Shown piece after piece: positions 1-64,000 of a DNA stretch of 64,000 bases. Every line of letters starts with the position of its first letter. The stretch's first letter is position 1. Below the pieces are notes generated by a model that worked only from the letters and a program-made list of their open reading frames with translations, had not been told where the DNA came from and did no database searches. This DNA comes from Ancylobacter crimeensis (GTDB lineage Bacteria; Pseudomonadota; Alphaproteobacteria; Rhizobiales; Xanthobacteraceae). The position numbers and the translations under genes were made by a program. The stretch covers positions 310,001-374,000 of the forward strand of contig NZ_JALKCH010000006.1 of NCBI RefSeq assembly GCF_023016805.1. The letters run 5' to 3'.

Positions 1-808
1 TGATGGCCGCCGCGGTTTCCTCGATGGAGCGGCGCGTGACGTCGATCACCGGCCAGCCGGCACGGGCGCAGAGCTGGCGCGAATGGGCAACTTCCTGTGC
101 CACGGCGTCTTCGTCGATATAGGATTCGTCGCCCTGGAGCGCGTTGAGGCCGAGCAGCCGGTTGCGGCGGATCTCCACCACCCGCTGCGCGCTCGCGACC
201 AGCCCGACGACCAGCGGATGCTTGAGTTCGTAGAGCCCCGGGGGGACCGGAACATTCGGCACCAGCGGGATGTTGGCCGTCTTGATGCCCCGATTGGCGA
301 GATAGATGCTGGTCGGCGTCTTCGAGGAACGCGAGATGCCGAGCAGCACCACGTCCGCACCTTCCAGCCCCTCGGTGTGCTGGCCGTCATCATGAGTGAC
401 CGTGAAATTCATCGCGTCGATGCGGCGGAAATACTCGCCGTCGAGCTGATGCTGGCCGCCCACCCGCGGGGTCGGCTCGCCGCCAAGATAGGCCTGGAAC
501 AGCCGCACCACCGGCGCGAGAACCGAAAGCACCGGGATGCTGTTGCGGGTGCAATAGGTTTTCAGCCGGTCGCGCAATTCGCGGTCGGTCAGGGTGTAGA
601 GCACGATGCCGGGCTGGGCCTCGATATCGACCAGCACGCGGTCGAGCTGCTTCTGGTTCCGCACCAGCGGATAGATATGCTCGATAGGACGGGCGGAGCT
701 GTATTGCGCCGCCGCGGCACGGCCGACGCTGATCAGCGTCTCGCCCGTGGAGTCGGAGACGAGATGGAGATGGAAATAGCTCTCCGATGCCAGGTTCGTC
801 TCGCTCAC
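1..808 (-). CDS. ppsR: PEP synthase/PPDK regulatory protein (PpsR, DUF299), 3' end cut by window edge
   Basis: Bifunctional serine/threonine kinase and Pi-dependent pyrophosphorylase of the DUF299 family, which switches phosphoenolpyruvate synthase or pyruvate phosphate dikinase off and on. Reading the minus strand from a GTG at 808 gives about 269 residues with no stop before the window edge. The family's typical N-terminal SDSTGET (residues 18-24) and the P-loop-like GISRSSKT (157-164) are visible. The start is fixed because an in-frame TAG lies two codons upstream of the GTG. Usual family length is about 270-280, so only a few residues are missing. The homologue in Rickettsia (RP001) and Caulobacter also sits beside hemE at the replication origin. 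Confidence 0.93.
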
Positions 809-811
809 TTG

Positions 812-833
812 CTATCCACAGCCCTGTGGGTGA
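812..833. promoter_or_regulatory. Inverted pair of DnaA-box-like 9-mers
   Basis: CTATCCACA at 812-820 and the reverse-oriented TGTGGGTGA at 825-833 share the perfect inverted core CCACAG-CC-CTGTGG (816-829). They differ from the consensus by one and two bases. They lie immediately upstream of the ppsR start codon, so DnaA bound here could also affect ppsR transcription. Confidence 0.5.
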
Positions 834-895
834 CCTGTCGAAAAAGCCACGTGGTGGGACGTCTGACAAGGTCTGTCTGGGGACAGCGGGGTTTC

Positions 896-924
896 ATGTC
901 CACAATAGAACGCGATGTGGACGA
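896..924. promoter_or_regulatory. Second inverted pair of weak DnaA-box-like 9-mers
   Basis: ATGTCCACA at 896-904 and TGTGGACGA at 916-924 form a perfect 7-bp inverted repeat, GTCCACA (898-904) with TGTGGAC (916-922). Each differs by two bases from the DnaA consensus. Assignment is by resemblance and location only. Confidence 0.4.
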
Positions 925-992
925 TCCTATGAAGGTGGGCTGGGGAATCGAGGATAACTCGCCACAGCCTCGCAACACCGCGGCCACACTCG

Positions 993-1008
993 TTAATTTT
1001 TGGTTAAC
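993..1008 (+). promoter_or_regulatory. CtrA binding site (TTAA-N7-TTAAC)
   Basis: TTAATTTTTGGTTAAC matches the full alphaproteobacterial CtrA consensus TTAA-N7-TTAAC with exact 7-bp spacing (TTAA at 993-996 and 1004-1007). In Caulobacter, phosphorylated CtrA bound at such sites silences the origin. Here the site lies about 36 bp upstream of the predicted hemE -35 element, so it could control both origin firing and hemE. Confidence 0.75.
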
Positions 1009-1043
1009 GAGGCGCGCCCGACAAGGCCTGGCGTGGGGATTGG

Positions 1044-1072
1044 TTGTCGATAGGCCGTAACCCGGCTAATCC
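1044..1072 (+). promoter_or_regulatory. Predicted sigma-70 promoter for hemE
   Basis: TTGTCG at 1044-1049 and TAATCC at 1067-1072 are separated by 17 bp and precede hemE by about 45 bp. Strong transcription of hemE through the origin is known in Caulobacter; that this promoter plays that part is inferred. Confidence 0.45.
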
Positions 1073-1118
1073 GCACCCACAAACTACAAAGACTCCATAG
1101 GAAAGAGATTTATAAAGT

Positions 1119-2174
1119 ATGAACGGGGTAGTGGAGGAATGCCTGCCGGACAGCCCGCTGCTCCAGGCACTCAACGGTCGGGTACCCGCGCGGGTTCCGA
1201 TCTGGATGATGCGTCAGGCGGGGCGCTATCTGCCCGAGTACCGGGCGTTGCGGGAGAAGGCCGGCGACTTCCTCTCGCTCTGCTACAACCCCGATTTCGC
1301 CACCGAGGTCACGCTCCAGCCGATCCGCCGTTTCGGCTTCGACGCGGCGATCCTGTTTTCCGACATTCTCGTGGTTCCTCATGCTCTTGGCTGCGATCTT
1401 CGGTTCGAGCAGGGCGAAGGGCCACGCCTCTCGACCGTCACCTCGCTGGCGGATCTCGACGGCCTTCGCTCCCAGCTCGACCCCGACAAGGTGGGGCGCG
1501 TCTATGAGGCGGTCGCGAAGATCCGGGCGTCTCTGCCACGCGAAACCGCGCTTCTCGGCTTCTGCGGCGCTCCCTGGACGGTTGCGACCTATATGGTGGC
1601 CGGGCGGGGCGGCGACGAACAGGTGCCGGCCCGACGGGCGGCCTATCGCGACCCGGTCTTCTTCGCCGCTCTGATCGACCGGCTGGTCGAGGCCTCCGCC
1701 ACCTATCTGATCGCCCAGTTCCGTGCCGGCGCCGATGCGGTGCAGATCTTCGACAGCTGGTCCGGCGTGCTCGATCCGGAGGAATTCCGGCGATGGGTGG
1801 TCAGTCCGATCAGGAGGATTGTGAGTGCAGTCAGGGCGGAGATTCCGGGCGCACCCATCATTGCCTTCCCGAAAGGCGCCACCCTCTCCGGGCTCACCGA
1901 ACTCGCCTTCGCGACCGGCGTGAACGGCATCGGGCTGGACTGGACCGCGGACCGCCGGAACGTGCGTGCCGCGCTCGGTGCCCGCTTCGCGCTCCAGGGC
2001 AATCTCGATCCGCTCCGGCTCATCGCCGGCGGGCGTGCGCTGGATGAGGGGATCGACGCGCTGATGGCGGATTTCCGCGGCGCCGCCCATATCTTCAATC
2101 TCGGCCACGGCATCCGTCCGGAAACGCCGATCGCCCATGTCGAGCAGATGCTGAAACGGGTCCGGGGTTTCTGA
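1119..2174 (+). CDS. hemE: Uroporphyrinogen decarboxylase HemE
   Basis: Decarboxylates the four acetate side chains of uroporphyrinogen III to give coproporphyrinogen III in haem synthesis, in the cytosol. The 351-residue product carries the family signature RQAGRYLPEY at residues 32-41 and the C-terminal glycine- and histidine-rich HGI region (LGHGI), and has the usual family length. The ATG at 1119 follows a purine-rich AGGAAAGAG, set rather far upstream. It is the first gene to the right of the predicted origin and is followed after two bases by hemJ, so haem genes and the origin share one regulatory region. Confidence 0.97.
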   Translation: MNGVVEECLPDSPLLQALNGRVPARVPIWMMRQAGRYLPEYRALREKAGDFLSLCYNPDFATEVTLQPIRRFGFDAAILFSDILVVPHALGCDLRFEQGEGPRLSTVTSLADLDGLRSQLDPDKVGRVYEAVAKIRASLPRETALLGFCGAPWTVATYMVAGRGGDEQVPARRAAYRDPVFFAALIDRLVEASATYLIAQFRAGADAVQIFDSWSGVLDPEEFRRWVVSPIRRIVSAVRAEIPGAPIIAFPKGATLSGLTELAFATGVNGIGLDWTADRRNVRAALGARFALQGNLDPLRLIAGGRALDEGIDALMADFRGAAHIFNLGHGIRPETPIAHVEQMLKRVRGF

Positions 2175-2176
2175 AC

Positions 2177-2602
2177 ATGGCCTATGAGTGGATCAAGGCG
2201 CTGCACGTCGTCGCCATCATCTCCTGGATGGCGGGCATGCTCTATCTGCCGCGGCTGATGGTCTATCATTGCGACGCCCCGGCGGGGTCCGCGCAGTCGG
2301 AGACCTTCAAGGTCATGGAGCGCCGGCTGCTGAAGGCCATCATCAACCCGGCGATGATCGTGGCGTGGCTGTCCGGCCTGACGCTGGCCTGGCAGGGCGG
2401 CTGGTTCTCCGATGGCTGGCTTCACGTGAAACTGGTGCTGGTGCTGGCGATGAGCGCGGTGCACGGCATGATGTCGGGCTGGGTGCGGCGGTTCGGCGAG
2501 GACCGCAACACCCGTTCCGCGCGTTTCTATCGGATCGCCAACGAGGTCCCGACCGTGCTGATGGTCGCCATCGTGATCATGGTGGTGGTGAAGCCGTTCT
2601 GA
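2177..2602 (+). CDS. hemJ: Protoporphyrinogen IX oxidase HemJ (UPF0093 membrane protein)
   Basis: A 141-residue integral membrane protein with about four hydrophobic helices. It matches the HemJ family, which oxidises protoporphyrinogen IX to protoporphyrin IX in bacteria lacking HemG or HemY. Histidines in the first helix (His10) and near residue 33 (VYHCD) are the sort of conserved ligands seen in the family. It starts two bases after hemE, so the two are probably co-transcribed. A degenerate parS-like palindrome is embedded at 2418-2433. Confidence 0.9.
2418..2433. other. Degenerate parS-like palindrome inside hemJ
   Basis: GGCTTCACGTGAAACT matches 13 of the 16 bases of the parS consensus TGTTTCACGTGAAACA, with the central TTCACGTGAA intact. 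Mismatches are at positions 1, 3 and 16. It may be a weak ParB site or a chance match. Confidence 0.35.
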
Positions 2603-2770
2603 TTTCCCGTTCCCGCTTTTCTCGCGTCCCGCCCTTGCGGGGAATCGCTGCGCCGCCTATGTTGACGGCGCTTTCCACAAAGCTGGCTGGCGCACGCGTC
2701 CTTTTCCGCATCTTCTCCAGATGGCGGCAGTGCACCGGGACAGGGACCCAAGCCTTGCGGCGGTCCGCTT

Positions 2771-2858
2771 CCACAGACCAGCTCCTCCTTCTTCCTTCCC
2801 AGTCCCGGCCCGCGCCTTGTGCCGATCCGGCCCTGCCAAACTTCCGAGGCCTTTTCCC
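2771..2858 (+). promoter_or_regulatory. Pyrimidine-rich rho leader
   Basis: The 256-bp gap between hemJ and rho ends in a long C/T-rich, G-poor stretch around 2771-2820. Such stretches resemble Rho utilisation sites, and rho is autoregulated by premature termination in its leader in other bacteria. Autoregulation here is inferred. Confidence 0.35.
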
Positions 2859-4124
2859 ATGGGGGAAATGAAGCTCCAGGACCTCAAGTCCAAGAATCCG
2901 GCCGAACTCCTCGTGTTCGCCGAGGAACTGGAGGTCGAGAACGCCAGCACGCTGCGCAAGCAGGAGCTGATGTTCGCCATCCTGAAACAGCTCGCCGCCC
3001 GTGAGACCGACATCATCGGCGAGGGCGTGGTCGAGATCCTGTCCGACGGTTTCGGCTTCCTGCGCTCGCCGGACGCCAATTACCTTCCCGGCCCTGACGA
3101 CATTTATGTCTCGCCCTCGCAGATCCGCCGCTTCGGCCTGCGCACCGGCGACACGGTGGAAGGCCAGATCCGCAGCCCGAAGGATGGCGAACGCTATTTC
3201 GCGCTGCTCAAGGTCAACACCATCAATTTCGAAGACCCGGACAAGATCCGGCACAAGATCAACTTCGACAACCTGACCCCGCTCTATCCCGACGAGCGGC
3301 TGAAGCTGGAACTCGAAGACCCGACCCGCAAGGATTTCTCCGCGCGCGTCATCGACATCGTGGCCCCGATCGGCAAGGGCCAGCGCGGCCTGATCGTCGC
3401 GCCGCCGCGCACCGGCAAGACGGTGCTGCTGCAGAACATCGCCCAGTCGATCACCACCAATCATCCCGAGTGCTACCTCATCGTGCTGCTCATCGACGAG
3501 CGGCCGGAGGAAGTCACCGACATGCAGCGCTCGGTGAAGGGCGAGGTGGTGTCCTCCACCTTCGACGAGCCGGCAGCACGCCATGTGCAGGTCGCGGAAA
3601 TGGTGATCGAGAAGGCCAAGCGGCTGGTCGAGCACAAGCGCGACGTCGTCATCCTGCTGGATTCGATCACCCGTCTGGGCCGCGCCTACAACACGGTGGT
3701 GCCGTCCTCCGGCAAGGTGCTGACCGGCGGTGTCGATGCCAACGCCCTGCAGCGGCCCAAGCGCTTCTTCGGCGCGGCCCGCAACATCGAGGAAGGCGGC
3801 TCGCTGACCATCATCGCCACCGCGTTGATCGAGACCGGCTCGCGCATGGACGAAGTCATCTTCGAGGAGTTCAAGGGCACCGGCAATTCCGAGGTGATCC
3901 TCGACCGCAAGGTGTCGGACAAGCGCGTCTTCCCGGCGATCGACATCACCCGCTCCGGCACCCGCAAGGAAGAGCTGCTGGTTGCGGCCGACCAGCTCAA
4001 GAAGACCTATGTGCTGCGCCGCATCCTGAACCCGATGGGCACGGTCGACGCCATCGAGTTCCTGATGGACAAGCTGCGTCAGACCAAGACTAATGGCGAC
4101 TTCTTCGATTCCATGAACACCTGA
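2859..4124 (+). CDS. rho: Transcription termination factor Rho
   Basis: Hexameric RNA-dependent ATPase that ends transcription at C-rich transcripts. The ATG at 2859 gives 421 residues beginning [10 protein letters not shown], the exact length and N-terminus typical of alphaproteobacterial Rho; the frame is open further upstream, but that part has no family resemblance. The N-terminal RNA-binding domain, a Walker A segment (APPRTGKT) and the Q- and R-loop regions of the ATPase domain are present. It follows hemJ on the same strand after a pyrimidine-rich leader and is followed by a hairpin terminator. Confidence 0.97.
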
Positions 4125-4159
4125 TCGAACGGCGGAGTCCCGCGGTGGTGAGAGAACAG

Positions 4160-4184
4160 ACGCCCGGCGAGAGCGGGGCGTTTT
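4160..4184 (+). terminator. Intrinsic terminator after rho
   Basis: Stem ACGCCC (4160-4165) pairs with GGGCGT (4176-4181), followed by TTT. It lies 36 bp after the rho stop codon. Confidence 0.65.
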
Positions 4185-4565
4185 CATGTGTGGGTGGGCG
4201 TACTGGCAAGACCGGATGGGCGCCTTCAGTCTCACGCTGACCCACCCCTGGGCGGGTTATGCGAATCCGCCGATCGCAGGATCCTCTTATTTCGTAGGCG
4301 GAATGAGACGTGGTCACGCGTGAGATGCAATCGAAAGATGCACGCAGCGCTGTTACACCCGAAAAAATCCCGGCCCCACAAATGACTCAGGACGGCAGAA
4401 ACGGATGCCGTCCGATGCTTTCCCCGCAATTCATCATTTTGGCGCCAGAGCGGATTTCTGTTCATTATACGGGGATAGCGCGTCTCAAGCCCGATTCTTC
4501 CACAGGTCAGCGTCAGCGTGGGAGGTCTGAGCCGCCTTTCGGTCGAACGGATGAAAGGTCCCTGC
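4185..4565. other. Gene-free gap with an isolated hairpin
   Basis: About 380 bp between the rho terminator and the converging DUF255 gene. Possible reading frames here have no recognisable protein character. The one structured element is a perfect 8-bp stem, GGACGGCA (4390-4397) with TGCCGTCC (4406-4413), without a following T run. I see nothing else. Confidence 0.5.
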
Positions 4566-6641
<2,076 letters not shown>

Positions 6642-6711
6642 TTGGCATCCTCGAAGCGTCGGGGCCGGCGCAGCCTGCCACCCGAAAGAACATCGAGATA
6701 GGGCGTAGCGC

Positions 6712-8103
6712 GTGGACGCACAGCAGAAAACCGGAACCGACGTCGCAGCCGACGTGCCGCGCGACACCATCGCCGCGGTCTCGACCGCGAGCGGACGTGC
6801 CGCCGTCGCCGTCATCCGCCTGTCCGGTCCGGCGGCGGGTGCGGCGCTCATGGCACTGGCGGGGCGCTTGCCGGAACCGCGCCGGGCTTTGCTGTCGACC
6901 TTGCGGGATGCGGCGGGCGAGCATCTCGACCGGGCGCTGGTGCTGTGGTTCCCCGCCCCGCGCAGCGCCACCGGCGAGGACATGGCGGAGCTGCACGTCC
7001 ATGGCGGGCGGGCCGTGATCGCCGCGGTGCTGGAGGCGCTGTGGCGCGTGCCCGGCGTGCGCCCCGCCGAAGCCGGCGAATTCACCCGCCGCTCCTTTCT
7101 CAACGGCAAGATGGACCTCGGCGCGGTGGAGGGCCTTGCCGACCTGCTCGCGGCCGAGACCGAAGGCCAGCGCCGCCTCGCCCTCGCCCACGCCTTCGGA
7201 CGGTTGGGCGAACGGGTGGAAGCCTGGCGCGGCCGGCTCATACGAGCCATGGCGCTGATCGAGGCCGGCATCGACTTTGCCGAGGAGGAGGACGTGCCGC
7301 GCGAGGTGCGTGCTGCCGCCCGTCCGGAGGTCGAGGCCCTGCGCGCGGAACTGGCCGAGGCGCTGGCGGACCGGCGCGGCGAACTGGTGCGCGAGGGCGC
7401 GAGCGTGGCGATCGCCGGCCTGCCCAATGCCGGCAAGTCGTCCTTGCTGAACGCGCTCGCCGCGCGCGACATCGCGATCGTCTCCGACGAGCCGGGCACC
7501 ACGCGCGACATCGTAGAGGTTGCGCTGGATCTCGGCGGCCGCAAGCTGGTGCTGATCGACACCGCCGGGCTGCGGGACGAGGGCGTCGGCAAGGTCGAGG
7601 CCGAGGGCATCCGCCGGGCGCGGGCGCGGATCGCGGCGGCGGACCTGGTGTTGTGGGTGCACGATGCCGGCACCGGGGCGGCCCCGCAGGCCCTGCCCGC
7701 CATGGAGCGCACGGGCGCGGCGGAGCTGTGGTTGCTGGCAAACAAGAGCGACGCTCCCGGTGCTGTCTCGCCCGAAGCACCGTGGGCGCAGCGCCGTCTC
7801 GCGCTCTCCGCCCGCACCGGCGCGGGCATCGCGGACTTGACGAGCGCGCTCGCTGACTGGCTCGCCAGGCGCGCTCCGCCGGCGGGTGAACACCCGGCCC
7901 TTATCCGCGCGCGCCACCGGCAGGCGGCGCAGGCGGTGATCGAACATCTTGATGCCGCGCTGGCGCGCTGGGAGACCCAGGACGAAGCGATGCTGGCGGA
8001 GGAACTGCGTCTCGCCGCCAATTCCCTCGCCCGGCTGGCGGGCCGGATCGATGTCGAGGATTTGCTCGATGTGGTGTTTCGCGAGTTCTGCATCGGCAAA
8101 TAG
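6712..8103 (+). CDS. mnmE: tRNA uridine-5-carboxymethylaminomethyl modification GTPase MnmE
   Basis: With MnmG, this GTPase installs the cmnm5 group on wobble uridine 34 of certain tRNAs. The 463-residue protein has the N-terminal folate-binding domain, a G domain inserted in the helical domain with GLPNAGKS (about 237), DTAG (about 283) and NKSD (about 344), and the catalytic C-terminal CIGK motif (460-463). The start is a GTG at 6712 with only a weak purine stretch upstream; a second GTG at 6754 would give a length closer to the family norm. It heads the mnmE-mnmG-rsmG-parA-parB series, with a parS palindrome directly after its stop codon. Confidence 0.96.
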
Positions 8104-8119
8104 CGTTTCACGTGAAACG
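8104..8119. other. parS site 1 (between mnmE and mnmG)
   Basis: CGTTTCACGTGAAACG is a perfect palindrome whose central 14 bases are identical to the parS consensus; only the outermost pair (C/G instead of T/A) differs. It starts one base after the mnmE stop codon. parS is loaded by the CTP-dependent clamp ParB, encoded at 11699-12583. Confidence 0.9.
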
Positions 8120-8194
8120 GTCGATTCGGAACCGTGACGGCTTGCTCGCGTCTCTCCGCTTGACGCGGGCCGCGGAAAGCGGTTTCCACAGGTC

Positions 8195-10099
8195 ATGAGC
8201 CACGTCACTCCCCTCCCTGATGCCACCGATCGCTACGACGTCATCGTCGTCGGCGGCGGTCATGCCGGTACCGAGGCTGCCGCAGCTGCGGCGCGCAGCG
8301 GCGCCCATACCGCGCTGGTGACCCACAGCCGCGCGACCGTCGGCGCCATGTCGTGCAATCCGGCGATCGGCGGGCTCGGCAAGGGGCATCTGGTGCGCGA
8401 GGTCGATGCGCTGGACGGGCTGATGGGCCGCCTTGCCGATGCCGCCGGCATCCAGTTCCGCGTGCTTAACCGGCGCAAAGGCCCCGCGGTGCGCGGCCCG
8501 CGGGCGCAGGCGGATCGCAAGCTCTATGCGACAGCCGCACGGGCAGCTATCGATTCGGAGCCGAACCTTGACCTCATCGAGGGCGAGGCCGACGATCTGG
8601 TCGTCACCGATGGCCGCGTATCCGGTCTGGTGCTGCGCGATGGCCGGCAGTTGCGGGCGGGTGCCGTGGTGCTGACGACGGGCACCTTTCTCACCGGCCT
8701 CATTCATATCGGCGATCAGCGCATCCCGGCGGGCCGCATGGGCGAGCAGCCGGCGCTTGGGCTTTCCCGCACGCTGGCCCGGCTTGGCCTCAGCCTCGGC
8801 CGTCTGAAGACCGGCACCCCGCCGCGGCTCGATGGGCGCAGCATCGACTGGGCCTCGCTGGAGATGCAGCCGGGCGATACGCCGCCGGAGCCTTTCTCGA
8901 TGCTGACGGCGGCGATCACCACCGCTCAGATCGCCTGCGGCATCACCCGCACCACAGATGCGACGCATGAGGTGATCCGGGCCAATCTGGCCCGGTCGGC
9001 GATGTATTCCGGTTCGATCACCAGCGTGGGACCGCGCTATTGCCCGTCGATCGAGGACAAGATCGTGCGCTTCGGCGAGCGCGACGGTCACCAGATCTTC
9101 CTCGAGCCGGAGGGTCTGGACGATGATACGGTTTATCCGAACGGCATCTCCACCTCCCTGCCCGCGGAGGTGCAGCAGGCGCTCTTGCAGACTATTCCGG
9201 GTCTGGAACAGGTGCGCATGGTGCGGCCGGGCTATGCCATCGAATATGACCATGTGGATCCGCGCGAGCTGGAACCGACGCTGGAAACTCGGAAGATGCC
9301 CGGCCTTTTCCTCGCCGGACAGATCAACGGCACCACCGGCTATGAGGAGGCGGCGGCGCAGGGGCTGGTCGCGGGCCTCAATGCGGCGCGCCGGGCGGGT
9401 GGTGCCGACGGCGTGACCTTCGACCGGGCCGAGGCGTATATCGGGGTGATGATCGACGATCTGGTGAGCCGCGGGGTTTCCGAGCCCTACCGTATGTTCA
9501 CATCCCGCGCCGAGTATCGTCTCTCGCTGCGGGCCGACAATGCGGATCAGCGGCTGACCGCGCGCGGCGTCGCCCTCGGCTGCGTGCGGCGTGAGCGTGA
9601 GGTCGCCTTTGCCGCCAAGAACACCGCGCTCGAAGAGGCGCGGGCTTTCGTCGAGACGCACCGCCTCACGCCCAAGGAAGGCGAAGCCCACGGTCTCGTG
9701 CTCAATCAGGACGGCCAACGCCGCAGCGCCTATGAGCTGCTCGCCTATCCCTCGATCGACTGGGCCAGCATCTGCCGGATCTGGCCGGAGGCGAACCGCT
9801 TTGCCCCCGCCATCGGGGAGCAGATCGAAATCGACGCCACCTATGCGGTCTATCTCGATCGACAGGCCGCGGATATTGCGAGCTACCGGCGCGACGAGAA
9901 CGCCGCACTGCCCGCGGCCATGGACTATGCCGGGTTGGCCGGCCTGTCCAACGAGCTCAAGCTGAAACTCGATTCGATTCGGCCCCGTACCATTGGTCAG
10001 GCGGCGCGGATTGACGGGATGACGCCGGCGGCGCTCGCGCTGCTGGTGGCACATGCGCGTAAGGGAAATGCCGCGGCCGTGGACAAGGATGCGATCTGA
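8195..10099 (+). CDS. mnmG: tRNA uridine-5-carboxymethylaminomethyl modification enzyme MnmG (GidA)
   Basis: FAD-dependent partner of MnmE in wobble-uridine modification. The 634-residue sequence shows the N-terminal dinucleotide-binding motif [10 protein letters not shown] (residues 20-29), the conserved SCNPAIGG segment and the MnmE/tRNA-binding C-terminal helices, at usual family length. It lies about 90 bp downstream of mnmE, with parS site 1 in the gap, and about 37 bp upstream of rsmG. Confidence 0.97.
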
Positions 10100-10135
10100 T
10101 CTCGCAGTCACACGCCGTTAACGCTATAGAAAGGC

Positions 10136-10789
10136 ATGGTTCCGCCCCTCGATTTGCCCTCCGATCGCGCCCGCGCGCTGGCCCTCACCCCTGTTTCACG
10201 TGAAACAGAAGACCGGCTGGTCGCCATCGTCGCGCTGCTGGAGAAGTGGCAGAAGACGATCAATCTGGTCGCACCGGCGACGCTGCCGGAAATCTGGACG
10301 CGCCACATCGCCGATTCGCTTCAGCTTGTCGCGCTGGCGCCGGGCGCGGTGCGCTGGGTCGACCTCGGCTCCGGGGGCGGTTTTCCGGGCCTCGTGGTCG
10401 CCGCAGCGCGGGCCGACGATCCCGGCATGGATGTCACGCTGGTGGAAAGCGACAGCCGCAAGGCGGCCTTCCTGCGCGAGGCGGCACGTATCGGCGAGTT
10501 GCCTGTGACCGTGCTGCCGAACCGGATCGAGGCCGTGGCCGAGCGCATCGCGCCGGGGGTGGAGGTGGTTTCGGCGCGCGCGCTTGCGCCATTGCCGAAA
10601 CTTCTGGAGCTCGCCGCGCCCTTTCTTGCGCAAGGCGCGCGAGGGCTGTTCCTCAAGGGTCAAGATGTTGATAACGAATTGACCGAAGCCTCTAAATCTT
10701 GGAAGATTCAGGCCACAACGCATCCAAGCCTCACCCATGGCGAGGGGCGCATTCTTGTGGTCGAGCACGCCGGGAAGCGGCACATATGA
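10136..10789 (+). CDS. rsmG: 16S rRNA (guanine527-N7)-methyltransferase RsmG (GidB)
   Basis: Methylates G527 of 16S rRNA using S-adenosylmethionine. The 217-residue protein has the AdoMet-binding motif DLGSGGGFPGL at residues 76-86. A GAAAGG precedes the ATG. Residues 19-24 (PVSRET) are encoded by a perfect 16-bp parS site, so this segment is constrained by DNA as well as protein function. Located between mnmG and parA, as in many alphaproteobacteria. Confidence 0.96.
   Translation: MVPPLDLPSDRARALALTPVSRETEDRLVAIVALLEKWQKTINLVAPATLPEIWTRHIADSLQLVALAPGAVRWVDLGSGGGFPGLVVAAARADDPGMDVTLVESDSRKAAFLREAARIGELPVTVLPNRIEAVAERIAPGVEVVSARALAPLPKLLELAAPFLAQGARGLFLKGQDVDNELTEASKSWKIQATTHPSLTHGEGRILVVEHAGKRHI
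10192..10207. other. parS site 2, inside rsmG
   Basis: TGTTTCACGTGAAACA is identical to the 16-bp parS consensus. It lies in rsmG codons 19-24, about 9 kb from the predicted origin and 1.5 kb upstream of parB. Confidence 0.95.
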
Positions 10790-10853
10790 CATGTGCCGTG
10801 CCGCTTCGGGCGATGCAGCTTGATGCCTCCGGCGTGAGGCGAGGATTGGCACC

Positions 10854-11672
10854 ATGAGCGAGCTTCCCCCGCATCTGGCTCCCCGCGTTCTGGCGCTCGC
10901 CAACCAGAAGGGCGGCGTCGGCAAGACCACGACCGCGATCAATCTCGGCACCGCGCTGGCCGCGATCGGCGAACGGGTGTTGATCATGGATCTCGACCCG
11001 CAGGGCAATGCTTCCACCGGTCTCGGCATCGAGCAGCGGGAGCGGCGCGTGTCGAGCTATGACGTGCTGGTGGGCGACGCGCCGATGAGCGAGGCACTGC
11101 TGCCGACCGCCGTGCCGCGTCTGTCGCTGGTAGCTTCGACCATGGACTTGTCCGGCCTGGAGCTGGAGATCGCGGGCTTCAAGGATCGTGCGTTTCGGCT
11201 CCGAAACGCCATCCGCGCCATGAGCGAACCGACTGGTACGAGCCCGTTCGACTACATCCTGATCGATTGTCCGCCTTCCCTGAACCTCATCACCATCAAC
11301 GCGATGGCGGCGGCCAATGCGATCCTGGTGCCGCTACAATGCGAGTTCTTTGCCCTTGAGGGGCTTTCACAGCTCCTCAAGACGGTGGAGCAGGTGCGCA
11401 CCACGCTCAACCCGCAGCTCACCATCCACGGGGTGGTGCTCACCATGTTCGACGCCCGCAACAACCTGTCCAACCAGGTGGTCGAGGATGTGCGGCAGTT
11501 CCTTGGCGCGAAGGTGTACGAGACGATCATCCCGCGCAATGTGCGGGTTTCCGAAGCGCCGTCCTACGGCAAGCCGGCGCTGCTTTACGACCTGAAATGC
11601 ACCGGCTCGCAGGCCTATATTCGTCTCGCTTCCGAAATTATCCAGCGCGAGCGCGAACTGAGGGCCGCCTGA
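10854..11672 (+). CDS. parA: Chromosome-partitioning ATPase ParA (Soj)
   Basis: Deviant Walker-A ATPase that forms the nucleoid gradient used to move ParB-parS complexes. The 272-residue protein carries NQKGGVGKTTT at residues 17-27 and the usual switch regions. A GAGGA ribosome binding site precedes the ATG. parB follows after 26 bp and is surely co-transcribed. Confidence 0.97.
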   Translation: MSELPPHLAPRVLALANQKGGVGKTTTAINLGTALAAIGERVLIMDLDPQGNASTGLGIEQRERRVSSYDVLVGDAPMSEALLPTAVPRLSLVASTMDLSGLELEIAGFKDRAFRLRNAIRAMSEPTGTSPFDYILIDCPPSLNLITINAMAAANAILVPLQCEFFALEGLSQLLKTVEQVRTTLNPQLTIHGVVLTMFDARNNLSNQVVEDVRQFLGAKVYETIIPRNVRVSEAPSYGKPALLYDLKCTGSQAYIRLASEIIQRERELRAA

Positions 11673-11698
11673 GCGCGCGTCTGTAAGAGGAGAAGCCG

Positions 11699-12583
11699 AT
11701 GGCCATGCCGGATGAGAACGGACGTTCCCGCCTCGGACGCGGGCTTGCCGCGCTGATCGGCGATGTGCGCGAGGAAAACGCTGCGCCGGAGCGGCCCCAC
11801 GCCGGCCAGCGCCGGGTGCCGGTCGCATTCCTGCGGCCCAACCCGCGCAATCCGCGCCGCACGTTCGGTGAGGCGGAGCTGGCCGAGCTTGCGGAATCGA
11901 TCCGTGCCCGCGGCGTGATCCAGCCGATCGTGGTTCGTGCGGCCGGGCCGGAGAGCTTCGAGATCGTCGCCGGCGAGCGGCGTTGGCGGGCGGCGCAGGC
12001 CGCCGCGCTGCACGAGGTCCCGATCGTCGTGGTCGAGGTGAACGACCGCGAGGCGCTCGAGATTGCGATCATCGAGAACGTCCAGCGCGCCGACCTCAAC
12101 CCGCTGGAAGAGGCGATGGGCTATCAGGCGCTGGCGGATCAGTTCGCCTATTCGCAGGCCGATGTCGCCCGCATCATCGGCAAGAGCCGCAGCCATGTCG
12201 CCAACACGCTGCGCCTGCTCAAGCTGCCCGATGAGGTGAAGACCTATCTGGCCGATGGCCGCCTCTCCGCCGGCCATGCCCGCGCTCTGCTGACGCAAGA
12301 GGATCCGGCCGCGATCGCACGGGCCATCGTCGAGCAGGGCATGAATGTGCGCGAGGTCGAGGCACTGGCGCAGGAACTGAACCACGCCCGCGCCGAGGCC
12401 GAAGGACGGCCGGCGCGGGTGCGCGCGCCCGTCGATGCCGATACCCGCGAGATGGAGCGCCGCATCGCCGATGCGCTCGGCCTGAAGGTCGTGCTGAAGC
12501 ATGACGGCGAAAAGGGCGAATTGCGCATCCGCTACACTTCGCTGGAGCAGCTCGACGAGCTCGCCCGCCTGCTCGGCGCCTGA
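11699..12583 (+). CDS. parB: Chromosome-partitioning protein ParB (CTPase clamp)
   Basis: Binds parS, hydrolyses CTP and slides on DNA to form the partition complex. Visible features in 294 residues: an N-terminal GRGLAALIGD segment as in other chromosomal ParBs, the CTP-binding GERRWRA motif (92-98), ENVQRADLNP (126-135), a helix-turn-helix (about 151-176) and a C-terminal dimerisation domain. An AGGAG site precedes the ATG. Two good parS sites lie within 3.6 kb upstream. It converges with holA, 15 bp away. Confidence 0.97.
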   Translation: MAMPDENGRSRLGRGLAALIGDVREENAAPERPHAGQRRVPVAFLRPNPRNPRRTFGEAELAELAESIRARGVIQPIVVRAAGPESFEIVAGERRWRAAQAAALHEVPIVVVEVNDREALEIAIIENVQRADLNPLEEAMGYQALADQFAYSQADVARIIGKSRSHVANTLRLLKLPDEVKTYLADGRLSAGHARALLTQEDPAAIARAIVEQGMNVREVEALAQELNHARAEAEGRPARVRAPVDADTREMERRIADALGLKVVLKHDGEKGELRIRYTSLEQLDELARLLGA

Positions 12584-12598
12584 ACGGCCGGGGGTCGG

Positions 12599-13627
12599 TC
12601 AGCTTCCCCGCCGGGCCTGGATCGCGAGCTGCAGGAGGGCGCGCTCGGCGATGGCCGGGCCGAGGCCGGCATTGCGGCGGGCGCCGAGCAGCGCATCGTC
12701 CAGCGCCAGCAGCGCGGTCCGCAGGCGCGCGGTGTTCCAGCTCTTCAGGGCACGCTCCACCAGCGGCTTGCGGCGGAAATGCACCGCTGGCCGGATACCT
12801 TCGATGACCCGTTCGGCCGCCGTTCCGGCCTCGACCTGAAGCCGCATCTGGTGCAGGGCCAGCAGAGCGCGCTGCACCGCGCCGAGCACGACATCGGGCC
12901 GCATGCCCTCCCCCATCGCCTTGGCATAGGCGTCCGCCATCGGCGCTCCGCCGCCCGCGAGCGCGTTGTCGGCGATCTCATCCAGCGCCAGGCTCGAGGC
13001 GTCGCCGACGATGGCGCGGACATGCTGGCTGGTGATGCGCGTCTCGCCCTGCGCGTAAAGCAGAAGCTTGGCGATTTCCCCGCGCGAGGCCAGCCGATCG
13101 CCGCCGAGCAGGCCGGCGAGCTCAGTGCGGGCGTCGCGCTCGACGCTCATGCCCGCCTCCGTTGCCATAGCGTCGATCAGCTTGACGACATCGCGCTCGC
13201 CATCGGCATAGCAGGCGATCGCGAGCGCGTGGGGCGAGCCCTCGCACAGCGCGCGCAACGGGGCGCCGCGCTTGAGGTCGCCGGTCTCGATCACCACCAC
13301 CGCCTCGGCGGGCGGCGCGGCGAGCAGGGCCTCCACCGCCGGCAGCACGTTCCGCGCGCCGACCCGCAGCGAGACCACCCGGCGGCCGCCGAACAGGGCG
13401 ATGGTGCTCGCCTCCTCCACCAGCCGGCCGGGACTGCCGGAAATCTCGTCGCCGTCGAGCTTCACCCGGCCGAACGGATCGCTCGATCCCGTCTCGGCGC
13501 GACGCAGATAGGTCTCGGCACGTTCGCGCACCAGTCCGGCGTCGGGCCCGAACAGCAGCACCACCGGACGTAGCGGGTCGATGCGGGAGAGGGCGGCATC
13601 GGCGTCCTGCGGGCGCACGGCAACCAT
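12599..13627 (-). CDS. holA: DNA polymerase III subunit delta HolA
   Basis: Delta subunit of the clamp loader, which opens the beta sliding clamp. The 342-residue protein begins with the family's typical VLLFGPDAGLVRERA segment near residue 24 and has the expected length and three-domain architecture. It is the last gene of a leuS-lptE-holA series; its start lies only eight bases after the lptE stop. The same trio sits together in other bacteria. Confidence 0.92.
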   Translation of the reverse strand: MVAVRPQDADAALSRIDPLRPVVLLFGPDAGLVRERAETYLRRAETGSSDPFGRVKLDGDEISGSPGRLVEEASTIALFGGRRVVSLRVGARNVLPAVEALLAAPPAEAVVVIETGDLKRGAPLRALCEGSPHALAIACYADGERDVVKLIDAMATEAGMSVERDARTELAGLLGGDRLASRGEIAKLLLYAQGETRITSQHVRAIVGDASSLALDEIADNALAGGGAPMADAYAKAMGEGMRPDVVLGAVQRALLALHQMRLQVEAGTAAERVIEGIRPAVHFRRKPLVERALKSWNTARLRTALLALDDALLGARRNAGLGPAIAERALLQLAIQARRGS

Positions 13628-13635
13628 GAGCCGGC

Positions 13636-14268
13636 TCAGCTCTTGGGCGGCACGGCCGGCGTGGCCGGAGCGGGAGCCGGCGGCTGCGGATTCGGATTGG
13701 TGACGAAATAGGAGGCGAGCTGGCTCTTGATGGTGTCGGCGACCACCGTGGCGGCCCGGTTCTGCGCGTCGCGGATGGCGCGGGCGCGGGCGAATCGCTG
13801 GTAGCCGCTTTCCAGCGACGCCTTGCCGAAGGCGTGCCCCGCCTTGATCGGCTTGGCGGGATCGCTACTGAACGACAACTGCCAATTGGCGTCGAGGCTC
13901 ACCATCTCGACCTGCGGCAGGCCGGAAATGCTGTCGATGATGACCGGGGCGCTGCTGTCGGTCACCTGAAGCGTCAGCCGGTAGGGCGCGCCGGTCGGAT
14001 TGCCGGCGCCTCCGGTGAGGCTGAAGATGAGGTCGTTGCGCACCTCGTTGCCGAGCCGGCCGGGGACGAAGACGATCTCGACATCCTGCAGCTTCTGCCG
14101 CAGATCGGTGCCGCCCGGCGTGGACTCGGCATACATCGGCTGGAAGCAGCCGGCGAGGCCGATGGCCATCAGGCCGACGGCGGCAAGGCCGAAAGACCGG
14201 CGGACGAAGGAGCGGCGGGCGGAGCGGGTGGCGCTGCAGCCCGCGGATGTGCGATCAGGCGACGACAT
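13636..14268 (-). CDS. lptE: LPS assembly lipoprotein LptE
   Basis: Outer-membrane lipoprotein that plugs and assembles LptD for lipopolysaccharide export. The 210-residue protein has a twin-arginine-rich N-terminus, a hydrophobic stretch and the lipobox LAGC with Cys41, followed by an LptE-like domain and a proline/alanine-rich tail. The chosen ATG overlaps the end of leuS by 14 bp. Assignment rests on the lipobox, size and the conserved leuS-lptE-holA order. Confidence 0.85.
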
Positions 14269-16882
14269 TCACGATCCTCTGCGGAACCACGATGATACGC
14301 TTCGGCGGGCGACCGTCGAGGGCCTTCACCACCGCGTCGAGGGCGAGCACCGCGCTCTCCACCTCGGCCGGGCTCGCCGCCTTGGGCACGGTGATGTCGG
14401 CGCGGCGCTTGCCGTTGATCTGGATCGGCAGCGTGACGGTATCCTCGGCGAGCAGAGAGGGCTCGCTGGCCGGCCATTCCGCCTCTGCGACCAGGCCGTC
14501 CCCGCCGAGCACGGTCCAGCACTCCTCGGCAAGGTGCGGCACGCTGGGGGCGACCGCCCGGACCAGGAAGCGGGCGGCTTCATGCAGGGCGAAGGCGAGG
14601 TCGTCGCCGACGGTGCCGCCCCTGCGGGCGGCCACCACCGCATCGCCGAACACGTTCGCGAAGGCGTGCACCCGCGCCACGGCCACGTTGAAGCGCAACC
14701 GCTCGATGTCGTCCGCCATCTGCGCAGCGAGCTTGTGCGACGCCCGGCGCAAAGCGAGGGCGTCCTCGCCGAAGGTGCCGGGTTCGGCCGGCGCGGCCGG
14801 TCCGGCCAGCGCCACCACGTCGCCGACGAGTCGCCAGATGCGCTGCACGAAGCGCCAGGCGCCCTCGATGCCGGCGCTGGTCCATTCGCTGTCGCGCTCG
14901 GGCGGGGTGTCGGAGAGCATGAACCAGCGCGCGCAATCGACGCCATAGGTGTCGGCGACGATCTCCGGCGGGACCACGTTCTTCTTGGACTTGGACATCT
15001 TCTCCGGGGCGCCGATCGTCACCGGCTCGCCGGTGCCGACTTTCACCGGGCGGCCTTCGGCGTCCCTTTCGACCTCCTCGGGGAACAGCCACTTGCCCGC
15101 GGCGTCCTTGTAGGTCTCGTGGACGATCATGCCCTGGGTGAACAGGCCGGCGAAGGGCTCCTCCACCGAGACGCGACCGATCTTCTTCAGCGTGCGGGTG
15201 AAGAAGCGCGAATAGAGCAGGTGCAGGATCGCGTGCTCGATGCCGCCGATATACTGGTCCACCGGCAGCCAGTGGTCCGCCGCCGCCTTCTGCAGCGGGC
15301 GGGTGCCGGGCTCGGAGGCGAAGCGGGCGAAATACCAGGACGAATCCACGAAGGTGTCCATGGTGTCGGTCTCGCGCGTCGCAGGCTGGCCGCATTGCGG
15401 GCAGGCGACATGCTTCCAGCTCGGATGGCGATCGAGCGGGTTGCCGGGCGCATCGAAGGTGACGTCGTCGGGCAGGCGGACAGGGAGCTGGTCCTCGGGC
15501 ACCGGCACCGGACCGCAGGCGGCGCAGTGGATGACCGGGATCGGGCAGCCCCAATAGCGCTGGCGCGAGATGCCCCAGTCGCGCAGGCGGAAATTCACCG
15601 CGCGCTCGCCCACCGGCTCATTGCCCAGCCGTTGGTCTTCGAGACGCGCGGCCACCGCCTCCTTGGCCTCGGGAATGGTGAGACCGTCGAGGAAATGGGA
15701 GTGGTAGAGCGTGCCCTCGCCGTCATAGGCGACATCGGCCACCGCGAAGCTTGCCGGATCGGCGCCCGGCGGCAGCACCACGGGCGTGACGGTGAGACCG
15801 TATTTGCGGGCGAAGTCGAGGTCGCGCTGGTCGTGCGCCGGGCAGCCGAAGATGGCGCCGGTGCCGTATTCCATCAGCACGAAATTGGCGACATAGACCG
15901 GTAGGTCCGGCCCGCCGAGCGGATGGCGGACGGTGAGGCCGGTGTCGAAGCCCATCTTCTCCTGGGTCTCGATCTCGGCGGTCGAGGTGCCGCCGCGCCG
16001 GCATTCCTCGACGAATGCCGCGAGCGCCGGATTGCCGCCCGCGAGCTGCTCGGCCATCGGGTGGCCGGGCGAAAGTGCCAGGAAGGAGGCGCCGAACAGC
16101 GTGTCCGGGCGGGTGGTGTAAACCTTGATGTCGGCGGGCGAACCCGCCGGGGCATCGGCCGGCGGGTTCGCCAGCGCGAAGCGCACATGCAGGCCCTCGG
16201 AGCGGCCGATCCAGTTGCGCTGCATCAGGCGCACCTTGTCCGGCCAGCGCTCCAGCGTGTCGAGCCCGTCCAGAAGTTCCTGCGCCAGCGCGGTGATGCG
16301 GAAGAACCACTGGTTCAGCTTGCGCCGCTCCACCAGCGCGCCGGAACGCCAGCCGCGGCCGTCGATCACCTGCTCATTGGCGAGCACGGTGTTGTCGACC
16401 GGGTCCCAGTTGACCTCGCTCTCCTTGCGGTAGACGAAGCCGTTCTTCAGGAATTCGAGGAAGATGCGCTGCTGCTCGCCGTAATAGTCCGGGTCGCAGG
16501 TCGCGATCTCGCGGGACCAGTCCAGCGAAAGGCCGAGCAGCTTGAGCTGCTCGCGCATGGTGGCGATGTTCTCGTAAGTCCAGACGCCCGGATGGGTGTT
16601 GCGCTCGATGGCGGCGTTCTCGGCCGGCAGACCGAAGGCGTCCCAGCCCATCGGGTGCAGGACGTTGAAGCCCTTCATGCGCTTGAAGCGGGCGACGACG
16701 TCGCCCATCACATAGTTGCGGCCATGCCCGATGTGGATGCGCCCCGACGGATAGGGGAACATCTCCAGCACGTAATATTTCGGCCGGGGGTCGTCATTGC
16801 GGGTGCGGAAGATGCCGCGCTCGTCCCAGACCTTCTGCCAGCGGGGTTCGGCCTCGCGGGCATTGTAGCGTTCGGTGCTCAT
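14255..16882 (-). CDS. leuS: Leucyl-tRNA synthetase LeuS
   Basis: Class I aminoacyl-tRNA synthetase. The ATG at 16882 gives 875 residues starting [10 protein letters not shown], the usual bacterial LeuS N-terminus; the open frame continues 41 codons upstream without family character. The HIGH motif is at residues 50-53, the KMSKS loop (EKMSKSKKN) near 628, and the CP1 editing domain lies between. First gene of the operon with lptE and holA. Confidence 0.97.
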
Positions 16883-17071
16883 CGGGTGTCTTCGCAAAAG
16901 CCAGTCTGAGTTCGGACGAAACACCCTTCGGCGACACGCACGGCATGGAGCCGCCCGCACCGCGCCGCAGGCGTTCGGATGCGGCCGGACTAGGCCATGA
17001 GACACGCCCCCGGGTCAACATCCGCGTGTTGGTGTGCCGGGCTGCGGATCCGGCCGCGGCCGCCGCGGCGG

Positions 17072-18769
17072 TCAGGAACGGGCGGCGGCGGCCCCGGCCG
17101 AGAAATTGGCGCCGCCCTCGCCCCGGTCCACCCCATGATCCTTGGTCCAGGCGTGGATGGCGTTCCGGCCCGCGGCCTTGGCGGCATAGAGCGCGCGGTC
17201 GGCCGCGATCAGCAGTTCGCCGGGCTGGCCGACCCGTTCCGCCGGCACGCCGGCATAGCCGATGCTCACCGTGAGCAGGCGGAAGGGCGAGCGGGCATGG
17301 GCGATGGCCAGATGCTCGACCGCCCGCCGCAGCCGGGACGCGATGCGCGCGGCTTCGCCTTCCCCGCTGCCCGGCAGCAGGGCGACGAACTCCTCGCCGC
17401 CGATCCGCGCGAGAACGTCGCCGGTGCGGACCTCGCGGGCGAGCGCCGCCGCTACCCGGCGCAGCGCGCTGTCGCCGGCGCTGTGGCCGTACTGGTCGTT
17501 GAATTCCTTGAAGTGGTCGATATCGATCATCAGCAGGGCGACCGGCACCGGCTCGTCCCAGCAGCCGCGCAGCGCCTCGTCGAAGGCGCGGCGGTTCGGC
17601 AGGTCGGTCAGGGGATCGCGGCTCGCCAGCGCCATCAGCTTCTGGTTGGCGCCGCGCAGCGCCGTCTCGCGCTCGGTGAGGCGCTGGGACATCTCGCCGA
17701 CCGCCACCACCAGCGGCTCCAGCTCGGTGATCCGCGTGGCCGGCATGGCCGAGCCGGCCTCGGTGTCACGGCCGAATTCTGCGAGCCGGGCGGCGAGCTG
17801 TCGCACCGGCCGCACCACCAGCCGGTCGCCGGCGAGCCACAGGCCGAGGAAGATGAGCGCGCACACCGCGAGGAAGATCAGTCCGGCGCGGAGCGTCGAA
17901 TCGCGCAACTCGTCGGTCAGCGCCGCCGCGCTGAGGCCGACGGCAAGGCGCATATTGCTTTCCGGCAGTCGGGTGAAACCATAGATCCGCGTCACGCCGT
18001 CCGGGCCGGGGCCCTCGAAGGTGCCGCTGGAACGCGACAGCATCTTGTCGCCGAGCGGCGTGTCGCGCAGCGAGCCGGCGCTGCCTGGGGAGGGGGCGGG
18101 CGAGCTCTCGATCAGGTTGCCCTCGGCGTCGATCATCAGCAGCGCGGCGCTGATGTCGAGGTCGGAGATCACCGTGATCGGGAACAGCATGTCGAGCTGC
18201 ACGCGGGCCATGATGACGCCGTCGACATCGCCGTCCTCGTTCACCACGGGCTCGGCGACCACGATGCTCGGCGTGTTGCTCACCTGGCTGAGGGTGAGGC
18301 TGGACAGGTTCGGTATGCCCTTGAGGGCGAGCTGCATGTAGTCGCGGCCCGAAAGATCGAGTCCGGTATTGTCCGGATTGGTCGCGCAGCGCACCCGCCC
18401 GGCGGTGTCGGCGACGGCAAGGCCGGCGATCTGCGGCACGAGGTCGAGCGCCCCCTGGAGTTCCGCGCAGTGCGGGGCGGCGGCCAGCAGTGCCTGGGTG
18501 TCGAGGCTCAGCGTCTGCAGGGTGGCGCGCACCGCGGCGATGGTCTCGCGGTATTGCCCCATGCCGCGATCGGTGAGGTTGAGGGCGCGGGTCTGTTCGG
18601 CCCTGATCAGGGCGTCGCGTTGGCCGGCGATGATGCCGGCCCGCTCGACGACGAGGAAGGCGAGCCCCACCGCCACCAGGAGAACGAGCCGACCGCGCAG
18701 GCTCACGCGCCGCCGGATGGGGGCAGGCAAAAGCTGCGGATCAGGTTTCTGCTCGGCCGCGGACATCAT
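17072..18769 (-). CDS. Membrane-anchored diguanylate cyclase (GGDEF) with extracytoplasmic sensor
   Basis: Synthesises the second messenger c-di-GMP from two GTP. From the ATG at 18769 the protein has 565 residues: a cytoplasmic tail, a transmembrane helix (27-43), a periplasmic Cache/CHASE-like sensor of about 240 residues, a second helix near 290 followed by a HAMP-like linker, and a C-terminal GGDEF domain with an intact active-site GGEEF (about 455). No EAL domain is present, so it makes rather than breaks c-di-GMP. The start is uncertain because the frame is open upstream and the Shine-Dalgarno is weak. A solitary gene; the signal it senses cannot be told. Confidence 0.88.
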   Translation of the reverse strand: MMSAAEQKPDPQLLPAPIRRRVSLRGRLVLLVAVGLAFLVVERAGIIAGQRDALIRAEQTRALNLTDRGMGQYRETIAAVRATLQTLSLDTQALLAAAPHCAELQGALDLVPQIAGLAVADTAGRVRCATNPDNTGLDLSGRDYMQLALKGIPNLSSLTLSQVSNTPSIVVAEPVVNEDGDVDGVIMARVQLDMLFPITVISDLDISAALLMIDAEGNLIESSPAPSPGSAGSLRDTPLGDKMLSRSSGTFEGPGPDGVTRIYGFTRLPESNMRLAVGLSAAALTDELRDSTLRAGLIFLAVCALIFLGLWLAGDRLVVRPVRQLAARLAEFGRDTEAGSAMPATRITELEPLVVAVGEMSQRLTERETALRGANQKLMALASRDPLTDLPNRRAFDEALRGCWDEPVPVALLMIDIDHFKEFNDQYGHSAGDSALRRVAAALAREVRTGDVLARIGGEEFVALLPGSGEGEAARIASRLRRAVEHLAIAHARSPFRLLTVSIGYAGVPAERVGQPGELLIAADRALYAAKAAGRNAIHAWTKDHGVDRGEGGANFSAGAAAARS

Positions 18770-18893
18770 GGGCTCGGTGCTGCCGGAACCCGGCAAGGTG
18801 ACGCTCGGTTCGATAAAGGGCACGACACGCGCAACTCCGCAAGAATTCCGAGCGGCCCGTCCCTGGGGTTCGCCCGACCGTCCAGCCCTTTGG

Positions 18894-19298
18894 TCAAGGT
18901 GTGGCAACGGCATCGTAGCCCGACGCCGTGAAGGAGAGGAGGCAGAATCCGTTGCCGAACGGGTCGGCGAGGCCGGCGATCCGGCCCCATGCCGCGTCGA
19001 CCGGCCCGCGCTCCAGAACGGCGCCGGCGGCGCGGGCGCGGACGAGGGCGGCGTCGAGGTCGTCCACCACCAGGTCGAGATGCACCGGGGTCCAGTGCCG
19101 GCCATAGTCGCGGACGGCGCCGTTCGCCGTCGCCTGCGAGCCTGAGGGCTTCACCAGCAGGTAGATGGCGGAGGAGCCGCCGAGCAGTTCGACACCCCCT
19201 TCGCCGAAGCGCCGTCCCTCGGTGAGGCCCAGCGCTTCGGTATAGAAGCGGCGCCCGGCCTCGAAATCCGGCACGTCGATATTGACAAGGAGCTGCAT
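18894..19298 (-). CDS. VOC-superfamily (glyoxalase/bleomycin-resistance-like) protein
   Basis: A 134-residue protein with the paired beta-alpha-beta-beta-beta layout of the vicinal oxygen chelate fold, ending DPFGNGFCLLSF, typical of the metal-binding C-terminal strand. Substrate unknown. The ATG at 19298 is preferred to one three codons upstream at 19307, because GGGA stands about nine bases before it. It diverges from yggS with about 60 bp between. Confidence 0.78.
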   Translation of the reverse strand: MQLLVNIDVPDFEAGRRFYTEALGLTEGRRFGEGGVELLGGSSAIYLLVKPSGSQATANGAVRDYGRHWTPVHLDLVVDDLDAALVRARAAGAVLERGPVDAAWGRIAGLADPFGNGFCLLSFTASGYDAVATP

Positions 19299-19360
19299 GG
19301 TTTCCATTCCCTGCGGACGACATGCGGGCCCCGCCCCGCCGATCCGCGAGGAAGGCTGCC

Positions 19361-20050
19361 ATGGATGCCGACGCCGCCGAATCCGCTCAGGTGAGCGCCC
19401 ATCTGGCGGAGGTCCGCACGCGGATCGCCACCGCCACCCGCGACGCCGGACGGCCTGAAGGTAGCGTGCGGCTCATCGCCGTGTCCAAGACCTTCGATGC
19501 CCCCCATATCCGCCCGGCTCTGGAGGCCGGCCAGCGGCTGTTCGGCGAGAACCGTGTGCAGGAAGCGAGGGCAAAGTGGCCGGAGCTGACGGCGGACCAT
19601 TCCGATGTCGAGCTGCATTTGATCGGACCCCTCCAGACCAACAAGGTGCGCGATGCGCTCGGCCTTTTCGACGTGATCCACACGCTGGACCGCGAATCGC
19701 TTGCCGTTGCGCTCGCGAAGGAGATGGCGCGGCTCGAAGGCCGGCCGGCGCCGCGGCTGCTGGTGCAGGTGAACACCGGCGAGGAGCCGCAGAAGGCCGG
19801 CATCCCGCCGCTGGACGCCGACGCCTTCCTCGCCCGCTGCCGCGAGACGCACGGGCTCGTCATCGACGGACTGATGTGCATTCCCCCGGCGGACGAACCG
19901 GCCGCGGCGCATTTCGCGCTGCTCGCCACCATCGCCCGGCGCAACGGCCTCGCCACGCTCTCCATGGGGATGAGCGGCGACTACGAGACCGCGATCCAGC
20001 TCGGCGCCACCCATGTGCGGGTCGGCAGCGCGATCTTCGGGCATCGCTGA
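19361..20050 (+). CDS. yggS: Pyridoxal-phosphate homeostasis protein YggS (PROSC/PLPBP family)
   Basis: Binds PLP without a known catalytic activity and keeps vitamin B6 pools balanced. The ATG at 19361 has a strong GAGGAAGG upstream and gives 229 residues. The PLP lysine is Lys43 (IAVSKTF), and FGENRVQE and SMGMSGDYETAI are conserved signatures. Converges with the L,D-transpeptidase gene 18 bp away. Confidence 0.94.
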   Translation: MDADAAESAQVSAHLAEVRTRIATATRDAGRPEGSVRLIAVSKTFDAPHIRPALEAGQRLFGENRVQEARAKWPELTADHSDVELHLIGPLQTNKVRDALGLFDVIHTLDRESLAVALAKEMARLEGRPAPRLLVQVNTGEEPQKAGIPPLDADAFLARCRETHGLVIDGLMCIPPADEPAAAHFALLATIARRNGLATLSMGMSGDYETAIQLGATHVRVGSAIFGHR

Positions 20051-20068
20051 CCGCTCGGACGACGGCGG

Positions 20069-20653
20069 TCAGCCCACGATGATCCGGGTGCGCGGCCCGA
20101 GACGGGTCAGCAGCCGGGCGAGGTCCGCCGGGCGGAAGGCGACGCAGCCGGCGGTCGGCTCGAATGTCGGACGAGCGATGTGCAGGAACACGGCCGAGCC
20201 GCCGCGGCCGGTGCGGGGGCGCTGGTTGTGGTCGAGAATCACCACCAGGTCGTAGAGACGGTCCGCCCGCCACATCTCCTCATGCGAGGCGCGGAAGGGC
20301 AGGCGTACCGCGCGGTTATAGCCGGGGTGGCCGGGCGCGTCGCACCAGCCGTCGTCGCGTCGCATCGCCCGTCCGGGCAGCGGGCTTGCCGGACGATGGC
20401 GCTGGTCGGGCCGCCAGCGCAGCGCGACGGGGTGCCAGACGCCGGCCGGCGTGGCGCCGTCGCCCTCCCGCTTCAGCGCCCGGATTCCGGCCGGACCGAG
20501 AGCGACGGGAAACGCGCGGCCCTCCATGAGGACCAGGCCGCGCGCGCGCTCGCCGGGTCGGCGCACCACCCGGATGTGGCCGGCCGGGGCGGCCTTCGGA
20601 GCGGGCGGGACCGGAAAGCTCTTCTTCTTTTGGCGTTTTGCGTTCACGATCAC
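20069..20653 (-). CDS. L,D-transpeptidase (YkuD/ErfK-like) family protein
   Basis: Likely peptidoglycan-modifying transpeptidase. The C-terminal half carries the catalytic-type block with His158 and Cys170 (HIARPTFEPTAGC), a divergent form of the usual His...Ser/Thr-His-Gly-Cys pattern: TAGC replaces S/T-H-G-C. The N-terminus is very basic (KRQKKK), with no clear signal peptide. The start is uncertain: GTG codons at 20653 and 20647 fit the protein best, neither with a good ribosome binding site, and the frame is open for another 100 codons. About 194 residues. Confidence 0.75.
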   Translation of the reverse strand: MIVNAKRQKKKSFPVPPAPKAAPAGHIRVVRRPGERARGLVLMEGRAFPVALGPAGIRALKREGDGATPAGVWHPVALRWRPDQRHRPASPLPGRAMRRDDGWCDAPGHPGYNRAVRLPFRASHEEMWRADRLYDLVVILDHNQRPRTGRGGSAVFLHIARPTFEPTAGCVAFRPADLARLLTRLGPRTRIIVG

Positions 20654-20979
20654 GTCACGAGGGAGGCTGGCCGGGACGGTTATGAGGGCGGCGCTTGCCG
20701 CTGGCCTTGTCGCCGTCCTACAGCATGTCGAGGTGGCTTCGCAGGATCCGCCCATAAGAACATGCACCAGCCTCTTGAATCGAGGCTCATTTTCCGCGTT
20801 CCGGCGTTTCCTTCCCGCGGAATGGACCCTAAGTCGGAGACGGGACGGAGGTGGTTCCGTCCAGGGCTGGTGTGCACGGGCGGAGCGGCAGATGCGGCGC
20901 CGGCCGCACGACACGATTGATGAGAGGTCGCCGGATGTTTCAGGCGACGCACGGTTCAAGCTACGCAGGGTTCAGGCAG
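20654..20979. other. Divergent intergenic region between the L,D-transpeptidase and response-regulator genes
   Basis: 326 bp with no convincing gene. Two short inverted repeats are visible: AGCCTC (20769-20774) with GAGGCT (20782-20787), and GACGGA/TCCGTC near 20847-20864. No clear promoter pair was recognised. Confidence 0.4.
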
Positions 20980-21666
20980 ATGACGAACGCGCAACGTATT
21001 CTGGTGGTCGAGGACGACAGCGAGCTGCGCGAGGCGCTGGTCGAGCAACTGGACCTGCTCGACGAGTTCGAGACGGTGGCGGTCGGCACGGCGCAGGGCG
21101 CGATCGACCAGGTCGGCGCCGGGCGGATCGACCTTGTGCTGATGGATGTGGGCCTCCCCGACATGGATGGCCGCGACGCGGTGCGTGCCATGCGCCAGGG
21201 CGGCTTCAAGGCTCCGGTCATCATGCTGACGGGCCATGATGCGGACAGCGACACCATCATGGGGCTCGAAGCGGGGGCCAACGACTATGTGGCGAAGCCC
21301 TTCCGCTTCGCCGTGCTGCTGGCCCGCATCCGCGCCCAGATGCGCTCCCACGAGGCGAGCGAGGACGCGGTCTTCACCATCGGGCCCTACACCTTCCGGC
21401 CGGGGGCCAAGATGCTGGTGACCGAGCGCAACTCCAAAATCCGGCTCACCGAGAAGGAGACGGCGATCCTGCGCTATCTCTACCGGGCCGGAAAGAAGCC
21501 GGTGGCGCGCGAAATCCTTTTGCAAGAAGTCTGGGGCTACAATTCCGGCGTGACGACCCACACGCTGGAGACGCACATCTACCGTTTGCGGCAGAAGATC
21601 GAGAAGGATCCGTCCCATCCCAATCTTCTCGCGACGGAGGCGGGCGGCTACAAGCTGTTACCTTGA
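20980..21666 (+). CDS. OmpR/PhoB-family response regulator
   Basis: A 228-residue DNA-binding regulator with an N-terminal receiver domain (phosphoacceptor Asp56 in LVLMDVGLP, Lys106 in VAKPF) and a C-terminal winged helix ending in the typical HTLETHIYRLRQKIE and EAGGYKL segments. The ATG at 20980 starts MTNAQRILVVEDD, the normal receiver N-terminus; the open frame continues upstream without family character. No histidine kinase is adjacent. The next gene, for a cyclic-nucleotide-binding protein, follows closely on the same strand, which suggests shared signalling. Confidence 0.93.
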   Translation: MTNAQRILVVEDDSELREALVEQLDLLDEFETVAVGTAQGAIDQVGAGRIDLVLMDVGLPDMDGRDAVRAMRQGGFKAPVIMLTGHDADSDTIMGLEAGANDYVAKPFRFAVLLARIRAQMRSHEASEDAVFTIGPYTFRPGAKMLVTERNSKIRLTEKETAILRYLYRAGKKPVAREILLQEVWGYNSGVTTHTLETHIYRLRQKIEKDPSHPNLLATEAGGYKLLP

Positions 21667-21677
21667 CGCTCGGAAAC

Positions 21678-21701
21678 GTGATTCGCACGGCTGCGAATCA
21701 C
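21678..21701 (+). other. Perfect 10-bp inverted repeat between regulator and CNB genes
   Basis: GTGATTCGCA (21678-21687) and TGCGAATCAC (21692-21701) are exact reverse complements with the 4-base loop CGGC. It begins 12 bases after the response-regulator stop and ends 45 bases before the preferred start of the next gene. No T run follows, so it is more likely an operator or an mRNA processing/attenuation stem than an intrinsic terminator. Confidence 0.7.
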
Positions 21702-21746
21702 CTTGCGAGCCGCCGCGACGCATCGCCGGAGTCCGCCGTCAGCCGC

Positions 21747-22487
21747 ATGAGCATCGAAGACGATATCCAGCTTCTGGATCGCATCAAGACGCTGAATCTG
21801 CTCGGGCGTGAGGCGCTTCGCATCATCGCCATCGGCGCCGAGGCGCGCGTGGTGAGGGGCGGCGACATCCTGTTCCGCGAGGGGCAGGATGCCGATTCCG
21901 CCTATGTGGTCGTGAGCGGCAGCTTCCAGCTGACGCGCGAGGATGCGCTGTCCGGCATGGTGCGCCGCGAGCCGGTGAGCGTGGGCCCCGGGACGCTGCT
22001 CGGCGAGATGGCGCTGATCACCGCGACCCGTCGCCCGGCCACCGCCATCGCCACCGAAATGTCGAATGTGCTGCGCATTCCCCGCAGCATCTTCATGCGC
22101 ACGGTGGAGAGCTTTCCCGATGTCGCGGTGCGCATCGCCCGCGAGCTTTCGAGCCGCCTCGGCGAGACCATGACCGGACTCGATTCGGTGCGTCGGCAGC
22201 TCGAGGCGATCGAGGGACCGCCGGTCGATCTGGCCACGATCGACGTCGACGCGCTGCTGAAGCCGCCCGCACCCCGGCCGAAGGTATCCGCCGGGCCGAC
22301 CCCGTCCCCCGGTGCCCCGTCCGCGCCGCCCGGTGCGGCCAATGGGGCCGCCTCCGAGGGCATTGCGCCGGAGAGGGGTGCGCCGGGCGCCGCCGGTCCG
22401 GCGAAGGGCAAGGACGCGGCTGCAACCCGTCCCTCGACAACGTCCAGCCGTGCCGGCAAGCCGGCGCCGGATGCCGGTTCGGCCTGA
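21747..22487 (+). CDS. Cyclic-nucleotide-binding-domain protein without DNA-binding domain
   Basis: About 246 residues: a Crp-type cyclic-nucleotide-binding beta-barrel (roughly residues 15-130, with LLGEMALITATRRPATA forming the phosphate-binding cassette), a short helix, and a disordered tail rich in Pro, Ala and Gly. There is no C-terminal helix-turn-helix, so it is a sensor or adaptor, not a Crp/Fnr regulator. The ATG at 21747 is preferred; in-frame TTG 21663 and GTG 21678 would put the hairpin at 21678-21701 inside the gene. It follows the OmpR-type regulator on the same strand. Confidence 0.82.
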   Translation: MSIEDDIQLLDRIKTLNLLGREALRIIAIGAEARVVRGGDILFREGQDADSAYVVVSGSFQLTREDALSGMVRREPVSVGPGTLLGEMALITATRRPATAIATEMSNVLRIPRSIFMRTVESFPDVAVRIARELSSRLGETMTGLDSVRRQLEAIEGPPVDLATIDVDALLKPPAPRPKVSAGPTPSPGAPSAPPGAANGAASEGIAPERGAPGAAGPAKGKDAAATRPSTTSSRAGKPAPDAGSA

Positions 22488-22492
22488 TCGCC

Positions 22493-22942
22493 ATGGTGCT
22501 GGCGAGGGCATCGGCGCTTGCGGTGACATCCTCGATCGCGCTCGACGAGGCGGAGATCGAGGAGAGTTTCGTGCGCGCCTCCGGCCCCGGCGGGCAGAAC
22601 GTCAACAAGCTCTCGACCGCGGTGCAGCTCCGGCTCGACGTGCGCGCCTCGCCCAGCCTGCCGGAGGGGTTGAAAGCGCGGCTCGCCACCCTTGCCGGGC
22701 GGCGCATGACGCGGGACGGCGTGCTGATCATCATCGCCCAGCGCTTCCGCACGCAGGAGCAGAACCGGCAGGACGCTCGGGAGCGGCTGCTCGAGCTTCT
22801 CAAGGCAGCGGCGGTGGTGCCGGTGACGCGCCGTCCCACGCGCCCTACCCTCGGCTCCAAGATGCGCCGGCTGGAAGGCAAGGCGAAGCGTTCCGGCATC
22901 AAGCGGCTGCGCACCGACAAGCCGCGCGGCGCGGACGATTGA
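22493..22942 (+). CDS. arfB: Alternative ribosome-rescue factor ArfB (YaeJ-type peptidyl-tRNA hydrolase)
   Basis: Rescues stalled ribosomes by hydrolysing peptidyl-tRNA with its GGQ loop (GPGGQNVNK, GGQ at 33-35) and probes the empty mRNA channel with a basic C-terminal tail, here rich in Arg and Lys. At 149 residues it has the family's length. It starts a few bases after the CNB gene's stop and may be co-transcribed. Confidence 0.93.
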   Translation: MVLARASALAVTSSIALDEAEIEESFVRASGPGGQNVNKLSTAVQLRLDVRASPSLPEGLKARLATLAGRRMTRDGVLIIIAQRFRTQEQNRQDARERLLELLKAAAVVPVTRRPTRPTLGSKMRRLEGKAKRSGIKRLRTDKPRGADD

Positions 22943-23063
22943 GCATCGGGCTGCCGTTTTTGCCGCACCGCTTTTTTGAAACGCTTGAGAACACAGCGAA
23001 TCCATATTCTTATGTCTCTGCTGCGTCGCGATATGACGCAGGGCGCCTTTGCCGCGGAGAACC

Positions 23064-23822
23064 ATGGACGCTGCCATCCTGATCGTGCTCCACCAGGAGC
23101 ATTCCTCGCCCGGCCGGGTCGGGCTCAGGTTGCTGGAACGCGGTTTCCGGCTGGATGTGCGGCGCCCCTGCCTCGGCGATCCGCTGCCGGAGACGTTGGC
23201 GGCCCATGCCGGTGCGATCATCTTCGGCGGTCCGCAGAGCGCCAATGACAGCCATGACTATGTGAGGCGCGAGATCGACTGGATCGGCGTCGCGCTCAGG
23301 GAAGAAAAGCCGTTCCTCGGCATCTGCCTCGGCGCGCAGATGCTGGCGCGCCACCTCGGCGCCCGCGTCGCCCCGCATCCCGACGGGCTTGTGGAGATCG
23401 GCTATTACCCGCTACGGGCCACCAGCGCCGGCGCCGGCCTGTTCGGCGGCGCGGCGGCGCCGTGCGGTACGGCGCAGCACGGAAGCTGGCCGGATCATGT
23501 CTATCACTGGCACCGCGAAGGGTTCGAACTGCCCGCCGGCGGCGAATTGCTCGCCGAAGGCGAGACCTTTCCCAACCAGGCCTTCCGCTTCGGTCGTCGC
23601 GCTTTCGGCCTGCAGTTCCACCCCGAGGTGACGCATCACATGATGTGCCGCTGGACGGTACGCGGGCATGAGCGGCTCGATCTGCCCAATGCCCGCCCGC
23701 GTAGCGCGCATTTTCTCGATCGGCTTCAGCATGACGGACGGGTACGGCTGTGGCTCGACGCCTTCATGGACCACTGGACCGGCCGCCGCCATATCCAGCC
23801 CGCGCTCCCGGTGCCCGCCTGA
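23064..23822 (+). CDS. Class I glutamine amidotransferase-like protein (GMP-synthase-type GATase)
   Basis: A stand-alone GATase1 domain of 252 residues with catalytic Cys88 (GICLGAQM), His186 and Glu188 (QFHPEV). Stand-alone relatives include gamma-glutamyl hydrolases and GMP-synthase-like proteins of unknown substrate. The ATG at 23064 is chosen as the first conventional start; an upstream TTG adds five residues. No partner synthetase gene is adjacent, so the substrate is unknown. Confidence 0.88.
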   Translation: MDAAILIVLHQEHSSPGRVGLRLLERGFRLDVRRPCLGDPLPETLAAHAGAIIFGGPQSANDSHDYVRREIDWIGVALREEKPFLGICLGAQMLARHLGARVAPHPDGLVEIGYYPLRATSAGAGLFGGAAAPCGTAQHGSWPDHVYHWHREGFELPAGGELLAEGETFPNQAFRFGRRAFGLQFHPEVTHHMMCRWTVRGHERLDLPNARPRSAHFLDRLQHDGRVRLWLDAFMDHWTGRRHIQPALPVPA

Positions 23823-23939
23823 CAGGCAGGCCCCGCCGCAGCGGAACCGCCGGCCCCGCTGCGGGTTGACGCGCGGGCGGGTGCGGCAAGCGGGGGCACC
23901 CCGTCCGCAGCCGCGGCCGGCCCCCGTGCGGACCATTCC

Positions 23940-24431
23940 ATGAGCTTCGTTATTCGCATGGTCTTCGCGGTGAGCGCGGTGGCGCTGATGCTCGTTGCCG
24001 CGACGCTTCTCGTCACCGTGCCGGTGCAGGTTGCCGGCTGGACCTTCGCCGGCGAGGTGCCCCCGCACGAGGCGATGCTCGACGTGGTCGGCTACCTGAT
24101 CGTCGCCCTCGCACTGTTCGACGTGGCGAAATATTTCTTCGAGGAAGAAGTGCCGGCCGGCCGGGAAAAGCGCACTCCGGCCGATGCCCGCCGCGGCCTC
24201 ACCAAATTCGTCTCCACCATCATCATCGCGATCTTCCTCGAAGCGCTGCTGCTCACCTTCGAAACGGCGCGCGACGACATGACCCGGATGATCTACCCGG
24301 TGATGCTGCTCGGCACGGGCTGCGCGGCGCTGCTCACGCTCGGCGCCTTCCAGCGCCTCAGCGCAGCGGCCGAGCGTGATGTCGGGCCGGCAGAGGCGGA
24401 GCGAGACAGACGCGACGCTCCGCGGATCTAG
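23940..24431 (+). CDS. Small integral membrane protein of unknown function
   Basis: 163 residues with four hydrophobic helices (about 5-30, 45-65, 85-107 and 118-137) and a charged C-terminus. I do not recognise a family with confidence. Its TAG stop (24429-24431) lies within the left end (TCTAG) of an intergenic repeat, so its C-terminus may have been set by the repeat's insertion. The 117-bp gap upstream of it is C/G-rich without obvious signals. Confidence 0.75.
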   Translation: MSFVIRMVFAVSAVALMLVAATLLVTVPVQVAGWTFAGEVPPHEAMLDVVGYLIVALALFDVAKYFFEEEVPAGREKRTPADARRGLTKFVSTIIIAIFLEALLLTFETARDDMTRMIYPVMLLGTGCAALLTLGAFQRLSAAAERDVGPAEAERDRRDAPRI

Positions 24432-24533
24432 ATCATTTGCGAGCGAAGTGGATACCGGTTCGCGTGAGAAAAATGCGGCCAGTCAATACGCTGGAATCAT
24501 TCATCGATTCCGTGACACGATGAGTGGCTCTAG
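24427..24533. repeat. Rhizobiales-type palindromic intergenic repeat element
   Basis: A 107-bp unit bounded by TCTAG (24427-24431) and CTCTAG (24528-24533). The left half contains a hairpin with GCGAA and TTCGC arms around the GTGGATACCGG core, nested in CATTT/AAATG. The right half is an ATTCATCG (24499-24506) and CGATGAGT (24518-24525) stem. The GAAGTGGATACCGGTTCGCGTGA type of core is, from memory, very common between genes of Hyphomicrobiales. Both flanking convergent genes stop inside its ends. Confidence 0.7.
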
Positions 24534-25057
24534 GGAGCGTCGTTCGCCGGAGGATTGGAGTTGGCCGGATCGTCCACTTCGCCGGTCCACAGATCGATCA
24601 CGGCCTCATAGAGCCGATCGACGATGTCGATGGCACGGCCGGCATCTTCGAGCAGGCCCCGCAATGGCCGTTCGTGAGGAGCCCAGCGGTCGCGGATGTA
24701 GGCGGCGCCGTCGAACGGCCGCTCGGCGAAGCCGCCCTGCGTGAGGCGAGCGCGGGTTTCGACGAGTGCGCGGATTTCCGCGAGCGGCAGCGGGTTCATT
24801 CCCGGCACGGCGAGGCCGATCAGCTCCAGGTCGTCGAGCTGCCGCGCGAGATCCTGCCGGCAGCAGCGTTCCGCGAGATCGTCGCGGCCGAGCTGGCCCA
24901 GCGCCGAAACGATCAGATCGCAGATCAGCGCCTCGATGCGGTTGAAGGCGACGAGGAAGGTGCCGAGGGCCGCCTCGAAGTCGCGCCGACCGCGCGGATC
25001 GTCGGGTGGCGGCTCGTCATCGCCGCCGTCGAAAGGAGGAAACGGATGCGATGTCAT
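24530..25057 (-). CDS. Helical hypothetical protein
   Basis: 175 residues, mostly helical, acidic, with a Pro/Asp-rich N-terminus (PPFDGGDDEPPPDDP), a hydrophobic stretch around residues 35-50 and no recognised motif. The helical part, with its conserved-looking RIEALICDLI segment, could be HEPN-like, but this is weak. The ATG at 25057 is chosen over a TTG at 25120. Its TAG stop (24530-24532) lies within the right end of the repeat element. Confidence 0.6.
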   Translation of the reverse strand: MTSHPFPPFDGGDDEPPPDDPRGRRDFEAALGTFLVAFNRIEALICDLIVSALGQLGRDDLAERCCRQDLARQLDDLELIGLAVPGMNPLPLAEIRALVETRARLTQGGFAERPFDGAAYIRDRWAPHERPLRGLLEDAGRAIDIVDRLYEAVIDLWTGEVDDPANSNPPANDAP

Positions 25058-25099
25058 CGCTTCACAATCCGGATGTGATGAACGGGTGGGGAGGTGAAG

Positions 25100-25177
25100 A
25101 TGAAACGGAATAAACGGCAACGGGAGTCGCGTGCGCCGGATGAAAGCAAGACAGATGCCAGATTATCCGACGGCTGA
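25100..25177 (+). CDS. Possible 25-residue basic micro-ORF
   Basis: ATG at 25100 is preceded by GGGGAGG with good spacing and opens a 25-codon frame rich in Lys, Arg, Asp and Ser (begins MKRNKRQRES). It diverges from the hypothetical gene at 25057. No family is recognised; the strong ribosome binding site is the only support. Confidence 0.25.
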   Translation: MKRNKRQRESRAPDESKTDARLSDG

Positions 25178-25576
25178 TCACGCGTTTACGTCGCATCGCG
25201 CAACACGTTCAAGACAATTGTCCGATTCCATCACGAAAATCCCTGCCGCAACGTGATGTGCGACAACCGTTTCAACTGCAACTGGACAGAGGCCTCACCG
25301 CACAACCGTGCGATACGGGAGCATTCATGCGGCCGTTGGCAAAATACTCGGATCGGAAATGCCAGGGGCCGCCAGCCCTGAAAAGCAGCAACGCCGTTCC
25401 GCACGAGCCACCCCGTCGGCTCCGTCGACGGGCGCTCAGAGACCCATGATGCGCAGGCCGCGACCGGAACAGGCGGTAACATCGCGAGGTTCGCGTCGCG
25501 GCTGAGTGCCTATGAGGTGGGTTCGATTTTAAAGGAAGGCAAAACGGGAGAATCGCCAGAAACATCAATGGCGATC
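25178..25576. other. Gene-free gap upstream of tRNA-Ala
   Basis: About 400 bp between the micro-ORF and the 3' end of the tRNA. No reading frame has protein-like composition, and I see no strong terminator or repeat. Confidence 0.5.
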
Positions 25577-25652
25577 TGGTGGAGCCGAGGGGATTTGAAC
25601 CCCTGACCTCTGCAGTGCGATTGCAGCGCTCTCCCAACTGAGCTACGGCCCC
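25577..25652 (-). tRNA. tRNA-Ala(CGC)
   Basis: A complete 76-nt cloverleaf on the minus strand. The acceptor stem is GGGGCCG/CGGCTCC with one G-U pair, the D-loop has AGCTCAGTTGGGAGAG, the anticodon stem is CTGCA/TGCAG around loop ATCGCAC (anticodon CGC), the T-arm is GGGGTTCGAATCCCC, and CCA is encoded. Confidence 0.97.
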
Positions 25653-25864
25653 GTCCAGGCCGCGCCTTGTACGTTTGTGGCGGCTCGCCTGTCAAGCGGC
25701 TTCCCGTTCTTGTGCGCGGCAAGGCGTTCCGTGCGCGTGCTCTGTGGATGATGCGGGGTTGAAGCCGGGCCAAGGGGTCATTAATCCTCATCGGGCGCCG
25801 CTTCACGGCGCAACATGCCGGCGCCGTGCCCTGCGGATGCCGGCCTCCCCGTTCGAGGATCGCG

Positions 25865-26143
25865 ATGTATTCGGTGCTCTGGCTGATCGATACCCTTATC
25901 TCCCTCTATGTCTGGATCCTCATCGCCTCGGCCGTGCTGTCCTGGCTGATCGCCTTCAACGTGGTGAACCCCTACAACAAAGTGGTTCGCGGCCTCGGCG
26001 AGTTTCTGTGGCGGGTAACCGAACCGGTGCTCGGCCCGATCCGCCGGGTACTGCCCAATCTCGGCGGCATCGACATCTCGCCCGTCATCCTCATCATCGC
26101 GCTCTATTTCATCCGCAACCTGCTGTTCGAACTGCTGGTCTGA
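25865..26143 (+). CDS. yggT: YggT-family membrane protein
   Basis: 92 residues with two hydrophobic segments separated by a NPYNKVVRGL loop and the PVLGPIRRVLP motif, hallmarks of the YggT family. The family is linked to osmotic shock tolerance and, in plastids, to thylakoid cytochrome assembly. GAGGA precedes the ATG. It is followed after 10 bp by a DUF167 gene, the conserved yggT-yggU pairing. Confidence 0.93.
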   Translation: MYSVLWLIDTLISLYVWILIASAVLSWLIAFNVVNPYNKVVRGLGEFLWRVTEPVLGPIRRVLPNLGGIDISPVILIIALYFIRNLLFELLV

Positions 26144-26153
26144 GGGTACGTCC

Positions 26154-26486
26154 ATGGCGGCGGACGAGACCCTGCCGCCCTGGAGCGCGGTCGTCGGCGG
26201 GCTGACGCTGGCGGTCCGGGCGACGCCCCGCGGCGGGCGGGATGCGATCGAGGGCATTGTCGAACTGTCCGACGGACGGAGGGTCGTGAAGGCCCGCGTC
26301 GCGGTGGCGGCGGAGGACGGCAAGGCCAATGCGGCGCTGGCGAAGCTGGTCGCAAAGGCCGCCGGCGTGCCGGCTTCGGCGGTGAGCCTGACGCATGGTG
26401 CGACCGCCAGGCTCAAGATCTTTCACATCGCGGGCGACCCGGCGGCGCTGGCCGCGCGCCTTGGGGCTTTGCTCACCACGGTGTGA
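26154..26486 (+). CDS. DUF167/YggU-family protein
   Basis: A 110-residue cytosolic protein with the typical DUF167 pattern, including VRATPRGGRDAI near the N-terminus and AEDGKANAALAKLVAK in the middle. Function is unknown throughout the family. GAGGG ribosome binding site, and genetic coupling with yggT. Confidence 0.92.
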   Translation: MAADETLPPWSAVVGGLTLAVRATPRGGRDAIEGIVELSDGRRVVKARVAVAAEDGKANAALAKLVAKAAGVPASAVSLTHGATARLKIFHIAGDPAALAARLGALLTTV

Positions 26487-26496
26487 TCGGCGCGGT

Positions 26497-27006
26497 TCAG
26501 CCGTGCCAGCCGAAGGCGATCTTGTCGAGCGTGCGGCCGCCGAAATTCTCCGAGGAGCGCGCGACGGCCCGACCGCCCAGCGCCCGGTAGAAGCCGACGG
26601 CAGGCTCATTATCCGCCAGCGCCCAGATGGCGAGGCCTTCGAAGCCAGCGGTGGAAAGTTCCTTGCGGGCGTCGCGGAACAGCCGGCGGCCGAAGCCGAG
26701 GCCCTGATATTCCGGCTTGAGGTACAGTTCGTAGATCTCGCCCTCGAAGGGCAGGCTGCGGGCACGGTTGCGGCCGAAATTGGCATAGCCCACCAGCGAA
26801 TCGCCCAGCGTGAGCACCAGCACGCGGGAGCCCCGGCTCAGCGCCGACTGCCACCAGGCCGGACCGCGCCGCTGGATCATCTTTTCGAGGTCGGAGCCCG
26901 GGATCACGCCGCGATAGGCGCCCCGCCAAGCCGAGTCGTGGATCTCGGCCAGTTCGGCTGCATCTGCCGGGCGGGCCCGGCGGGTCTCGATCAGAAGCGT
27001 GCCCAT
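26497..27006 (-). CDS. GNAT-family N-acetyltransferase
   Basis: 169 residues with the acetyl-CoA-binding loop QGLGFGRRL (motif A) and a motif-B region WALADNEPAVGFYRALGG, typical of RimI/GNAT acetyltransferases. The ATG at 27006 begins the conserved IETRRARPADAAELAEIH segment. Substrate unknown. The gene converges closely with the DUF167 gene. Confidence 0.9.
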   Translation of the reverse strand: MGTLLIETRRARPADAAELAEIHDSAWRGAYRGVIPGSDLEKMIQRRGPAWWQSALSRGSRVLVLTLGDSLVGYANFGRNRARSLPFEGEIYELYLKPEYQGLGFGRRLFRDARKELSTAGFEGLAIWALADNEPAVGFYRALGGRAVARSSENFGGRTLDKIAFGWHG

Positions 27007-27106
27007 GGCCGAATGGGAGCAAATGCGCCGCCCCGGATCAAGAGGGCAGTTCGCCCAAATGTGCATCGCGGTCGAGACGATTTCGCAGGCGCATCCTGAA
27101 AAACAC

Positions 27107-27141
27107 AACGCCCGGCCGGAGCGATGCTCCGGCCGGGCGTT
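27107..27141 (-). terminator. Strong intrinsic terminator after typA
   Basis: A near-perfect 16-bp GC-rich stem (27107-27122 with 27126-27141) and a 3-base loop. On the minus strand it is followed by a T-rich stretch and lies just after the typA stop; the plus side also has TTTT. Confidence 0.9.
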
Positions 27142-27174
27142 TTCGTGCGGTGTCCGGCGAAGCCTGTCGGGGCG

Positions 27175-29004
<1,830 letters not shown>

Positions 29005-29154
29005 GAGGAAAAACACCAAAAAGCGGGCCCGAGAGGATTTCGGACCCGCGTGAATTGTCGCGGCGCAATATACAGGCAAAGCCCCGAAGATCAACGCTTC
29101 ACGCCGCTCGCGCGGGTGAGGCGAATAGCGCGCCGCCGGAAAGCGGTATCCCGC

Positions 29155-29801
<647 letters not shown>

Positions 29802-29953
29802 GCTCAGACCCAGATTCACCGCCTCCGGCCCTGTGTCGCCTCGCGCGCGAGGCGCTTCCGGCCGTGATGGAACGGATCGGCCCGGTGCCGGTTGGCCCTC
29901 CAGACAGCCTCATGCAGCGCATTGCGCGGCTGCATCCACGGCAGGAGGACAAC

Positions 29954-30451
29954 ATGGCGAAGATGAACGAAGCCGAAGCCGTCGATCACGTCTGGGAGAT
30001 GATGGAAGATCTGCGTGTGTGCATGCTGGTCACCCGGCAGGGCGCGAGCTTGCGCGGGCGGCCGATGCACGGTTTTCCCTCGCGCGAGGAGGGTTGCGTC
30101 TGGTTCCTTACCGACCGGCGCGGACATGTCGATGACGAACTCGACCGCGATCCGCAGGGTGCGTTGATCTTCGCCAAGGCGTCAAGCAACGATTTTCTCT
30201 CCGTCTCCGGCGAGTTCGAAGTTCTGGATGACCGGGCGAAGATCGACGAGCTCTGGAACGACGCGGCGCGCGCGTGGTGGCCGGACGGCAAGGGCGACCC
30301 GAACATCCGGGTGTTGCGCTTCCTGCCAGAGGGCGCGGAATACTGGGACGGCACCGCCAGCTCGATCCTCATCACCCTCAAGATGGCCGCGGCCCGGCTG
30401 ACCGGCAAGCGGGCCGATCTCGGGGAGAACCGCAAGGTTTCTCTGGATTGA
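29954..30451 (+). CDS. Pyridoxamine 5'-phosphate-oxidase-fold (general stress protein 26-like) protein
   Basis: 165 residues with the split-barrel flavin-binding fold, including MLVTRQGASLRGRPM, VWFLTDRRGHVDDEL and KASSNDFLSVSGEFEV, typical of the stress-protein-26 subgroup. AGGAGGACAAC directly before the ATG fixes the start. Probably a flavin- or F420-type reductase, or a stress protein. Followed by a strong terminator. Confidence 0.9.
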   Translation: MAKMNEAEAVDHVWEMMEDLRVCMLVTRQGASLRGRPMHGFPSREEGCVWFLTDRRGHVDDELDRDPQGALIFAKASSNDFLSVSGEFEVLDDRAKIDELWNDAARAWWPDGKGDPNIRVLRFLPEGAEYWDGTASSILITLKMAAARLTGKRADLGENRKVSLD

Positions 30452-30466
30452 CAGTGCCTGTAACGC

Positions 30467-30495
30467 AAACGGCCGGGCGAGCCCGGCCGTTTTTT
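30467..30495. terminator. Intrinsic terminator between the PPOX-type gene and argG
   Basis: AAACGGCCGGGC (30467-30478) pairs with GCCCGGCCGTTT (30481-30492) and is followed by more T on the plus strand. The A run on the left makes it potentially bidirectional, serving argG as well. Confidence 0.9.
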
Positions 30496-30534
30496 CGTCA
30501 TGTCGAGCCTCAGGGCGATCAGACGCCGACAGAC

Positions 30535-31764
30535 TTAACCGCCGATCTTGCGCGCCCGGTTGCCGAGCGTGCGCAGCCGCAACGCGTTCAGCTTGATGAA
30601 GCCGGCAGCGTCGCGGTGATCATAGGCCACCGCCCCTTCCTCGAAGGTCACCAGGTCCTGATTGTAGAGCGAATAGGGCGAGGACCGGCCCACCACGTCG
30701 ACATTGCCCTTGTAGAGCTTCAGATGAACCTCGCCGGTGACGAACTCCTGGCTTTTGTCGATCAGCGCCTGCAGCATTTCGCGCTCGGGCGAGAACCAGA
30801 AGCCGTAATAGATCAGCTCCGCATAGCGGGGCATGATGTCGTCCTTCAGATGCGCTGCGCCGCGATCCAGCGTGATGCTCTCGATGCCGCGATGGCCCTG
30901 GAGGAGAATCGTGCCGCCGGGCGTCTCGTAGACGCCGCGGGACTTCATGCCGACGAAGCGGTTCTCGACAAGGTCGAGACGGCCGATGCCGTTCTCCTTG
31001 CCGAGCGCGTTCAGCTTTGTCAGCAGCGTAGCGGGCGACAGGCGCTCGCCGTCGATGGAAACCGCGTCGCCCTTCTCGAAGCCGACAGTGACGTAGGTCG
31101 GCTTGTCGGGGGCGGCCTCGGGCGAGATGGTGCGCTGGTAGACATATTCCGGCGCCTCGTCGTCCGGGTTCTCCAGCACCTTGCCCTCGGAGGAGGAGTG
31201 CAGCAGGTTCGCGTCCACCGAGAAGGGCGCCTCGCCGCGCTTGTCCTTGGCGATCGGAATCTGGTGGCTCTCGGCAAATTCCAGCAGCCGGGTGCGGGAC
31301 GTCAGGTCCCATTCGCGCCAGGGCGCGATCACCTTGATGTCGGGTTCGAGCGCATAATAGCTGAGCTCAAAGCGCACCTGATCGTTGCCCTTGCCGGTGG
31401 CGCCATGGGAAACCGCATCGGCGCCGACCTTGCGGGCGATCTCGATCTGCTTCTTGGCGATCAGCGGGCGGGCGATTGAGGTGCCGAGGAGGTAGAGGCC
31501 CTCATAGAGCGCATTAGCCCGGAACATCGGGAACACGTAATCGGAGACGAATTCCTCGCGCACATCTTCGATGAAGATGTGTTCCGGCTTGATGCCGAGC
31601 AGTTCGGCTTTCTTGCGGGCCGGCTCGAGTTCCTCGCCCTGGCCGAGATCGGCGGTGAAGGTCACCACCTCGCAGCCATAGGTGGTCTGCAGCCATTTCA
31701 GGATGACCGAGGTGTCGAGACCGCCCGAATAGGCGAGCACCACCCGCTTCACGTCGCTAGCCAT
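30535..31764 (-). CDS. argG: Argininosuccinate synthase
   Basis: Joins citrulline and aspartate with ATP in arginine synthesis. The ATG at 31764 gives 409 residues starting [19 protein letters not shown], whose SGGLDTS is the N-type ATP-PPase P-loop; [15 protein letters not shown] is the second hallmark. Solitary in this window; other arg genes are elsewhere. Confidence 0.97.
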
Positions 31765-31929
31765 GTTCCATTCCGCGCTGATGCACTTGATGCCCCGTCC
31801 GGGCCCGATGTCGGCGCGGACTATAGGCATGCCGGCTTCGCGCGCAAGGCCGCGCAAGGATCAAGTTGCGACAATGGAGGCAAGTGGCGGAGGCAAGCGG
31901 GTCCAGGCTGTGGCGGGAAGCGGACGGCG

Positions 31930-32568
31930 TCAGCGCCCGTTTCCGGGCAAGGGGCCCGGCAGCGGGCGCAGGTCGCTCGGTACCGGAGCGTCGGGCGGAA
32001 GAATCTCCGCCTGGATGATGCGCGCCCCGCGACGGTGGGGCCGTACCCTCGTGGGCAGCTCCAATGGGATGGGGCGAGGCACCGCATCCCGCGGGTCGGG
32101 CGCCGGGGTGAAGCGACCGCGATCGATCGGCTTCCAGTAGCCTGCGCTCCAGCCGCCGATGATCCAGTAGACCAGTCCGCCGCAAAATCCCGCCGCCACC
32201 GTGTAGAGGCCGGCATTCGGATCGGCGGGCGAGCGGCCGAAGGGCTGGAGCATCTGCCCTGCCAGCCAGCCGCAGATGCCGACATTCATGACATGGTAGA
32301 GCAGCGAGCGGATGGCGAAGACCTCCGCGCACAGGATCGGAATGATCGCCAGCGCCCAGATGAACATGATGAGCGCCGACAGAACAACGAACACGTTCGA
32401 CGCGGCATGGACGAAGGCGAAGGGCTCCGCCGTAGCGACGATGCGCGGGACCGCCCGCATCACGTCGAAATAGCCGAGCGCCACGATTGCCATCGTCACG
32501 CCCATGCCCACCATGATCCCGAATGGGACGACCAGGAAGCGCAGGAGCAACCGCAGCAGCTTGTTCAT
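31930..32568 (-). CDS. Multi-pass membrane protein of unknown function
   Basis: 212 residues with about four hydrophobic segments, including two near the N-terminus (7-32, 50-85), one around 90-105 and one around 125-140 (a glycine- and tryptophan-rich WIIGGWSAGYW), then a Pro/Arg-rich cytoplasmic tail. No family recognised. It starts three bases before the stop codon of rlmN on the same strand and is probably co-transcribed with it. Confidence 0.75.
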   Translation of the reverse strand: MNKLLRLLLRFLVVPFGIMVGMGVTMAIVALGYFDVMRAVPRIVATAEPFAFVHAASNVFVVLSALIMFIWALAIIPILCAEVFAIRSLLYHVMNVGICGWLAGQMLQPFGRSPADPNAGLYTVAAGFCGGLVYWIIGGWSAGYWKPIDRGRFTPAPDPRDAVPRPIPLELPTRVRPHRRGARIIQAEILPPDAPVPSDLRPLPGPLPGNGR

Positions 32569-32571
32569 CGG

Positions 32572-33813
32572 CTATTCCGCGGCCGCCAGCGCACGCAGGG
32601 CGAGACGCTCGCGCGCCGAAAGCCGCTCCGTCTCGCTCTTGAGCTGGCCGCAGGCGGCAAGGATGTCGCGCCCGCGCGGCGTGCGCACCGGGCTCGAATA
32701 GCCGGCGCGGAACACGATATCGGAGAAGGCTTCGATGGTTTCCCAGTCCGAGCACTCGTACTTCGTGCCGGGCCACGGGTTGAACGGGATGAGGTTGATC
32801 TTCGCCGGGATGCCCGTCAGCAGGCGCACCAGCGCCTTGGCGTCGGCCGGGCTGTCATTGACGCCCTTGAGCATCACATATTCGAAGGTGATGCGCTTGG
32901 CGTTGGAGGCCGCGGGATAGGTGCGGCAGGCCTCCAGAAGATCCTTCAGCGGATATTTCTTGTTGATCGGCACCAGGACGTCGCGCAGATCGTCGCGCAC
33001 CGCATGGAGCGAGATGGCCAGCATAGGGCCGACTTCCTGGCCGAGGCGCTCGATCTCGGGCACGACGCCGGAGGTGGAGACGGTGATGCGGCGCTTGCCG
33101 ATGCCGAGGCCCTCGCCGTCGGCGAGGATCTCGATCGCCTCCGCCACCGAGTCGTAAGCATAGAGCGGCTCGCCCATGCCCATGAAGACGATGTTGGTGA
33201 CGAGGCGGTCGCCCTCGGTCGGCAGGCCGGGGCCGATGGCGCGTTCCTGCCCCGGATAGTCGCCCAGCCGGTCGCGCGCCACCATCACCTGCGCGACGAT
33301 CTCGGCCGCGGTGAGGTTGCGCACCAGACGCTGGGTCCCGGTGTGGCAGAAGGAGCAGTTCAGCGTGCAGCCGACCTGCGAGGAGACGCACAGCGTGCCG
33401 CGGTCGCTCTCGGGAATGTAGACCATCTCGACGTCGTGCGGTCGGTCGCCGGCGATCTCGGGCGGCAGGCGGAGCAGCCATTTGCGGGTGCCGTCAGCGG
33501 AAACCTGCTCGACCACGACCTCCGGGCGGGCCAGCGAAAAATGCCGGGCGAGCTGCGCACGCAGGCCCTTGCCGACATTCGTCATCTCGTCGAAGGAGGT
33601 TGCGCCGCGCAGATAGATCCAGTGCCAGAGCTGGGCGGCGCGCATGCGCTGCTCCCGCTCGGGAAGGCCGAGCGTGGCAAGGGCATCCTTCAGGCGGGCG
33701 CGACTGAGGCCTGCCAGGGACGGCAGAATCGCACCGCCGCCTGCTGCGGCCGGAAATGATGTCGTCGCGTCCGACGGCGCGAGGCGCGGCGCGGTGTCGA
33801 GGATCGTGGTCAT
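32572..33813 (-). CDS. rlmN: Dual-specificity 23S rRNA/tRNA adenine-C2 methyltransferase RlmN
   Basis: Radical-SAM enzyme methylating A2503 of 23S rRNA and A37 of some tRNAs. From the ATG at 33813 it has 413 residues. The iron-sulphur cluster cysteines are C149, C153 and C156 (CTLNCSFC), with downstream FMGMGEPL and STSGVVPEI. The open frame extends upstream without family resemblance. Diverges from the gene at 34001. Confidence 0.96.
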
Positions 33814-34000
33814 GAATCTGAGGAACCGTTTGAGTGCCTCATAACATATCCGGCCGCTGAACGCGACTGTCGGCGCGTTGCTCGGGGGTGCCGAAATCCG
33901 TGAGGACCCGAAAATCCTTTTGCAGCCGGCTGCGGCAAAAGGGATCGATCTGGCATGACGCGTGCTTACCCATCCTGAAAACTCAGCGTAAGGGGACGGC

Positions 34001-34267
34001 ATGGCCGTATTTTTCGTCACCTATGAGCTCGGCGCATCCACTCGCGAGCCGGCACTTCTGGCCGCCATAAAGCAGATGCCGTGGACGCAGCTTACCGAAC
34101 ATGCATTTGCCGTGGCGACGAGCGAGAGCGACGAGGACCTGTTCGACCGCCTGCACGAATTCGTGGATGATGGCGACAGCCTCTATCTCGCTGTGATGAA
34201 GATGCCCTATCGCGGCATCGGCCATCGCGAGGTGAACTACTGGCTGGAGAAGCATTTGCGCTGGTGA
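34001..34267 (+). CDS. Small Cas2-fold/SinR-like protein, stand-alone
   Basis: 88 residues starting [13 protein letters not shown] and containing an acidic loop, [23 protein letters not shown]. The first strand ending in a polar tip, the helix and the strand near residue 60 recall the ferredoxin-like fold of Cas2/VapD and SinR-family small proteins. No CRISPR array or other cas gene is in the window, so a CRISPR role is not suggested. AAGGGGA precedes the ATG. Function unknown. Confidence 0.7.
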
Positions 34268-34311
34268 GGCGGCGCGCCGTTCCACATGCGCCGTCCCGGC
34301 TCCGGATAGGA

Positions 34312-34347
34312 AAAGACCCCGGCCATCGCGTGCCGGGGTCTTTCTTT
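34312..34347. terminator. Bidirectional-looking intrinsic terminator
   Basis: AAAGACCCCGGC (34312-34323) pairs with GCCGGGGTCTTT (34332-34343), followed by C and T5. It separates the converging gene at 34001-34267 and the YbhL gene. Confidence 0.9.
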
Positions 34348-34373
34348 TTCAAGGCCTCGCCGTCGGCAAGGGA

Positions 34374-35165
34374 TCAGTTGTTGTTCCGGTTGCCGAACAG
34401 CTGCAGCAGCATCATGAACAGGTTGATGAAGTCGAGATAAAGCGTGAGTGCGCCCATGATGGCCTTGCGGCCGGCGACGAGCGTATCGTCGCCCTCGAAA
34501 TACATCTCCTTGATGCGCTGCGTGTCGTAGGCAGTGAGGCCCGCGAAGACCAGCACGCCGACCACCGAGATCACGAACTGCAGCATCGAGGAGCCGAGGA
34601 AGATGTTCACCAGGCTCGCGATGATGATGCCGAACAGGCCCATGATCAGGAACGAACCCATCGCCGACAGGCTGCGCGGCGTCGTGTAGCCGTAGAGGCT
34701 GAGCGCGCCGAAGGTTGCCGCGGTGATGAAGAACACCCGCACGATGCTCTCATGCGTGTAGACGAGGAAGATGGTGGAGAGCGAGACGCCCACCAGCGCC
34801 GCATAGACCCAGAACACCGTCTGAGCCGCCGCGACGCTCATGGTCTGAATGCGGAAGCTAAGGAAGAACACCGCAGCGAGGGGGGCGAGCACCACCACCC
34901 ACTTCAGCGGGCTGACGAACAGCGCATAGCCGAACTGGGTGAGCATGATGCCGCCGGCCACCTGCCCGGCCGCCTGGCTGGCATCATTGGTCACGGACAG
35001 CATGAAAATGCCCAGCGCCGCGGCGCCGGTGATGGCGAGGCCGAGCGTCATGTAGTTGTAGACGCTCAGCATATAGGAACGGAGGCCCTGATCGACCGCG
35101 GCCTGCGTCCGCGTCGCCGTTGTGCCGAAGCGCGGCGCGGCGGCGTTGCGATCATAGTCGGACAT
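34374..35165 (-). CDS. ybhL: Bax inhibitor-1/YccA (YbhL) family membrane protein
   Basis: 263 residues with seven hydrophobic helices, the BI-1 family layout. The N-terminus is cytoplasmic and polar, and the C-terminus ends in the family's LYLDFINLFMMLLQLFG pattern. Proposed roles in bacteria are calcium leak or protease interaction; none is proven here. AAGGA lies 10 bases before the ATG. The long leader upstream (about 75 nt after the predicted promoter) may contain the ybhL RNA motif described for Rhizobiales. Confidence 0.93.
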   Translation of the reverse strand: MSDYDRNAAAPRFGTTATRTQAAVDQGLRSYMLSVYNYMTLGLAITGAAALGIFMLSVTNDASQAAGQVAGGIMLTQFGYALFVSPLKWVVVLAPLAAVFFLSFRIQTMSVAAAQTVFWVYAALVGVSLSTIFLVYTHESIVRVFFITAATFGALSLYGYTTPRSLSAMGSFLIMGLFGIIIASLVNIFLGSSMLQFVISVVGVLVFAGLTAYDTQRIKEMYFEGDDTLVAGRKAIMGALTLYLDFINLFMMLLQLFGNRNNN

Positions 35166-35240
35166 CGTGTCGGATCCTTCTTGAAAATCCCCAAACGGAC
35201 CCGAGCCGACCGAACGCCGGAGCTTGAGCCCTGTTTTTCC
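35166..35240 (-). ncRNA. Candidate ybhL leader RNA (5' UTR)
   Basis: The transcript expected from the promoter at 35247-35275 begins with a hairpin (GCTTG...CAAGC) and continues with a stem in which GGGTCC (minus strand, 35202-35197) can pair with GGATCC (35177-35172), covering part of the AAGGA ribosome binding site. A structured ybhL motif is known upstream of ybhL genes in Rhizobiales; identity with it is not verified. Confidence 0.4.
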
Positions 35241-35246
35241 AAGCGG

Positions 35247-35275
35247 AATATGGGCAACGCCGGCGATACTCGCAA
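35247..35275 (-). promoter_or_regulatory. Predicted sigma-70 promoter of ybhL
   Basis: On the minus strand, TTGCGA (35275-35270) and CATATT (35252-35247) are 17 bp apart, about 80 bp upstream of the start codon. Confidence 0.5.
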
Positions 35276-35345
35276 GTGAACTTTGCGTCAGAGATGACGC
35301 TACGGCATCCCGGCGAACCTTCGGACCTGCCCTTGCGCTGGCGGC

Positions 35346-37946
35346 TTACAGATTGCGCAGCAACCGGGCAGGCTTCTGCCCAAGCGCCCGTGCCGTACCG
35401 ATGAGCCCGAAGCCGACGGTCAGCGCCAGCGCGATGCCGGCAGCTCCCAGCGCCGCCGGTGCAGAGAAGGAGAATCCGAGCTTCATCACCTGAGTGACGA
35501 TGATGAAGGCCGCGAAGGTGCCGGCCCCGATGGCCACGACGGCGGTGGCGAGGCCGAGCGCGGCATATTCGAGGCCGTAGGCCAGCAGCAGCCGCCCCCG
35601 CGTCGCGCCCAGCGTCTTCAGCACCACCGCGTCATAGACCCGCTGGTGCTGCCCGGCGGCAAGCGCGCCCGCAAGCACCAGCACGCTCGACATCAGCGTT
35701 ACCAGGCTCGCGGCCCGGATCCCGAGCAGGAGCTGTCCCATGATCTCGCTGATCTGGGCGAGGGCATCCTTCACCCGCACCACGGTAACGCCCGGAAAGG
35801 CGCTGCCGACATCGCGTGCCACCCGCCCTTCGGCCTGTACGGAATCCTCCGGCAGCTTGAGCGTGGCGAGGGCTGTGTGCGGGGCGCCGCGGAAGGTGTT
35901 GGGTGAGAACACCATGACGAAATTGATGGCGAGCCGCTGCCAGTCCACCTTGCGCAGATTGGCGATCTTGGCGGTGATCGGCCGGCCCAGCACGTTCACC
36001 ACCACGGTGTCGCCGATCCTGAGGCCGAAGGCGTCGGCGATCTCCTTCTCGAAGGACACCAGCGGCGGGCCGGCATAGCCGGGGTCCCACCACGAACCTT
36101 CCACGATGTTCGAACCCTCCGGCACGGCGTCGGCATAGGTGATGCCGCGGTCCGAGGACAGCACCCAGGCGAATTCCGGTGGCGGCTTGAGGTCTTCCAC
36201 CGGCCGGCCGCCCAGCGTGATCAGGCGGCCGCGCAGCATCGGTACCATTTCCACCTTCCCGCCATCCGCCTCCCTGTTGAGGAAGGCTGCGAAACGGTCG
36301 GCCTCCGTGCTCTGCACGTCGAGGAAATAGAAGCTCGGCGCCTCGTTGGGCAAATTGGCGGTGAGTTCGCGGGTGAGGCTGCGGTCGATCAGCGCCAGGA
36401 TGACGATCAGCGTCAGGCCGAGGCCGAGGGACAGCACCACGGTCGGTGTCAAAGCGCCGGGACGGTGGATGTTGCCGAGCGCCAGCCGGGCTTCCGTTGC
36501 GCGCGGGCGCGGCAGGCGTCGGGCGAGCGCCATGAGGCCGCTCGCAACCAGCCGCAGCGCGAGAAGAACCGCAGCCGCGCCAATGAGATAGTAGACCGCG
36601 ATCCGCCGGTCCTCGGCGGCGAGCACCGCCAGCAGCGCCAGCGCGCCGGCGGCGGTGAAGGTGGCGAGGCGATAGGCGAGCCGCGGCTTGCGGCGGCCGC
36701 CTTCCACCCGCTCGCGGAACAGGGCGGAGACGGGCACGTCATGGGCCAGACCCAGTGGCCACAACGCGAAGGCCAGCGCCACCAGCAGGCCATATCCCAC
36801 CGCCAGCAGCAGCGCCGTTGGCTGCAGGCTGGCCTCGATCGGAATGGGGATGAAGCCGCCGAAACCCCACACCACGAGATAGGGCAGAGCGGCGCCGACG
36901 ATCAGTCCGATGAGGAGACCGATCAGTGCAATGAGTCCGATCTCGACGAGATAGATCGCGAACACCGTGCCGCCGGGCGCGCCGAGCGACTTGATGGTCG
37001 CGATCACCGCCCGCTTGGCGTCGAGATGGCTCTTCACCGCATTGGCGACCCCGACCCCGCCGACCAGCAGCGCGGTCAGCCCGACCAGGGTGAGGTATTG
37101 GGTGAAGCGGTTGACGTCCTTCTCCAGCCGGGGGGCGGCGGATTCGCGGGTGCGCACCTCGAAGCCGGCATCGGGGACGGCCTGCTTCACGTCTTCGACG
37201 AAGGCCGCGAGCCGGCCCGGGTCGTTCAGCTTCACCCGGTAGGACCAGCGCACGAGGCTGCCGGGCTGCACCAGCCGGCTGGCATCGAGCGCGGCGCGGG
37301 AGATCATCAGCCGGGGGCCGAAGCCGATGCCGGTGGAGAGCAGGTCCGGCTCGGCCTTGAGTGTGGCGGCGAGCCGCAGCGTCGCCTCGCCAAGCTGGAA
37401 ACGGTCCCCCGCCTTCAGGTTGAGTCGTTCCGCCAGCAGCGGATCGACCACGGCGCCATAGGCCCCGTCCTTCTGCGCGAGCGCGTCGGACAGCGGGAGC
37501 GCGGGTTCGGCTTCCAGCGTGCCGGCGAGCGGATAGGCGCCGTCCACCGCCTTCACTTCGGACAGGGTGGAGGCGAAGCTCTCGCCCTGGCCGATACGGG
37601 CCATGGCACGCAATGTCGCGACGGTGGAGACCGTTCCCTCCCGTCCCAACGCGGCCATTTCGGCCTCGTTCGCCTGTCGCTGGACCAGACTGAACGCCGC
37701 GTCTCCGCCGAGGATGGCGGCACCCTGCCGGGCGAGGCTGTCGGTCAGCGCGCTGGAGAAGGAGCCGACGCCGGCGATGGCGGCGACGCCGAGCGTGAGG
37801 CAGGCGAGAAACACCGCGAAGCCGCGCAGCCCGCCGCGCAATTCGCGCAGCGCGAAGCGGACCGCGATGCGCAGCCCGCCCGCCTGCATCGGGGACGATG
37901 GGGCGCTGGCCAGCGCGCGGGTCCCGTCCGAGGCGGCGACGCTCAT
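35346..37946 (-). CDS. ABC exporter permease, FtsX-like (YbbP family)
   Basis: 866 residues: an N-terminal transmembrane helix, a large periplasmic domain, a first group of three helices, further helices around residues 380-460, a second periplasmic domain and a terminal group of three helices ending ARALGQKPARLLRNL. This is the tandem FtsX layout of YbbP-type permeases, thought to export or remodel lipids or toxic hydrophobic compounds. The start overlaps the upstream ATPase gene by ATGA. Confidence 0.92.
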   Translation of the reverse strand: MSVAASDGTRALASAPSSPMQAGGLRIAVRFALRELRGGLRGFAVFLACLTLGVAAIAGVGSFSSALTDSLARQGAAILGGDAAFSLVQRQANEAEMAALGREGTVSTVATLRAMARIGQGESFASTLSEVKAVDGAYPLAGTLEAEPALPLSDALAQKDGAYGAVVDPLLAERLNLKAGDRFQLGEATLRLAATLKAEPDLLSTGIGFGPRLMISRAALDASRLVQPGSLVRWSYRVKLNDPGRLAAFVEDVKQAVPDAGFEVRTRESAAPRLEKDVNRFTQYLTLVGLTALLVGGVGVANAVKSHLDAKRAVIATIKSLGAPGGTVFAIYLVEIGLIALIGLLIGLIVGAALPYLVVWGFGGFIPIPIEASLQPTALLLAVGYGLLVALAFALWPLGLAHDVPVSALFRERVEGGRRKPRLAYRLATFTAAGALALLAVLAAEDRRIAVYYLIGAAAVLLALRLVASGLMALARRLPRPRATEARLALGNIHRPGALTPTVVLSLGLGLTLIVILALIDRSLTRELTANLPNEAPSFYFLDVQSTEADRFAAFLNREADGGKVEMVPMLRGRLITLGGRPVEDLKPPPEFAWVLSSDRGITYADAVPEGSNIVEGSWWDPGYAGPPLVSFEKEIADAFGLRIGDTVVVNVLGRPITAKIANLRKVDWQRLAINFVMVFSPNTFRGAPHTALATLKLPEDSVQAEGRVARDVGSAFPGVTVVRVKDALAQISEIMGQLLLGIRAASLVTLMSSVLVLAGALAAGQHQRVYDAVVLKTLGATRGRLLLAYGLEYAALGLATAVVAIGAGTFAAFIIVTQVMKLGFSFSAPAALGAAGIALALTVGFGLIGTARALGQKPARLLRNL

Positions 37947-38710
37947 GCCGTCACCGTTTCAGGTATCGCGTCCGGCGCCGTTGCCGTCATGGCCGCTTCC
38001 GCCTCGATATGGCCGGAACGCAGCCGCACCATGCGGTCGCAGCGCCGGGCGAGGCCGAGGTCGTGGGTGACGATGACCAGCGTGGTGCCGCGCGCGGCAC
38101 GGCTGGCGAACAGCAGATCCATGATCTGCTGGCCGATCGCCTCGTCGAGATTGCCGGTCGGCTCGTCGGCGACGAGGATCGCCGGTTCAGGGGCGAGGGC
38201 GCGGGCCACCGCCACGCGCTGCTGCTCGCCGCCGGAAAGCTGGGCCGGGTAGTGGTCGAGCCGATGGCCGAGCCCGACCGCCTTCAGCTCGGCGCTCGCG
38301 CGCTCGAAGGCGTCGGAGCGGCCGGCCAGCTCCAGCGGCACCGCGACGTTTTCCAGCGCCGTCATGGTCGGGATGAGGTGGAAGGCCTGGAACACGATGC
38401 CGACATGGCGACCGCGGAACCGGGCCAGCGCATCCTCGCTCAGGCCGGTGAGCCGTTGCCCGGCAACCTCGACCTCGCCGGAATCAGCGCGTTCCAGCCC
38501 GGCAAGCACCATCAGCAGGCTGGATTTTCCCGATCCCGAGGGGCCGACCAGTCCCACCGCCTCGCCGGCGCCTATATTGAGGGAGACGCCCTTGAGGATG
38601 TGGACCCGCGCCGCGCCGGAACCGAGCGAAAGCTCGACATCGGACAGGCGCACCGCCGTTGCGGCGTCGGGCCCGTCGGCGGCGGGGAAGCAAGAGGAAT
38701 CGCGCTGCAT
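37943..38710 (-). CDS. ABC transporter ATP-binding protein (YbbA family)
   Basis: 255 residues, lolD-like ATPase. Walker A GPSGSGKSS (56-64), ABC signature LSGGEQQR (157-164) and Walker B LVADEPTGNLD (178-188) are all present. The ATG at 38710 begins MQRDSSCFPA; the open frame upstream is the shadow of the divergent esterase. It partners the downstream permease (4-bp overlap) and diverges from a TesA-like esterase, as E. coli ybbAP does from tesA. Confidence 0.93.
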   Translation of the reverse strand: MQRDSSCFPAADGPDAATAVRLSDVELSLGSGAARVHILKGVSLNIGAGEAVGLVGPSGSGKSSLLMVLAGLERADSGEVEVAGQRLTGLSEDALARFRGRHVGIVFQAFHLIPTMTALENVAVPLELAGRSDAFERASAELKAVGLGHRLDHYPAQLSGGEQQRVAVARALAPEPAILVADEPTGNLDEAIGQQIMDLLFASRAARGTTLVIVTHDLGLARRCDRMVRLRSGHIEAEAAMTATAPDAIPETVTA

Positions 38711-38759
38711 GATCTCTGGTCTCGCGGACGGCATCGGCACCGTCATCGGCATCGAAAGA

Positions 38760-39482
38760 ATGAGCCGGCTACGGGTTCGCTCCGCAGCATATGGTGCAGC
38801 GCACCCGGGGCGAAAGAGGGCGGATGCCGGCAGGCTGACGTTGCGGCGCGCATTGTTCGCCTGGCTCGTCGGGGCCGTTCTGCTGCCGGCGCTGGTGCTG
38901 GGGGGGTCGGCAAAGGCCGACCCCGTCAGGCTCGTGGCCTTCGGCGATAGCCTCACCGCCGGACTCGGCCTGCCGGCGTCGGAGGCCTTTCCGGCGAAGC
39001 TGCAAGCGGCGCTGAAGGCGAAGGGACACGACGTTGTGATCGAGAATGCCGGCGTTTCCGGCGACACCAGCTCGGCCGGACTGGCGCGGCTCGACTGGTC
39101 GGTGCCGGACGGCACGCAGGGCGTGATCCTCGAACTCGGCGCCAATGATGCGCTGCGCGGGCTCGACCCGGCGCTGACCCGGAAGGCGCTCGACGACATT
39201 CTCGCCGGCCTCAAGGCGCGCAACATTCCGGTGCTGTTCACGGGGATGATGGCGCCGCCCAATATGGGCGCCGACTATGCGGGCCGGTTCAACGCAATCT
39301 ATCCGGCGCTGGCGGGAACATACGCGGTCGCGTTCTACCCCTTCTTCCTCGACGGAGTCGCCGGCCAGCCCGGCCTGAACCAGCCCGACGGCATGCATCC
39401 CACCGCCAAGGGGGTGGATGTGATCGTGGAACGGATGCTGCCGGCGGTGGAGGCGTGGCTGGCCGCGATCAAGGGCGGGTGA
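38760..39482 (+). CDS. SGNH/GDSL arylesterase (TesA-like)
   Basis: Periplasmic lipolytic enzyme. From the ATG at 38760 it has 240 residues with a signal peptide (hydrophobic 31-48, cleavage likely after AKA), the nucleophile block AFGDSLTAG (Ser64), LGANDALRG (block III) and the C-terminal DGMHP with Asp and His. An in-frame TTG at 38841 would give a shorter, more usual signal peptide. Divergent from the ABC exporter genes, an arrangement conserved from E. coli tesA-ybbAP. Confidence 0.92.
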   Translation: MSRLRVRSAAYGAAHPGRKRADAGRLTLRRALFAWLVGAVLLPALVLGGSAKADPVRLVAFGDSLTAGLGLPASEAFPAKLQAALKAKGHDVVIENAGVSGDTSSAGLARLDWSVPDGTQGVILELGANDALRGLDPALTRKALDDILAGLKARNIPVLFTGMMAPPNMGADYAGRFNAIYPALAGTYAVAFYPFFLDGVAGQPGLNQPDGMHPTAKGVDVIVERMLPAVEAWLAAIKGG

Positions 39483-40130
39483 GGGATGGGCCGGGCCGCG
39501 CGCGGACGGGCCGCACGCCGGCCTTCGGGCACCGGCGTGACGACCTGCGGGTGGGCGTGGTGGCCAGGGATCAGGCGCCTTCCTTCTCTCCCCGTTGCGG
39601 GGCAGCTGCCGGCGGCGGGGCTCCCTCACCGACCCGCTGCGCGGGCCACCTCTTCCCAATGGGGAGGGAAGAAGGGGCAGCTGCCGGGGCCGTAACGGCA
39701 GGCGATGGGACCGGATCGAAGGCCGGGAGCGGGGCCTTCTCCCTCTGCCCGATGGGGGAGGCCGGTATCTCCGATACGTCCTTCCCGCGGAGACGAGGCC
39801 GCGGAGCCGGGAAACGCCTTCCGCCGCGAGCGCCGCCGTGCCGCCGGCGGCGGGCCGCCCATCCGCGTTGCGGCAAGGTCTCGCCACCCCGCGCCAAGGT
39901 CTTTCCGCCGTCTCGCCGATTTGCCGCAAGGTTACGGCCTTTGCGTGCGCGGACGTTCGCGCGATCCCGGATGCTTCGCCTATGGGCGGGACGGCGGGCG
40001 CGGCGCGCACGAACAGAGCGCCGCCCGGACCCCGCGCCGCCCGCTACCTCCGCTGCGTCACCTTGCCCGGGCGGGACGGGCGGCCTATCTATGGCCACCC
40101 TCCTTATCGAAGACGTTCCGGAACATCGCC
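39483..40130. repeat. 648-bp gene-free region with degenerate palindromic repeats
   Basis: No reading frame here resembles a protein, though frames stay open because of high GC. It contains GGCAGCTGCC twice (about 39601 and 39676), and clustered palindromic modules such as CTCCCCGTTGCGGGG and CTGCGCGGG...CCCAATGGGGAGGG around 39589-39670, reminiscent of bacterial REP/BIME-like intergenic repeats. A second partial copy of the GGGGGAGG type occurs near 39750. Confidence 0.5.
40063..40091 (+). promoter_or_regulatory. Predicted promoter of the aldo/keto reductase gene
   Basis: TTGCCC (40063-40068) and TATCTA (40086-40091) are spaced by 17 bp, 39 bp upstream of the start codon. Confidence 0.4.
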
Positions 40131-41177
40131 ATGAAGTACCGTCCGCTCGGCCGTACCGGCCTTGAGGTCAGCACCATCTGCCTTGGCACCATGACGTTCG
40201 GCCAGCAGAACACCGAGGCCGAGGGCCACGCTCAGATGGACTATGCCCTCGACCGGGGCATCAATGTCCTCGACGCCGCCGAGCTCTATTCGATCCCGCC
40301 CAAGCCGGAGACGCAGGGTTCCACCGAGCGCATCATCGGTTCGTGGCTGAAGGCGCGGGGTAACCGCGACAAGGTGATCGTCGCCACCAAGGCGGTGGGC
40401 CTGACGGAGATGACCTGGTTCCGCAACGGGAATGTTCCCGGCAAGCCCAACCGGGCGCAGATCCGCGAGGCGGTGGAGAAGAGCCTGAAGCGGCTGCAGA
40501 CCGATTATATCGACCTCTATCAGCTCCACTGGCCCGGCCGTCCGGTCGCCGTCTTCGGCTCGAACCCGACCCGCTGGCAGGACGCGCCCGGCGAGGAAAC
40601 GCCGATCCACGAGACGCTGGAGGCCTTCGCCGAACTGGTGAAGGAAGGCAAGCTCCGGCATTTCGGGCTTTCCAACGAAAGCGCCTGGGGCACGATGAGC
40701 TGGCTCGCGGAGGCGGAAAAGCGCGGTCTGCCGCGCGTCGCCTCGGTGCAGAACGCCTATCACCTGCTGAACCGCACCTATGAGGTGGCGCTGGCCGAGG
40801 TGAGCCTGCGCGAGGATGTGGCGCTGCTGGCCTATTCGCCGCTGGCGCAGGGCTTCCTGACCGGGAAGTATCAGAACGGCGCCCGGCCGGAGGGCGCCCG
40901 CACCACGCTGTTCAACCGCGGCCAGCGCTACCAGACGCCCGGCGCGGAGGAGGCGATCGACGCCTATCTCGCGGTGGCGCGCGAGGCCGGCCTCGATCCC
41001 TCGCAGATGGCGATCGCGTTCTGCCTGTCGCGCTCCTTCATGACCTCGGTGATCATCGGCGCCACCACGATGGAGCAGTTGAAGACCGACATCGACGCGA
41101 TCGACGTGACGATCACGCCCGAGGTGGAGGCGGCGATCGACGCCGTGCACCAGAAGGTGGGCAATCCCTGCCCGTGA
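40131..41177 (+). CDS. Aldo/keto reductase (Tas family)
   Basis: NADP(H)-dependent oxidoreductase of the (alpha/beta)8 fold. 348 residues starting MKYRPLGRTGLEVS. The catalytic tetrad is represented by Asp and Tyr in DAAELYS, Lys in VATKAV and His in LYQLHWP. Substrate cannot be deduced. Length and sequence resemble the E. coli Tas subgroup. Confidence 0.93.
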   Translation: MKYRPLGRTGLEVSTICLGTMTFGQQNTEAEGHAQMDYALDRGINVLDAAELYSIPPKPETQGSTERIIGSWLKARGNRDKVIVATKAVGLTEMTWFRNGNVPGKPNRAQIREAVEKSLKRLQTDYIDLYQLHWPGRPVAVFGSNPTRWQDAPGEETPIHETLEAFAELVKEGKLRHFGLSNESAWGTMSWLAEAEKRGLPRVASVQNAYHLLNRTYEVALAEVSLREDVALLAYSPLAQGFLTGKYQNGARPEGARTTLFNRGQRYQTPGAEEAIDAYLAVAREAGLDPSQMAIAFCLSRSFMTSVIIGATTMEQLKTDIDAIDVTITPEVEAAIDAVHQKVGNPCP

Positions 41178-41260
41178 GGCGTTCTGTGGTTCGCCACGGA
41201 TGAGAGATGCGCGCCCTCATCCCCGGGCTCGGCCCGGCGATACACGTCTTTTCCAGGGTG

Positions 41261-41287
41261 ATTCATCGTTTCACGGAATCGATGAAT
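41261..41287. repeat. Second copy of the ATTCATCG inverted repeat (partial repeat element)
   Basis: ATTCATCG (41261-41268) and CGATGAAT (41280-41287) are perfect 8-bp arms around TTTCACGGAAT. In reverse complement it matches the right half of the repeat element at 24499-24525 except for two bases, so it is a solitary half-element. Confidence 0.7.
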
Positions 41288-41470
41288 GGCCCTTCCCGGC
41301 CGAAGGCGTCGATGGCCGCGACCCGGCCATGACGCTGTGCGGGCGGGTTCGATGGGCGACGGGATTGCGCGCAGAGGGCGCGCCAATCCCGGCCGATCCC
41401 GGCTCCCGGGCTCACCTCCCGCCGGGATGACGGTGGGAGAGGGAGGTATGCCCGCCCTGCTCCGCCCGCC

Positions 41471-42091
41471 CTATTCCGCCAGCGTGCCGTCGGCGGCGTG
41501 CTCGGCGTTCTGTTCGGCGGCCTTCGGCTCTTCCGCGTAGCGCGTGAGCAGCGGGGCCTGGGCGAGGGCGAAGATGAAGGTGAGCGGCAGATAGCCGAAG
41601 GTCTTGAACGCGACCCAGGCGTCGGTCGACACCGAGCGCCAGACAACTTCGTTCAGCACCGCCATCACCAGGAAGAACACCCCCCAGCGTATGGTGAGGC
41701 GGCGCCAGCCCTCGGCCTTCAGCTGGAACACGTCGCCGAGCACATAGGTCATCAGCGGCCGGCCAAAGGCGAGCCCGCCGAGCAAAGCGACGGCGAACAG
41801 GCCGTTCACGATGGTCGGCTTCATCTTGATGAAATGGTCGTCCTGCAGCCACAGCGTCAGCGTGCCGAACACCAGCACCACCGCGGCGGAGACCAGCGGC
41901 ATCACCGCGATCTTGCGGGCAAGAATCCACATCAGCGCCAGCGCGACGAAGGTGGCGACCATGAAGGCGCCGGTCGCGGCATAGATGCCGGCCTTGCCGT
42001 TGGCGACGAAGAAGACGACCAGCGGCCCCATCTCCAGCGCGAACTTCACCAGCGGATGCATGCTGCGGCGGGGGGCGGGCGTGGTCGTCAT
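41471..42091 (-). CDS. yciB: Septation protein A homologue YciB (IspZ-type)
   Basis: 206 residues with five or six hydrophobic helices, starting with the family's HPLVKFALEMGPLVVFF segment. Inner-membrane protein linked to septation and envelope maintenance. GAGGA precedes the ATG. Neighbour of ftsY on the same strand, an order seen in related genomes. Confidence 0.92.
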   Translation of the reverse strand: MTTTPAPRRSMHPLVKFALEMGPLVVFFVANGKAGIYAATGAFMVATFVALALMWILARKIAVMPLVSAAVVLVFGTLTLWLQDDHFIKMKPTIVNGLFAVALLGGLAFGRPLMTYVLGDVFQLKAEGWRRLTIRWGVFFLVMAVLNEVVWRSVSTDAWVAFKTFGYLPLTFIFALAQAPLLTRYAEEPKAAEQNAEHAADGTLAE

Positions 42092-42175
42092 GCGGCGTCG
42101 GTCCTCGGGTTGACGAGGGATGTTGTGGCGCGCGGGCGTGGCCGGATCAAGACGGCGGGGCGCCTCATGCCGCGC

Positions 42176-43114
42176 CTATTCCAGCCCGACGATGGCACGG
42201 GCGAAGTCGCGGGCGGCGAAGGGCTGGAGGTCGTCGATCCCCTCGCCCACCCCGACGAGATGCACCGGCAGCCCATGCTTGGCGGCGATCGCGACGAGGA
42301 TGCCGCCGCGCGCGGTGCCGTCGAGCTTGGTCATGACGAGGCCGGTGACGCCGGCGACCCGCTTGAACGCCTCGACCTGAACCAGCGCGTTCTGGCCGAC
42401 GGTGGCGTCCAGCACCAGCACGACCGCATGCGGCGCGGCGGGCTCCTGCTTCTTGAGGACGCGCACCACCTTTTCCAATTCCGCCATCAGCTCGGTGCGG
42501 TTCTGCAGCCGGCCGGCGGTGTCGACGATGAGCACGTCGGCGCCTTCGGCCTTCGCCTTCGCATAGGCGTCGAAGGCGACTCCGGCCGCGTCCGAGCCCT
42601 GCTCGCGAGCAACGATGGCGGCGCCGGTACGGTCCGCCCACACCTTGAGCTGCTCGATGGCGGCGGCGCGGAAGGTGTCGGCGGCGGCCAGCACGACCTT
42701 CTTTCCCTCGGCGCGCAGCTTCGAGGCGACCTTGCCGATGGTGGTGGTCTTGCCCGAGCCGTTGACGCCGACCATCAGCAGCACGAAGGGCTTGTGCGCG
42801 GAATCGAACACAAGGGGCACGGCCACCGGCGCCAGCGTCTTCTCGATCTCGCCGGCGATCAGCGCGCGCACCTCCTCCGGGTCGATGTCCTTCTCGTAGC
42901 GGCCCTTGCCGACCACGGCGGATATGTTTTCCGCCGTCTGCACGCCGAGATCGGCGCGGATGAGGATGTCCTCAAGGTCCTCCAGCGTCGCCGCATCCAG
43001 CTTCTTCTTGGTGAAGAGGTCGGTGATGCCGGTCGTGAGGTTGCTGGCGGTGCGGGTCAGGCCCTGGCTCAGGCGCTTCCAGAAGCCGGGACGTGCGTTG
43101 TCGGTCTCGCTCAT
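42176..43114 (-). CDS. ftsY: Signal recognition particle receptor FtsY
   Basis: SRP-receptor GTPase delivering ribosomes to the Sec translocon. 312 residues: a short N-terminal part without the long acidic A domain of E. coli FtsY, the NG domain with GVNGSGKTTT (116-125), DTAGRLQN and TKLDGTARGG. Followed downstream by yciB, preceded by mtaB. Confidence 0.96.
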   Translation of the reverse strand: MSETDNARPGFWKRLSQGLTRTASNLTTGITDLFTKKKLDAATLEDLEDILIRADLGVQTAENISAVVGKGRYEKDIDPEEVRALIAGEIEKTLAPVAVPLVFDSAHKPFVLLMVGVNGSGKTTTIGKVASKLRAEGKKVVLAAADTFRAAAIEQLKVWADRTGAAIVAREQGSDAAGVAFDAYAKAKAEGADVLIVDTAGRLQNRTELMAELEKVVRVLKKQEPAAPHAVVLVLDATVGQNALVQVEAFKRVAGVTGLVMTKLDGTARGGILVAIAAKHGLPVHLVGVGEGIDDLQPFAARDFARAIVGLE

Positions 43115-43134
43115 GTCGTTTCCGAAATGATCCT

Positions 43135-44475
43135 CTAGGCCGCGACCAGGCGCGTGCCGTCATGGCCGGCGATGCGCAGGCTTGCGATCGTGCCGGGAGT
43201 GAGCGGGCGGGCGAGGCGCACCGCGGTGAAGCCCTCCGTGCGGCCGATGCCATCGGTTTCCGCCAGAACCTGCCGGCGCGCCCCTACTTCGCCCGCGAGG
43301 TGGCGCTGCAGCGCCTGCCTGCCCTTCTCCCGCAGCAGCTTCGCCCGCGCCTTCACCACCTCGCGCGGCAGTTGCGGCATGCGCGCGGCGGACGTGCCGC
43401 GGCGGGGCGAGAAGGGGAAGACGTGCAGATGGGTCAGCCCGCAGGCATCCACCAGATCGAGCGAATTGCGGAAATGCGCCTCGGTTTCGGTCGGGAAGCC
43501 GGCGATGATGTCGGCGCCGAACACCATATCGGGACGAAGCGCGCGGATCCGCCGGCAGAAGGCGATGGCGTCGCCGCGGGAATGGCGGCGCTTCATCCGC
43601 TTCAGGATCAGATCGTCGCCCGCCTGCAGCGAGAGGTGGAGATGCGGCATCAGCCGCTCCTCCTCGGCGATGGCGGCGAGAAGGTCGTCGTCCGCCTCCA
43701 CCGAATCGATGGAGGACAGGCGCAGTCGGGCAAGCTCCGGCACATGGCGCAGAATGGCGCGCACCAGCGTGCCGAGCCGGGGCGTGCCGGGCAGGCCGGC
43801 GCCGTAGGAGGTGAGGTCGACGCCGGTGAGCACGACCTCGCAATAACCGTTCTCGACCAGGGCGCGGACCTGCGCCACCACCTCGCCCATCGGCACGGAG
43901 CGGGAATTGCCGCGGCCATATGGGATGATGCAGAAGGTGCAGCGGTGGTCGCAGCCATTCTGCACCTGCACGAAGGCGCGGGTACGCCCTTCCATCCCAT
44001 CGATCAGGTGCAGCGCGGTCTCGCGCACGCTCATGATGTCGCCGACGAGCGCCTTTTCCTCCGCCCCGAGGCCGAAATCGAGAAAGGAGCGCGTCGCCGC
44101 CCAGGTCTCGGGCTTCGCCTTCTCGGCATTGCCGACCACGCGGGCGACCTCGTCCATGCCGGCGAAAGTCTCCGGCTCGGTCTGGGCAGCGCAGCCGGTG
44201 ACGACGATGCGGCGGTCCGGATTGTCCCGCTTCAGCCGGCGGATCGCCTGCTTCGCCTGCCGTACCGCCTCGGCGGTGACCGCGCAGGTGTTGACCACGA
44301 TGGTGCGCTCCAGCCCGGCGCCCTCGGCGGCGCGGCGCATGGCTTCCGATTCCAGCGTGTTGAGCCGGCAGCCGAAGGTCATCACCTCGACGCCCGCAGC
44401 GCCGCCGGCGAGGGAGGGGATGAGCGTCTGTTCGGCGGGTGCGGGGCTGTCGGGGGCGAGCGAATCCATGTCCAT
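43135..44475 (-). CDS. mtaB: tRNA (N6-threonylcarbamoyladenosine37-C2)-methylthiotransferase MtaB
   Basis: Radical-SAM methylthiotransferase making ms2t6A37. 446 residues: an N-terminal UPF0004 domain with cluster cysteines C36, C64 and C95, the radical-SAM CxxxCxxC at C175, C179 and C182 (CDHRCTFC), and a short C-terminal TRAM domain. An MtaB-like N-terminus (VMTFGCRLN) separates it from MiaB and RimO. It lies between dapF and ftsY with only short gaps. Confidence 0.95.
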   Translation of the reverse strand: MDMDSLAPDSPAPAEQTLIPSLAGGAAGVEVMTFGCRLNTLESEAMRRAAEGAGLERTIVVNTCAVTAEAVRQAKQAIRRLKRDNPDRRIVVTGCAAQTEPETFAGMDEVARVVGNAEKAKPETWAATRSFLDFGLGAEEKALVGDIMSVRETALHLIDGMEGRTRAFVQVQNGCDHRCTFCIIPYGRGNSRSVPMGEVVAQVRALVENGYCEVVLTGVDLTSYGAGLPGTPRLGTLVRAILRHVPELARLRLSSIDSVEADDDLLAAIAEEERLMPHLHLSLQAGDDLILKRMKRRHSRGDAIAFCRRIRALRPDMVFGADIIAGFPTETEAHFRNSLDLVDACGLTHLHVFPFSPRRGTSAARMPQLPREVVKARAKLLREKGRQALQRHLAGEVGARRQVLAETDGIGRTEGFTAVRLARPLTPGTIASLRIAGHDGTRLVAA

Positions 44476-44484
44476 GCGGTCGTC

Positions 44485-45360
44485 TCAGGCGGGCGTGCCG
44501 GACGCCAGCCCGAGCATGTCGGGGGCGAGCACGCCCTCGAATTCGGTTTCGGCCGGGCCAGTCATCAAGATGTGGTCGTCGGCGGCGCGCCAGACGATGA
44601 AGAGATCCCCGCCGGGCAGGCTCACCCGCACCGGCCGGTTGTCGGCCCGCGGGCTGCGGCCGGTACGCATGGCGTTGACCGCCGCCGCGCAGGCCGCCGA
44701 GCCGCAGGCGCGGGTGAGGCCGGCGCCGCGTTCCCACACGTCGAGGCGGATATGGTCGGGCGCCAGCAGGCGGGCGATGCCGATATTGGCGCGGTCGGGG
44801 AACAGTTCGTGCCGCTCCAGAAGCGGGCCGAGCCGGGCAAGGTCCACCGCCTCGGCCTCGTCCACGAAGAAGGTGGCGTGGGGGTTGCCGACATTGGCGA
44901 GCGCGGGGGAGGAGAGGTTCTCCAGCGTGAGGTCGACCGCATCGGTGTGCGCGACGGCGTGGGCGAGCGGAATCTCCTGCCAGCCGAAGCGCGGCGCGCC
45001 CATGTCGGCGGTGATGCCGTCCGGCACCATGCGGCAATCGAGCAGGCCGGCCGGGCTTTCGAACACCAGATGGTCGCGCCCGGTGCGCACCGATTCATAG
45101 AGTGCGATGCAGCGCGTGCCGTTGCCGCAGGCGCCGGCCTCCGAGCCATCGGCATTGATGATGCGCACGAAGGCGTCGGTGCCCGCCCGCTTCGGCGGAT
45201 AGAGCGCCATGATCTGATCGAAGGGCAGCGCCTCCGGCCGGGCGAGTGCGCGTGCCTCCTGCGGCGGCACCATGACCGGATCGGCGCGCAGGTCGAGAAC
45301 GACGATCTCGTTGCCGAGGCCGTTCATCTTCACGAAGGGGCGGTTCGCCAGCGTCGCCAT
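44485..45360 (-). CDS. dapF: Diaminopimelate epimerase
   Basis: Converts LL- to meso-diaminopimelate for lysine and peptidoglycan. 291 residues with the two catalytic cysteines in GACGNGTRC (Cys78) and ACGSAACAA (about 226), and the N-terminal FVKMNGLGNEIVVLD signature. dapF-mtaB-ftsY is a common alphaproteobacterial gene order; the mtaB start lies nine bases after its stop. Confidence 0.97.
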   Translation of the reverse strand: MATLANRPFVKMNGLGNEIVVLDLRADPVMVPPQEARALARPEALPFDQIMALYPPKRAGTDAFVRIINADGSEAGACGNGTRCIALYESVRTGRDHLVFESPAGLLDCRMVPDGITADMGAPRFGWQEIPLAHAVAHTDAVDLTLENLSSPALANVGNPHATFFVDEAEAVDLARLGPLLERHELFPDRANIGIARLLAPDHIRLDVWERGAGLTRACGSAACAAAVNAMRTGRSPRADNRPVRVSLPGGDLFIVWRAADDHILMTGPAETEFEGVLAPDMLGLASGTPA

Positions 45361-45491
45361 CGGCTCAAGGCTCGCATTTCGTCAGGATCGGCGCGGCGGA
45401 GGCAGGGATGGGGACGAGCCTGCCGCTTCCCGTGCATCCGGGTCGGTTTCCGGCCCCTTATATGGGAAAGCACCGCGTGAAGGCCAGCCTT

Positions 45492-45515
45492 GCGTCAGCG
45501 GGGCGTCGCTGACGC
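45492..45515. other. Perfect 9-bp stem-loop in the dapF/GyrI-like intergenic region
   Basis: GCGTCAGCG (45492-45500) and CGCTGACGC (45507-45515) with loop GGGCGT, between divergent genes. There is no T run. It may be an operator or a 5' UTR stem. Confidence 0.5.
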
Positions 45516-45626
45516 GCCAGACGTGATCCGCATGCCGAAAAATTCGGTGTGTCCGGGCCATCGCGAGGGCGCGGGGAGAATGCTAGAACAGCGCTGCCAC
45601 GTGCCAGCGGACGCCGATTTGGTGAG

Positions 45627-46451
45627 ATGATGACAGCAGGCTTGCCTTCGCCTTTCCCGACCTTCCGCCGGATCCGCGCCTTTGGCCCGCTTTTGGGCCA
45701 TGTGCTGGGTCGATGGGGCCTCGCCGGCGTGCTCGCACTGGGACCGGTCGCCCCGGCGCTTGCCCAGACCGCCGATGCGCCCAAGGTCGACGCGCCCAAA
45801 GCCGCCCCCGGGAAGACCGAACCCGTCCCCGATGCCGGGCAGACCCCGCCGCCGGGCGTCGCTCCCGCGGTGCCGGACGATGGCGACCTGTCGAGCCCGC
45901 CGGTGGTCGACCCCAAGGCGGTCGAGACGCAGCCCGTGCCGCCGGCGCCACCGGCCAACGCGCAGGCCGACGACCCGATGAAGCGGCCGGACGGCTTCGG
46001 CGAACTGGTGCAGATGCAGCCCAAGCCCGTGCTCACGGTGAAGGGCCAGTCGAGCTGGGACGACGGCTTCCAGACCATCGTAAAGGCGGTGACCGCGGTG
46101 GATGCGGAGCTGGCGCGGCTGAAGCTGAAGCCGCTCGGCGCGCCGCTGGTGGTCTATACCGGCACCGACGATGCCGGCTTCGACTATGAGGTGGCGATGC
46201 CCTTCGCCGGGGCCACCACGGAGAAGCCGGGCGAGGGGTTCGCCTTCTCCGCCTCCCCGGCGGGCAAGGCGCTGCGCTTCACCCATCGCGGTTCCTATGA
46301 TGCGATGGACCCGACCTATGAGCAGATCGCCAATCTGCTCGACGCCAAGGACCTCGAGGCGCAGGACCTCTATGTCGAGGAATACCGCTCCGACCCGCGC
46401 ACCAGCTCGCCGGACGACCTGGTCATCGACATCTTCGTGCCGCTGAAGTGA
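45627..46451 (+). CDS. Secreted GyrI-like (AraC effector-binding/SOUL-type) domain protein
   Basis: 274 residues. A signal peptide ends near APALAQ (about 48), a disordered Pro/Ala/Asp-rich linker runs to about residue 115, and a C-terminal GyrI-like small-molecule-binding domain follows, with KPLGAPLVVYTG and HRGSYDAMDPTYEQI. The ligand is unknown. The start is one of two consecutive ATG codons at 45627/45630. Confidence 0.85.
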   Translation: MMTAGLPSPFPTFRRIRAFGPLLGHVLGRWGLAGVLALGPVAPALAQTADAPKVDAPKAAPGKTEPVPDAGQTPPPGVAPAVPDDGDLSSPPVVDPKAVETQPVPPAPPANAQADDPMKRPDGFGELVQMQPKPVLTVKGQSSWDDGFQTIVKAVTAVDAELARLKLKPLGAPLVVYTGTDDAGFDYEVAMPFAGATTEKPGEGFAFSASPAGKALRFTHRGSYDAMDPTYEQIANLLDAKDLEAQDLYVEEYRSDPRTSSPDDLVIDIFVPLK

Positions 46452-46498
46452 GCGGCGCGGGGTTTCCCCCGCCCCGCCCGTCTCAACCGTGCCGGCCC

Positions 46499-47359
46499 TC
46501 AGAGGCCGTGGGTGCGGTCATAGCCGTTGAGGGCGGGCGGCGCCCAGCCTTCCGGCAGTCCCGCGGGCCGATAGACCTCGACCACGAGGGGATAGCAGGC
46601 CACCGTGTCGGAGGAATGCTCGGAGGAGCAGTCCCCGCCCGGACAGGCGGAGAGCACGGCCAGAAGGTCGATCTCGGCGAAGAACTCCAGATAGTCGCCC
46701 GGCCGCACCGGGCTCGCCTTCATGAAATACTGGCCGGTGTCGCGAGTGAAGCCGGTGCACATGAAGACGTTCAGCACGTCATGCACATGCCCTTCCGCCT
46801 CATGCAGCGGCAGCCCGGTATGGGCGGCGAGCGCGCGGGTGAGGTTGGAGTGGCAGCAATGGTGGTACTGCCCGCCATGGCTGAGCAGGTTGTGGGTGTA
46901 GGGATCGCAGCGGGTGCCGATCACGTCGTGCACCGAGCCGCCGAAAGCGTCGAAGCCGTACCAGTCCAGCGTGTCGTGGGTGATGGTGGCCATCGGACGC
47001 AGATAGGGGAAGCTGGAGAAGAGCTGGTCGCCGAGCCCGACATGAGTGCCGTTCAGGGCCCGCGTCTTGCCGGAATAGAAGCGCTCCTTCAGGTCGTTCG
47101 CGTTGAACAGGTTGAGATCACCGACCTGCGGTCCCTCGCGGCTCACCATCCGGCAGAAATGGCCGGCCGGCACCGTCCACGCGGAAGCCTCGCGCGGCGG
47201 CACGATGACGGTTTCCACCAACTCCATCCCCTCGCGCAGCGCGCGATAGGCGGCAAGATCGGGGCGCGACAGGGTCTCGACCGGGTAGCACACCACGGGG
47301 GCGATGGCGCGGCGGGCCTCGGCATCGGTCGGGGCGGTGGTGATGGGCGCGGGCTTCAC
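46499..47359 (-). CDS. DUF1989 family protein (urea carboxylase-associated type)
   Basis: 286 residues with the DUF1989 core, including HFCRMVSREGPQVGDLNLFNAND near residue 67, FGGSVHDVIGTRCDPYTHNLL and ACPGGDCS. Relatives of this family (also called YcgI) sit beside urea carboxylase or allophanate hydrolase genes; no such gene is present here, so it is an isolated member. Exact chemistry unknown. Confidence 0.9.
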   Translation of the reverse strand: MKPAPITTAPTDAEARRAIAPVVCYPVETLSRPDLAAYRALREGMELVETVIVPPREASAWTVPAGHFCRMVSREGPQVGDLNLFNANDLKERFYSGKTRALNGTHVGLGDQLFSSFPYLRPMATITHDTLDWYGFDAFGGSVHDVIGTRCDPYTHNLLSHGGQYHHCCHSNLTRALAAHTGLPLHEAEGHVHDVLNVFMCTGFTRDTGQYFMKASPVRPGDYLEFFAEIDLLAVLSACPGGDCSSEHSSDTVACYPLVVEVYRPAGLPEGWAPPALNGYDRTHGL

Positions 47360-47582
47360 AGGCGGGCTCCGTGGCGGGCGAATCGGGATGGGGACGGGAA
47401 AGGCCGGTGCGCGGCTTCCGTGCGCCCTTTGATGGCGCTCGCCGTCGCGCGGGGCAAGAGGCGTCCTGCCGTCGGCCGATACCCACAGCGACGCGCATTC
47501 CCGCCGTCACGACGGAGGCGCGTGAGGCCGTTCCTCGTATAATCGATTGGAATGTATGGAGATTTGAGCGCCGGCTCGAAAA

Positions 47583-47658
47583 TGGTGCCGCGGAAGGGAT
47601 TCGAACCCCCGACCCACGCATTACGAATGCGTTGCTCTACCAGCTGAGCTACCGCGGC
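47583..47658 (-). tRNA. tRNA-Thr(CGT)
   Basis: A complete 76-nt minus-strand tRNA. The acceptor stem is GCCGCGG/CCGCGGC, the D-arm has AGCTCAGCTGGTAGAGC, the anticodon stem is ACGCA/TGCGT around loop TTCGTAA (anticodon CGT), the T-arm is GGGGGTTCGAATCCCTT, and CCA is encoded. Confidence 0.97.
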
Positions 47659-47740
47659 ATCCGCGGCTTCTGTAGCCGCGAAGGCCTGTCATTTCAAGAC
47701 GGCGGCCCGGCTTTTGCGCAGGGGGCGGTTTCCCGGCGCG

Positions 47741-48760
47741 TCAGCCCCATGGGCCGCGGGGCGGCCGGGCTTCGCCGCCGCCCCATGCGTCGGAGCGGGG
47801 ACGCCCGGCGCTGCCGGCGGTCCACGGGCCGGCCGGCACATCGGCATCCGCGTCGGGGAATCCGTTCCAGCCGGCCTCGCTGCCGGACGAGGAACGGGCG
47901 CGGGGCGTGGCGGCCATCTGCTGGGCCATCTCGCGCAGCGCGGCGATGCGGTTGCCGGTGTCGGGATGAGTGGAGAAGAGATTGTCCATCCGCTGGCCGG
48001 AGAGCGGGTTGATGATGAACATGTGCGCGGTGGCGGGGTTGTGCTCGGCCGGCATGTTCGGCACCTGGTGGGCGGCATTGGAGATCTTCGCCAGCGCCGA
48101 GGCGAGCCAGAGCGGCTGGCCGCAGATCTGCGCGCCGAGCTTGTCGGCCTCGTATTCGCGCGAGCGCGAGATCGCCATCTGCACCACCATGGCCGCGAGC
48201 GGAGCGAGCACCATCATCAGGATGGTGCCGATCGCGCCGAAGGGGCTGTTGTTCTCGCGGTTGCCGCCGCCGAAGAACATGCCGAAATTCGCCAGCATGG
48301 AGATCGCGCCGGCGAGTGTGGCGGTGATCGTCATGGTGAGGGTGTCGTGGTTGCGAACGTGCGCCAATTCATGCGCCATCACGCCCGCCACTTCCTCCCG
48401 GGACAATGAATTGAGCAGGCCCGTCGTCGCCGCGACCGCCGCGTTCTGCGGGTTGCGCCCGGTGGCGAAGGCGTTGGGTTGCGGGTTGTCCATGATGTAG
48501 ACGCGCGGCATCGGCAGCCCGGCGCGCTGGGCGAGTTCCTCGACCAGCCCGTAGAAATCGGGCGCGCTGGCGCGGTCGACCGGGTGCGCCCCATACATGG
48601 AGAGCACCATGCGGTCGGAATTCCAGTAGCTGAACAGGTTCATGCCCGCCGCGAGCACGAAGGCGATCAGCATGCCGCCGCGGCCGCCGATGAGGAAGCC
48701 GACCGCCATGAAGAGGGCGGTCATGCCGGCGAGCAGGATGGCCGTGCGCAGATAGTTCAT
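47741..48760 (-). CDS. htpX: Membrane zinc metalloprotease HtpX
   Basis: M48 peptidase degrading damaged inner-membrane proteins. 339 residues: two N-terminal helices (about 7-24, 30-46), the zinc motif HELAH (130-134), two further hydrophobic segments, and a Pro/Gly-rich C-terminal tail longer than in E. coli. GGAGGAGACC before the ATG is a strong ribosome binding site. Confidence 0.96.
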
Positions 48761-48930
48761 GGTCTCCTCCGGCAGCGGCCGGTCGTTCGAGAGCGAAGCG
48801 GATGCGGGCGGGACAGCACTCCGCAGGCATTAGGATGGGGTGCGCGGGCGCAGGTTCAAGCCCATATCTGCCGCAGCGGAACATGGCTCCGACTTGACCC
48901 TCGCCGGCAAGGGTGTTTGCAATACCGGCC

Positions 48931-49158
48931 ATGACCGGGAACACAGACGGGCCGGACCTTCCGGCCGATGCCGCGCGCGGGGCTGCCCAACCCGCCCGCA
49001 TCCTGCCGCCGGCGGCCGAGCGTGCGCTGGCGGAAGCGGCCGCGCGGCGCGCAGAGCGCGACGCGAACGAGGCACCGCGCGAGATCAACGGCCGGGGCGG
49101 GCCGGAACCGGTGCGCTATGGCGACTGGGAAGTGAAGGGCATCGCCTCGGATTTCTGA
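48931..49158 (+). CDS. DUF1674/SDHAF4-like succinate dehydrogenase assembly factor
   Basis: 75 residues ending RYGDWEVKGIASDF, the conserved C-terminus of the DUF1674/SDHAF4 family, which helps assemble flavinylated SdhA. The N-terminal half is Ala/Arg-rich and disordered. The ATG at 48931 is preferred; a GTG at 48913 would add six residues. No sdh genes are nearby. Confidence 0.85.
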   Translation: MTGNTDGPDLPADAARGAAQPARILPPAAERALAEAAARRAERDANEAPREINGRGGPEPVRYGDWEVKGIASDF

Positions 49159-49196
49159 GGGCGCCGAACGCGGGAGTCAGGATCAGCAGGCAAGCG

Positions 49197-49667
49197 TCAG
49201 TCGCCCGCGGTGCCGTCCTCGACGGCATCGCGGACCTGCTTGCGGATCTCCACCCGGTCGCGCGAGGCGACGTTGAGCAGTTCGGCCGCCCGCCAGACCA
49301 GATTGTCCTCGAATTCGGTCAGCCCGCCATCGGCATAGGCGACCTCGAACATCATCTCGATGACGCGCTTGCGGCCGTCCTCGTCGAGGGCGCGATTGAG
49401 GATGCTGGTGAAGCTGTAGAGGTCCACCGCCTCGGCATCGCGGGCGATGGCGGCCTCGACCAGTTCCTCGGCCTGGGCGGGCGTCAGCGCGAAGCGCTCG
49501 GCGAGGAGGCTGCGGAGCTTGTCGCTTTCCGCCTTGCCGACCATGCCGTCTATGGTGACGACATGCACCAGCAGCGCCGCTGCGGCGAGCCGGTAATCGT
49601 TTTCAGCGAAGCTTTCCCGGTGTCCCCCGGCGATCTCGGCGATGAAATCGGTCAAGGCGCGCAGCAT
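49197..49667 (-). CDS. TerB-like (COG4103) protein
   Basis: 156 residues starting MLRALTDFIAEIAGG, all-helical. It has the TerB-type acidic metal-binding helices (VTIDGMVGKAESDKL and EVAYADGGLTEFEDNLV). The family is linked to tellurite-resistance-type proteins; function here is unknown. The longer open frame upstream is antisense or out-of-frame GntR sequence and is rejected. Confidence 0.85.
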   Translation of the reverse strand: MLRALTDFIAEIAGGHRESFAENDYRLAAAALLVHVVTIDGMVGKAESDKLRSLLAERFALTPAQAEELVEAAIARDAEAVDLYSFTSILNRALDEDGRKRVIEMMFEVAYADGGLTEFEDNLVWRAAELLNVASRDRVEIRKQVRDAVEDGTAGD

Positions 49668-49842
49668 GGCCGGGCTCGGCTCCTCGCGGGGATCGGGGTT
49701 GACGGCGGCCGGCCGGATGCAGGCCCACCCGTCGTCGGTAGCCGAAAGCCGGGGGGCGTGCAACGCCGGTCGGGACAAGGTGCGGTCTCTGGCGCGGTCT
49801 TTGACGCGCAGTGATGCGCGGGTGCATCGGCCAGGGTGCACG

Positions 49843-49876
49843 AAAAAGCCCGGCAGGGCCGAGGCTCCTGCCGGGC
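49843..49876 (-). terminator. Intrinsic terminator after the GntR gene
   Basis: GCCCGGCAGG (49848-49857) and CCTGCCGGGC (49867-49876) form a 10-bp stem. Read on the minus strand it is followed by TTTTT, 30-70 bp after the GntR stop. Confidence 0.9.
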
Positions 49877-49909
49877 ATCCGTCCAGCGGTGAGGGCCGGG
49901 CGTCGTTCG

Positions 49910-50629
49910 TCAGTCCAGGTAGGTGGCGTGGCGGGCGATGTGATCGGCAAGGCCGAGGGCATGCATCTTCACCAGGTGCTCGGCGCGCTCCGTGTCGCGG
50001 GCTTCCAGCGCCTGGATGATGGCGAGGTGGTCCTGGATGGAGCGGGCGGCGCGGTTTTCCTCGCCGATGGTCTTGCGGCGGATCATCCGCATATGGGTGA
50101 ACAGGTTCTCGGCAAGGTTCACCAGCATGCCGTTCCCCCCCATGGCGATGATCGTCTGGTGGAACTGGATGTTGATCTCGGAATACTCGTCCAGCTTGGC
50201 GTGCAGGGTTCCATCCTCGAAGGTGGTGAACATCTGCCGCAGCCGGGCAATGGCCTCGTCGCTGCAATGCTGGGTGATGAGCCGTGCGGCGAGGCTTTCC
50301 AGCGCCGCCCAGACCTGGATCATCTCGATGACCTCGGCTTTGGTCTTGCGCACCACATAGATGCCGCGGCGGGGCACGGAATGGACGAAGCCTTCCCGCT
50401 CCAGCTGTGCCATGGCCTCGCGCACCGGGGTGCGGGAGACGCCGAGGCTCTGCGCGAGCTGCCGCTCGTCCAGCCGCACCTCGTGGGGCTGGTCGTAGAT
50501 GTTCAGCGAAACGATGACCTCCTTGAGCGCGCTGTAGGCGCGGTTCTTGAAGGTGGAGGTGTCCTCCAGCGGGGCGACGGCAAGTTTCGAGGCGCCTTGC
50601 TGGCGACGGAGCTGCGGATCGAAGCTCAT
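49910..50629 (-). CDS. GntR-family transcriptional regulator (FadR/FCD subgroup)
   Basis: 239 residues: an N-terminal winged helix (about 28-95, with LGVSRTPVREAMAQLEREGFV) and a C-terminal all-helical FCD ligand domain with likely metal-binding histidines (FHQTI near 160 and DHLAIIQALEARD). A GGAGG lies before the ATG. It follows tctCBA on the same strand and may control that transporter, though 484 bp separate them. It has its own terminator. Confidence 0.92.
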   Translation of the reverse strand: MSFDPQLRRQQGASKLAVAPLEDTSTFKNRAYSALKEVIVSLNIYDQPHEVRLDERQLAQSLGVSRTPVREAMAQLEREGFVHSVPRRGIYVVRKTKAEVIEMIQVWAALESLAARLITQHCSDEAIARLRQMFTTFEDGTLHAKLDEYSEINIQFHQTIIAMGGNGMLVNLAENLFTHMRMIRRKTIGEENRAARSIQDHLAIIQALEARDTERAEHLVKMHALGLADHIARHATYLD

Positions 50630-50645
50630 GAAATGGCCTCCGGGC

Positions 50646-50720
50646 TCAGCCGGCGGAGTCGCGCCGGCGCGCGGGGGCGCTGCCGGGATGCGCGATGGCG
50701 ACGCGCGTGGTGATGGGCAT
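50646..50720 (-). CDS. Possible 24-residue leader ORF upstream of the GntR gene
   Basis: An ATG at 50720 is preceded by GGGAGGA at good spacing and opens a 24-codon frame (begins MPITTRVAIA) that ends 16 bases before the GntR start codon. It may be a leader peptide or a remnant of a deleted gene. No homologue recognised. Confidence 0.3.
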   Translation of the reverse strand: MPITTRVAIAHPGSAPARRRDSAG

Positions 50721-51113
50721 TGGCACTGTCCTCCCGAACCCGAAGCCTGTGCAAAGGGGAGCGCGTGTGTCTGGACGAAGTCCCGGCCGGGGTCGATCTG
50801 CATTGGCGCCTGTCCGTTCCCGGGAAGATCGGGGCCCGTGGAGCCGCCGATGATCACGCGTCGGGATCAGGCCGTCCGGCCGGTGTCTTCGACGGAGGCC
50901 CGGCCGGCGCGGGGCATGGTGCCCGTGTGCCGCCGGTGGAGGGCTTCCGCGTCCTGCGAATGCCCGAGCTCCGCTCTCCGGGGAGGATGAGGGATCGGGT
51001 GAGGGAGGAATCCCGCACCGGGCGGCAGCTCCGCATCCGCGCATCGGCGGGGAGGCGAAGGGGTATCGTGCGACGGGCCGTTGTGGTCCGCCGCACCGCT
51101 TTCAGGCCCCTGG
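50721..51113. other. Gap between tctA and the GntR leader
   Basis: About 390 bp between two genes on the same strand. Frames remain open but encode low-complexity Arg/Pro/Gly sequence. I see no clear terminator after tctA nor a strong promoter for the GntR gene. Confidence 0.4.
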
Positions 51114-52619
51114 TCAGGCCGGCTGGGCGACGCGCAGGCGGCTCATGGCGTTGGAGATGAGCGGCCAGACGAGGGCCAGGATGCCGAGACCCATGATGGT
51201 CGACACCAGCGGATTGGCCCAGAACACGCTGATCGATCCGCCCGAGGAGAGCAGCGACTGGCGGAAGGCTTCCTCCGCGCTGTCGCCGAGTACGATGGCC
51301 AGCACCAGCGGGGCGAGGGGGTAACCGGTCTTCTTCATCGCATAGCCGGCTATGCCGAAGACCAGCATCATCACCACGTCGAACACGTTGTTGTTCACGG
51401 TGTAGGCACCGATGGCGCAGATCACCAGGATCACCGGGGCGATGATCGAGAAGGGAATGCGCAGGATCGCCGCGAACAGCGGAACCGTGGTGAGCACGAC
51501 CAGGAGACCGACGACGTTGCCGAGATACATGGAGGCGATCAGGCCCCACACGAACTCCTTCTGCTCCACGAAGAGCATCGGGCCGGGCTGCAGGCCCCAG
51601 ATCAGCAGGCCGCCGAGCAGCACCGCCGCGGTGGGCGAGCCGGGCACGCCGAGCGCCAGCATGGGCAGCAGCGCCGAGGTGCCGGCGGCATGTGCGGCGG
51701 TCTCGGGGGCGACGACGCCCTCGATCTCGCCATTGCCGAAGTTCTTGCCGTTCTTCGACACCCGCTTGGCGATGCCATAGGCCATGAAGGAGGCCGGGGT
51801 CGCGCCCGCCGGGGTGATGCCCATCCAGCAGCCGATGATGCAGGAGCGGATCGAGGTCGCCCAGTAGCGGGGCAGCGTGGCCCATGTCCTGAGCACGACC
51901 TTGGCGTCGATCTTGGCCGCCTTGCCGCGGAATTCGAGGCCTTCCTCCATGGTCAGCAGGATTTCGCCGATGCCGAACAGGCCGATGACCGCGATGAGGA
52001 AGTCGAAGCCGTTCAGAAGCTCCTCGAAACCGAAGGTGAGACGCAGCTGTCCGGTCACCATGTCGAGGCCGACGGCGGCGAGGGCGAAGCCGATCATCAT
52101 CGACACGATGGTCTTGGTGGGCGGTTCCTTGCTCATGCCGATGAAGGAGCAGAAGGCAAGGAAATACACCGCGAACTTCTCCGCCGGGCCGAATTTCAGC
52201 GCGAAGGCGGCGACCAGCGGGGCGACCAGCGTGATCATGATGATCGCGACGAAGGCGCCGACGAAGGACGAGGTGAAGGCCGCGGTGAGCGCCTCGCCGG
52301 CCTTGCCCTGCCGGGCCATGGGATGGCCGTCGAAGGTGGTGGCCACTGACCAGGGCTCGCCGGGGATGTTGAACAGCACCGAGGTGATGGCGCCGCCGAA
52401 CAGCGCGCCCCAGTAGATGCAGGACAGCAGGATGATCGCCGAGGTCGGCGACATCGAGAAGGTGAGCGGCAGGAGGATCGCGACGCCGTTCGCCCCGCCG
52501 AGGCCGGGCAGCACGCCGATGATGACGCCGAGCAGGATGCCGACCACCATCAAGAGGATGTTGAACGGGTCGCCGGCTATGGCGAAGCCGTGCCAGAGAT
52601 TGATAAAATTGTCGAACAT
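51114..52619 (-). CDS. tctA: Tripartite tricarboxylate transporter large permease TctA
   Basis: 501 residues with about twelve hydrophobic segments. The family signatures GVIIGVLPGLGGANGVAILLPLTF near the N-terminus (about 33-56) and GITPAGATPASF near 270 are present. It moves carboxylates captured by the periplasmic TctC protein. GAGGG precedes the ATG. Last of the tctC-tctB-tctA series. Confidence 0.95.
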   Translation of the reverse strand: MFDNFINLWHGFAIAGDPFNILLMVVGILLGVIIGVLPGLGGANGVAILLPLTFSMSPTSAIILLSCIYWGALFGGAITSVLFNIPGEPWSVATTFDGHPMARQGKAGEALTAAFTSSFVGAFVAIIMITLVAPLVAAFALKFGPAEKFAVYFLAFCSFIGMSKEPPTKTIVSMMIGFALAAVGLDMVTGQLRLTFGFEELLNGFDFLIAVIGLFGIGEILLTMEEGLEFRGKAAKIDAKVVLRTWATLPRYWATSIRSCIIGCWMGITPAGATPASFMAYGIAKRVSKNGKNFGNGEIEGVVAPETAAHAAGTSALLPMLALGVPGSPTAAVLLGGLLIWGLQPGPMLFVEQKEFVWGLIASMYLGNVVGLLVVLTTVPLFAAILRIPFSIIAPVILVICAIGAYTVNNNVFDVVMMLVFGIAGYAMKKTGYPLAPLVLAIVLGDSAEEAFRQSLLSSGGSISVFWANPLVSTIMGLGILALVWPLISNAMSRLRVAQPA

Positions 52620-52692
52620 GAGCGTTTCCCTCGAAGGTGCCGGAGGCCCGTCACCGCAATGTCGGCCTGCGAATGTCGGCGTGGCGTCGGTG

Positions 52693-53193
52693 TCAGAGCC
52701 CCAGCAGGGCTTCGACCGGCCCCTTGGGCAGGGGGATGAGGAACCACTTCTCGAAGACGAAGTAGAAGGCCGCGGGCACGCCGATGGCGATGGCGGCGGT
52801 GATCGGCCAGCGATAATGGCCGAGCCATTTCATGAAGACCGCGATGAGGATGATCGACGGCACGTAGATGCCGAGCGGCTCCACCAGCAGGCAGTAGATG
52901 GCGGTGGGGATCAGCACCTTGAGGACCTGGCGGATCTGGCTCCATTCGGAGCAGATCGCGTCGGGGTCCTCTCGCAGCGCGCTGAACAGGTTGATCAGGC
53001 TGCAGACGGCGATGAACAATCCGACATAGAAGGGGAAGAATCCGGCCTCGGGCCCGTCCGAGCCCCAACCTATGCCGACCTTGCTGCTTCCATAGATGAC
53101 GATGGCGCCGAGCAGCAGGGTGAACAGGCCGACTCCGATCTCTGCGGAGCGCTGTTTCACGCCGGCGGCCGCGCCGTGAGGGGCTTCTTGCAT
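52693..53193 (-). CDS. tctB: Tripartite tricarboxylate transporter small permease TctB
   Basis: 166 residues with four hydrophobic helices, matching the DUF1468/TctB fold. The ATG at 53193 has GGAGAG upstream and begins MQEAPHG; the open frame further upstream is rejected as lacking family character. Lies between tctC and tctA. Confidence 0.9.
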   Translation of the reverse strand: MQEAPHGAAAGVKQRSAEIGVGLFTLLLGAIVIYGSSKVGIGWGSDGPEAGFFPFYVGLFIAVCSLINLFSALREDPDAICSEWSQIRQVLKVLIPTAIYCLLVEPLGIYVPSIILIAVFMKWLGHYRWPITAAIAIGVPAAFYFVFEKWFLIPLPKGPVEALLGL

Positions 53194-53423
53194 CACGATC
53201 TCTCCGGGGAAATTCGGCGTGCACGGCCCCGTCCGGCGGAAGGGCTTCCGCCGGCACATCCTGCACACGCGACTCATGTCTCAGGTCCCGGGGGCCTCTG
53301 GCGCTCGGGGATGTCGCTGCTGCCGGCTCCGGCTGTCGCTGCCTGCCGGCGGACGGATCGCCCGCACGGCACCGCAAGCCGTGGCGCCGCACGCTCCATG
53401 AGGAGCGCGCGGCGGATTGTCGG

Positions 53424-54431
53424 TCAGTTCGCGGCGAGGAAGCCGGCTTCCTGCATCAGACCCTTGTGGGTCTTCTCGGCGCCTTCGACCCAGGTCTTGA
53501 ACTCGTCGCCCGCCATGAAGGTCTGGTTGAACGCGCCATCCTTCATCAGCTGCTGCCATTCCGGGGTCTCACGGACCTTCTTGAACAGATCGACGAAATA
53601 GGCGACCTGTTCCTTGCTGACGCCCGGCGGCATGAAGATGCCGCGCAGCATCAGATATTCCACGTCGATTCCGGCCGACTTGCAGGTCGGGATGCTCGAC
53701 CAGGACAGATCGCCGACGATCTTGTCGGTGTAGGTGAGCTGCTTGTCGTCGAACACGCAAAGCGGGCGCACCTTCTCGCCGCGCCACTGCGACACCGCCT
53801 CGATCGGGTTGTTCACCGAGGAATCGATGTGCCCGCCGACCAGCTGCACCGCCACTTCGCCGCCGCCCTTGTAGGGGATGTAGGTCAGCTTCTTGCCGAT
53901 TGCCTTTTCAAGAGCGACCGTGATGATCTGGTCTTCCTGCTTGGAGCCGGTGCCGCCCATCTTGAACTGGCCGTCCGGTGCCGCCTTGATGGCCTCGACA
54001 TATTCCTGCGCGGTTTTGTAGGGCTTCTCGGCATTCACCCACAGCACGAATTCGTCTAGTGCCAGCATTGCGACCGGGGTCAGATCCTTCCAGTTGAAGG
54101 GGATGCCGGTTGCCAGAGGGGTGGTGAACAGATTCGACAGGGTGATGACGATCTTGTGCGGATTCGCCTTGGAATTCTTGACGTCGAGGAAGCCTTCGCC
54201 ACCGGCGCCGCCGGACTTGTTGATGACGATGAGCTGGGTCGGCATCAGCGAATGCTTGGCGATGATGCCCTGGAGGGTGCGAGCCATCTGGTCGGCGCCG
54301 CCGCCCGTGCCCGCGGGCACGATGAACTCGACCGGCTTGGTCGGCTCCCATGCCGCGGCGGGCTGGAGGGTCATGGCGGAAAGACCGAGCGCCGCAGCGA
54401 CGCCCAGCCCGAAGGCATGAAGATGCTTCAT
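53424..54431 (-). CDS. tctC: Tripartite tricarboxylate transporter substrate-binding protein TctC (BUG family)
   Basis: Periplasmic Venus-flytrap receptor of 335 residues with a signal peptide ending AAAW (about 27). The BUG-family patterns VEFIVPAGTGGGADQMAR, GGAGGEGFLDVKN and KAIGKKLTYIPYKGGGE are seen. Ligand unknown, probably a di- or tricarboxylate or an aromatic acid. A strong GGAAGGA ribosome binding site. Upstream lies a long AT-rich regulatory region. Confidence 0.94.
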   Translation of the reverse strand: MKHLHAFGLGVAAALGLSAMTLQPAAAWEPTKPVEFIVPAGTGGGADQMARTLQGIIAKHSLMPTQLIVINKSGGAGGEGFLDVKNSKANPHKIVITLSNLFTTPLATGIPFNWKDLTPVAMLALDEFVLWVNAEKPYKTAQEYVEAIKAAPDGQFKMGGTGSKQEDQIITVALEKAIGKKLTYIPYKGGGEVAVQLVGGHIDSSVNNPIEAVSQWRGEKVRPLCVFDDKQLTYTDKIVGDLSWSSIPTCKSAGIDVEYLMLRGIFMPPGVSKEQVAYFVDLFKKVRETPEWQQLMKDGAFNQTFMAGDEFKTWVEGAEKTHKGLMQEAGFLAAN

Positions 54432-55169
54432 CTAGCGTTTCCTTCCCATAAGGGTTTCTCAGAGTACCGCTCGTTTTGCGTCGGCATCTTTTGCGCGCGA
54501 TCCTTGCCGGACCTTTTCGCGTCCAATGACCGAGAGGCCGCTCCGGTGAGAGCCTGGAACGACATGCCCGGTTATTATGTAGAATAAGGTGTACCAAGAA
54601 TCCGGGGCTGCCAAGTACTAAATCCGGATACCGATGTTGCGTCGCACGGTCGATTTACTTGACGCCATAAGCATTTCAGGCATCTGGAACAAGGTGTTTA
54701 GTATGCCAAATACAGTATGCCGTAATGCCTCATGCCTTATTATTCAAGCATTTGATCCTGCTTGAGAATTATCCCAAGAAAAGCGATCGGGGCGCCCGCA
54801 CAGGCTGTCCGCGCCGCCTCGGCGGGGTCCTTCCCATGCGCCAACGCGGGAACAACAAGAACGTGCACGGTATCATCCGGCGACAAAGTAACGCGCATGA
54901 GACCCTGCGGAATGCCTCCGGCGTTGTTCCTGGGAGGTGGCGCGCGTGCGCCGCAGCGACGAATTTTCTCTGGGGAAGCCGGAACGGCAGCTGCGGAAGT
55001 TTATGCCGATGGGTGACCTGCAGCCGGGTAGCGCTGTCTCAATTTCGATCGCGCCCCGTCGCGGCGCGGAATCATTTTTGCTAAATACCCCGTGACGGCG
55101 GCTCGGCCGGCACATGGCTCCGGGTTCGCGCACACGCCCGCCACATGACGAGCGCAGAGGAGATCTTTC
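54432..55169. promoter_or_regulatory. 738-bp divergent control region between tctC and zwf
   Basis: An unusually AT-rich patch (54560-54780) in a GC-rich genome. It contains the inverted repeat TTATT-ATGTAG-AATAA (54572-54587) about 141 bp upstream of tctC, and iterated ATGCC pentamers at 54703-54707, 54717-54721, 54725-54729 and 54732-54736. The last 300 bp before zwf hold a possible -10 TAAATA at 55082-55087. No credible gene was found; the frames that exist are low-complexity. Confidence 0.5.
54572..54587. promoter_or_regulatory. Candidate operator upstream of tctC
   Basis: TTATT (54572-54576) and AATAA (54583-54587) are reverse complements around ATGTAG. Its symmetry, AT-content and position suggest a regulator site, possibly for the GntR protein encoded at 49910-50629. 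Confidence 0.35.
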
Positions 55170-56645
55170 ATGACCAGCCGCGTGATCCCGGTAGCGCCTT
55201 TCGTTCTCACGGTCTTCGGCGCGACCGGCGACCTGGCGCGGCGCAAGCTGCTGCCCGCGCTGTTCCACCGCGACCTCGCCGGGCAGCTTCCCGATGAAGC
55301 CGAGATCATCGGGGTCTCGCGCCGCGATCTCGATCAGGACGAGTTTCGCCAGTTCGCGCGCCAGGCATTGATGGATCATGTGCCGGCTTCCGAGCTTCAA
55401 GGCTCCGAGGTGAACCGGTTCCTCGACCGGCTGCGCTATATCGCGGTGAATGCCGAGGGCGGCGAAGGCTGGACCGATCTGGCGGACGCTTTGGCCGGAG
55501 AAGGCGAGCGGATCCGCGTCTTCTATCTCGCCACGGCCCCGCATTTGTTCGGCCCGATCTGCGAGCAGCTCGGCGCCCATGGCCTGGCCGAAAATGCCCG
55601 CGTCGTGATCGAAAAGCCGATCGGCAAGGATCTCGCCTCGGCCCTCGCCCTGAACGAGCAGATCGGGCGCTACTTCTCGGAAGACAGCGTGTACCGGATC
55701 GACCACTATCTCGGTAAGGAGACGGTGCAGAACCTGATGGCGTTGCGCTTCGCCAATGCGCTGCTGGAGCCGCTCTGGAACAACGCGCATATCGACCATG
55801 TGCAGATCACGGTAGCCGAGAGCCTCGGGGTCGAGGAACGCGCCGGCTATTACGACACCGCCGGCGCGATGCGCGACATGCTGCAGAACCACATGCTCCA
55901 GCTGCTCTGCCTCGTCGCCATGGAGCCCCCGCACTCCCTCGACGACGACGCGGTGCGCGACGAGAAGCTGAAGGTGCTGCGGGCGCTGAAGCCGATCGAC
56001 GATCACAATGTCAACGCCCTCACCGTGCGCGGCCAGTATCGGGCCGGTGCATCGTCCGGCGGCGCGGTGCCGGGCTATCTGGAGGAGTTGGGCTCCGACC
56101 GCAGTCGCACCGAAACCTTCGTCGCGGTGAAGGCGGAGGTCGAGAACTGGCGCTGGGCCGGCGTGCCGTTCTATCTGCGCACGGGCAAGCGCCTCGCCTC
56201 GCGGGTTTCGGAAATCGTGGTCGAGTTCCGCCATGTGCCGCATTCGGTGTTCGACAAGAGCGCCGGCCCGATCGAGGCCAACCGCCTCGTCATCCGCCTG
56301 CAGCCGGATGAAGGTGTGAAGCTGTGGCTGATGATCAAGGATCCCGGCCCGGGCGGCATCCGCCTGTCCCATGTTCCGCTGGACATGAGCTTCGCCAAGG
56401 CGTTCAAGGTGCGTAATCCCGACGCTTATGAGCGGTTGCTGCTGGACGTGGTGCGCGGCAACCAGACATTGTTCATGCGTCGCGACGAGGTCGAGGCGGC
56501 CTGGAAGTGGGTCGATCCGATCCTCAACGCATGGCGCCACCTCAAGGAGCCGCCGCGGCCCTATACGGCGGGAACCTGGGGGCCGTCGGCCGCCATCGCG
56601 CTGATCGAACGCGATGGCCGCACCTGGCTGGAGGAAAGCGAATGA
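55170..56645 (+). CDS. zwf: Glucose-6-phosphate 1-dehydrogenase
   Basis: First step of the Entner-Doudoroff and oxidative pentose-phosphate routes, glucose-6-phosphate to 6-phosphogluconolactone. 491 residues with the coenzyme-binding FGATGDLARRK (16-26) and the substrate-binding RIDHYLGKE near 178. GAGGAGA precedes the ATG. Its stop overlaps the pgl start (ATGA), and edd follows on the same strand. Confidence 0.97.
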   Translation: MTSRVIPVAPFVLTVFGATGDLARRKLLPALFHRDLAGQLPDEAEIIGVSRRDLDQDEFRQFARQALMDHVPASELQGSEVNRFLDRLRYIAVNAEGGEGWTDLADALAGEGERIRVFYLATAPHLFGPICEQLGAHGLAENARVVIEKPIGKDLASALALNEQIGRYFSEDSVYRIDHYLGKETVQNLMALRFANALLEPLWNNAHIDHVQITVAESLGVEERAGYYDTAGAMRDMLQNHMLQLLCLVAMEPPHSLDDDAVRDEKLKVLRALKPIDDHNVNALTVRGQYRAGASSGGAVPGYLEELGSDRSRTETFVAVKAEVENWRWAGVPFYLRTGKRLASRVSEIVVEFRHVPHSVFDKSAGPIEANRLVIRLQPDEGVKLWLMIKDPGPGGIRLSHVPLDMSFAKAFKVRNPDAYERLLLDVVRGNQTLFMRRDEVEAAWKWVDPILNAWRHLKEPPRPYTAGTWGPSAAIALIERDGRTWLEESE

Positions 56646-57349
56646 GCACCGCCCCGGAATTGCATGTCGAACGCTTCGCAGATAGCGCTACCCTGGCCGC
56701 CACGCTGGCCGGGCGGGTGGCGTCCTGCCTGCGCGAAAGGATCGCGCGCGGCGGCACGGCGAGCTTCGCCGTCTCCGGCGGGCGGACGCCGGTGCATTTC
56801 TTCGAGGCGTTGTCGACCCAGGATCTGCCGTGGGCAAAGGTTGCCTTCACGCTGGTGGACGAGCGTTGGGTGCGCGAGACCTCGGACCGCTCCAATGCCC
56901 GGCTGGTGCGCCAGCATTTGCTGAAGGGACCGGCGGCGGCGGCGAAGTTCGTGCCGCTCGCCAATGACGCGCCGACCCCGGAGGAAGGCCTCTTCGCGCT
57001 GAACGAGGCTCTGGAGGCATTGACCTGGCCGCTTGCTTGCGCGGTGCTTGGCATGGGCGATGACGGGCACACCGCCTCGTTCTTCCCGGGCGGCGACCGG
57101 CTGGAGGAGGCGCTGGATCCGGAGGGCGGCCTCGGCCTCCTGCCGATGCGGGCGCCGGGGGCCGGCGAGCCGCGCATCACCCTGACGCTGCCGGTTCTTC
57201 TGGCCGCGGATGCGCTCTTCCTGCACATTGAGGGCGAGGAGAAGCGGCGGGTGTTAGCGCGTGCGCTCGACGAAGGCCCGGCGAGCGAGATGCCGGTGCG
57301 TGCCGTCCTGCGCGCGCCACGTCCGCCTGAGATCTTCTGGTGCCCGTGA
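56642..57349 (+). CDS. pgl: 6-phosphogluconolactonase
   Basis: Hydrolyses the lactone made by Zwf. 235 residues of the DevB/SOL family, with VSGGRTP near residue 45, DERWV and LGMGDDGHTASFFPG. It overlaps zwf by 4 bp, so translation is coupled. Confidence 0.95.
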   Translation: MSTAPELHVERFADSATLAATLAGRVASCLRERIARGGTASFAVSGGRTPVHFFEALSTQDLPWAKVAFTLVDERWVRETSDRSNARLVRQHLLKGPAAAAKFVPLANDAPTPEEGLFALNEALEALTWPLACAVLGMGDDGHTASFFPGGDRLEEALDPEGGLGLLPMRAPGAGEPRITLTLPVLLAADALFLHIEGEEKRRVLARALDEGPASEMPVRAVLRAPRPPEIFWCP

Positions 57350-57483
57350 TCCGTCGCAGGACGGTGGGCGATCCATCCCGCTGACGGGTGGTCGGCCTAT
57401 CCCGTCGACAGGTCTGGATGCGTTGCCGCCTCGCCGGTCCGTTCCGGTTTCCGCAGCCTTTTACGAAAAGCCAGGAGGTCCCG

Positions 57484-59328
57484 ATGACCGACCCAGCCGT
57501 TCCGTCCACCGTCCACGCCCGCATCGGCGAGGTGACCGAGCGCATCGTTCATCGCTCCCGAGACAAGCGCTCGCGCTATCTGGAACGGATCGCGGTGGCG
57601 GCGCTGAAGGGGCCGGGCCGGCAGAAGCTCGGCTGTGCGAACCAGGCACATGGCTTCGCCGCCTGCGGCCCTTCCGACAAGGCGATGCTGCGGGCAGGCG
57701 GCGGCGCCAATCTCGGCATCGTCACCGCCTATAACGACATGCTGTCCGCTCACCAGCCCTATGAGCGCTATCCCGATCTCATCCGCGCCGCGGCGCGGGC
57801 GGCGGGCGGTGTCGCGCAGGTTGCCGGCGGCGTGCCGGCGATGTGCGACGGCGTCACCCAGGGCGAGGCCGGCATGGAGCTGTCGCTGTTCTCCCGCGAC
57901 GTGATCGCGCTGGCGACCGCGGTGGCACTCTCGCATCAGACTTTCGACGCCGCGGTGTTTCTCGGCATCTGCGACAAGATCGTGCCGGGCCTCGTGATCG
58001 GCGCGCTGAGCTTCGGCCATCTGCCGGCGGTGTTCATTCCGGCGGGTCCGATGACCTCGGGTCTGCCCAATGACGACAAGGCCAAGATCCGCCAGCTCTT
58101 CGCCGAGGGGAAGGTCGGGCGCGAGGCGCTGCTGGAAGCCGAGAGCCAGTCCTATCACGGGCCGGGCACCTGCACCTTCTACGGCACAGCCAACACCAAC
58201 CAGATGATGATGGAGATCATGGGCCTGCATCTGCCCGGCGCCTCCTTCGTCAATCCCAACACCCCGTTGCGCGACGCACTGACCAGTGCCGCCGCCGAGC
58301 GGGCGATGTCGATGACCGCGCTCGGCAACGACTACCGGCCGATCGGGCGGATGCTGGACGAGCGTGCCTTCGTCAATGGCGTGGTCGGCCTCCACGCCAC
58401 CGGCGGCTCCACCAACCACACGCTGCACATCGTCGCCATGGCGGCGGCGGCCGGCATCACCCTGACCTGGGACGACTTCTCCGACCTCGCCGATGTCGTG
58501 CCGTTGCTGTGCCGGGTCTATCCGAACGGCAAGGCCGACGTGAACCATTTCCACGCCGCCGGCGGTATGGGTTTCGTCATCCGCGAACTGCTCGGCGCCG
58601 GCCTGCTCCACGCCGATGTCGAGACGGTGTGGGGCGGCGGGCTTGCCGATTACGTACAGGAGCCGGTTCTGGCCGAGGACGGCGCGCTCGGCTGGCGCGA
58701 GGCGGCGCGGGCGAGCGGCGACGAGGCGGTGCTGCGTGGCGTCGAAGGCGCCTTCCAGGCGACCGGGGGTCTCAAATTGCTCGCCGGCGATCTCGGGCGC
58801 GCGGTTATCAAGACCTCCGCCATCGCGAAGGAGCGTCACATCATCGAGGCGCCGGCGCGGGTGTTCCATTCGCAGGAGGAACTGCAGATGGCGTTCCGGG
58901 CGGGGGAGCTGACCGGCGATCTCGTTGCGGTGGTGCGCTTCCAGGGCCCGAAGGCCAACGGCATGCCGGAGCTGCACAAGCTGATGCCGCCGCTCGGCGT
59001 CCTGCAGGACCGCGGCCACAAGGTTGCGCTGGTCACCGACGGCCGGCTTTCCGGGGCTTCGGGCAAGGTGCCGGCGGCGATCCATGTAACCCCCGAGGCC
59101 GCCGATGGCGGCCCGATCGCGCTGATCCGCGACGGAGACGTCGTGCGGCTCGACGCGGTGGCGGGCACGCTGACGGTCCTGGTTGATCCGACCACCTGGG
59201 CCGAGCGTGCGCCGGCGCGGATCGACCTCGCGCCGTCCCATATCGGGGTCGGACGCGAGTTGTTCGGCGCCTTTCGGGCGGCGGTCGGGACGGCCGATAC
59301 CGGAGCCACGATCTTCGCGGTGGCGTGA
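57484..59328 (+). CDS. edd: 6-phosphogluconate dehydratase
   Basis: Entner-Doudoroff enzyme converting 6-phosphogluconate to KDPG; an IlvD/Edd-family iron-sulphur dehydratase. 614 residues; the ATG at 57484 is fixed by AGGAGGTCCCG. Conserved features include [39 protein letters not shown] and [12 protein letters not shown]-like [11 protein letters not shown]. The companion aldolase gene eda is not in the window. Confidence 0.96.
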
Positions 59329-59413
59329 GCAAAGGCGTCACCGCAATGTGATGGCCCTCCCGCGCTTGCGGCGTCCCGCTGTCGGGCCCATGTCGAGAAG
59401 ATCAGGAGGATAC

Positions 59414-59527
59414 ATGCTGACCTTGTCTCGCCTGAAAGGCTGGCTGACCGTCGCTTTGCTCGCCGGTTTTGCGCTTTCGATGAGCGGCGCGGAAGTTTAC
59501 GCCTTCAAGATCATCGGCAATGGATGA
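59414..59527 (+). CDS. 37-residue single-span membrane or secreted peptide
   Basis: ATG at 59414 with an excellent AGGAGGATAC ribosome binding site opens a 37-codon gene: a short basic start, one hydrophobic helix (about 11-24, [14 protein letters not shown]) and a short polar end, [13 protein letters not shown] strong terminator follows within 10 bp. It could be a small membrane protein, an exported peptide or a leader. No family recognised. Confidence 0.7.
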
Positions 59528-59535
59528 TCCGGCTC

Positions 59536-59568
59536 TCGCGCACCCGTTGGACGGGTGCGCGATCTTTT
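59536..59568 (+). terminator. Intrinsic terminator after the small peptide gene
   Basis: An 11-bp perfect stem TCGCGCACCCG (59536-59546) with CGGGTGCGCGA (59552-59562), loop TTGGA, followed by TCTTTT. Confidence 0.92.
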
Positions 59569-59618
59569 GTTGGCAGCTTGCCTGATAACGTCTTTGTCTT
59601 GTTGGCGAAGACGCGATC

Positions 59619-60302
59619 TCAGCCTTGTTCGCTCGCCTTGCTGCGGGTGCGCCCCAGAAAGGCGATCAGAGATTCGCAGGCGCCCATGATGTGGTCGTGG
59701 GTGAGCCGCACCGCCATCTCCACATCGCGCGCCGCGCAGGCTTCGATGATGAGGCGGTGCTCTTCCACTGCTTTCTGCATGCCGGAGGTGAGCACGAGCT
59801 GGGCGCGCGAATAGCGATCCACCCGGTCGAGCGCGGCGCTGATGCTCTGCAGATAGAAGGGGCGGCCGGCTTCCTCATACAGGCTGTAATGCAGGCGGCG
59901 GTTGAGTTCGCCCCATTGCGCGGAATCGGGTTCCGTGGCGAAGGCATGCGCAGCCTCGCGCGCCTTGTCGAGCGCCTCCTCTGACAGGCGCGGAATCGAG
60001 TGGCGCAGCATCTCCGGCTCCAGTAAGGCGCGGAACTCGAAGATCTCGCGGATCTCGGCAATGGACAGCGTCGTCACCACCGCGCCGCGATAGCGCTGGG
60101 TGGCGACGAGGCCCTGCTCCTCCAGCCGGGTCAGTGCCTCGCGCACGGGGATCCGACTCACATTGAACAGCCTGGCGATGTTCTCCTGCCGCAGAACCTC
60201 GCCTTCCTTGATGTCGCCTCGTGATATCGCCTCGCGCAGCGCCTCGAAGATCACGTCGGAAGCGGACGCCATCTGGGCGATATTGGTGGTGTTCAGCTTC
60301 AT
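59619..60302 (-). CDS. GntR-family regulator (FCD subgroup), probable hydroxyproline-operon regulator
   Basis: 227 residues from the ATG at 60302: an N-terminal winged helix (about 15-75, with FNVSRIPVREALTRLEEQGLV) and an FCD ligand-binding domain. It diverges from the hydroxyproline gene cluster over a 157-bp region holding two inverted repeats, which makes it the likely local regulator. The ligand is inferred only from location. Confidence 0.9.
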   Translation of the reverse strand: MKLNTTNIAQMASASDVIFEALREAISRGDIKEGEVLRQENIARLFNVSRIPVREALTRLEEQGLVATQRYRGAVVTTLSIAEIREIFEFRALLEPEMLRHSIPRLSEEALDKAREAAHAFATEPDSAQWGELNRRLHYSLYEEAGRPFYLQSISAALDRVDRYSRAQLVLTSGMQKAVEEHRLIIEACAARDVEMAVRLTHDHIMGACESLIAFLGRTRSKASEQG

Positions 60303-60353
60303 AGCGCCAGTTCCCCTGCCGGCCACCATACGGGCGGGCGGCTTGGCTGCAAA

Positions 60354-60397
60354 AATATCTCGAATGGGATATTGCAAATTGGATCCAAAAATTGCAA
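60354..60397. promoter_or_regulatory. Candidate GntR operator region between regulator and hypD
   Basis: AATATC (60354-60359) and GATATT (60368-60373) form one inverted repeat. TTGCAA (60372-60377) and TTGCAA (60392-60397) flank the perfect palindrome TTGGATCCAA (60379-60388). This AT-rich cluster lies about midway between the divergent start codons. Confidence 0.5.
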
Positions 60398-60459
60398 GCT
60401 CTCTTCATCGCCATTCGCTGCGCCGCCCGCGCTTGCCATCACAGCTTTAGGAGAGGCCC

Positions 60460-61356
60460 ATGTGGTCCGGTGTGCTGCCTGCCGTCACTGCCAAGTTCAC
60501 TGAAGCCGACGCGCTCGACCACAAGGAGATGGAGCGCTGCTTCGCGTTCCAGATGGATGCCGGCGTGGATGGTCTCATCGTCAACGGTTCGCTCGGCGAA
60601 GGCCCGATGCTCTCCCATGACGAGCGCATCGCCGTGCTGAAGACCGCCAAGTCGGTCGCCGGCAAGAAGCCCGTGCTGATGACCATCGCCGACGCCGCCA
60701 CCCGGGATTGCGCCAGCCTCGCCGCCCGCGCCGCCAAGGAAGGCGCCGATGGCCTGATGGTGGTGCCGAGCCTCGTCTACCACACCAACCCGAAGGAGAC
60801 GGTCGCCACCCTCTCCGCCATCGCCAAGGCGGCCGATCTGCCGGTGATGATCTATTCCAACCGGATCGCCTACCGGGTCGACGTCACCGTCGAGATCATG
60901 GAAGAGCTCGCCAAGGACAGCCGCTTCGTCGCGGTCAAGGAATCCTCGGACGACATCCGCCGCACCGTCGACCTGCAGAACGCCTTCGGCGATCGTTTCG
61001 ACATCTTCACCGGCGTCGACAATCTCGCCTATGAGGCGCTGGCGCTCGGTGCGGTGGGTTGGGTTGCCGGCCTCGTCGTGGCCTTCCCGCATGAGACTGT
61101 CGCGATCTACCGCCTGATGAAGCAGAAGCGCTTCGACGAGGCGCTGGCGATCTATCGCTGGTTCCGCCCGCTGCTCGACCTCGACGTCTCGACCTATCTG
61201 GTCCAGAATCTGAAGCTGGTCGAAGCCATCGTCACCGGCACCACCGAGCGCGTGCGCGAGCCGCGCCTGCCGCTGGAAGGCGAACAGCGCGCCAAGGTCG
61301 AGCGCATCGTCGCCGAGGCTCTGGCCAGCCGGCCGGTGCTCGCCAAGGCGGCGTGA
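60460..61356 (+). CDS. Probable delta1-pyrroline-4-hydroxy-2-carboxylate deaminase (DHDPS/NAL family)
   Basis: 298-residue (beta/alpha)8 protein of the dihydrodipicolinate-synthase family with Schiff-base Lys160 (VAVKESSDD) and Tyr132 (MIYSNR). In clusters with a hydroxyproline epimerase and a D-hydroxyproline dehydrogenase, this family member converts pyrroline-4-hydroxy-2-carboxylate to alpha-ketoglutarate semialdehyde (LhpC/HypD). AGGAG precedes the ATG. Function is inferred from the neighbours; other aldolase substrates remain possible. Confidence 0.8.
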   Translation: MWSGVLPAVTAKFTEADALDHKEMERCFAFQMDAGVDGLIVNGSLGEGPMLSHDERIAVLKTAKSVAGKKPVLMTIADAATRDCASLAARAAKEGADGLMVVPSLVYHTNPKETVATLSAIAKAADLPVMIYSNRIAYRVDVTVEIMEELAKDSRFVAVKESSDDIRRTVDLQNAFGDRFDIFTGVDNLAYEALALGAVGWVAGLVVAFPHETVAIYRLMKQKRFDEALAIYRWFRPLLDLDVSTYLVQNLKLVEAIVTGTTERVREPRLPLEGEQRAKVERIVAEALASRPVLAKAA

Positions 61357-61372
61357 ACGACCTGAGACGAAG

Positions 61373-61400
61373 AGGCGGCCCACGGGCCGCCTTTGCCTTT
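61373..61400 (+). terminator. Intercistronic terminator or attenuator
   Basis: AGGCGGCC (61373-61380) and GGCCGCCT (61385-61392) around CACG, followed by TTGCCTTTC, between the deaminase and dehydrogenase genes. It may only partly stop transcription, lowering downstream expression. Confidence 0.6.
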
Positions 61401-61433
61401 CTGCGACAGCCTTTTCCCAGCCCGGGACGGGAC

Positions 61434-62672
61434 ATGAGTGACGAGATCGCCATCGTCGGAGCCGGCATTGTCGGCCTTGCCATCGCCTTCCATCTCCAGC
61501 GCGACGGCAACAGGGTTCGGCTGATCGAGCGGGGAGGGGTGGCGGAAGGCGCCAGTTTCGGCAATGCCGGGGCCTTCGCCTTCACCGACATCCTGCCCCT
61601 CGCTTCCCCGGGTATCCTGCGCAAGGCGCCGAAATGGCTGATGGACCCGCTCGGGCCGCTCGCCATTCCGCCCGCCTGTCTTCCCAACATCGCACCCTGG
61701 CTGCTGCGCTTCTGGCGCGCCTCGCTGCCCGACCGCTACCGCCATTCCATGGAGGTGCAGGGCCGGCTGATGGCTTATGCCGCCGATTCCATGACAACCA
61801 TGGTGGCCGAGGCCGGGCTTGCCGACCATGTCCGCAGCAACGGCAACCTCGAGCTCTATGAGAGCGAGGCGGAGCTGGCGGCGTCCATGGCCGGCTGGCA
61901 GGCCCGCGAGCGCGCCGGCATCGGCTTCGAGCATGTGCGCGGCGCCCGGCTCGCCGAATTGCAGCCCGGACTATCGCCGCGCTTCGTCGCCGGCACCTTC
62001 ACGCCCGGCTGGAAGAGCGTCGCCGATCCCTATCTCTTCGCGCTCGCTTTGTTCGACGCGGTGATGCAGCGCGGTGGCGCCATCGCCCGCGGCGAGGTCG
62101 TTGCGGTGGAGCCGGCCGGCGAGGGCGTGACGCTGCGCCTCGCGGACGGCACGACCCTCGCCGCGCGGCAGGCGGTGATCGCGGGCGGGGCCTGGTCGCG
62201 GCCGCTGGCGAAGAGGCTGGGCGACGCCATCCCGCTGGAGACCGAGCGCGGCTACAACACAACTCTGCCGCCGGGCGCCTTCGACCTGAAGCGGCAGGTC
62301 ACCTTCGGTGGCCACGGCTTTGTCGTCACCCCGCTCTCAACTGGCATCCGCGTCGGCGGGGCGGTGGAACTGGGCGGGCTCAAGCTGCCGCCGAACTTTG
62401 CCCGCTCGGCGGCGATGCTGACGAAAGCGGCCGCCTTCCTGCCCGGCCTCAGGACCGATGGCGGCAAGCAATGGATAGGCTTTCGCCCGTCATTGCCCGA
62501 CAGCCTGCCGGCAATCGGCGCCTCGCGCGCCAGCCCACGCATCTTTTATGCCTTCGGCCACGGCCATCTTGGGCTTACCCAGAGCGCGGCGACAGGACGG
62601 CTGGTTGCCGACCTTGCCACTGGGCGCACGCCCGGCATCGACCCCTCGCCTTTCCGCCCCGACCGCTTCTGA
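61434..62672 (+). CDS. FAD-dependent D-amino-acid dehydrogenase, probable D-hydroxyproline dehydrogenase
   Basis: 412 residues starting MSDEIAIVGAG, with the dinucleotide motif GAGIVG (9-14) and the DadA-family layout (GHLGLTQ near the C-terminus). In a cluster with 4-hydroxyproline 2-epimerase, the likely substrate is cis-4-hydroxy-D-proline (HypO/LhpB). The open frame extends 27 codons upstream into the attenuator hairpin, so the ATG at 61434 is preferred. Confidence 0.85.
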   Translation: MSDEIAIVGAGIVGLAIAFHLQRDGNRVRLIERGGVAEGASFGNAGAFAFTDILPLASPGILRKAPKWLMDPLGPLAIPPACLPNIAPWLLRFWRASLPDRYRHSMEVQGRLMAYAADSMTTMVAEAGLADHVRSNGNLELYESEAELAASMAGWQARERAGIGFEHVRGARLAELQPGLSPRFVAGTFTPGWKSVADPYLFALALFDAVMQRGGAIARGEVVAVEPAGEGVTLRLADGTTLAARQAVIAGGAWSRPLAKRLGDAIPLETERGYNTTLPPGAFDLKRQVTFGGHGFVVTPLSTGIRVGGAVELGGLKLPPNFARSAAMLTKAAAFLPGLRTDGGKQWIGFRPSLPDSLPAIGASRASPRIFYAFGHGHLGLTQSAATGRLVADLATGRTPGIDPSPFRPDRF

Positions 62673-62692
62673 GCGGCAACCGAGACACGACC

Positions 62693-63694
62693 ATGGCGCG
62701 ACACAGCTTCTTCTGCATAGACGGCCACACCTGCGGCAATCCGGTGCGTCTCGTGGCCGGCGGCGGCCCGAACCTCCAGGGCGCGAACATGATCGAGAAG
62801 CGCGCCGATTTCCTCGCGCATCACGACTGGATCCGCACCGGCCTGATGTTCGAGCCGCGTGGCCATGACGTGATGTCCGGCTCCATCCTCTACCCGCCGA
62901 CCCGGCCGGATTGCGATGTCGCCATCCTGTTCATCGAGACCTCCGGATGCCTGCCGATGTGCGGCCACGGCACCATCGGCACGGTGACCATGGCGATCGA
63001 GCACGGGCTGGTGACGCCGAAGACGCCCGGTGTGCTGATGCTCGACACGCCGGCCGGCTTGGTGAAGGCGGAGTACCGGCAGGAGGGACAATATGTGGAG
63101 GAGGTCCGCATCACCAATGTTCCGGCCTTCCTCTATGCCGAGGGGCTAACGGCGGAATGCCCGGGCCTCGGCGAAGTGTCGGTGGACGTCGCCTATGGCG
63201 GGAATTTCTACGCCATTGTCGGCCCGCAGCCGGCCTTCCGCGACATGGACGATTTCAGTGCCGGCCAGCTCATCGCCATGAGTCCGGCGCTGCGCGCGGC
63301 GCTGAATGCGAAATACGACTTCGTGCATCCGGAAAAGCCGGCGATCCGCGGGCTCTCGCACATTCTCTGGACCGGGGTAGCGAAGCATCCGCAGGCCCAT
63401 GCCCGCAATGCGGTGTTCTATGGCGACAAGGCCATCGACCGCTCGCCGTGCGGTACCGGTACCTCCTCGCGCATGGCACAGCTCGCCGCCAAGGGCGAAC
63501 TGAAGGTGGGCGACGAATTTATCCATGAGAGCATCATCGGCTCGCTGTTCCGCGGCCGGGTGGAAGCGGCAACCCGGGTGGGCGACCGGGACGCGATCAT
63601 CCCCTCCATCGGCGGCTGGGCGCGGATGACCGGCTACAACACCATTTTCATCGACGACCGCGACCCCTTCGCCCACGGCTTTACCGTGGTGTGA
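62693..63694 (+). CDS. 4-hydroxyproline 2-epimerase (proline-racemase superfamily)
   Basis: 333 residues with both catalytic cysteines of hydroxyproline epimerases: Cys90 in MCGHGTIG and Cys253 in SPCGTGTSS. It interconverts trans-4-hydroxy-L-proline and cis-4-hydroxy-D-proline, feeding the dehydrogenase upstream. The Cys/Cys pair separates it from 3-hydroxyproline dehydratases (Cys/Thr). Starts 20 bp after the dehydrogenase gene. Confidence 0.93.
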   Translation: MARHSFFCIDGHTCGNPVRLVAGGGPNLQGANMIEKRADFLAHHDWIRTGLMFEPRGHDVMSGSILYPPTRPDCDVAILFIETSGCLPMCGHGTIGTVTMAIEHGLVTPKTPGVLMLDTPAGLVKAEYRQEGQYVEEVRITNVPAFLYAEGLTAECPGLGEVSVDVAYGGNFYAIVGPQPAFRDMDDFSAGQLIAMSPALRAALNAKYDFVHPEKPAIRGLSHILWTGVAKHPQAHARNAVFYGDKAIDRSPCGTGTSSRMAQLAAKGELKVGDEFIHESIIGSLFRGRVEAATRVGDRDAIIPSIGGWARMTGYNTIFIDDRDPFAHGFTVV

Positions 63695-63762
63695 GCGGTA
63701 AAGTGCAGATGGCGCGCGGAAGAAATCCGGCTTAATATCCTGAAATGCTTATCTATCCGTAG

Positions 63763-63795
63763 AAACCGGATGCGTCGGACAGTGTCCGGTTTTCT
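63763..63795 (+). terminator. Intrinsic terminator after the epimerase gene
   Basis: AAACCGGA (63763-63770) pairs with TCCGGTTT (63785-63792), followed by TC; the stem is separated by a 14-base loop. It lies 70-100 bp after the stop. Confidence 0.55.
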
Positions 63796-63807
63796 ATCAG
63801 TTGCCGG

Positions 63808-64000
63808 CTATTCATCGTTCTTTTTCAGCCAGTCATGGGCAAGGGTGAGGTCCTGGCGGAAGCGGCGGGTTTCCTCGGCCTGCCGTCCGGCGTCGGGCAG
63901 GCGCAGCAGATAGGCCGGGTGCACGGTGACGAGCAGGTGCCGATCCGTGCCGAGCGGCAGAACCTGTCCGCGCAGATCGGCGAGGCGCGGCTTTTCATCG
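63808..64000 (-). CDS. Uracil-DNA glycosylase superfamily protein (UdgX/family 4-like), C-terminal fragment
   Basis: The window edge cuts the 5' part. The visible 63 residues read in from the edge and end LAHDWLKKNDE-stop. They contain LLVTVHPAYLLRLPD, the conserved HPxxLLR-type DNA-intercalation motif of family 4/UdgX uracil-DNA glycosylases, followed by the RF..DL helix. Which subfamily it belongs to, and whether DUF4130 is fused in front, cannot be told from this fragment. Confidence 0.8.
   Translation of the reverse strand, partial: DEKPRLADLRGQVLPLGTDRHLLVTVHPAYLLRLPDAGRQAEETRRFRQDLTLAHDWLKKNDE

Follow-up and report, generated by a model that had tools for sequence, protein, structure and literature searches.

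A putative chromosomal origin between ppsR and hemE with a CtrA-type motif that recurs in the same gap of related bacteria

Introduction

In Caulobacter crescentus the chromosomal origin (Cori) was experimentally identified between ppsR and hemE, and the origin of Rickettsia prowazekii has likewise been placed there (PMC1914354). The core of the W-boxes of Cori is TCCCCA (PMC4285127), and TTAA-N7-TTAA is the CtrA consensus in Cori (PMC1914354, PMC4285127). In Hyphomonas the CtrA consensus is TTAA-N7-TTAAC, and in H. neptunium, which belongs to another order, a CtrA ChIP signal was measured next to the origin (PMC7200025). CtrA sites were also predicted in 2007 at the origins of Wolbachia, Anaplasma, Ehrlichia and Rickettsia (PMC1914354).

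For two other well-known species origins free of CtrA are reported. In Sinorhizobium meliloti the CtrA motif is said to be absent from the origin and the origin to be unbound (PMC4433202), and in Brucella abortus CtrA is described as binding several promoters and not the origin (PMC2877005). A 2015 review holds that, Caulobacter and possibly Rickettsia apart, CtrA sites had been unseen in origins (PMC4468827), and a search of open-licence literature, much of it in excerpt, returned no published account of such sites at the origins of Hyphomicrobiales. Here we describe a gap between ppsR and hemE that is very probably the chromosomal origin and that contains a perfect CtrA-type motif.

Results

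The ppsR-hemE gap and its surroundings

The DNA analysed here (the window, 64,000 nucleotides) comprises bases 310001-374000 of contig C23 (385,003 bp) in a draft assembly of 26 contigs and 4.30 Mb. The gene order is ppsR (minus strand), the gap, hemE, hemJ, rho, a long frame, mnmE, mnmG, rsmG, parA and parB (Table 1). The original prediction had put an origin into the gap at 809-1118, at the hemE/RP001 boundary. The profile matches of the flanking genes (NF003742 and TIGR01464) confirm these coordinates, and the boundary agrees with that at which Cori and the R. prowazekii origin are placed (PMC1914354). The prediction itself is supported by position, by a cluster of DnaA-type boxes, by conservation in the genus and by a switch in the polarity of GGGNAGGG for which hemE is the best-fitting place in two relatives. 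Taking this sequence evidence together, we put the probability of a chromosomal origin in the gap, one of the ppsR-hemE class, at roughly 0.9.

Table 1. Features of the putative origin and of its neighbourhood, in window coordinates
Feature	Position	Strand	Basis
ppsR (DUF299/COG1806, RP001-type)	2..808	-	NF003742 (NCBIfam), 332 bits, cut-off 225; open frame; 3' end beyond window
Putative oriC, 310 bp	809..1118	.	Box density, head-to-head gap in genus, GGGNAGGG switch in two relatives
DnaA-box-like CTATCCACA, 1 mismatch	812..820	+	TCCACAG or TCCCCAG here in 30/31 genus gaps
DnaA-box-like TCACCCACA, 2 mismatches	825..833	-	Inverted partner of 812-820; CTGTG in 30/31 genus gaps
Bipartite element AAGCCAYG-N15-CAAG	844..870	.	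31/31 genus gaps, spacing 15 in 30
W-box core TCCCCA	878..883	-	TGGGGA at this place in 28/31 genus gaps
DnaA-box-like ATGTCCACA, 2 mismatches	896..904	+	TCCACA here in 31/31 genus gaps
DnaA-box-like TCGTCCACA, 2 mismatches	916..924	-	Inverted partner of 896-904
W-box core TCCCCA	941..946	-	Motif scan
GANTC (CcrM-type) site, second	945..949	.	Motif scan
DnaA-box-like TTATCCTCG	949..957	-	GGATAA here in 28/31 genus gaps
CtrA-type full site TTAA-N7-TTAA	993..1007	.	Within 989..1011, perfect 8-bp inverted repeat CTCGTTAA/TTAACGAG
W-box core TCCCCA	1034..1039	-	TGGGG here in 30/31 genus gaps
hemE-proximal conserved block	1040..1118	+	Genus alignment and consensus
GANTC (CcrM-type) site	1091..1095	.	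GANTC in hemE-proximal block of 23/31 genus gaps
hemE	1119..2174	+	TIGR01464, 392.7 bits, cut-off 302.95
Perfect parS TGTTTCACGTGAAACA	10192..10207	.	Consensus match; inside start of rsmG
parA and parB	10854..12583	+	ParA/MinD-type matches below cut-offs; ParB domain TIGR00180 above cut-off

The AT content of the gap is 0.45, compared with 0.28-0.38 in 2-kb steps across the window. A scan for parS allowing up to three mismatches gave 3 matches where 0.04 were expected; among them are the perfect TGTTTCACGTGAAACA, a full match to the parS consensus, and a second copy with 2 mismatches at 8104-8119. The short distance from parS and parAB to the gap, ~7-11.5 kb, was counted for the origin reading. 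The dnaA gene sits on a different contig (C20), and an Rfam search of window positions 1-3000 produced no match up to E 1.

A cluster of weak DnaA-type boxes

The gap contains nine 9-mers that match TTATCCACA with at most two mismatches. The mean over the 385-kb contig is 0.30 per 310 bp, and nine is the contig maximum for this length, reached nowhere but in the gap. Dinucleotide shuffles of the gap held 0.74 such 9-mers on average, and none of 1000 reached nine. The four DnaA-box-like 9-mers on which the original prediction had drawn, two inverted pairs with one or two mismatches each, are real and, as part of these nine, go beyond chance. The three TCCCCA cores, the box-like site at 949-957 and the two GANTC sites come in addition to what that prediction named. 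At least three TCCCCA cores occurred in 1 of 1000 shuffles of the gap, and elsewhere the contig reaches four TCCCCA within 310 bp at a single place, near 175.2 kb.

Boxes with at most one mismatch to TTATCCACA were not enriched across the window (4 vs 2.42 expected) and just one of them falls in the gap, so that the signal is a cluster of weak boxes. None of the six exact copies of TTATCCACA in the 4.30-Mb draft lies inside the gap; all six are on the plus strand of the contigs as given. The G-box TGATCCACA is absent from the gap and is not enriched in the window, where the sole exact copy is at 19674. No IHF consensus (WATCAN5WTR) was found in 791-1130, and matches to the pattern TGTGGA-N2-30-TCCACA lay solely outside the gap.

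Conservation of the gap within the genus

The 31 genus loci comprise the window's own, those of 29 other species, and L050, a record of A. tetraedralis whose gap is identical to that of one of these species (L047, genome G005); this identity suggests that the genus corresponds to Ancylobacter as GTDB defines it. In all 31 loci ppsR and hemE stand head to head. The gaps measure 299 to 495 bp, with both starts extrapolated from the window's proteins, and 14 of them measure 307-311 bp. At least 90% conservation was seen in 97 of the 310 columns of the genus gap alignment, which keeps TCATCCACAG-S-CTGTGCAT at the ppsR end, TGGGGA, TCCACA, GGATAA, TGGGG and a block before hemE.

Individual sites are kept in 18 to 31 of the 31 gaps, and some boxes are weaker in the window species than in its congeners. 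Site 916-924 contains CTGTG or TTGTG in 27/31 gaps and differs in the window, which has ATGTG; site 949-957 reads GTGGATAA in 18/31 gaps, the window not among them. The conserved block next to hemE is probably the promoter and leader of that gene. A consensus scan of 700-1300 for sigma-70 promoters and terminators gave none.

A CtrA-type site in the gap and in the gaps of relatives

The AT-rich patch of the original prediction also proved real, and is the perfect TTAA-N7-TTAA at 993-1007, within a stretch (989-1011) that reads CTCGTTAA-N7-TTAACGAG. This motif has its sole copy in the 64-kb window here and appeared in none of 100 shuffles. The longer form TTAAN7TTAAC occurs at seven places in the draft (nine matches, two places being read on both strands), and its reversed control gave 0 and 1 matches. 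CtrA-type sites numbered two on the window's own contig, including that in the gap, two in 400 kb of the congener G018 and none in 400 kb of the congener G015. The genome encodes CtrA (NF045991, 422 bits, cut-off 350; best PDB match 4qpj_C, named CtrA). Within the genus only 2 of the 31 gaps, those of the window species and of G006, have the CtrA-type site; in most of the other species the DnaA part is kept and this site is missing.

For a wider sample, the 98 genomes with a hemE match included 30 genus loci, and stretches upstream of hemE were taken from 60 of the remaining 68 (8 were left out). Two of the 60 ended at contig ends; of the 58 usable ones, 46 had ppsR within ~1.2 kb and 12 did not. 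To these came 79 named loci (L051-L129), 52 with ppsR, which entered the gap counts, and 27 without. The 80 named loci are the best 80 of 593, and a few of them, judged by title, belong to Sphingomonadales or to other groups outside Hyphomicrobiales. Genus gaps were trimmed at 312 bp for counting, and 30 of the 31 are distinct.

In all, 129 gaps held 30 sites in 28 gaps; with near-copies removed, 122 gaps held 29 TTAA-N7-TTAA in 27, and each of the spacers 3-6 and 8-14 gave 0-4 sites in these 122. In the loci outside the genus, the gaps (39,367 bases) held 28 sites and the surrounding DNA (369,477 bases) held none. This surrounding DNA is mostly coding and therefore cannot serve as a control for intergenic sequence; that control comes from the spacers other than 7. 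Of 29 families apart from the window's own, each represented by one genome, 12 had the site. It starts 8 to 356 bp from ppsR, and 18 of the 30 sites start between 131 and 242, as in the window. Among the eleven Mesorhizobium loci within the best 80 of 593, none had the CtrA-type site, in line with the absences in the literature.

One genome of the window's family (G042, 5,369,772 bp), which is one of the two end-cut stretches, was read separately and is in no gap count. Its sequence breaks off within hemE; the gap between its ppsR and hemE, 323 bp long, contains two CtrA-type sites, at 159 and 264. We infer that it is Azorhizobium caulinodans ORS571.

The 39 hemE loci without a neighbouring ppsR (the 12 and the 27 above) were grouped by their DnaA cores, TCCACA or TCCCCA in ~500 bp, with a threshold of 3 that was set after the data had been seen. 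The site occurred in 5 of the 39, all of them among the 6 with at least 3 cores. The remaining 33, with fewer than 3, were without it, and 19 of these are in the range L055-L075, by title mainly Bradyrhizobium. The motif therefore goes with the box cluster and not with hemE. Bradyrhizobium-type loci (L055-L075 and similar) have no ppsR in reach of hemE and 0-1 DnaA cores upstream, and hemE thus seems to have left the origin there.

The motif at 993-1007 can also be read without CtrA control: the gap would still be the origin, and the motif would act on hemE transcription or would be an AT-rich melting palindrome. Its presence in only two genus gaps fits this reading, as does its placing across gaps, 27-482 bp from the hemE start with no one fixed place. 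However, the 7-bp spacing is favoured over the 122 gaps, and an exact spacing speaks against a mere melting patch, which would not need it; the absence of the motif from all 33 hemE loci without a box cluster counts against this reading as well. We regard it as possible, if somewhat doubtful.

The bipartite element and the probable promoters of the flanking genes

The bipartite element at 844-870, present in all genus gaps with nearly fixed spacing (Table 1), was also found at spacing 15 in 15 of 98 gaps outside the genus. In 1.12 Mb of background the form AAGSCCAYG-N15-CAAG had one match, which is G018's own gap, and one further match to the element lay outside any gap, in L063. A scan of the family used a stricter AAGGCC form, to which the window has no match, and found it in 35 of 149 genomes. 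In the 30 stricter-form loci that were read, ppsR adjoined in 26 (21 with hemE and 5 without), and 4 had neither gene.

The element was initially read as the site of an origin protein, a reading that was dropped; the stricter form stays with ppsR in the five loci without hemE (L257, L258 and L263-L265). That its RTG is the start of ppsR was ruled out as well: frames were 9, 27 and 7 across 43 gaps, and without a fixed frame to ppsR it is not the ppsR start. Most likely the element is the leftward promoter of ppsR, a reading set against a Caulobacter consensus. In 16 of the 31 genus gaps (L023, L025-L029, L032-L037 and L039-L042), the window's not among them, the element is overlapped by GGAAC-N17-CGTT, which occurs with no other spacer from 10 to 25 and which presumably resembles the consensus of a general-stress (EcfG) promoter.

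A ppsR promoter at the bipartite element would also suit a quite different account, in which the gap is a mere divergent promoter region, the DnaA and CtrA motifs regulate ppsR and hemE, and the origin lies elsewhere. Both genes do point away from the gap, the bipartite element stays with ppsR in the five loci lacking hemE next door, and GGGNAGGG on the window's own contig shows no polarity switch at the gap. Against this account stand the hemE loci without a ppsR neighbour, where the CtrA-type site goes with at least 3 DnaA cores (5/6 vs 0/33), and the polarity switch of GGGNAGGG, which is best placed at hemE in two relatives. We consider a mere promoter region very unlikely.

Replication polarity and GC skew

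GGGNAGGG (KOPS) has earlier served to confirm the A. caulinodans origin (PMC2443382). In two one-contig congeners (G018 and G015) we scored its polarity over twenty stretches of 20 kb per genome, placed more densely near hemE, with a two-change fit on a 20-kb grid in which the reverse-to-forward switch marks the origin. The best fit for G018 put the origin at 1.06 Mb (hemE at 1,060,034) and the terminus at 3.5 Mb, with forward/reverse counts of 26/4 and 8/22 on the two arms; origins at 0.02-0.84 Mb were also within two log units of this fit. For G015 it put the origin at 3.48 Mb (hemE at 3,479,404; 3.48-3.60 Mb within two log units) and the terminus at 1.5 Mb. With the antipode as terminus the arms of G015 counted 16/13 and 8/39, and 16 of 232 grid points ranked ahead of hemE. 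When GGGCAGGG was used alone, hemE was outranked by 17 of 233 grid points in G018 and by 25 of 232 in G015. GC skew of the sampled stretches of both genomes showed no clear pattern.

On the window's own contig GGGNAGGG is sparse (46 sites in 385 kb) and, contrary to expectation, showed no switch at the gap (forward/reverse 16/19 to the left and 4/7 to the right). To either side of the gap ~20 kb are collinear with G018 and G015, and a block of C23 from -263 to -123 kb relative to the gap is found across the origin and inverted in both. On these alignments the moved block is an origin-spanning inversion. Such an inversion should keep polarity and therefore does not explain the missing GGGNAGGG switch.

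The original prediction had named a skew minimum elsewhere on the chromosome as evidence against it, and the skew of the own contig, one of 26, points both ways. The plain cumulative skew reaches its minimum at 196,300, which counts against the gap. The best single step, at 316 kb, falls within 5 kb of the gap (310.8-311.1 kb), which counts for it; 104 of 5000 block permutations were as good, and the bootstrap range was 190-351 kb. When the contig was split at 311 kb, 3 of 5000 permutations reached the right-minus-left difference.

That the origin of the contig lies at C23:196.3-196.6 kb, where the skew minimum coincides with perfect copies of TTATCCACA (196585) and of the CtrA-type site (196597), was rejected as extremely improbable, because this place, AT-rich by eye, adjoins a resolvase/recombinase gene (PF00239, PF07508), has a phage-integrase gene (PF00589) ~7 kb away and contains at most 3 box-like 9-mers per 310 bp vs 9 in the gap, and because a mobile island alone could shift cumulative skew.

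As an observation apart, the perfect TTATCCACA in C23:193-204 kb (L012, L013) stands three bases from the perfect CtrA-type site, and this region is perhaps a mobile island under host cell-cycle control.

Discussion

The predicted origin as such is a new example of an expected kind, in a place usual for alphaproteobacteria. By analogy with Caulobacter, DnaA would load on the paired boxes at 812-957, in the ppsR half, spread from there over the weak W-boxes and melt an AT-rich stretch on the hemE side, which is the presumed melting site. CtrA~P would bind at 993-1007, beside this stretch or overlapping it, and the bound protein would block initiation until it is removed.

The unexpected part is the perfect CtrA motif in the gap and its recurrence in the same gap of many related bacteria. 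CtrA silencing of the origin was established in Caulobacter, and the origins of S. meliloti and Brucella were reported to be without CtrA. Hyphomicrobiales is an order of diverse cell cycles. If many of the Hyphomicrobiales sites work, the coupling of CtrA to the origin would be a labile trait across the order. There is an even chance, on the motif counts, that, beyond S. meliloti and Brucella, many Hyphomicrobiales have their origin under direct CtrA control and that this control was gained and lost repeatedly, its reputed absence being an effect of which model species were sampled. A spread of CtrA motifs over Hyphomicrobiales origins, as predicted here from sequence, would be new as far as the open-licence literature goes. 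The effect of the site is directly testable in the genus, with the window species and G006, which have it, set against the rest, which do not.

The gap resembles Cori in its flanks (ppsR, there CC0001, and hemE), its weak DnaA boxes, its TCCCCA cores and its TTAA-N7-TTAA. In Cori, five CtrA sites are accompanied by two TGATCCACA G-boxes and an IHF site (PMC1914354, PMC4285127, PMC8959179), whereas the gap has no TGATCCACA, no IHF consensus and one CtrA-type site. The flanks of the R. prowazekii origin are ppsR (RP001) and hemE, as here. To go by the title of Brassinga's 2002 paper, this origin reportedly has CtrA and IHF sites. It is 384 bp long and 82.6% AT (PMC1914354), compared with 310 bp and 45% in the window.

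The origins of S. meliloti and B. abortus are surrounded by a conserved gene cluster (PMC2443382) and are reported to be without CtrA binding (PMC4433202, PMC2877005); the gap, in contrast, has a CtrA-type motif. The measured CtrA signal next to the H. neptunium origin and the predicted CtrA sites at Rickettsiales origins are parallels to the gap from other orders. The origin of A. caulinodans ORS571 (AZC_4717/AZC_0001) belongs to the same family as the window and is like the gap in its ppsR/hemE flanks and its DnaA cores. If G042 is indeed this strain, its CtrA-type site lies 159 bp from ppsR in 323 bp, compared with 185 in 310 bp in the window, and it has a second perfect CtrA-type site ~45 bp from hemE where the window has one in all.
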